A stretch of DNA of 24,274 bases, from IMG/VR virus record IMGVR_UViG_3300008120_000508, positions 1 to 24,274 of that record; one strand, given 5' to 3'. The notes under the pieces were generated by a model. That model did no database searches. It was not told the origin of the DNA and was given only the letters and a program-made list of their open reading frames with translations. Every line of letters begins with the position of its first letter. Position 1 is the first letter of the stretch. Of this stretch, positions 1 to 24,274 are shown one piece after another. The position numbers and the translations under genes are program-made. Source of the DNA: a virus.

Positions 1-269
1 CAAAGTCCCCAAGTATTGAGTACATTGACCTTGTAGGTCTACTCAAAGACACCGATTTAGTTTTAGAATTGATTCAAAATTCTGACTACTTCGGTGTTAT
101 TGATGCTGTGGATGGTATAATCGCAATGGCTTGGGAAAAATCAAATTTTGATTTAGAATCTGATAGATTATTTTTCCGTTTTGGTGAAAACATAGAGTCA
201 GTTGCTAAGAAATTAAAATCGAGAGGTTTCTCATTAGAACAACAAGAACTTAAATTTAAAGAAATATGA
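1..269 (+). CDS. Unknown phage protein, 5' end cut off by the window
   Basis: The reading frame is open from base 3 through the TAA-less left edge to a stop at 267-269, so the gene starts upstream of the window and about 88 C-terminal residues are visible. A TTG at 69 is only an internal codon and should not be taken as the start. The visible part is a compact globular-looking sequence (for example DAVDGIIAMAWE, then DRLFFRFGENI) with no motif I recognise and no membrane segment. Its end overlaps the next ATG by 4 nt (ATGA at 266-269), so it is translationally coupled to the gene behind it and belongs to the same probable virion operon that leads into the terminase. Function unknown. Confidence 0.7.
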   Translation, partial: KSPSIEYIDLVGLLKDTDLVLELIQNSDYFGVIDAVDGIIAMAWEKSNFDLESDRLFFRFGENIESVAKKLKSRGFSLEQQELKFKEI

Positions 270-835
270 AACGCACAGAAATTATAGAAAAATTATTGTC
301 TGAAGGTTTTACAGAAAAAACATTATCTCGATTAGGTGATAAAGAACTTTCTATTTTAGCCAATACAGTTTTAAAGGAAGGTACCATGATGATTCCAAAG
401 GAAAAGGTACAGGACATTGAAGCAGCTAAAAAGAATAAACAAACATTTGTTACATACGAAGAAAAAGAAGTTTCTGAAGAAGAATCTTCTGAAGAAAAAG
501 CGGAAATTGAAGAATGGGTATTAAATTTGGCAGAATCTAAATTTTCTACTTTTACTTCAAAAAATGACATTATGAGTATTATTACTGAAAAAGTTAAAGA
601 ATCCGCAATTCCGATGCCGGCAACTAAACCAACTAAAGGACATAATGGTGTACCTGAATTTATGACATTTGATGCAATTGTTGGAACTCAACCTGAGACG
701 ACACCTGCACAACCTGAAGTTATTCCTGATGCACCGCCGACAGAGAAACCAAGTAAACCAAAAACTCCATATCAACCAGGACCTGGCACGGACCCTAAAC
801 CCAAAGCAATGGGAGAAGAAAAAAAGATAAAATAA
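266..835 (+). CDS. Unknown protein with acidic middle and proline-rich C-terminus, probably virion-associated
   Basis: This 189-aa protein starts at an ATG overlapping the stop of the previous gene (ATGA) and ends directly against the ATG at 836. I see three parts: a helical N-terminus with a repeated leucine spacing (about residues 1-50), an acidic Glu/Lys stretch (about 60-85), and a Pro/Thr/Lys-rich low-complexity tail (about 140-189, rich in PxxP and KP). There is no signal peptide and no enzyme motif. Its position just upstream of a 445-aa probable structural protein and the terminase suggests a virion or assembly role; that is inference from context. I do not recognise the family. Confidence 0.72.
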   Translation: MKRTEIIEKLLSEGFTEKTLSRLGDKELSILANTVLKEGTMMIPKEKVQDIEAAKKNKQTFVTYEEKEVSEEESSEEKAEIEEWVLNLAESKFSTFTSKNDIMSIITEKVKESAIPMPATKPTKGHNGVPEFMTFDAIVGTQPETTPAQPEVIPDAPPTEKPSKPKTPYQPGPGTDPKPKAMGEEKKIK

Positions 836-2173
836 ATGGAGTTTTCTAAAAAAAATTTGTTATCATTGATAAGTGAAAACTTAGAAGAGATGGCAATGGA
901 TTTTGATACACCTGATAGACCATATCAGGGATTACAAGACAAATTATCGCAAGGAGATACTCCGTTAAAAAAGATTCCTTTACCATCGACAGGTGAGGAA
1001 CCTAATAAGAATTTCCAAGAATTATTGGCATCTGACAGATATAGACAAGTCGTTGCTAAGGTTAGAGAATACACGGGAGTTGAAACACCTATGCAAGGTG
1101 AACAAGGTGTTATGCCGTTGGCTCAAATGATGATGTCAGCACACAACGAGATTGTTCAAACTGAAGCCGCACATAGAGAAGAATTAGAAAGATTGGCGGT
1201 TGAATTAGTAATGAAAGAAATGGGTATTCCCGAAGGAGCGTTACAATTCGATGCTAAGATTGTTGGTATGGGTGAAATCGATACCCAAAACTTTAATCGT
1301 GAGATTGAACAACAACAACCAAATATTGACCCTGTCGACATCGAACAAGATTTGATGAGTGACTTGGAGTCAATGACTATGGAAAAAGCAAAAAGAAGAT
1401 TAATTAACAACATGATACAAGGAGCATCCAAAAAGGGTCACTACATGTATCACTATGTTGCCGATAAAATTAGAGAAATAACTGGTTCTGACAGAATCAT
1501 CAATCAATATGGTATTCTTATGTCAATTAATGATACATTGTATTGGCAATTGAGTGATGAAACCATGAAAATGATGATGGGTGGTGCCGGTGGTGGAGGT
1601 TCTGTTGGTGGTAAAGAAGAAGTAAAAAGAAATACTGAGCCACCTACAATTGTTGCCAGAGGACTTAACTTCCCAATCCTTGTTCATGAATTGATTAAAG
1701 GTGTTATGGAGTTGTTCGCAATTCAAGGAAGACCAACAGATGAAGAGGGTAACGAAGATACCGAAGCATGGTCTGAGATTGAAGGTTCTGAGGACACATT
1801 AGAAAAAGAGATGTGGGATTTACGTTTAGGTCCGGCAATTTGGGATAGAGTTAGAAGACAATTCCCTGAAGAAATTTTATTGGACGAAAACAAGTTTGAA
1901 TTACAAAACTATTTGTTGGTTGAGATTTTCAAATTACCGGCAAAACATTTCTTGGTATTCATGAAGGAAGTTCTTTCGGGTTCAGAAAATGGTAAACGTT
2001 TGATGAATCAATTGATGGAGGGTATTGACCAAATGTTTAAAGACCAAGATTATCAAAATGCAGTTGCTGCGTTCAATGATGATTTAAATAATATTACAGA
2101 CAGTACAGATGATGACGATTTAGGGGACTTCTTAGGAGGTCTCGGAATAAGGTTGTCAGATGACGACGAATAA
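836..2173 (+). CDS. Probable virion structural/assembly protein upstream of terminase (unknown family)
   Basis: The 445-aa frame begins at an ATG placed immediately after the upstream TAA with no gap, and ends at a TAA just ahead of a strong hairpin terminator. The sequence is acidic and rich in Met, Gln and Glu. It has a short Gly-rich linker at about residues 250-258 (GGAGGGGSVGG) and a strongly acidic C-terminus (DDDD and SDDDE). The first helix (NLLSLISENLEEM) resembles the amphipathic ends seen on other proteins of this cassette. No catalytic motif is visible. In T4 the small terminase gp16 and neck genes precede gp17, but nothing here lets me assign this protein to any of them. A head, neck or assembly role is inferred from location. 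Confidence 0.75.
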   Translation: MEFSKKNLLSLISENLEEMAMDFDTPDRPYQGLQDKLSQGDTPLKKIPLPSTGEEPNKNFQELLASDRYRQVVAKVREYTGVETPMQGEQGVMPLAQMMMSAHNEIVQTEAAHREELERLAVELVMKEMGIPEGALQFDAKIVGMGEIDTQNFNREIEQQQPNIDPVDIEQDLMSDLESMTMEKAKRRLINNMIQGASKKGHYMYHYVADKIREITGSDRIINQYGILMSINDTLYWQLSDETMKMMMGGAGGGGSVGGKEEVKRNTEPPTIVARGLNFPILVHELIKGVMELFAIQGRPTDEEGNEDTEAWSEIEGSEDTLEKEMWDLRLGPAIWDRVRRQFPEEILLDENKFELQNYLLVEIFKLPAKHFLVFMKEVLSGSENGKRLMNQLMEGIDQMFKDQDYQNAVAAFNDDLNNITDSTDDDDLGDFLGGLGIRLSDDDE

Positions 2174-2175
2174 GG

Positions 2176-2201
2176 AAAGGGTGGTTTTACCACCCTTTTT
2201 T
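2176..2201 (+). terminator. Rho-independent terminator after the 445-aa gene
   Basis: A perfect 9-bp stem, AAAGGGTGG at 2176-2184 pairing with CCACCCTTT at 2190-2198, encloses a 5-nt loop (TTTTA) and runs into a T tract ending at 2201. It begins 2 nt after the stop codon at 2171-2173. It would end transcription of the upstream operon just before the terminase, which therefore needs its own start signal. Confidence 0.88.
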
Positions 2202-2203
2202 CA

Positions 2204-2211
2204 TATTTATA
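2204..2211 (+). promoter_or_regulatory. TATTTATA octamer before the terminase gene (candidate late signal)
   Basis: TATTTATA lies between the upstream terminator and the terminase ATG at 2215, leaving only 3 nt before the start codon. Because a terminator sits directly upstream, a promoter is needed here, and this is the only conspicuous element. The same octamer recurs before other virion genes in this window. It could be a promoter core giving leaderless mRNA or a translation signal. Confidence 0.55.
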
Positions 2212-2214
2212 TAT

Positions 2215-3984
2215 ATGGAATCAAGAATAGAACAATTAAAAGAGTATGCGAGAATATTGAAAGACGCACCATATGCTCTCAAAACATATTTGCAGACATA
2301 TGACAATACTCAAAAAAAATATGTACCTCTTGAGTTATTCCCTGACCAAGTTCAGTTAATACAGGATTACGAAGATTATAACGAAAATATTACAAGAAAG
2401 TATCGTCAGGCGGGTGTATCGACAGTAACATCTGCATGGATTTCAAGAAGGTTACAATTAGCAAAACCCGAGAATCCTGAAAGAGTACTTGTAATTGCTA
2501 ACAAAAGAGATACTGCAATTGAAATGGCGAATAAGATTCGTCACTTTTTAGAACAGTGGCCTGATTGGTTAAATGTTGGGTTTTCTCCCGATAAAAACTC
2601 AGAAAGTAGATTTAGATTAAATAATGGATGTGAGGTAAAAGCCGTTGCGACATCTCCCGATGCACTTCGTGGTTATACCCCTACAATCCTTGTATTTGAC
2701 GAGGCTGCATATATTGAAGCCGGTGAGGACTTTTGGGCGGCATCTATGGCATCTCTTTCTACGGGTGGTAAAATCATTTTGATTTCCACACCGAATGGAT
2801 ATGACCCAATTTACTACGGTGTTTATGACCAAGCAATTCGTAAAATGAATGATTTCCACATTACGGATTTAAGATGGTTTAAGGACCCACGTTACACTAA
2901 AGATTTAAGATGGATAAAATGTAGTGATATTACTCATTACATGTTAAATCGTGAGCAATATGATGACAATGAGGTTGTCATGTATGAATTTGACATTGAA
3001 AAGTATAATGAATACTTAGATGAAGGTTATAAACCATTCTCATCATGGTTTGAATCCATGTCAAAGAAATTCAAATACGATAGAAGAAAAATTGCTCAGG
3101 AATTGGAGTGTGACTTCTTAGGTTCAGGTGACGGTGTAATTCCGGGTGACGTACAGGACAACATTACGAAAAATATGTTGCGTGAACCCAAAGAGAAATA
3201 CATGCAAGGTACCTTTTGGCAATGGAAAGAACCCATTGTGGGTCATAGATACATTATGGGTGTTGATGTTAGTAGAGGGGATAGTGAAGACTTTTCATCT
3301 ATTAACATTGTTGATTTTGACGAAAGAGAACAGGTTGTTGAATATATCGGTAAAATACCGCCAGATGATTTAGCATCAATCGCTTATAAATGGGGTGTTT
3401 TATATGAAGCATTTATTGTGATAGATATTACCGGTGGTATGGGAGTGGCCACATCAAGAAAACTACAAGAAATGAATTATAAAAACTTGTACATTGATGG
3501 TGTTAATACTAAGAATATTTGGGAATATAATTCTAAAGCAATGGATAAAATCCCCGGTATCAATTTCAACAATAAACGAACCCAAATAGTTGCCGCATTT
3601 GAAGAACAATTGAGGAAAGGTTTTGCGGTTAGGTCGGCAAGATTAATGAATGAATTAAACACATTTGTTTATATAAACGGAAGACCTGACCACATGAAAG
3701 GTGCCCATGACGACTCAATTATGAGTTTATCAATGGCATTATATGCCGGTGATATGTGTTTCAGTCAGTTACAAAAGAACGAGAACGCCAATAAAGCAAT
3801 GTTGGAATCATGGACGGTATCTGAACGAACATACGAAGCAAACAAGACATTTTATGCTTACGGTTCAACCATGGATTCTATCGGAGCCATGCAAATGAAT
3901 GGTGGAAATAACAACCATCCGTTGGGTTCACCCACTAAAGACCACTACAAAGAATACTCTTGGTTATTTAGTAGAAGGAAGTGA
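2215..3984 (+). CDS. 17: Terminase large subunit (gp17-like DNA packaging motor)
   Basis: This 589-aa protein is the ATPase-nuclease that pumps DNA into the prohead and cuts concatemers. The ATPase half shows an adenine-binding Q-type motif near residue 42 (FPDQVQL), a deviant Walker A at 62-70 (KYRQAGVST), a Walker B at 157-166 (TILVFDEAAY, D162/E163) and a coupling motif at 189-194 (LISTPN). The nuclease half has the RNase H-fold acidic residues D351 (MGVDVSRGD), D404 (VIDITGG) and D499/D500 (AHDDS). Length matches T4 gp17 (about 610 aa). The Walker A lacks the usual GK[ST] lysine and instead has lysine at its first position, as in lambda gpA. The start is the ATG 3 nt after TATTTATA; no Shine-Dalgarno is present. 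The portal follows directly. Confidence 0.96.
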   Translation: MESRIEQLKEYARILKDAPYALKTYLQTYDNTQKKYVPLELFPDQVQLIQDYEDYNENITRKYRQAGVSTVTSAWISRRLQLAKPENPERVLVIANKRDTAIEMANKIRHFLEQWPDWLNVGFSPDKNSESRFRLNNGCEVKAVATSPDALRGYTPTILVFDEAAYIEAGEDFWAASMASLSTGGKIILISTPNGYDPIYYGVYDQAIRKMNDFHITDLRWFKDPRYTKDLRWIKCSDITHYMLNREQYDDNEVVMYEFDIEKYNEYLDEGYKPFSSWFESMSKKFKYDRRKIAQELECDFLGSGDGVIPGDVQDNITKNMLREPKEKYMQGTFWQWKEPIVGHRYIMGVDVSRGDSEDFSSINIVDFDEREQVVEYIGKIPPDDLASIAYKWGVLYEAFIVIDITGGMGVATSRKLQEMNYKNLYIDGVNTKNIWEYNSKAMDKIPGINFNNKRTQIVAAFEEQLRKGFAVRSARLMNELNTFVYINGRPDHMKGAHDDSIMSLSMALYAGDMCFSQLQKNENANKAMLESWTVSERTYEANKTFYAYGSTMDSIGAMQMNGGNNNHPLGSPTKDHYKEYSWLFSRRK

Positions 3985-4009
3985 TACGACTTTATTAACT
4001 CAATAAAAT

Positions 4010-4038
4010 TATTTATATTCTAAAGAAAACTATTTATA
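4010..4038 (+). promoter_or_regulatory. Tandem TATTTATA octamers before the portal gene
   Basis: Two exact copies of TATTTATA lie in the 57-nt gap between terminase and portal, at 4010-4017 and 4031-4038, spaced 21 nt apart (two DNA turns). The second copy ends 3 nt before the portal ATG at 4042. If the octamer is the late promoter core, the first copy would give a conventional leader and the second a leaderless message. Confidence 0.55.
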
Positions 4039-4041
4039 TAC

Positions 4042-5853
4042 ATGGCAACAGATAATAAAACAGTATTTCAGAGGTTAACCAAGATGTTTGGGTTTCCGGG
4101 TACAGCAAAACCTGAGGAGACACCGTCATTTAATTTTTCCAAAGATGAGATACTAAAAACCAGTAGTAGAGAGGACTATGAAAGAGCAATGTTACAAGCT
4201 CAACAGAGCCAATACATTGCAGATAAGTGGACCAAACTTGAACAATCTCTTTACAACCAATCGGTATATTATGAACCAAATAGATTAGCAGCATATTACG
4301 ATTATGAATCAATGGAGTTTACTCCTGAAATATCAGCAGCATTAGATATCTACGCGGAAGAATCCACTACATTATCAGAAAAGGGTGACATCCTTACAAT
4401 CTTCTCTGAATCCACAAGAGTAAAATCAATACTTGAGGATTTGTTTATTAATAGATTAGATTTAAATACTAACCTACAAATGTGGGCGAGAGGTGTATGT
4501 AAGTACGGTGATGATTTTGTTTATTTGAAAATCGACCCCGAGACCGGTATTGTTGGTTGTCAGCAATTACCCAATATTGAGATTGAAAGAATTGAGGGTA
4601 GAGAATCTAAATCACCAAATCAAAGAGATGCAAAAGTTCCAACAAGGGAATTAAGGTTCCAATGGAAAAACAAGGAATTAGAATTCCAAGCATGGGAAAT
4701 TGCTCACTTTAGATTATTGGGTGATGATAGAAAACTTCCATATGGCACATCCATGTTGGATAAGATTAGAAGAATTTGGAAACAGTTGTTACTTGCAGAA
4801 GATGCTATGTTGATTTATAGAACAACAAGAGCACCTGAAAGACGTGTATTCAAAGTATTCGTTGGTAATATGGACGATAAAGATATTGAAGCATATGTAC
4901 AACGTGTTGCCAATAAATTTAAAAGAGACCAAGTTGTTGACCCAAGAAACGGTCAGGTGGATATGAGATATAATCAAATGGCAGTTGACCAAGATTATTT
5001 CATACCTATTCGTGACCCGGCACAAACCAACCCGATTGAAACTTTAGCGGGAGCACAAAACTTAGGTGAGATTGCCGATATCGAATACATTCAAAAGAAA
5101 ATGTTAGCTGCACTTCGTATCCCTAAAGCTTTCTTGGGATTTGAAGAAGTTGTTGGTGATGGTAAACAATTGGCTTTAATGGATATTCGTTTCGCAAGAA
5201 CGATTAACAGAATCCAAAAATCATTAATTCAAGAGTTAAATAAAATTGCCCTAATTCACCTATACCTTTTAGGTATGGAAGATGAGTTGGATAATTTCTC
5301 TCTTTCATTAACAAACCCATCCGCACAATCTGATTTATTAAAGATTGAACAGTGGAAAGAAAAAATTGAATTGTATAAGAACGCAACTTCGGACCAATCT
5401 CAAGTAGGTATCTTACCTGTATCTCACACATGGGCTAAGAAGAATATTCTTGGTATGAGTGATAGTGAGGTTCTTCTTGATTTACAACAACAACGTATTG
5501 AAAGAGCGATGGGATTTGAGTTGACGAATACCCAAAACGTTATTAAACGTTCAGGTGTGTTTGATGATGTAGATGCCAAATACGGTGTACCTGAGGGTGA
5601 GAGACAAGAAGGTGGAGAAGCACCGGCAGGTGGTGAAATGGGTGGCGGAGCCGACATGGGTGGAGGAGCATCTCCTGAACCTGCGGGTGGTGGAGCTGAA
5701 TCAGCACCTTTAAGTGAATCAACAAAAAAACGTAATATTCTAAGTATGTTAGGTGAAGATACCAACATTAATGACCTTTTTGATGTCAATAAAGCACAAC
5801 AGAATATTTATGAAATAGAAAATAAATTAAAAGATATACTAAACGAACAATAA
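4042..5853 (+). CDS. 20: Portal vertex protein (gp20-like)
   Basis: This 603-aa protein forms the dodecameric ring through which DNA enters and leaves the capsid and on which the prohead initiates. Features typical of T4-type portals are the N-terminal region with the DYESMEFTPEISAALDIYA block, the KIRRIWKQLLLAEDAMLIYRT stretch (about residues 238-258) and the LRIPKAFLGFEE segment (about 358-370). Length is somewhat above T4 gp20 (524 aa). The extra is mostly a Gly/Ala/Glu-rich low-complexity linker near the C-terminus (about 520-560, GGEMGGGADMGGG) followed by a helical tail. The next gene begins 1 nt after its stop. Its position between terminase and protease matches T4 except that tail sheath and tube genes are absent from between gp17 and gp20. 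Confidence 0.95.
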   Translation: MATDNKTVFQRLTKMFGFPGTAKPEETPSFNFSKDEILKTSSREDYERAMLQAQQSQYIADKWTKLEQSLYNQSVYYEPNRLAAYYDYESMEFTPEISAALDIYAEESTTLSEKGDILTIFSESTRVKSILEDLFINRLDLNTNLQMWARGVCKYGDDFVYLKIDPETGIVGCQQLPNIEIERIEGRESKSPNQRDAKVPTRELRFQWKNKELEFQAWEIAHFRLLGDDRKLPYGTSMLDKIRRIWKQLLLAEDAMLIYRTTRAPERRVFKVFVGNMDDKDIEAYVQRVANKFKRDQVVDPRNGQVDMRYNQMAVDQDYFIPIRDPAQTNPIETLAGAQNLGEIADIEYIQKKMLAALRIPKAFLGFEEVVGDGKQLALMDIRFARTINRIQKSLIQELNKIALIHLYLLGMEDELDNFSLSLTNPSAQSDLLKIEQWKEKIELYKNATSDQSQVGILPVSHTWAKKNILGMSDSEVLLDLQQQRIERAMGFELTNTQNVIKRSGVFDDVDAKYGVPEGERQEGGEAPAGGEMGGGADMGGGASPEPAGGGAESAPLSESTKKRNILSMLGEDTNINDLFDVNKAQQNIYEIENKLKDILNEQ

Positions 5854-5854
5854 A

Positions 5855-6592
5855 ATGTCAAATTTTGGAGATGTAAAAACAAAATTGTTAGTTAAACTAA
5901 CGGAATCTTACACATCAGATAATAAGTCGGGTGTGAAGGATTTATTAAAACAAATTAAATCAAATAAGAATTTGGTTGAGATGTATTTGTTTTATGAAGA
6001 TATTGAAAATAAACATATCCCAAGCGTTGAAACCGCTAAGTTGTTCGTTGAACAAATCGAAACACTTTTAATTCAAAAGTCAAAACTTTTGGGTGAATCA
6101 TTATCTAATTTAAGTGGAATTCTAAAAGACGTTAATACGGATAAAAACGAAATCTATGAGTGTTTAGATATTCTATCTGAGGATGTAACATTATTGAATG
6201 TGGAGAAGAAAGTTGTTGCGAAGGAAAAGTTATTAAAGAATTTGACTTCACCTAAGCAAACACAAGTTTCTGAATCTACTGTTCATACCGATAATCAATC
6301 GTTGTTAAATGCAGTATTGGTAAATAACTTCAATACTAAGTTTACTGATTTTATGAATGAAGAACAAAAAGAATCATTCAAGAAGATTGTGACAATGAAA
6401 GACGATGAGTTATCTACTGAGATGTCATCATTGAAAGAATCGATGACACAAAAATTTGATAAATTGATTTCAGAAGAATCTGATTCTACGTTAATCGATA
6501 AATTGAGTCAAGCAAAGAAAGAAGTAACCGAATCTACGGTTAGTAAATTTAATTACTACAGATTGGTTGAACTTAGTAAAAGTTTAGATTAA
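5855..6592 (+). CDS. Unknown protein in prohead-core position between portal and protease
   Basis: The 245-aa frame starts at an ATG 1 nt after the portal stop and shares 4 nt with the oppositely oriented rpsU stop (6589-6592). It is predicted to be almost entirely helical, Lys/Glu/Ser-rich, with Leu spacing compatible with coiled coils (for example residues 70-125) and no catalytic motif. In T4 the small prohead-core genes 67 and 68 occupy this slot between genes 20 and 21. A capsid-core or assembly role is therefore reasonable, but the sequence is much longer than gp67 (80 aa) and I see no direct similarity. Strong coupling to the portal gene supports a late, virion-assembly function. Confidence 0.75.
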   Translation: MSNFGDVKTKLLVKLTESYTSDNKSGVKDLLKQIKSNKNLVEMYLFYEDIENKHIPSVETAKLFVEQIETLLIQKSKLLGESLSNLSGILKDVNTDKNEIYECLDILSEDVTLLNVEKKVVAKEKLLKNLTSPKQTQVSESTVHTDNQSLLNAVLVNNFNTKFTDFMNEEQKESFKKIVTMKDDELSTEMSSLKESMTQKFDKLISEESDSTLIDKLSQAKKEVTESTVSKFNYYRLVELSKSLD

Positions 6593-6780
6593 TCCTTAGG
6601 ATTATTCAATCTCTCTTTGTAAATAGCATTAAGTTTCTCTTGTCTTTTGAGAACTGACGGTTTAACAAACTCCTGTCTTTTTCTCAACTGTTCAGTTTGT
6701 TTAGTTCTGTGAACCTTGTTTTTGTACTTTTTTAGTGCAATTTCAAGGTTTCTTTCTTTTGTTACGTCTACGATAATCAT
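6589..6780 (-). CDS. rpsU: Ribosomal protein bS21, phage-encoded
   Basis: This 63-aa basic protein has the hallmarks of bS21: the MIIVDVTKERNLEIALKKYK start (bS21 begins with a short strand then the E.xExALKRFK helix), a second helix rich in Arg/Lys/Glu (QTEQLRKRQEFVKPSVLKR), and a basic tail. Length matches bacterial bS21 (about 64-71 aa). bS21 sits on the small subunit near the 3' end of 16S rRNA and affects start-site selection. The gene is the only - strand gene in the left half and converges on the preceding + gene with a 4-nt stop overlap. Its upstream region has no Shine-Dalgarno and is very AT-rich; a TATATTTT stretch close to the ATG could be a weak host-type -7 box. Such genes are known from phage genomes recovered from the environment. 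Confidence 0.9.
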   Translation of the reverse strand: MIIVDVTKERNLEIALKKYKNKVHRTKQTEQLRKRQEFVKPSVLKRQEKLNAIYKERLNNPKD

Positions 6781-6809
6781 TTGTCTTTTTTAAAAATATA
6801 ATTAAAATA

Positions 6810-6841
6810 TTTGGATTTTTTAAGTTTATTCTGTATATTTT
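6810..6841 (+). promoter_or_regulatory. Candidate host-type (Bacteroidota) promoter for the 141-aa gene
   Basis: TTTG at 6810-6813 is followed after 20 nt by TATATTTT at 6834-6841, which matches the Bacteroidota -7 consensus TAnnTTTG at all but the last base. It lies in the 98-nt divergent gap between rpsU and the gene starting at 6879. The mismatch and the AT-rich background make this tentative. Confidence 0.4.
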
Positions 6842-6878
6842 AAATACACCATAAATATATTAAGTATGAATAGCATTA

Positions 6879-7304
6879 ATGAAAAAGGGCAAGTTTATTA
6901 CAATTGGTGTCCATAACAACGTAAAGATTGGATATGGCACAGTTGACCACAAAAACTTAAAGACAATTTACATCCAATTAAATTCTTGGACTCAACCAAA
7001 TCACGATGATTGTGATTTTGACAGATTAATCTTGAAGACAAGAAGACACATCAAAAATAAAATTTACGACCTTAGGTGTGAGTATTTTAAACCACAATCA
7101 ATCGTTGACCTCGATATCAAAACAAGCGGTATTAAAACCAATAAGAGGTCGTTTATGGATTTGGAGATTACATTATACGTAGAAAAATTCTTCGACGTTA
7201 AATCAAAAGAGATAAAACAAATAGTATCCGAATTATCTGAAAATATTATAGATACCATTTTAACAGACGAAACTTTGTTTAATTTTTACGAAACAAAGAA
7301 TTAA
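6879..7304 (+). CDS. Unknown 141-aa protein in the head gene cluster
   Basis: I do not recognise this family. The protein mixes beta-rich segments (KFITIGVHNNVKIGYGTVDHK near the N-terminus; SFMDLEITLYVEKFF around 91-105) with a C-terminal amphipathic helix. No Cys or His cluster, membrane segment or catalytic signature is seen. The start chosen is the ATG at 6879; a nearer-upstream ATG at 6866 is in another frame and stops quickly. The gene sits between portal/core and protease genes and ends 34 nt before the protease ATG, with a TATTTATA in that gap. Its own upstream region carries a possible host-type promoter rather than TATTTATA, so it may be expressed earlier than its neighbours. Confidence 0.72.
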   Translation: MKKGKFITIGVHNNVKIGYGTVDHKNLKTIYIQLNSWTQPNHDDCDFDRLILKTRRHIKNKIYDLRCEYFKPQSIVDLDIKTSGIKTNKRSFMDLEITLYVEKFFDVKSKEIKQIVSELSENIIDTILTDETLFNFYETKN

Positions 7305-7317
7305 TCAGTTATTGGGG

Positions 7318-7325
7318 TATTTATA
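7318..7325 (+). promoter_or_regulatory. TATTTATA octamer before the prohead protease gene
   Basis: An exact TATTTATA lies 13 nt upstream of the protease ATG at 7339, in the short gap after the 141-aa gene. It is the same octamer found before terminase, portal and scaffold genes, and is a candidate late promoter element. Confidence 0.5.
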
Positions 7326-7338
7326 TATAAAAAGATAA

Positions 7339-8022
7339 ATGAAGATACTTGGACCTAACGAGACCGGCAAGGGTATTCTAATCGAATACGATGCGGGTCA
7401 TATATCTCCACAGGAAAATCAAAGGATTATAACTGAGATGAAAGATACAGACTTCTCTCAGGATATAGTCCTTTATGCCGTTTTACAGAAATATGATACC
7501 CCCAATAAAAACGGTCGTATCTATCCCGAAACAATTCTCAAAAGAGAAAACGAAAAATATCAGAACCTTATTAAAAAAGGTGGAGCTCTAAATGAGCTTA
7601 ATCACCCATCATCTTCTCTTATCGATTTAGATAGGGTTTCACATTCTATTGTTGAGACATGGTGGGATGGTAAAATGTTAATGGGTAAAATTAAATTATT
7701 TACATCACCCGGTTGGAAGAAAATGGGTATTGTAAGTACTAAGGGTGACCAAGCAGCAATGTTATTAATGAACGGAGCAACATTAGGTATCTCATCAAGA
7801 GGTGTTGGTTCATTAAAAAATATCAAAGGACAAAACATTGTACAAGAAGATTTTGAGTTGGTATGTTTTGACTTGGTGTCCTCACCATCTACGCCGGGGG
7901 CGTATGTATTCAAGGATTTAGGTGAAAGAGACAATTACGCTGAATCGATTCAAGAAAGACCAGAATCGATTGATAAAATGAAAAATCTAATGTCGAAATT
8001 GGATAGTTTTTTATCCAAATAA
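7339..8022 (+). CDS. 21: Prohead core protease (gp21-like, S77/U9-type serine protease)
   Basis: This 227-aa protein matches the T4 gp21 protease that digests the scaffold and trims capsid proteins during maturation. Visible motifs are NGRIYP at 58-63, the catalytic histidine context GGALNELNHP (H89) and the serine context ATLGISSRGVGS (S152 or S153). They are followed by the beta strand FELVCFDLVSSPSTPGAYV that closes the fold. Length is close to T4 gp21 (212 aa). T4 gp21 uses His85 and Ser140, so order and spacing agree. It is followed by the scaffold and capsid genes in the standard order. The C-terminal tail (KMKNLMSKLDSFLSK) resembles the last residues of the scaffold protein next door. 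Confidence 0.93.
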   Translation: MKILGPNETGKGILIEYDAGHISPQENQRIITEMKDTDFSQDIVLYAVLQKYDTPNKNGRIYPETILKRENEKYQNLIKKGGALNELNHPSSSLIDLDRVSHSIVETWWDGKMLMGKIKLFTSPGWKKMGIVSTKGDQAAMLLMNGATLGISSRGVGSLKNIKGQNIVQEDFELVCFDLVSSPSTPGAYVFKDLGERDNYAESIQERPESIDKMKNLMSKLDSFLSK

Positions 8023-8076
8023 ACAATTTCTTTCAGATTTCAATATCGTAAAAAGTACTTTTTTACATAATCATAA

Positions 8077-8084
8077 TATTTATA
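8077..8084 (+). promoter_or_regulatory. TATTTATA octamer before the scaffold/capsid genes
   Basis: An exact TATTTATA lies in the 81-nt gap between protease and scaffold, 19 nt before the ATG at 8104. It could drive scaffold and major capsid together, since no comparable element lies in the 33-nt gap before the capsid gene. Confidence 0.5.
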
Positions 8085-8103
8085 GATAAATAAAAATTTC
8101 CAA

Positions 8104-9297
8104 ATGAGCGAAAAATCAATTTTAGAACAAGCATTACTTCAGGTACAGACACTTGAAGAGGCAGTAAAAGCAAACGCAAAGGGTATACTTGCATCTACCA
8201 TGAAGCAAGAACTAAATGATTTGCTAAAAGAATCATTGGAAGAAGAGGAAGAGGTTGTTGCAGAACAACCCGATTCTGAAGAAGAGACTCAAGACGATGT
8301 ACCAGCCGAAGCTGGGGATGAGGAAGATGGTCTCGATAACGATGAAATGGGTGATGAGGAATCATCTGACGATGAGCTATCTAAAGACATCGATTCATTA
8401 GATTCAGAAGATGAAATGGGTTCAGAAATGGACGACATGGATTCAGAAGGAATGGATGATGAAGATGTTGTTGACATGACAGGTGCCGATGAAGAAGAAG
8501 TTTTAAAAGTATTCAAGGCAATGAGTGCAGAAGATGGTATTATCGTTAAGAAAGATGAAAACCACATCGAACTTGAAGATGGTGATGATGAGTACATCAT
8601 TAAGTTAGACGAAGAAGAATCAACTGAAGAACCTATGGATGAAACCATGGACATGCCAATGGAAGAAGAGGAAGAAACCTCTGAAGATTGGAACGAGGGT
8701 GAAGAAGTTGTTTACGAAATCGAACTTGATGAAGAAGAATCAGAAGAAGGTTCAGAAGACGAAAAAGAAATGTCTGAAGAAACTTTTGACGAACCTCACG
8801 AAGAAGAAATGGGTGAAGCCGCAAGAACTAAGTGGAATATCCATGGTGACAAGGGTGAAGCTGAAAGAGCAGGTATCAAGGGTAAAAAAGTATTCGCAGC
8901 AGGAGCAATCAACGAAGAAGTTGAGAACTTGAAAAAACAAAACGCTGAGTACAAAAAAGCACTTGTATTGTTCAAAGAAAAGCTTAACGAAGTTGCTGTG
9001 TTTAATGCAAACTTAGCTTACGCTACTCGTTTGTTCACCGAACATTCTACCACAAAACAAGAAAAACTCAACATCTTAAAGAGATTTGATTCAATCTCAA
9101 CCTTGAAGGAATCAAAAAATCTTTATTCAACAATTAAAACTGAATTAGATACTAAAAAACCAATTTCTGAATCAGTAGTTGATAAGATTACTTCGGCACC
9201 AAGTACTTCATCTTCAACTGAAGTTCTTTCAGAGTCAAAAGCTTATGAAAATCCTCAGTTTAAAAGAATGAAAGATTTGATGACAAAAATAAAATAA
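8104..9297 (+). CDS. 22: Prohead core scaffolding protein (gp22-like)
   Basis: The 397-aa protein sits between protease and major capsid protein exactly where T4 gene 22 lies, and has the expected character: almost wholly helical, highly charged and with no enzyme motif. Residues about 40-240 are extremely acidic, dominated by Glu/Asp with Ser and Met. The C-terminal third returns to a mixed-charge coiled-coil-like sequence (EEVENLKKQNAEYKKALVLF at about 276-295), then a Ser-rich segment and a final helix. It contains many [LI]xE sites of the kind cut by T4 gp21. T4 gp22 is 269 aa, so this one is longer, mainly because of the acidic block. Function as the inner core on which the capsid assembles is inferred from position and composition. 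Confidence 0.87.
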   Translation: MSEKSILEQALLQVQTLEEAVKANAKGILASTMKQELNDLLKESLEEEEEVVAEQPDSEEETQDDVPAEAGDEEDGLDNDEMGDEESSDDELSKDIDSLDSEDEMGSEMDDMDSEGMDDEDVVDMTGADEEEVLKVFKAMSAEDGIIVKKDENHIELEDGDDEYIIKLDEEESTEEPMDETMDMPMEEEEETSEDWNEGEEVVYEIELDEEESEEGSEDEKEMSEETFDEPHEEEMGEAARTKWNIHGDKGEAERAGIKGKKVFAAGAINEEVENLKKQNAEYKKALVLFKEKLNEVAVFNANLAYATRLFTEHSTTKQEKLNILKRFDSISTLKESKNLYSTIKTELDTKKPISESVVDKITSAPSTSSSTEVLSESKAYENPQFKRMKDLMTKIK

Positions 9298-9330
9298 ACA
9301 TAAACAATAAAAACCAAAAAAAATACTAAA

Positions 9331-11055
9331 ATGGGAGCATTATTAGAATCAGGTATGGTTGGTAACATCGGTCTTAAGCACCTTCGTGTTATCAAAGAAG
9401 ATACCATCAAAAAATGGGATGACTTAGGATTCCTAGAAGGTCTTGACGGCCATCAAAAAGATAACATCGCACAGTTGTATGAAAACCAAGCGTCTTACTT
9501 AATCAACGAAGCAGCAGTTTCTGATGCTAGTGGTTCATTCGAGACCGTAGTTTTCCCTATCATCCGTCGTGTTTTCTCTAAATTGTTAGCAAACGACATC
9601 GTATCGGTACAAGCTATGAACTTACCAATTGGTAAATTGTTCTACTTTATCCCTAAAATCCAAGATAGAACCTCAGGTGGTCGTCATAACCAACCTTACG
9701 GTTTCCCTTCTGGACAAACTGACCCAAATTCTGGTTACACAGGTTCAAACTTGTATGACAGATTCTATGAGGAAGATGACGCAGCAACTTCAGGTCTTTT
9801 CGATTACTCAAAAGGTGCGGTTACTGCAGTAGCAGCAGCACCATCTGCATTCGTTACATTCAGCAATGGTACTCCATCTGAAAGTACTGCAGCATTGAGT
9901 GGTTCTGTATCAAGTGCAATCGTTGTTCTTAGTGGTTTCGCAACTGCAGGACAAGGTAAAATGTTAGGTGCTAATGGTAACATCATGGATACTGAAGAAT
10001 TCTTAGCTTCTTTATCTGTTACTATCACTGGTAACACTACCGCAAACAACGGTGTTAAAAACTTCAACGTTGTAACTCAGAAATATGGTAAGGGTATCGT
10101 TGAGTACGGTCAAAAGAGCGGTACTACAATGAACAAATTCCAAGATATCTGTGACGAAGAAGGTAAAATCTACTTGAACGTCGATTTCGAAATTTACGAC
10201 CCGGCTTCAGGTTTCTCAGCAGCAGATTTCACTAACGACTTAGCTCTTGCTAATGTTGTAGTATCTTATAACACTTACGACACTCTTGAATTCGAAGAAG
10301 AAATCGGTGAAGTATCTTTCGACCTTCAGTCAGTAACAGTTTCTGTAACTGAAAGAAAGTTAAGAGCTAGCTGGTCTCCTGAATTGGCTCAAGACGTTTC
10401 TGCTTTCCACAACATCGACGCTGAAGCTGAATTAACAGCTTTATTGTCTGAGCAAGTTGCAGCAGAAATCGACCGTGAAATCCTTCGTGACATCCGTAAA
10501 GGTGCCGCTTGGAGAACTAAGTGGGATTACAACGAATGGAAATATGGTGCAGTTAGTGGTACTCCATTCATGGGTTACACTCAAAAAGATTGGAACCAAA
10601 CTTTGGTTACCAAAATTAACCAAATCTCTGCTCAAATCCACAAGACAACTCTTCGTGGTGGAGCTAACTGGGTTGTAGTTTCTTCTGAAGTTTCTGCAGT
10701 ATTCGATGACTTGGAGTACTTCCACGTTTCAAACGCAGGTCCTGAAGCTGATACTTACAACATGGGTATCGAGAAAATCGGTTCATTAGCTGGTCGTTAC
10801 CAAGTTTACCGTGACCCTTACTTACCAGCAGGTAAAGTAATCATCGGTCACAAAGGTAAATCTTTGTTAGACGCAGGTTACATCTACGCACCGTATGTAC
10901 CTCTACAGTTGACTCCGACTATGTACAATCCGTTCAACTTTACCCCAATTAAGGGTATCATGACCCGTTACGCTAAGAAAATGGTTAACAACCGTTACTA
11001 TGGTGTAATCGACGTACATGGATTGGCTACATTCAGTCTTGACACTTTAAGATAA
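9331..11055 (+). CDS. 23: Major capsid protein (gp23-like)
   Basis: This 574-aa protein is the main shell subunit. The N-terminal part has the T4 gp23 signature: WDDLGFLEGLDGHQKDNIAQ leading to LYENQASYLINEAAV, then VVFPIIRRVFSKLLANDIVSVQAM, which corresponds to the strongly conserved FPIIRRVFP...VQPM block. The conserved VSVTERKLRASWSPELAQD and EAELTALLSEQVAAEIDREI segments follow at about 339-385. The C-terminus carries the YAPYVPLQLTPTMYNPFNF block. Length is close to T4 gp23 (521 aa). A probable maturation cleavage site lies at E60/A61 (LINE then AAVSD). Codons are visibly more C-ending and regular (CGT, GGT, AAC, GAC) than in neighbours, consistent with very high expression. A strong terminator follows. 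Confidence 0.97.
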   Translation: MGALLESGMVGNIGLKHLRVIKEDTIKKWDDLGFLEGLDGHQKDNIAQLYENQASYLINEAAVSDASGSFETVVFPIIRRVFSKLLANDIVSVQAMNLPIGKLFYFIPKIQDRTSGGRHNQPYGFPSGQTDPNSGYTGSNLYDRFYEEDDAATSGLFDYSKGAVTAVAAAPSAFVTFSNGTPSESTAALSGSVSSAIVVLSGFATAGQGKMLGANGNIMDTEEFLASLSVTITGNTTANNGVKNFNVVTQKYGKGIVEYGQKSGTTMNKFQDICDEEGKIYLNVDFEIYDPASGFSAADFTNDLALANVVVSYNTYDTLEFEEEIGEVSFDLQSVTVSVTERKLRASWSPELAQDVSAFHNIDAEAELTALLSEQVAAEIDREILRDIRKGAAWRTKWDYNEWKYGAVSGTPFMGYTQKDWNQTLVTKINQISAQIHKTTLRGGANWVVVSSEVSAVFDDLEYFHVSNAGPEADTYNMGIEKIGSLAGRYQVYRDPYLPAGKVIIGHKGKSLLDAGYIYAPYVPLQLTPTMYNPFNFTPIKGIMTRYAKKMVNNRYYGVIDVHGLATFSLDTLR

Positions 11056-11075
11056 TCATTTATCTTAATATAACT

Positions 11076-11102
11076 AAGGGGACCCAAAAGGTCCCCTTTT
11101 TT
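11076..11102 (+). terminator. Rho-independent terminator after the major capsid gene
   Basis: A perfect 9-bp GC-rich stem, AAGGGGACC at 11076-11084 with GGTCCCCTT at 11090-11098, has a CAAAA loop and a following T run to 11102. It lies 20 nt after the capsid stop and separates the late head operon from the next transcription unit. Confidence 0.92.
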
Positions 11103-11104
11103 AT

Positions 11105-11133
11105 TTTGTATATTCTAAAAAATATTATATTTG
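11105..11133 (+). promoter_or_regulatory. Bacteroidota-type housekeeping promoter
   Basis: TTTG at 11105-11108 is followed after 17 nt by TATATTTG at 11126-11133, a perfect match to the Bacteroidota sigma-A -33/-7 consensus (TTTG, spacer, TAnnTTTG). It lies between the capsid terminator and the ATG at 11141, leaving a leader of only a few bases. This implies that the short operon behind it is read by host RNA polymerase early in infection. Confidence 0.75.
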
Positions 11134-11140
11134 CATTACT

Positions 11141-11485
11141 ATGTCTAAAATTAAACGTTTACCAATTCAGGAATCGGATGAACCGATAGAATATGAAAAA
11201 CTAAGGTTGGACGTATTAAAAACCTTAGTTGATGGTCGTAATATTGAATGTAAACAGACCAAAGATGAGATGATTAAACACCTCAAATTAGATGATGAGG
11301 GTAAGTACATTCGACCTGTAACATATCAAAAACAATCAGATGAAACCTTCATTGTAGGTATTGCTATAAATGATGGAAAAAACTTATTCGAAATGGGTAA
11401 GTTAGTGGAAAAAAATATCGCAAAAAGTATGGGTCTTTACTGTAATGATAGAATTCATTATATTTCTAAACAAAAACTATTATGA
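11141..11485 (+). CDS. Unknown protein with SAP-like N-terminal segment
   Basis: The 114-aa protein has a helix-turn-helix-like segment at about 20-52 (EKLRLDVLKTLVDGR, then CKQTKDEMIKHLKL). Its leucine and lysine spacing resembles a SAP DNA-binding motif (two helices, the second containing K.ELI..L). The C-terminal half looks like a small alpha/beta domain. I cannot name the family with confidence. It is the first gene behind a host-type promoter and overlaps the dCMP deaminase start by 4 nt (ATGA), so it is probably an early or middle gene linked to nucleotide or DNA metabolism. No Shine-Dalgarno is present. Confidence 0.7.
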   Translation: MSKIKRLPIQESDEPIEYEKLRLDVLKTLVDGRNIECKQTKDEMIKHLKLDDEGKYIRPVTYQKQSDETFIVGIAINDGKNLFEMGKLVEKNIAKSMGLYCNDRIHYISKQKLL

Positions 11486-11925
11486 ATTGGACTGAGTATT
11501 TCTTAAACATTGCTGAACAAGTAAAACTTAAATCAAAAGATAAATCAACCCAAATTGGTGCGGTAATCGTTGGAGTGGATAATGAAGTGTTATCCACGGG
11601 ATATAACTCCTTCCCAAGAGGTTTAGACGATAGTAAAGAGGAACGTCAGGAAAGACCTGAAAAATATTTTTGGTTCGAGCACGCTGAACGTAATGCAATT
11701 TACAATGCTGCACGTATTGGTGTATCACTTAAAAACTCAACGATTTATTTAACTTCGGGATTACCTTGTATGGATTGTGCAAGGGGAATTGTCAATTCAG
11801 GTATTAAAGTTGTTTGGTGTAAAACAGAATGTACCACCAAAAACAAAGAGAAGTGGGTTGAATCTCAAACGAAAAGTTTACAACTCCTTAATGAGTGTGG
11901 TGTTCAGGTATACTATTACCTTTAA
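11482..11925 (+). CDS. cd: Deoxycytidylate (dCMP) deaminase
   Basis: This 147-aa enzyme would convert dCMP to dUMP, feeding thymidylate synthesis. The zinc-dependent deaminase signatures are clear: HAE at 67-69 (EHAERNAIYNAAR; His ligand, Glu proton shuttle) and PCMDC at 95-99 (two Cys ligands). The N-terminus has the substrate-pocket sequence QIGAVIV...STGYNSFPRG typical of ComEB/T4 Cd proteins. It lacks the extra zinc site insertion of T4 Cd (193 aa) and is closer in size to compact bacterial-type enzymes. It is coupled to the SAP-like gene by an ATGA overlap. Its 3' end overlaps the convergent cupin gene by 38 nt. Confidence 0.95.
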   Translation: MNWTEYFLNIAEQVKLKSKDKSTQIGAVIVGVDNEVLSTGYNSFPRGLDDSKEERQERPEKYFWFEHAERNAIYNAARIGVSLKNSTIYLTSGLPCMDCARGIVNSGIKVVWCKTECTTKNKEKWVESQTKSLQLLNECGVQVYYYL

Positions 11926-12187
11926 GTTTTTTAACTTTTACCGTTAAATCACCGGTACCTTTAATGATTCTATGATACATACCCTCAGGAATAAAAATGG
12001 GGGTATTCTTTTTTATACTAATTGGTAATTCATCATCGATTTGAAACATCCAATCAGTATCATCTTCACAAATAACAATCCTATCCTCTTCATCAAAATG
12101 CCATTTTAATTCCATTTCAGATAAATCTGAGGTAAATGTTCTAACGTGAAATCCTTCTTTTAATTCTTCTTTAAATGGAAAATCCAT
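11888..12187 (-). CDS. Small cupin-fold protein
   Basis: The preferred start is the ATG at 12187, which overlaps the preceding gene's TAA by one base (TAATG), giving 99 aa; a TTG six bases further upstream is less likely. The pattern of short beta strands with the LKWHFDEEDRIVI stretch, then PISIKKNTPIFIPEGMYHRIIKG, is the shape of a single cupin domain: cupin motif 2 (PxG.xHr) is visible in IFIPEGMYHRI. Only some metal-ligand residues are evident (H42 region, H79 region), so metal binding is uncertain. It is the last gene of the long - strand arm, behind virion genes, and its C-terminus is encoded opposite the dCMP deaminase 3' end. Function unknown; cupins of this size occur in many phages. 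Confidence 0.72.
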   Translation of the reverse strand: MDFPFKEELKEGFHVRTFTSDLSEMELKWHFDEEDRIVICEDDTDWMFQIDDELPISIKKNTPIFIPEGMYHRIIKGTGDLTVKVKKLKGNSIPEHHTH

Positions 12188-13152
12188 TACCAAGGGTTTG
12201 ATGATTTAATACCTAACGCTTTTCTGTATCTTGAAACGTTACAACTCCAATATCCTGCTTTAGTTCTATCTTTCTTTTGGTCACACTTATGACGTGCTCT
12301 AAATGATTTTGCCGCTGCTCTATTATTGTTTCTTACTCGAAGATTTGGGTCACCGAAGGTTACTTTAACAATATTACCACTACTATTTTTCACATATACT
12401 GCGAATTTTTTAGGTCCACCGGGAGTTCTAAACGGTCTGTTTAGTTTCACATTACGACCTCTGTGTTTTGCTTCAACAAGATATTCTTCTTCATCTAAAA
12501 CAAACGGAATATCTAAATAAACCTCTTCACCTTCATAAATCCCTGTTTGACCGATGTCAGTCATCAATAATTCGTAATCTTCACCAAATACTTCAAGAGT
12601 TCCTTTGTTTAACAATTCTCTTGATTCGTTAAACAAATCAAAGAATTTCTGAGAGTAAATTCTATAAACGTTTTCAATAAGAGGTTTCTCTTGTGTGATA
12701 TGATAATTTAAACCCTCACTTAAAGTGATTTTAGACTCATTTAAGGACGTTAATCTTGGAGCCGAGTAAGATTCCATAACTTCCGAGAAATCCAATGTAA
12801 TGGTCTTATTTTCATCGAAACGTGTCATTGTGGGTTTGTTTCCTTTACCAACTTTAGGGTCTTTCTTTTCTGCTCTTCTTTTTTGTGATGTCATTGCCTT
12901 CTTTTCTTTTTTATCATATGAGGAAGCCACTTTAGGTGTTTCTTTTGATACTTTCTTAGATGGACGACATTTTGGGTACGCTTTACCATCAGCATCTTTT
13001 CTACCACAAGGTGGATGTTTACCGTCAACTTTACGACTTACATCGACCCATTTTTCCTTAAACCATCTTCTAAGGTCTTCTTTTAAAACCTCACCTGATT
13101 CAAGACATTCCTGAACGTATTTCTTATCCTCTTCGCTTATTAAGATTTTCAT
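12187..13152 (-). CDS. Basic protein with DUF5872-like and Cys/Trp modules, probably virion-associated
   Basis: I chose the ATG at 13150-13152, which starts 4 nt after the upstream stop and gives 321 aa; the longer frame to 13245 would overlap the upstream gene by 89 nt. Residues about 1-75 carry a helix and then WFKEKWVDVSRK...PPCGRKDADGKAYPKCRPS, which resembles the DUF5872 type (KWVD, CGR, YPKCRP). A Lys-rich linker follows. The C-terminus has FAVYVKNSSGNIVKVTFGDPN, then SFRARHKCDQKK and AGYWSCNVSRYRKAL, a module that from memory is frequent in phage structural proteins. The two Cys/Trp-rich parts are candidates for metal binding. Position in the virion module suggests a structural or maturation role; no enzymatic motif is seen. 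Confidence 0.75.
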   Translation of the reverse strand: MKILISEEDKKYVQECLESGEVLKEDLRRWFKEKWVDVSRKVDGKHPPCGRKDADGKAYPKCRPSKKVSKETPKVASSYDKKEKKAMTSQKRRAEKKDPKVGKGNKPTMTRFDENKTITLDFSEVMESYSAPRLTSLNESKITLSEGLNYHITQEKPLIENVYRIYSQKFFDLFNESRELLNKGTLEVFGEDYELLMTDIGQTGIYEGEEVYLDIPFVLDEEEYLVEAKHRGRNVKLNRPFRTPGGPKKFAVYVKNSSGNIVKVTFGDPNLRVRNNNRAAAKSFRARHKCDQKKDRTKAGYWSCNVSRYRKALGIKSSNPW

Positions 13153-13156
13153 CAGA

Positions 13157-13621
13157 TTACTTTTTACATTTTTTCCATCTACCGCCTTTAGATTTGTAAT
13201 TTTTTGCAGCCCAACCATTTGCATATGCACTGGGGTAGACATCAAATTTAGCTTTGGCAGCCGCTTTTGATGCCGACCATTTCTTTGGGTCTGTCGGACA
13301 ATTTTTACTTTCGTCTATTTGGTATTCTTCATTTAATAAGTCCTCATCCACATTGTTTTCTTTATCATCTCCTTTAGTTTGATTCATTAAAAAATCAAAT
13401 ACTTGGTCCAATAAACTCTTTGCCTCTGCGATGTGGTCCTGTGCCCAATCATGTTGTTTTAGAATAGAATCAATTTGATTTTTATCTTCACCCATCAATA
13501 ACTCACACTGTCTTTTCATTTGTTCTATATTACCAAAGAACATATAATTTTCTTGTTCGGGCATTTCTCCCTCAGATATGGTTTTAAGATGTTTTTTAAT
13601 GATATTGTGTAAGTTTTCCAT
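13157..13621 (-). CDS. Virion-associated protein with a C-terminal KFDVYPSAYANGW module
   Basis: This 154-aa protein starts at an ATG 4 nt downstream of a TATTTATA octamer. The N-terminal two thirds are helical (EQMKRQCELLMGE, then WAQDHIAEAKSLLDQVFDFL) and the linker is acidic. The C-terminal 45 residues are basic and aromatic: CPTDPKKW, SKAAAKAKFDVYPSAYANGW and GGRWKKCKK. The KFDVYPSAYANGW pattern is one I know as a recurrent module in environmental phage structural proteins; its function is not established. Two Cys near both ends of the module could form a metal site or disulfide. It is followed after 4 nt by a second gene carrying related Cys/Trp modules, which suggests they act together. 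Confidence 0.77.
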   Translation of the reverse strand: MENLHNIIKKHLKTISEGEMPEQENYMFFGNIEQMKRQCELLMGEDKNQIDSILKQHDWAQDHIAEAKSLLDQVFDFLMNQTKGDDKENNVDEDLLNEEYQIDESKNCPTDPKKWSASKAAAKAKFDVYPSAYANGWAAKNYKSKGGRWKKCKK

Positions 13622-13625
13622 AATC

Positions 13626-13633
13626 TATAAATA
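13626..13633 (-). promoter_or_regulatory. TATTTATA octamer (on - strand) before the 154-aa gene
   Basis: Read on the - strand this is an exact TATTTATA ending 4 nt before the ATG at 13619-13621. It lies wholly in the 15-nt gap between two genes. The orientation is the same relative to its gene as at the + strand sites. Confidence 0.5.
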
Positions 13634-13636
13634 TTT

Positions 13637-15013
13637 TTATTTTTCTGACAAAATCTCAAATTTCACGTAATCATCGTAGAAGATTTCTTCAGTATGTGTT
13701 TTAGCTTTGAATTCCATGAAATATTCTCTTGGAATCATATATGATGTATCCAAATAAAATGAATTTTCTGTTGCGGTCATATCTGATTTTGTCCAATCAT
13801 ATACAATAACATTGGTTTTACCTTCCTTAACGAAAATTCGATAATAAACATCTTCAAAAAGTTGTGATTTCGGTACGTCGATAGATTTAAACCACAGATT
13901 TATTTTCTTTAGTTCTCCTCTAATAATTCTTTCATTTTGTTTAATTCCTGAAAATTGAATAACGTACTTTTGTGCTTCTGTTGGGTTAGTACCAAACGTA
14001 TAATAATCTGTAAATGGTTTTGGTACGAATTTTTGGGTAACGTCAGATATTGATACCCCGTCGATTGTTAAACCTTTCCACTTGTCAAAAAAGAAACGTT
14101 TACCGTCACATAATTGACCCGTTATACCGAAAGTTACCTTATAAATTCCTTTTCTAATCTTAGTTGTTGTTAAATTGGATAAACCGGAGATTACTGTACC
14201 TGAACTATTCAAAATATCAACAGTAGGTAAAGTATCTAAATCATAGAAATTGGTTCCTTTTGTGACATATAGGTAAAGATTGTTTTGTCTTTCACCTATA
14301 AAACTCTGTCTGTGGTCCTCGATTGTGTCATCAAAAACTGTTTCAACAAAAGGTTCATAGAATGTTTGAGTGTATTTTGTGAAGAACGCCACAGATTGGT
14401 CATACTCATCTTCGAGTGGTTCGTAAAGTAGAGCAAATGCCAAACCTAAACCGTGATTAGTGTTACCCGAAACCACAATACCGTTTACATAATTTGTGAT
14501 ATCAACATCGATATTTTCGTCACCATTATCAAAATGAATGGTGGAAACAATCGTTGGACTACTTTGGTATACACCGGCGGTTGTCCATTGATTTAATGTT
14601 GTTCTATAAAACCAGTTTGAAGGTCTTTCATCAAATGTACTATTACCAACAGTAAAATCATATCCACCGTCTTCGTAATCAAAACCGACACCCTCATCCC
14701 AATTTTCGGGAATTTGGAATAGAATTAAATCAAATGATGTTGTTCTTTGTCTTCCTGTATTTCTCTTTTCCCCAACCAATTGAGCATCTCCCGATACGGT
14801 ATTGGTCATTTTAAGGTAATGTTTGGTATTTGCACCAATAACTAAATCACCATTTTGTATTTTTGATATTAAGTCGGTAAAATCGACCTTGAATAAGAAT
14901 TTAGAGAACCCAGAACCATAAAAAATCTCGGTGGTTGGGTTTTTAGCCGTGTTAACCGCCTTGTTTTTTATAATTGTATTATTCTTCTCAAAATATGAAC
15001 GGAAATATGACAT
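13637..15013 (-). CDS. Tail/baseplate-associated structural protein, fibre-like
   Basis: The 458-aa protein is beta-rich and begins 23 nt after the stop of the gp5-like gene. The N-terminal half has a jelly-roll-like pattern (FDLILFQIPENWDEGVGFDY...SNWFYRTTLNQWTTAGVY...HFDNGDENIDVDIT.YVNG...GLGLAFALLYEP) that resembles DNRLRE-type beta-sandwich domains found in extracellular and phage appendage proteins. The C-terminal half consists of repeated beta segments without enzyme motifs. No coiled coil or collagen-like repeat is obvious, so it may be a baseplate wedge or short-fibre adapter rather than a long fibre. Assignment to a T4 gene is not possible from sequence alone. Confidence 0.72.
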   Translation of the reverse strand: MSYFRSYFEKNNTIIKNKAVNTAKNPTTEIFYGSGFSKFLFKVDFTDLISKIQNGDLVIGANTKHYLKMTNTVSGDAQLVGEKRNTGRQRTTSFDLILFQIPENWDEGVGFDYEDGGYDFTVGNSTFDERPSNWFYRTTLNQWTTAGVYQSSPTIVSTIHFDNGDENIDVDITNYVNGIVVSGNTNHGLGLAFALLYEPLEDEYDQSVAFFTKYTQTFYEPFVETVFDDTIEDHRQSFIGERQNNLYLYVTKGTNFYDLDTLPTVDILNSSGTVISGLSNLTTTKIRKGIYKVTFGITGQLCDGKRFFFDKWKGLTIDGVSISDVTQKFVPKPFTDYYTFGTNPTEAQKYVIQFSGIKQNERIIRGELKKINLWFKSIDVPKSQLFEDVYYRIFVKEGKTNVIVYDWTKSDMTATENSFYLDTSYMIPREYFMEFKAKTHTEEIFYDDYVKFEILSEK

Positions 15014-15023
15014 CTTTTTATTT

Positions 15024-15031
15024 AATAAATA
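15024..15031 (-). promoter_or_regulatory. Near-match TATTTATT before the fibre-like gene
   Basis: On the - strand the sequence reads TATTTATT, one base off TATTTATA, ending 10 nt before the ATG at 15013. It sits in a 23-nt gap, the same setting as the exact copies, so it may be a weaker version of the same element. Alone it would be unremarkable in AT-rich DNA. Confidence 0.3.
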
Positions 15032-15036
15032 TCAAA

Positions 15037-16596
15037 TTAGTTAGTTCTAACCGATTTATTTAAAAGTTCTGACTCTAACTTATTATATAGCTCAACCATA
15101 GTATCGTGAGCGTCGTAAGTTGCTCTCGCATATGGTTTATTAATATTGTGTGTGTGGGTTAGAAGAACATTATACATTGACCTTAAAAATTCAAGTAATA
15201 CCTCACCCCTAACAATTGCATAGGTATTTGGGTCAATCTCATTCAAATAATCATTTTGACTGTATTCATAGGTATCTAACTTGTCAAAACCAATGGTTTT
15301 ATTTGTGAAATTGGTATCGGTTGACAATAGATAAATCTTATCTGAGGTTAAACTTGAGAATGTTTGTTCTCGTGAACTCGAATCTTTCACTAAGGTTTCA
15401 ATAATTTCCTCCTTAGTTATAGATGGGGCCGAGAATTTTGATGAAGACCATATTAACCCACTTTGAATAACTTTAGAAGCTAATTTCACTCCTGTTAAAA
15501 GATTGTTTTTTCTTTCTAATTCTGTTGTGTTTGAACTTGGTAATGTTCTTAACTGTAGAGTTGGTCGGAAAAATAACGGATAAATGGTTGTCAACTCCTC
15601 GGGCGAATCAAACTTTTTATTGATATCTGCACCAAATAACCCAACAAAACCATCTTCTTTTATTTGAAGAAGTGTAGTTCTAATTTCAGAACATATTTGA
15701 CTTATTTTACTATCAATTGATGATGTAGAATAATCAACTTTAGATGTCATATTCACAGTTATTGTGGGAGTGGTGGTGGTACCATCATCATTTAATAAAA
15801 CACATAAAGAAGATGGTAATTCCGTAAATTCAGTAAATGCATTACTTTTAAATAAATCCCCATAAATTCCTGTGTTTATTTTATAAACAAAGAATTCAAT
15901 TATTGTGGGATTTGTAATACTATCGATATCATATTCAATGACATATTTTAAATTGGCATTTTCATATGTTGTTTTCGTTACCGGTTCAGATTTTAATAAT
16001 CTTTTTTCGGGAAACTTCTTTAAATGTAATTTGGCAACTTTTTTAGATGCGATTGGGTAATTTGTTAATCGTTGTCTTTCTTTACCACTAGCACTCTCTT
16101 TTGATAATAATTTACCACCTCTAAGTACAAGACCATTTTCGGTCATTAATACATCGGAACCAAATTTACCTGAAATAGAGAAATCTGTATTTTTGGGTAG
16201 AGTGTCCTTACAATCCGCGGGTAATTGACCATTGGTGAAAATATCTGCCTTGTCTTTAACACCCGAACCAAAAGTGGTAGGTGCCACCTGTTGTGAATAT
16301 GTTTGACCATTAAAATCAAATCTTGTTGTAAACGGTCCTGTGATATATTCTTGGTTCACGGTTGTTTTTTCCGTGTTGTACCTTATTACTTTTACAGTTT
16401 GATTTACCTCAGGAATGAAATTTATATTATTGGGTAAAAATGGTAACGCAATAAATGCATCATCTTCACTCCATGGAGTGTATTTTCGATAGTTCTCTTT
16501 ACCCGATACATAATCATCATAATCGACACATCGAATCCTACCCATACCTTTTGGGTCATTATTATCTATACAAACACCAATATCAATTATTTTCAT
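15037..16596 (-). CDS. Baseplate hub/spike OB-fold protein (gp5-like N-terminus)
   Basis: This 519-aa protein starts with the OB-fold pattern of gp5/VgrG-type spike proteins: IGVCIDNNDPKGMGRIRCVDYDDY at residues 5-28, then YTPWSEDDAFIALPFLP and FIPEVNQTVKVIRYN, ending near residue 95. In T4 that domain sits at the N-terminus of the cell-puncturing gp5 and anchors it in the baseplate hub. No lysozyme catalytic motif or triple-stranded beta-helix repeat is seen after it. The remainder is a beta-rich and then helical C-terminal region ending in HTHNINKPYARATYDAHDT. I call it an OB-fold baseplate protein rather than full gp5. Its ATG overlaps the preceding gene's TGA (ATGA). Confidence 0.75.
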   Translation of the reverse strand: MKIIDIGVCIDNNDPKGMGRIRCVDYDDYVSGKENYRKYTPWSEDDAFIALPFLPNNINFIPEVNQTVKVIRYNTEKTTVNQEYITGPFTTRFDFNGQTYSQQVAPTTFGSGVKDKADIFTNGQLPADCKDTLPKNTDFSISGKFGSDVLMTENGLVLRGGKLLSKESASGKERQRLTNYPIASKKVAKLHLKKFPEKRLLKSEPVTKTTYENANLKYVIEYDIDSITNPTIIEFFVYKINTGIYGDLFKSNAFTEFTELPSSLCVLLNDDGTTTTPTITVNMTSKVDYSTSSIDSKISQICSEIRTTLLQIKEDGFVGLFGADINKKFDSPEELTTIYPLFFRPTLQLRTLPSSNTTELERKNNLLTGVKLASKVIQSGLIWSSSKFSAPSITKEEIIETLVKDSSSREQTFSSLTSDKIYLLSTDTNFTNKTIGFDKLDTYEYSQNDYLNEIDPNTYAIVRGEVLLEFLRSMYNVLLTHTHNINKPYARATYDAHDTMVELYNKLESELLNKSVRTN

Positions 16597-16793
16597 GCCG
16601 TTTTTCTTTTTTCAATTTCTTCAACTACTTTACCGTGGATTTCTTCAATCGCTTCCATGTGTTTAGTTAATTCGATTGCCAATTGTTTTGTTTTTTCATA
16701 TTCATCAAATAATAATGATTCAACTTCTAATAATTCCTTATTAGATTTATTCTCAACATTATTAACAATATCTAAAATTTTATTTTTATCCAT
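16593..16793 (-). CDS. Small coiled-coil protein in the baseplate module
   Basis: The start is the ATG at 16793, one base after the upstream TAA, giving 66 aa; a GTG at 16814 would add seven residues but overlaps the previous gene. The protein is a single long, highly charged helix with heptad-like spacing (IVNNVENKSNKELLEVESLL; LAIELTKHMEAIEEIHGKVVEEI), so a coiled coil is likely. The stop overlaps the ATG of the gp5-like gene. Such small helical proteins beside hub genes may be chaperones or linkers; that is inference only. Family not recognised. Confidence 0.68.
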   Translation of the reverse strand: MDKNKILDIVNNVENKSNKELLEVESLLFDEYEKTKQLAIELTKHMEAIEEIHGKVVEEIEKRKTA

Positions 16794-16794
16794 A

Positions 16795-18093
16795 TTAAAT
16801 CTTTTTACCAACACCTGAGATTATTCCCGGTGGTATTACCGCACCACCCGTAGGACCCGGAAGAACTCCACCTTTTAGGACAATTTGGACGAATGAGTTA
16901 GTATCTTCTTCTTCGGTATGACCGTCAATTATTGATTTTACTGCAGATAATAAATCATTATCTTCTCCAAATAATGGTCCTGTAGGTATTCCCGCATTTG
17001 ACATTCTCTCACTAATGTTCAAAAATGCCCTTTCTTTACTATATCCTGAACTTAAATCCGCAGTGAATAATAATATTGAAGGGATTGTTATTGGTCCTTT
17101 CATATTAATTGCGGATTCAATGGTTGATAGAATCGTTTGAAAAATCTCAAAACAACTATCCATTTCCGTCTCTTGTACTTTTTTAAGTAATGCAATTAAT
17201 GACGTTACAATTAGTAGGTATCTTTTGTATTTTTCTTTTAAAATCTTACTAACTAATTTGGTCACGAACGCAATCAAATCAATCTTAACAAGGTTCCAAA
17301 ATTCACGTATAAATAACCAAAACAAATCTTTAACTATGTTATAGATTGCCCTATAAAATTTTCTAACCAATTCTCTAATATTAACAATAGTCGATAGTGC
17401 CATTGTTTTAAAGTATTTGTAGAGAATTATTAATGGTAAGAACAGTTTAGCCGATAATACTGTCATTATCAACGCCTTCGGTAAACTTAAAATAAAGTTA
17501 TTTAATAGATTATTAAGTAAATCCGAAATTGATAATGAACCATCAGATTGTTCACTGGCATCTGTTGCCACTTTTGTTAATGTGTCGTCAATCGCTTTCT
17601 TAGGGTCTTTATTTTTAGTTAAATAAATGAAATCCTCTATATGTGTGTCATCTGCAGGAATTTCAAAATTGTAACAATCTTTGAAACGTAAAACTCTTCT
17701 GTATCTTAAATCTTCGTCATCCAAATCAATACCTTCCACATCATCAAAATCAAAGTAGAATTCAATATCCTCCTCACTTTGATTGAACATGTCAACCGCG
17801 TTTTGTTTTTTTAACTCATCTTTTTTGGTTTCGGCACCACAAACAGCAAGTAATTTTTTTAGAAGACGGTCTACATTGTTTAGTGCTAAATCGAATTTTC
17901 TTGATTTGCCACAATTACCTCCTCCTTGAATGGTTAATAACATAGCGGTTTTGGCAATGTCCGTAACTTCAGGAAACTCAATTGATGAGTAGTAATCTGA
18001 AATAAACTCTTGTACTTTAATTCCCGTAACATTACCTTGAGTTAAACCAGTTATAACATAGTGTTGACTTGGACATAAATGATTTGACCACAA
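16795..18093 (-). CDS. C-terminal part of a probable split virion structural protein
   Basis: The frame encodes up to 432 aa but has no plausible ATG near its beginning: the only standard start before residue 51 is the TTG at 18093, which lies 43 nt inside the preceding gene, and the frame is closed by TGA just upstream. The protein has an N-terminal mixed domain (HYVITGLTQGNVTGIKVQEF), an acidic region (about 105-130) and a long hydrophobic helical stretch (about 195-305) that could insert in a membrane or pack in a tail core. It ends in a Gly/Pro-rich tail (GGVLPGPTGGAVIPP). From memory, related phage proteins continue the upstream frame into such sequence, so I read this as the second half of a split or frameshifted gene. 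Confidence 0.68.
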   Translation of the reverse strand: MWSNHLCPSQHYVITGLTQGNVTGIKVQEFISDYYSSIEFPEVTDIAKTAMLLTIQGGGNCGKSRKFDLALNNVDRLLKKLLAVCGAETKKDELKKQNAVDMFNQSEEDIEFYFDFDDVEGIDLDDEDLRYRRVLRFKDCYNFEIPADDTHIEDFIYLTKNKDPKKAIDDTLTKVATDASEQSDGSLSISDLLNNLLNNFILSLPKALIMTVLSAKLFLPLIILYKYFKTMALSTIVNIRELVRKFYRAIYNIVKDLFWLFIREFWNLVKIDLIAFVTKLVSKILKEKYKRYLLIVTSLIALLKKVQETEMDSCFEIFQTILSTIESAINMKGPITIPSILLFTADLSSGYSKERAFLNISERMSNAGIPTGPLFGEDNDLLSAVKSIIDGHTEEEDTNSFVQIVLKGGVLPGPTGGAVIPPGIISGVGKKI

Positions 18094-18620
18094 GGAGATT
18101 CGGGGTCAATTGTGAGAATATCTAATAAATCAAATTCTTCGGGTTTTAGGTTTATTGTATCACCCGTTATGGTACCATTAGTACCACAAATACCATCACC
18201 CATGAATAGTGCTTCTGATAATCTTTTAACAACAATCTCTTTAGCAGAATCAAGTGTCTTTTCAGATGCGGTTAATGCGTGTTGTTTTAAACGTTTTTTT
18301 GTTTTGTTTTTTTGTGGATTAACTGTTGTACCACTTTGTACCGCATCAGTCTCAGAACCTGAAGATTTTTTGTCTGTACCCAAGAATTGCTCAACAACCT
18401 CAAGTATTTCACCAAAGATATCCTTCTTGTTTTCTTTTTTTTGTGCTCTCTTATTTTTAAGAGCATCTAATTTTTTACCAACAAAATCATTTGATGATGG
18501 GATATTCTTCAAATACTTATCCGCAACGTTATCCGCAAATTTCTTGGGGTCATCGTTGATTTTCTTAATTGCTTCAATCTTTGATTGGAGCTTCTTTTTG
18601 GTATTTTTTAATTTACTCAT
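18051..18620 (-). CDS. N-terminal part of a probable split virion structural protein
   Basis: This 189-aa frame begins at an ATG that overlaps the previous TAA by one base (TAATG) and ends at a TAA at 18051-18053. The N-terminus is Lys-rich and helical, followed by a Ser/Thr/Lys-rich linker (about 80-110). A more ordered stretch comes last: EALFMGDGICGTNGTITGDT, then PEEFDLLDILTIDPESPCGQIIYV. That last stretch looks like the middle of a larger domain that is cut off, and the gene behind it lies in the -1 frame with no proper start. Either this is a short protein in its own right, or the pair encodes one protein of about 600 aa. Virion location is inferred from neighbours. Confidence 0.68.
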   Translation of the reverse strand: MSKLKNTKKKLQSKIEAIKKINDDPKKFADNVADKYLKNIPSSNDFVGKKLDALKNKRAQKKENKKDIFGEILEVVEQFLGTDKKSSGSETDAVQSGTTVNPQKNKTKKRLKQHALTASEKTLDSAKEIVVKRLSEALFMGDGICGTNGTITGDTINLKPEEFDLLDILTIDPESPCGQIIYVQVNTML

Positions 18621-18997
18621 TACGTTCTATAAGTTCCCGTTTTTGGTTCATCGTCAGAGTCATTCATTAACTTCTCCAACAAAACTCTGTCCTCGTCGGT
18701 TAATTGGAGTTTACCTCCACCTGCACTCGGACCTGAACCTTGGGTTTGCTTTAGTAACGCGCTCTGAAGTTTTACTAATGAGATTTTCTTTTCGGTACAG
18801 TCATTTAATATTTTCTGCTGTTCCTTAATGACAGGACCAATAACACTCATATCTTCGGCATCTTTCATAAAAGTCAACATCTTCTTGGTAATCATAGATG
18901 CGGTGTTCTTTTGTTCCACAATATCATTGTAGATTTCTTGCATTAATGCCAATGCCGAATCGGTGTCAAGGGATATGATATTTTTCCTTTCTCTCAT
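18620..18997 (-). CDS. Unknown helical protein, first gene of the - strand virion module
   Basis: The 125-aa protein starts at an ATG 4 nt after a TATTTATA octamer and ends one base into the next ATG. It is helical throughout, with DTDSALALMQEIYNDIVEQKN and KKMLTFMKDAEDMSVIGPVI in the first half. A Gly/Ser linker (about 87-95) and a short C-terminal helix (TDEDRVLLEKLMND) follow. No motif is recognised. It is the promoter-proximal gene of the virion run that includes the gp5-like protein, so a tail or baseplate assembly role is plausible. Confidence 0.72.
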   Translation of the reverse strand: MRERKNIISLDTDSALALMQEIYNDIVEQKNTASMITKKMLTFMKDAEDMSVIGPVIKEQQKILNDCTEKKISLVKLQSALLKQTQGSGPSAGGGKLQLTDEDRVLLEKLMNDSDDEPKTGTYRT

Positions 18998-19001
18998 ACT
19001 C

Positions 19002-19009
19002 TATAAATA
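19002..19009 (-). promoter_or_regulatory. TATTTATA octamer (on - strand) at the head of the virion module
   Basis: On the - strand this reads TATTTATA and ends 4 nt before the ATG at 18997. It occupies a 21-nt gap directly behind the late sigma factor gene. It is thus where the arm switches from regulatory and metabolic genes to virion genes, a fitting place for a late promoter. Confidence 0.55.
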
Positions 19010-19018
19010 GGGTTATTC

Positions 19019-19717
19019 TTAATTTATGAATCCCAACATTATACCTTCGTAGAGTCTTTTGTATTTTCTCATAGAAATCCTTATTTCTTTGGTTGATAAG
19101 GATGTCATTTCACGTAATGATAAGAGAATCAAGTTTTTATTAAACTTGTTTCCATCACCAATCTGAAATATTTTTTCAAAATTCCCAAAGATTTCAAGGA
19201 GAGCGTAACCTAATTTTTGTTCATTTTCGGATAACTCTTCAGATTCCATGAATTCCTCCATTTCTATGGTGAATTTTATCACAACATCTCGATAATCGAT
19301 GTTAGCTTCGTCTATGGTATATGAATGTTCGGGACTCTCCTCCAAAGATGAAGAAATGTCATCATATGACACACTTCTATTCATTTCTTTAGTATCCTTT
19401 TGGATTGCACCCATTAAATAATTCTTACAAATGGTACCAAAATAGGAGTATGCCTTATGATTTTTCGTGTGGTCGAATTTGTTAATTTTGGTAATTAAAA
19501 ACGACATGGTATCCGCATGGATATCCACGAATTCAAAATCTTTTCTATAAAGTTTGTAACGTCGAATGATTGATTCGACCATTATTGTGAGAGGTTCTCT
19601 TAAATATTCATTGAATATCTTGTTCTTTTCCGTTTCGGATTCCGATTGTAAGTATCTTACCACCGCTTGTTCTTGGTCCTCCCCAAAATATATTTTTTGG
19701 GTACGTTTACGGGGCAT
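19019..19717 (-). CDS. 55: Late-transcription RNA polymerase sigma factor (gp55-like)
   Basis: This 232-aa protein resembles the gp55 group of divergent sigma factors that redirect host RNA polymerase to T4 late promoters. The typical core is present: an N-terminal basic leader with IYFGEDQEQAVVRYL, the region 1.2/2.1-like EYLREPLTIMVESIIRRYKLY at about 38-57, DIHADTMSFLITKINKFD at about 65-82, and the region 2-like KAYSYFGTICKNYLMGAIQKD at 88-108. It then becomes acidic. It is longer than T4 gp55 (185 aa). The ATG lies 1 nt after the stop of the glycosyltransferase gene. Its position immediately before the virion module, with a TATTTATA behind its stop, suits a late regulator. A general bacterial sigma is unlikely because no region 4 is seen. 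Confidence 0.85.
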   Translation of the reverse strand: MPRKRTQKIYFGEDQEQAVVRYLQSESETEKNKIFNEYLREPLTIMVESIIRRYKLYRKDFEFVDIHADTMSFLITKINKFDHTKNHKAYSYFGTICKNYLMGAIQKDTKEMNRSVSYDDISSSLEESPEHSYTIDEANIDYRDVVIKFTIEMEEFMESEELSENEQKLGYALLEIFGNFEKIFQIGDGNKFNKNLILLSLREMTSLSTKEIRISMRKYKRLYEGIMLGFIN

Positions 19718-19718
19718 C

Positions 19719-20498
19719 TTAACTTTCTACATAGTTTATTTCTCGTTTATTTTTAAAGAAAAACTCTTTTTTTGCGGTATCTAACCAAAACTTAACCTCA
19801 TTCTCAGACATTCTCATTGAATCGTCATTTTTGTATGACCAAAAGAGTGAATTTTCTCTGAAATTGACGTGTTGATACCCAATTTTTGGAACCGAAATAA
19901 CAAGTACGTTATTATGAGTAAGTCTTAATAGAAACTCATAACCAAAGGTCAACTTAATGTTTTCTTTTAATTTACCTTGTTCTTTAATCACCGCCGTTCT
20001 ATATAAACCACCACTAATTTGGAAGTTTTGGTAATCTAAAAGTGCTTCGTTATCCAAAATACCTTGTTTTTCGGTAAACCCATACGCCCAAGGTGATTCA
20101 TTTGTAAAACTTAAAAATTTACCCTCAACATTAATGTCTTTTACAATCGTTAAAAATACATCCGCCGTTGGGTTCTCCTTTACATAGGTATTCATCGACT
20201 TCAACCAAGATGGTTTATACTCGTCGTCAACTTCTAAAATAGAAAACCATTCAGTATCACAATTTTCAATACCAAGATTTACCTGACTGCAGAAGTCCGA
20301 TGAACCATCGTTGGTTAACACTTTAGTTTCCAACTTATCTGAAACAAGTTGAATATTTGATATAACGTCTTTTGGACCTACAATTGTTAATTTAACGTCA
20401 TTGTAAAATTCCTCAACAGATTTTACTGCGTTTTCAAACATTAATTTATAATCTTCATCCCATTTATGGATGGGTAATATTACGGTTACATTTTTCAT
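19719..20498 (-). CDS. Family 2-like (GT-A) glycosyltransferase
   Basis: The 259-aa protein begins with the GT-A nucleotide-binding strand VTVILPIHKWDEDY and has the acidic metal/nucleotide motif ILEVDDEYKPSWL (D91, D92, E93), equivalent to the DxD of GT2 enzymes. The downstream block ISGGLYRTAVIKEQGKLKENIKLTFGYEFLLRL is the acceptor-side helix region typical of GT2. It would transfer a sugar from a nucleotide sugar to an unknown acceptor: phage DNA, a virion protein or host surface glycan. It overlaps the upstream glycosyltransferase stop (ATGA), so the two are coupled. Unusually for this genome, a consensus AGGAGG lies 7 nt before its ATG. Confidence 0.87.
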   Translation of the reverse strand: MKNVTVILPIHKWDEDYKLMFENAVKSVEEFYNDVKLTIVGPKDVISNIQLVSDKLETKVLTNDGSSDFCSQVNLGIENCDTEWFSILEVDDEYKPSWLKSMNTYVKENPTADVFLTIVKDINVEGKFLSFTNESPWAYGFTEKQGILDNEALLDYQNFQISGGLYRTAVIKEQGKLKENIKLTFGYEFLLRLTHNNVLVISVPKIGYQHVNFRENSLFWSYKNDDSMRMSENEVKFWLDTAKKEFFFKNKREINYVES

Positions 20499-21562
20499 GC
20501 TGTTACCTCCTCTTTATTTAATTTTTCTAATGCCTTTTCGATACTCAAAACTCTACTGGTTTTAAAAGATTCGAAAATTACGTTTATATTTTCTTTGGTT
20601 ATATCCGAATCATACGGTAAAAGGGTGTCTCTCATTTTTTGAGTTACCTCATCAGTTAGTTCAACACCTTCGAGCCACGCCATTACAAATTTTCCAAGAA
20701 TCTCTGTAATTTTTGTCTCGTCATATGTCCACATACCGTTCTCACTCAACCAATCCGGTTCGTTTTTAGGTATTTTACCAATCACAGGAACACCACATTT
20801 CATTGATTCGAGAGGGAACGTACCAAAAGTTGAATCGTCATCAATCCATACCGAAACCATACACTCTTTTAATGACTCTGAAAATTCATCATATGTCATT
20901 TGATTCATATCTCTAAAATTAATCCATCTTAAATGTGGATGTTTTAGATAAAATTCTGATATGATTTTTTTATTGATTGACCTATCTCTACATGAAATTG
21001 CGATTGTAGGTTTTGCCGTGTTTTCAGATGGTTTAAAGTTCTCTCCAATCATTGGTGGAACAATGTAAACAATCGATTCTTTAAAGTAATCCTCGATATA
21101 ATTCTTGCTTGATTCGGTAGTGGTAATCACTTTATCAAAACCATAATCTGACCATCTACTTCCGATAGGTAGTGTTTCAAACATGTATTCTTTTTGTTGA
21201 ATCAACATGACTTTAACACATTTAATATTTGCCAAATTCTCTAATACGTTTGAATAGTACTCAGGAACGACAATTACGTCTTCAATTTTAATCTCAACTC
21301 TATCATCCTTGATGGTAACCACTTCAAGGGAATCGTACTTATCTCCTAACCACCCCTGAACACCAGTGTAAGTTTTATCCTCAACTAAAATCTTTACGTT
21401 TTTACCGTTTTCTTTTAGTGTTAACGCCATGTCGTAAATGTGTTTAACTGACGCTCTAGCGTTATTTCTTGTGTCATAAGTTAAGAAATAAATTGTGTAT
21501 TCATTTGAGGTCAATTTACTCAATGAACTTTCTAATTTTTCTATGTTTTCTTGTTTATTCAT
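20495..21562 (-). CDS. GT-B fold glycosyltransferase (family 1/4-like)
   Basis: This 355-aa protein has two Rossmann-like halves. The C-terminal half carries the donor-binding signature of GT4-type enzymes, SVWIDDDSTFGTFPLESMKCGVPVIG (about 237-262), with the conserved E252 in the ESM..GVPV context. An internal strand TIAISCRDRS (about 186-195) begins that half. The N-terminal acceptor half shows YTIYFLTYDTRNNARASVKHIYDMALTL. It likely works in series with the GT2-like enzyme encoded immediately downstream. The start ATG overlaps the previous gene by 8 nt. Acceptor unknown: candidates are modified bases in phage DNA, glycosylated virion protein, or host envelope sugar. Confidence 0.85.
   Translation of the reverse strand: MNKQENIEKLESSLSKLTSNEYTIYFLTYDTRNNARASVKHIYDMALTLKENGKNVKILVEDKTYTGVQGWLGDKYDSLEVVTIKDDRVEIKIEDVIVVPEYYSNVLENLANIKCVKVMLIQQKEYMFETLPIGSRWSDYGFDKVITTTESSKNYIEDYFKESIVYIVPPMIGENFKPSENTAKPTIAISCRDRSINKKIISEFYLKHPHLRWINFRDMNQMTYDEFSESLKECMVSVWIDDDSTFGTFPLESMKCGVPVIGKIPKNEPDWLSENGMWTYDETKITEILGKFVMAWLEGVELTDEVTQKMRDTLLPYDSDITKENINVIFESFKTSRVLSIEKALEKLNKEEVTA
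20506..20511 (-). promoter_or_regulatory. Consensus Shine-Dalgarno (AGGAGG) before the GT2-like gene
   Basis: On the - strand AGGAGG occupies 20511-20506 with a 7-nt spacer to the ATG at 20498. It is the only full Shine-Dalgarno I found at a start codon in this window. It also encodes the Glu-Glu-Val near the C-terminus of the upstream enzyme, so coincidence is possible. Confidence 0.5.
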
Positions 21563-21836
21563 CTTCTTCGATTAATATTTGATATTTTATTAGTGTGTTA
21601 AATGCGATTTTAAAAGATACTGACAATCCTTCTTGTGCAAAAGGTCCCATTTCTTCATCAACTTCTTGATATTCATTTAGAACTCTTTCGAGACACATTT
21701 TAACTGTCTCATACTTAAAAAGATTTATCTCTAAACTTTCGGTACCGTCTTCGTTTTTGACAGTACTGCCTGTTTGACATTTTGAAGTAATCCCTTCAAC
21801 GTCGATGTAATAGTTCTTTCCGAATATTTCAACCAT
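21555..21836 (-). CDS. Unknown 93-aa protein before the glycosyltransferases
   Basis: The frame starts at an ATG at 21836 and ends 8 nt inside the next gene. The first half is beta-like (MVEIFGKNYYIDVEGI, LEINLFKYETVKMCL) and the second half helical and acidic, ending EEDE. I do not recognise the family. Its first 106 nt overlap the end of the HAD-like fragment in another frame, which is large for this compact genome; a shorter form could start at Met47. The smooth overlap with the GT gene favours the longer form being real. Function unknown. Confidence 0.62.
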   Translation of the reverse strand: MVEIFGKNYYIDVEGITSKCQTGSTVKNEDGTESLEINLFKYETVKMCLERVLNEYQEVDEEMGPFAQEGLSVSFKIAFNTLIKYQILIEEDE

Positions 21837-22171
21837 TCCTTTTTTATTTCTGATAATTTATTTATTTCTAATTGATTTGTAAAGTGATTATTGAACGGTG
21901 TTTTAAATTTGACAACCTTCTTATTAGATGGACATGAATCTATAACTCGTTTATCGTCAGTAATCCATAAATCACATTTTTTCCAAAGATTTTTTACATC
22001 ATCTTCTTTAGCAAATGTTATGTTATCACATATAACACCATTTCTTGATAAAAAGAAAAGAGTTGAAGGTTTAGCCTTGCCCTTTTCCATTAAACCAATT
22101 AATGTGAATTTTATATTGGGATTCTCAAAAACTAATGAGTTCAATTCTGTCGATGCTTGGTTATAACTCAA
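21731..22171 (-). CDS. C-terminal part of a broken HAD-like phage protein
   Basis: The frame has no ATG start: a TTG at 22171 is the first standard codon, but the frame is open back to 22234. The upstream extension (YFDFPIEIFGHAG) looks like genuine protein, so the TTG is probably not the real start. The body includes FTLIGLMEKGKAKPSTLFFLS and KKCDLWITDDKRVIDSCPSNKKVVKF. The latter resembles the late motif of HAD/5'-nucleotidase-like proteins (CDxxITDxxxVIDxCP). The expected N-terminal part is at 22192-22302 in another frame. I infer a frameshift or internal deletion in one gene, or less likely programmed frame change. Its 3' end overlaps the next gene by 106 nt. Confidence 0.55.
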   Translation of the reverse strand: MSYNQASTELNSLVFENPNIKFTLIGLMEKGKAKPSTLFFLSRNGVICDNITFAKEDDVKNLWKKCDLWITDDKRVIDSCPSNKKVVKFKTPFNNHFTNQLEINKLSEIKKEWLKYSERTITSTLKGLLQNVKQAVLSKTKTVPKV

Positions 22172-22191
22172 TCCCGCATGACCGAATATTT

Positions 22192-22302
22192 CTATAGGGA
22201 AATCAAAGTATAGGAAGTATTTAAGAAATAATCTTTATAGTGGTAATCAAATTTTTGTAAGGTGTTTCTTAACACCCCGTCAATGCTTACGAATACTTCC
22301 AT
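22192..22302 (-). pseudogene. N-terminal fragment of the HAD-like protein
   Basis: A 36-codon frame from the ATG at 22302 encodes MEVFVSIDGVLRNTLQKFDY and then stops at TAG 22192-22194 after an abnormal tail (NTSYTLISL). The segment VFVSIDGVLRN matches HAD motif I (hhhDxDGVL) with Ser in place of the first Asp, which would make it a catalytically impaired or binding-only member. The continuation of the domain is found in the -1 frame, open from 22234. The overlap where both frames are open is only 22195-22234. The stretch is too short to be a complete fold, so I treat it as one half of a disrupted gene. Confidence 0.5.
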
Positions 22303-22341
22303 ACTTGGAAATATAAATTTAAAAATATTATAAGTAAAGGT

Positions 22342-23073
22342 TTAATCGTACCTTTTTAATATTTCACTGATTATTGGATTTCTAACAATATCTTTAGTAT
22401 CGAACTCAAAAATCCCAACGTTTTTAATATCGTGCAATTTAACTTTTGCATCGTATAAACCCGTCTTGGTTTTGTCTTTAAACTTATCAGATTGTTCTAA
22501 ATCACCTGATATAAAAAATTTAGAGTTAAAACCGATACGTGTTAAAAGAAGTTTCATTTGTGCGGGAGTAGTATTCTGTGCCTCCTCAAAAACAAGAATC
22601 GTATTATCAACATTCCAACCTCTCATATACGCAAGAGCGGCAATTTCGATAAAACCTTCTTCTTTTAATTTTTCTCGAGCTTCTTTTCCAATTATCTTAT
22701 TTAAAAGATAGTATGATGGATAGATATATGGGTCAAGTTTTTCTTCCAAACCACCGGGTAAAGAACCAAGTTTTTCTTCAGCTTCAACCGCAGGACGTAC
22801 AATAATAATTTTTTCAAATTTATTGTTATCATCCCATAACAAATCAATTGCGCGTTTCATCGCAATGTACGATTTACCAACACCGGCAGGACCGAAGCAA
22901 AGAGTAATTTCGTTATCCCCTAAAATTCTCCAATATTCTTCTTGATTTTTAGTTAAGAATTTTTCTTTGGGTTGTTTGATTATTTGTCTGATTCTATCCT
23001 TCTTATTCACTCTTTTATCCTCAACAAAAGACGTTGTCTTTGTTACTCCCGACTTAGATGCTGCTCGTTTCAA
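22342..23073 (-). CDS. phoH: PhoH-like P-loop ATPase
   Basis: This 243-aa protein has the full PhoH signature: Walker A CFGPAGVGKS at 59-68, the diagnostic VRPAVEAEEKLGSLPGGLEEK at 92-112, Walker B ILVFEEAQN at 159-167, the QMKLLLTRIG sensor helix and the ISGDLEQSD motif at 188-196. PhoH proteins are related to the ATPase half of RNA helicases and are very common in environmental phages; their role in infection is not settled. The start is TTG at 23073, the first codon after an in-frame TAA, because no ATG lies before the P-loop. The octamer reads TATAAATA here on the coding strand, 1 nt before the TTG, the reverse of the other sites. Confidence 0.93.
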   Translation of the reverse strand: MKRAASKSGVTKTTSFVEDKRVNKKDRIRQIIKQPKEKFLTKNQEEYWRILGDNEITLCFGPAGVGKSYIAMKRAIDLLWDDNNKFEKIIIVRPAVEAEEKLGSLPGGLEEKLDPYIYPSYYLLNKIIGKEAREKLKEEGFIEIAALAYMRGWNVDNTILVFEEAQNTTPAQMKLLLTRIGFNSKFFISGDLEQSDKFKDKTKTGLYDAKVKLHDIKNVGIFEFDTKDIVRNPIISEILKRYD

Positions 23074-23095
23074 TTATTTATATTTTAAAATTAAA

Positions 23096-23683
23096 TTATG
23101 TTCCGGTAGAACCAAAACCACCCTCTCCTCTTTCTGTAGATGAAAGTTCTTCTGACTCAACAAACTTTATTGTTGGGTATGGTAAAATAATAATTTGACC
23201 AACCCTATCCCCGACCTCATAGTATCGGGGGATTACTTCTTTCGTTTTTCTAAACTTGAGCATAATCTCACCACGATACCCTGAATCAATTACTCCGACA
23301 TGATTAGTTAGATACAAATCCTTTTTAGAATTTGAACTTCGAGGAAAAACTAAACCAACATATCCGTTTGGTATTTCCATGGACAAACCTGTACCATATA
23401 CCACATTGGTGTCTCCATCATAATCGATACTTACTGCGGTTAAGTCCATTCCCGCATCTCCTGATTTAGAATACGAAGGAATTACCGCATTTGGATTTAG
23501 TTTTTTAATCTTAATATCAAGGGTATTGTGTTTAGCCATTGTATTCATTTGAATATCATTATCCAATGCCGACAACACTTTGTTTAAATCCCCGATAACA
23601 GAAAAATCACCATCTTCTGATTGAAGTGATTTTTCAATGTCTTGTAATTTACTCAGATAATCTTCGATATCTTTTTTATTCAT
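23096..23683 (-). CDS. dut: dUTPase (deoxyuridine triphosphatase) with extra N-terminal segment
   Basis: This enzyme hydrolyses dUTP to dUMP, keeping uracil out of DNA. All five trimeric dUTPase motifs are present: DAGMDLTA (76-83), FPRSSNSKK (113-121), NHVGVIDSGYRGEI (127-140, with the catalytic Asp133 and pocket Tyr136), GDRVGQIIILP (158-168) and ERGEGGFGSTG (184-194). The enzyme domain begins near Met49; the first 48 residues form an acidic helical extension (IEDYLSKLQDIEKSLQSEDG) not found in usual dUTPases. The long form is favoured because its ATG lies 5 nt after the upstream stop. Product dUMP joins that made by the dCMP deaminase encoded at 11482. Confidence 0.95.
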   Translation of the reverse strand: MNKKDIEDYLSKLQDIEKSLQSEDGDFSVIGDLNKVLSALDNDIQMNTMAKHNTLDIKIKKLNPNAVIPSYSKSGDAGMDLTAVSIDYDGDTNVVYGTGLSMEIPNGYVGLVFPRSSNSKKDLYLTNHVGVIDSGYRGEIMLKFRKTKEVIPRYYEVGDRVGQIIILPYPTIKFVESEELSSTERGEGGFGSTGT

Positions 23684-23688
23684 TTGGT

Positions 23689-23901
23689 TTAACCTTTTTT
23701 ACTTTCCAACCATTTATCTAATTTCTTGATTCTTTCTTTCAAGTCATTATCTGCCGGTCTTAAACAAGATTCAACAAACACATCGGTAATTCTTTGTAAC
23801 TCCTCTACGGTGATTTTAACACCGATGGAACTTACATATTCCAATGCTAACTTACTTTGAGATTGTCTAAGGATTTGGATGTCTTTGCTGTGAAATTCCA
23901 T
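23689..23901 (-). CDS. Unknown 70-aa helical protein
   Basis: The small frame starts at an ATG 14 nt after the upstream stop and ends 5 nt before the dUTPase ATG. It is helical and charged, with a polar N-terminal helix (SKDIQILRQSQSKLALEYVSS), a middle segment (TVEELQRITDVFVESCLRP) and a Lys-rich C-terminus (KERIKKLDKWLESKKG). No known motif is recognised. Tight packing with dut suggests co-transcription with early or middle metabolic genes. Confidence 0.68.
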   Translation of the reverse strand: MEFHSKDIQILRQSQSKLALEYVSSIGVKITVEELQRITDVFVESCLRPADNDLKERIKKLDKWLESKKG

Positions 23902-23915
23902 AGTTGTGTATTTGA

Positions 23916-24146
23916 TTATTGATAATATTCGGGTGTGTTGTTTTTGTCAATGATACATTCAATTGCCATTTTAGCGATTGCTAAACTTTCACTTGAACGC
24001 ATATCTCCTGCTCTGTATTTTGAAACAACAATTGTTGCCTCTTCTACTGATTCTGCTTCAACAATGTATTTCACTTTTTGAAGTCTTGGGTTTCCGTTGC
24101 GGTCGAGTTGCTCCAACTCGTAACCTACTGTTACTAAATAATGCAT
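23916..24146 (-). CDS. Unknown 76-aa protein, possibly DUF4494-related
   Basis: The frame starts at an ATG at 24144-24146 and has a clear alpha/beta pattern: MHYLVTVGYELEQL, then LQKVKYIVEAESVEEATIVVSKYR. The layout (two strands, a charged turn, then VEA.S..EA and a helix) recalls DUF4494-type phage and Bacteroidota proteins, but I am not certain and give no symbol. The rest of the chain is a second helix (AIAKMAIECII) and a polar tail. It is separated by 13 nt from the partial gene upstream and 14 nt from the one downstream, so it belongs to the same operon. Confidence 0.7.
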   Translation of the reverse strand: MHYLVTVGYELEQLDRNGNPRLQKVKYIVEAESVEEATIVVSKYRAGDMRSSESLAIAKMAIECIIDKNNTPEYYQ

Positions 24147-24159
24147 GGTTTTTTGGGTT

Positions 24160-24274
24160 TTAAATTATTGATTTGAAAAATTGTGTTCTGTTATTACAAA
24201 CATTCGGAAGAGAGTATTTGTCCTTTACGGTTTCATAAAGTTTATTACCCAAATCTTCAATCATATTTGGATTG
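24160..24274 (-). CDS. 3' end of an unknown gene, cut by the window edge
   Basis: A - strand frame is open from the right edge of the window to a TAA at 24160-24162, with 37 visible residues including IEDLGNKLYETVKDKYSLPN. It may start inside the window at the ATG 24262-24264 or continue beyond it. The charged helical character and the 13-nt gap to the next gene fit the surrounding operon, but it is short and unrecognised. No promoter-like element lies between it and the 76-aa gene. Confidence 0.5.
   Translation of the reverse strand, partial: NPNMIEDLGNKLYETVKDKYSLPNVCNNRTQFFKSII

Follow-up and report, generated by a model that had tools for sequence, protein, structure and literature searches.

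What could a ribosomal protein do for a virus that keeps its gene reversed within a block of head genes? We addressed this question for the bS21 gene of a 24,274-base IMG/VR virus record, a genome fragment (hereafter, the window), whose source is a large virus, a T4-like myovirus of Bacteroidota bacteria. The arrangement itself was published in 2022 (Chen et al., PMC9723584), and the window is a member of the group described there. The present analysis adds the promoter-like elements of the bS21 gene and its lack of a Shine-Dalgarno (SD) sequence of the Flavobacterium rpsU type. The relevant features of the window were as follows.

2215..3984 (+), terminase large subunit, TerL (PF03237)
4042..5853 (+), portal protein, gp20-like (PF07230, E 7.2e-76)
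5855..6592 (+), CONV, the convergent neighbour, 245 aa, no assigned function; at its 3' end it shares 4 nt with bS21
6589..6780 (-), phage bS21, 63 aa (PF01165, 39.7 bits; gap-free alignment to 7jil chain z; Tyr54 kept)
6794..6800 (-), TATATTT, 20 nt from the bS21 ATG and probably its sigma-A-type -7 box
6810..6841 (+), TTTG-N20-TATATTTT, likely host-type promoter of DIV
6846..6854 (+), ACACCATAA block near the expected DIV transcript start, found in 51/53 distinct upstream regions
6879..7304 (+), DIV, the divergent neighbour, 141 aa, no assigned function (AlphaFold2 pLDDT 93)
7339..8022 (+), prohead protease (PF03420, E 4.2e-23)
8104..9297 (+), acidic protein in scaffold position, between the protease and the major capsid protein
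9331..11055 (+), major capsid protein, MCP, gp23-like (PF07068, E 6.8e-74)
19019..19717 (-), putative late sigma factor, gp55-like (phrog_234, E 4.6e-4, a weak match)

The initial annotation had described a phage-encoded bS21 gene standing reversed between portal and protease. Both points proved right: the gene lay in a T4-like head block of a virus record, and one gene with no assigned function intervened on each side. The protein in scaffold position had no family match among the Pfam and PHROG profiles.

The bS21 reading frame started with ATG and included its stop codon within 6589-6780. Positions 2-55 of the 55 in the PF01165 profile matched residues 4-57 (E 3.9e-10), that is, the full profile length at a score above the cut-off of 27 bits. 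Thus, the proposed bS21 identity over the whole length was upheld by the profile search that had been named as the test able to refute it. The score against NCBIfam TIGR00030 was 25.9 bits, just below the cut-off of 28.95, and we therefore regarded the phage protein as a divergent member of the family and did not claim the strict equivalog label. It also matched phrog_21469, "ribosomal protein S21" (E 7.4e-5), and its residues 1-59 could be aligned without gaps to bS21 of Flavobacterium johnsoniae (PDB 7jil chain z, E 4.1e-9). Since the reading frame was kept in dozens of distinct contigs, a chance origin was excluded.

The position of the gene was conserved as well. In 92 of 109 viral loci (some contigs being counted twice) the portal gene and a reversed bS21 gene stood at the same place; the portal loci lacking bS21 stopped within 0.82 kb of the portal, with a single exception. 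The tail-to-tail overlap of bS21 and CONV measured 4-9 nt in 88/89 loci, and the larger related virus records that were checked held a single bS21 each. Distances between bS21 sequences correlated with those of the portal, DIV and CONV (Mantel r 0.65, 0.80 and 0.83; p 0.001), as expected under joint descent. The exceptional locus, L069 (L069:3351-3448), had both neighbours and the DIV promoter-like element but no bS21, and a clean loss was likely. A distant bS21 (43% identical) was found at L029:7977-8252. It stood on the same strand as its surroundings, protease on one side and MCP on the other, and its leader was SD-like (-9.1 kcal/mol). It was possibly acquired independently by another phage group, and on account of its position, strand and distant sequence it was left out of the group counts.

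In a tree of bS21 sequences, limited to 64 columns and with hosts from Bacteroidota only, viral and cellular proteins formed the two sides of one branch (support 99/90). The phylogeny suggested earlier as a route to the host consequently did not indicate a single one, and host assignment from this tree was ruled out because the viral sequences formed a side of their own. The best matches to the phage protein in 395 Bacteroidia genomes reached 55% identity, with a Fluviicola genome at the top, and the three cellular loci found were titled Fluviicola, Flavobacteriales and unassigned bacterium. K20, K40 and R46 were common to all viral and cellular sequences. Tyr54, which in bS21 stacks on the anti-SD region, was present in 57/59 viral and 100/104 cellular proteins, and also in the window, which thus had the aromatic residue at position 54 that marks a Bacteroidota-type, anti-SD-hiding bS21. 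Its retention made unmasking of the anti-SD a less likely effect of the phage protein. The fixed differences between virus and host were concentrated at residues 5-30: position 23 was V in 58/59 viral and 0/104 cellular sequences (F23V), positions 27 and 28 were K and Q in 55/59 and 56/59 viral ones, and further mostly viral changes occurred at positions 5, 7-10 and 14.

The leader of the window gene, ending in TTATATTTTTAAAAAAGACAA-ATG, had no SD, as the initial annotation had noted. Pairing energies were computed against 13 nt of one fixed 16S tail, real tails varying slightly. None of the 57 distinct phage leaders of the group paired below -7 kcal/mol, the one exception being L029 outside it, and likewise 0/57 were stronger than -13 kcal/mol, the extended-SD value for rpsU autoregulation. 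The Flavobacterium-like rpsU genes reached -18.4 to -18.6 kcal/mol, which indicated that the measure worked. However, the contrast drawn earlier with flavobacterial rpsU was valid for the Flavobacterium type and not for bacteria generally: only 7/70 host rpsU genes in a first sample and 9/30 in a second passed -7 kcal/mol, and the closest cellular relatives, of the Fluviicola type, had no SD (-1.1 kcal/mol). The lack was therefore not peculiar to phages. SD-like sites were also rarer in phage genes than in a mock window (3 vs 11 and 2 vs 10). A strong SD-like sequence, GAGGAGGT (-13.7 kcal/mol), was noted at 20499-20520 (-), 5' of the gene at 19719-20498 (-). We rejected it as a functional SD for that gene, as two homologues lacked it and it lay inside upstream coding sequence, where a coding coincidence looks likely.

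The head genes and the bS21 gene differed in their promoter-like elements. The motif TATTTATA occurred in one orientation 5' of 50/332 genes in two large related records (about 2 expected), preceding TerL in 48/56 cases, the portal in 51/65, the protease in 26/44 and the scaffold-position gene in 22/40. In the window it was found at 2204, 4010, 4031, 7318 and 8077 (+) and at 13626 and 19002 (-), just 5' of several structural genes. Since the window encoded a weakly matching late sigma factor, TATTTATA may be a late promoter; a literature search for the motif gave no match. The core of the T4 late promoter is TATAAATA, of which TATTTATA is the reverse complement. The motif stood before DIV in 0/50 cases and, exactly, before bS21 in only 5/55, and its role as the bS21 promoter was rejected on this ground. 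With one mismatch allowed, it preceded bS21 in 51/58 leaders against 20.5 in shuffles, mostly coinciding with the TATATTT box, so that a degenerate late motif at bS21 was possible.

The -7 box of the primary sigma factor in Bacteroidota is TAnnTTTG (PMC6847099, PMC9723704). TATATTT was present 18-27 nt before the ATG in 48/58 related bS21 leaders against 5.1 in shuffles, although these motif counts all came from related sequences, whose kinship inflates them and makes shuffles overstate significance. The exact TAnnTTTG was found in 22/58 leaders (1.2 in shuffles); in the window the eighth base was T and not the consensus G. On the other strand, TTTG-N15..22-TAnnTTT preceded DIV in 41/53 relatives (3.9 in shuffles) and was kept in L069. 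Taken together, the two elements looked like a pair of divergent host-type promoters in the 98-bp gap. A conserved TATGGTGTA block was considered as a bS21 leader element and rejected: it was retained in L069 without bS21 and hence belonged to DIV. DIV itself was well conserved beside bS21 and gave a confident AlphaFold2 model. Its function could not be assigned by fold search, which returned one structural relative, a viral protein of no assigned function in a Myoviridae record, and nothing in the PDB at E <= 0.001.

On the sequence side, these promoter differences within one gene block give grounds for bS21 being controlled separately. The earlier suggestion that the gene follows its own schedule was thus supported by TATTTATA at the head genes as against a host-type -7 box at bS21, and was qualified by published RNA data in which bS21 was highly transcribed late together with the structural genes, though not as one operon (PMC9723584). 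Promoters were not mentioned in the main text of that paper.

We propose, with a probability of about 50%, that the phage protein replaces host bS21 and that ribosomes stay filled with bS21 and blind to SD, outside the rpsU feedback loop. The phage protein would take the place of host bS21 on the 30S platform, and with the C-terminal anchor and Tyr54 kept, the anti-SD would stay hidden and SD-less mRNAs would still be favoured. The phage's own genes would be among the mRNAs favoured in this way. Having a host-type promoter and no SD, the phage gene would be expressed independently of the ribosomes without bS21 on which Flavobacterium rpsU depends, and could keep the ribosome pool filled once host synthesis fails. 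Ribosome entry, the consequences for translation and mRNA choice, and the timing are inferred; the proposal as a whole draws on the gap-free homology, the retained Tyr54, K20, K40 and R46, the weak leaders as compared with Flavobacterium-like rpsU, and the phage-wide SD depletion. Published work points the same way: according to McNutt et al. 2023 (PMC9976891), bS21-lacking ribosomes initiate more slowly on SD-less mRNAs, and Mizuno et al. 2019 (PMC6375957) showed that E. coli 70S ribosomes take up the bS21 of a pelagiphage. In the latter study, which is the one biochemical test, the activity in vitro was about 5%; this argues against substitution, albeit in a foreign host. Moreover, many Bacteroidota in our samples had no strong rpsU SD, so that an escape from feedback would concern only some of the hosts. 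If the phage gene does escape it, lower translation from the host rpsU leader is expected, with SD-less mRNAs unaffected.

A stronger version, which we consider unlikely, is that the phage turns the rpsU feedback loop against its host. Here the SD-free, separately promoted phage bS21 would fill ribosomes and remove the bS21-lacking ones, the SD-bearing host rpsU would lose the ribosomes that it needs for translation, host bS21 synthesis would fall, and the phage copy would take over without any protease. Such a takeover could occur only in hosts whose rpsU has an extended SD.

The altered N-terminal half suggested more than plain replacement, and Chen et al. 2022 had proposed a specialised ribosome in which this half, lying over the mRNA path, prefers phage mRNAs to those of the host. 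The fixed differences at residues 5-30 (V23, K27, Q28) and the clean separation of viral from cellular sequences by one split fit their model. We hold it to be possible but doubtful, since no phage-specific leader element was found and phage and host mRNAs were both SD-less. The low activity of E. coli ribosomes carrying pelagiphage bS21 could instead mean that the phage protein acts as a poison of host ribosomes, so that the host translates less overall. This is very unlikely: the measurement was made in a foreign host, and bS21 is highly transcribed when head protein is needed in bulk (PMC9723584), so that poisoning would hurt the phage itself. The location in the head block and the tail-to-tail overlap with a block gene would agree with a role away from ribosomes: the protein might be a small, basic component of the head or of packaging, or it might be carried in the virion, as Chen et al. 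also proposed (PMC9723584). The conserved bS21 residues, including Tyr54, and a promoter-like element unlike that of the head genes make such a role quite improbable. Finally, the loss in L069 with both neighbours kept might suggest a passenger gene of no present benefit; we give this hardly any credence, because bS21 was kept in 92 loci at the same position and with its key residues despite a median distance of 0.40. Thus, substitution for host bS21 remained our preferred reading, and it can be set against the closest known systems.

The cultured Flavobacterium phage immuto 2-6A (Immutovirus, NC_055915) shared the T4-like head order and had TATTTATA before TerL and portal. It differed in that all of its head block ran on one strand and no bS21 was annotated there, a bS21 search giving no match, and its portal was only 36.5% identical. 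The phage collection searched contained no cultured member of the bS21-phage group. The pelagiphage HTVC008M is likewise a myovirus encoding bS21, but its protein is of alphaproteobacterial origin (PMC6375957) and its entry into E. coli ribosomes was demonstrated. In F. johnsoniae, bS21 was alike over 59 gap-free residues and in Tyr54 (PMC9976891; PDB 7jil), whereas its rpsU carries an extended SD and relies on bS21-lacking ribosomes for translation; the phage gene had no SD and an altered N-terminal half. McNutt et al. 2023 speculated about phages, and in the passages cited here the SD status of phage bS21 genes was not stated (PMC9976891).

The nearest system was that of the freshwater Bacteroidetes phages of Chen et al. 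2022, for which substitution of bS21 into host ribosomes had already been proposed (PMC9723584). Those phages and the window were alike in the reverse-strand bS21 among TerL, portal, protease and MCP, with one gene of no assigned function on each side, in the PhoH and dUTPase genes, in the aromatic residue 54, and in a viral bS21 standing apart from the bacterial proteins and nearest to Bacteroidetes. Their outgroups lacked the co-expressed neighbour gene reported there, which may correspond to DIV, while L069 kept DIV without bS21. There was no difference of kind, genome size (about 300 kb in that group) being left aside for a 24-kb fragment, and the N-terminal divergence of viral bS21 agreed with that which they reported.
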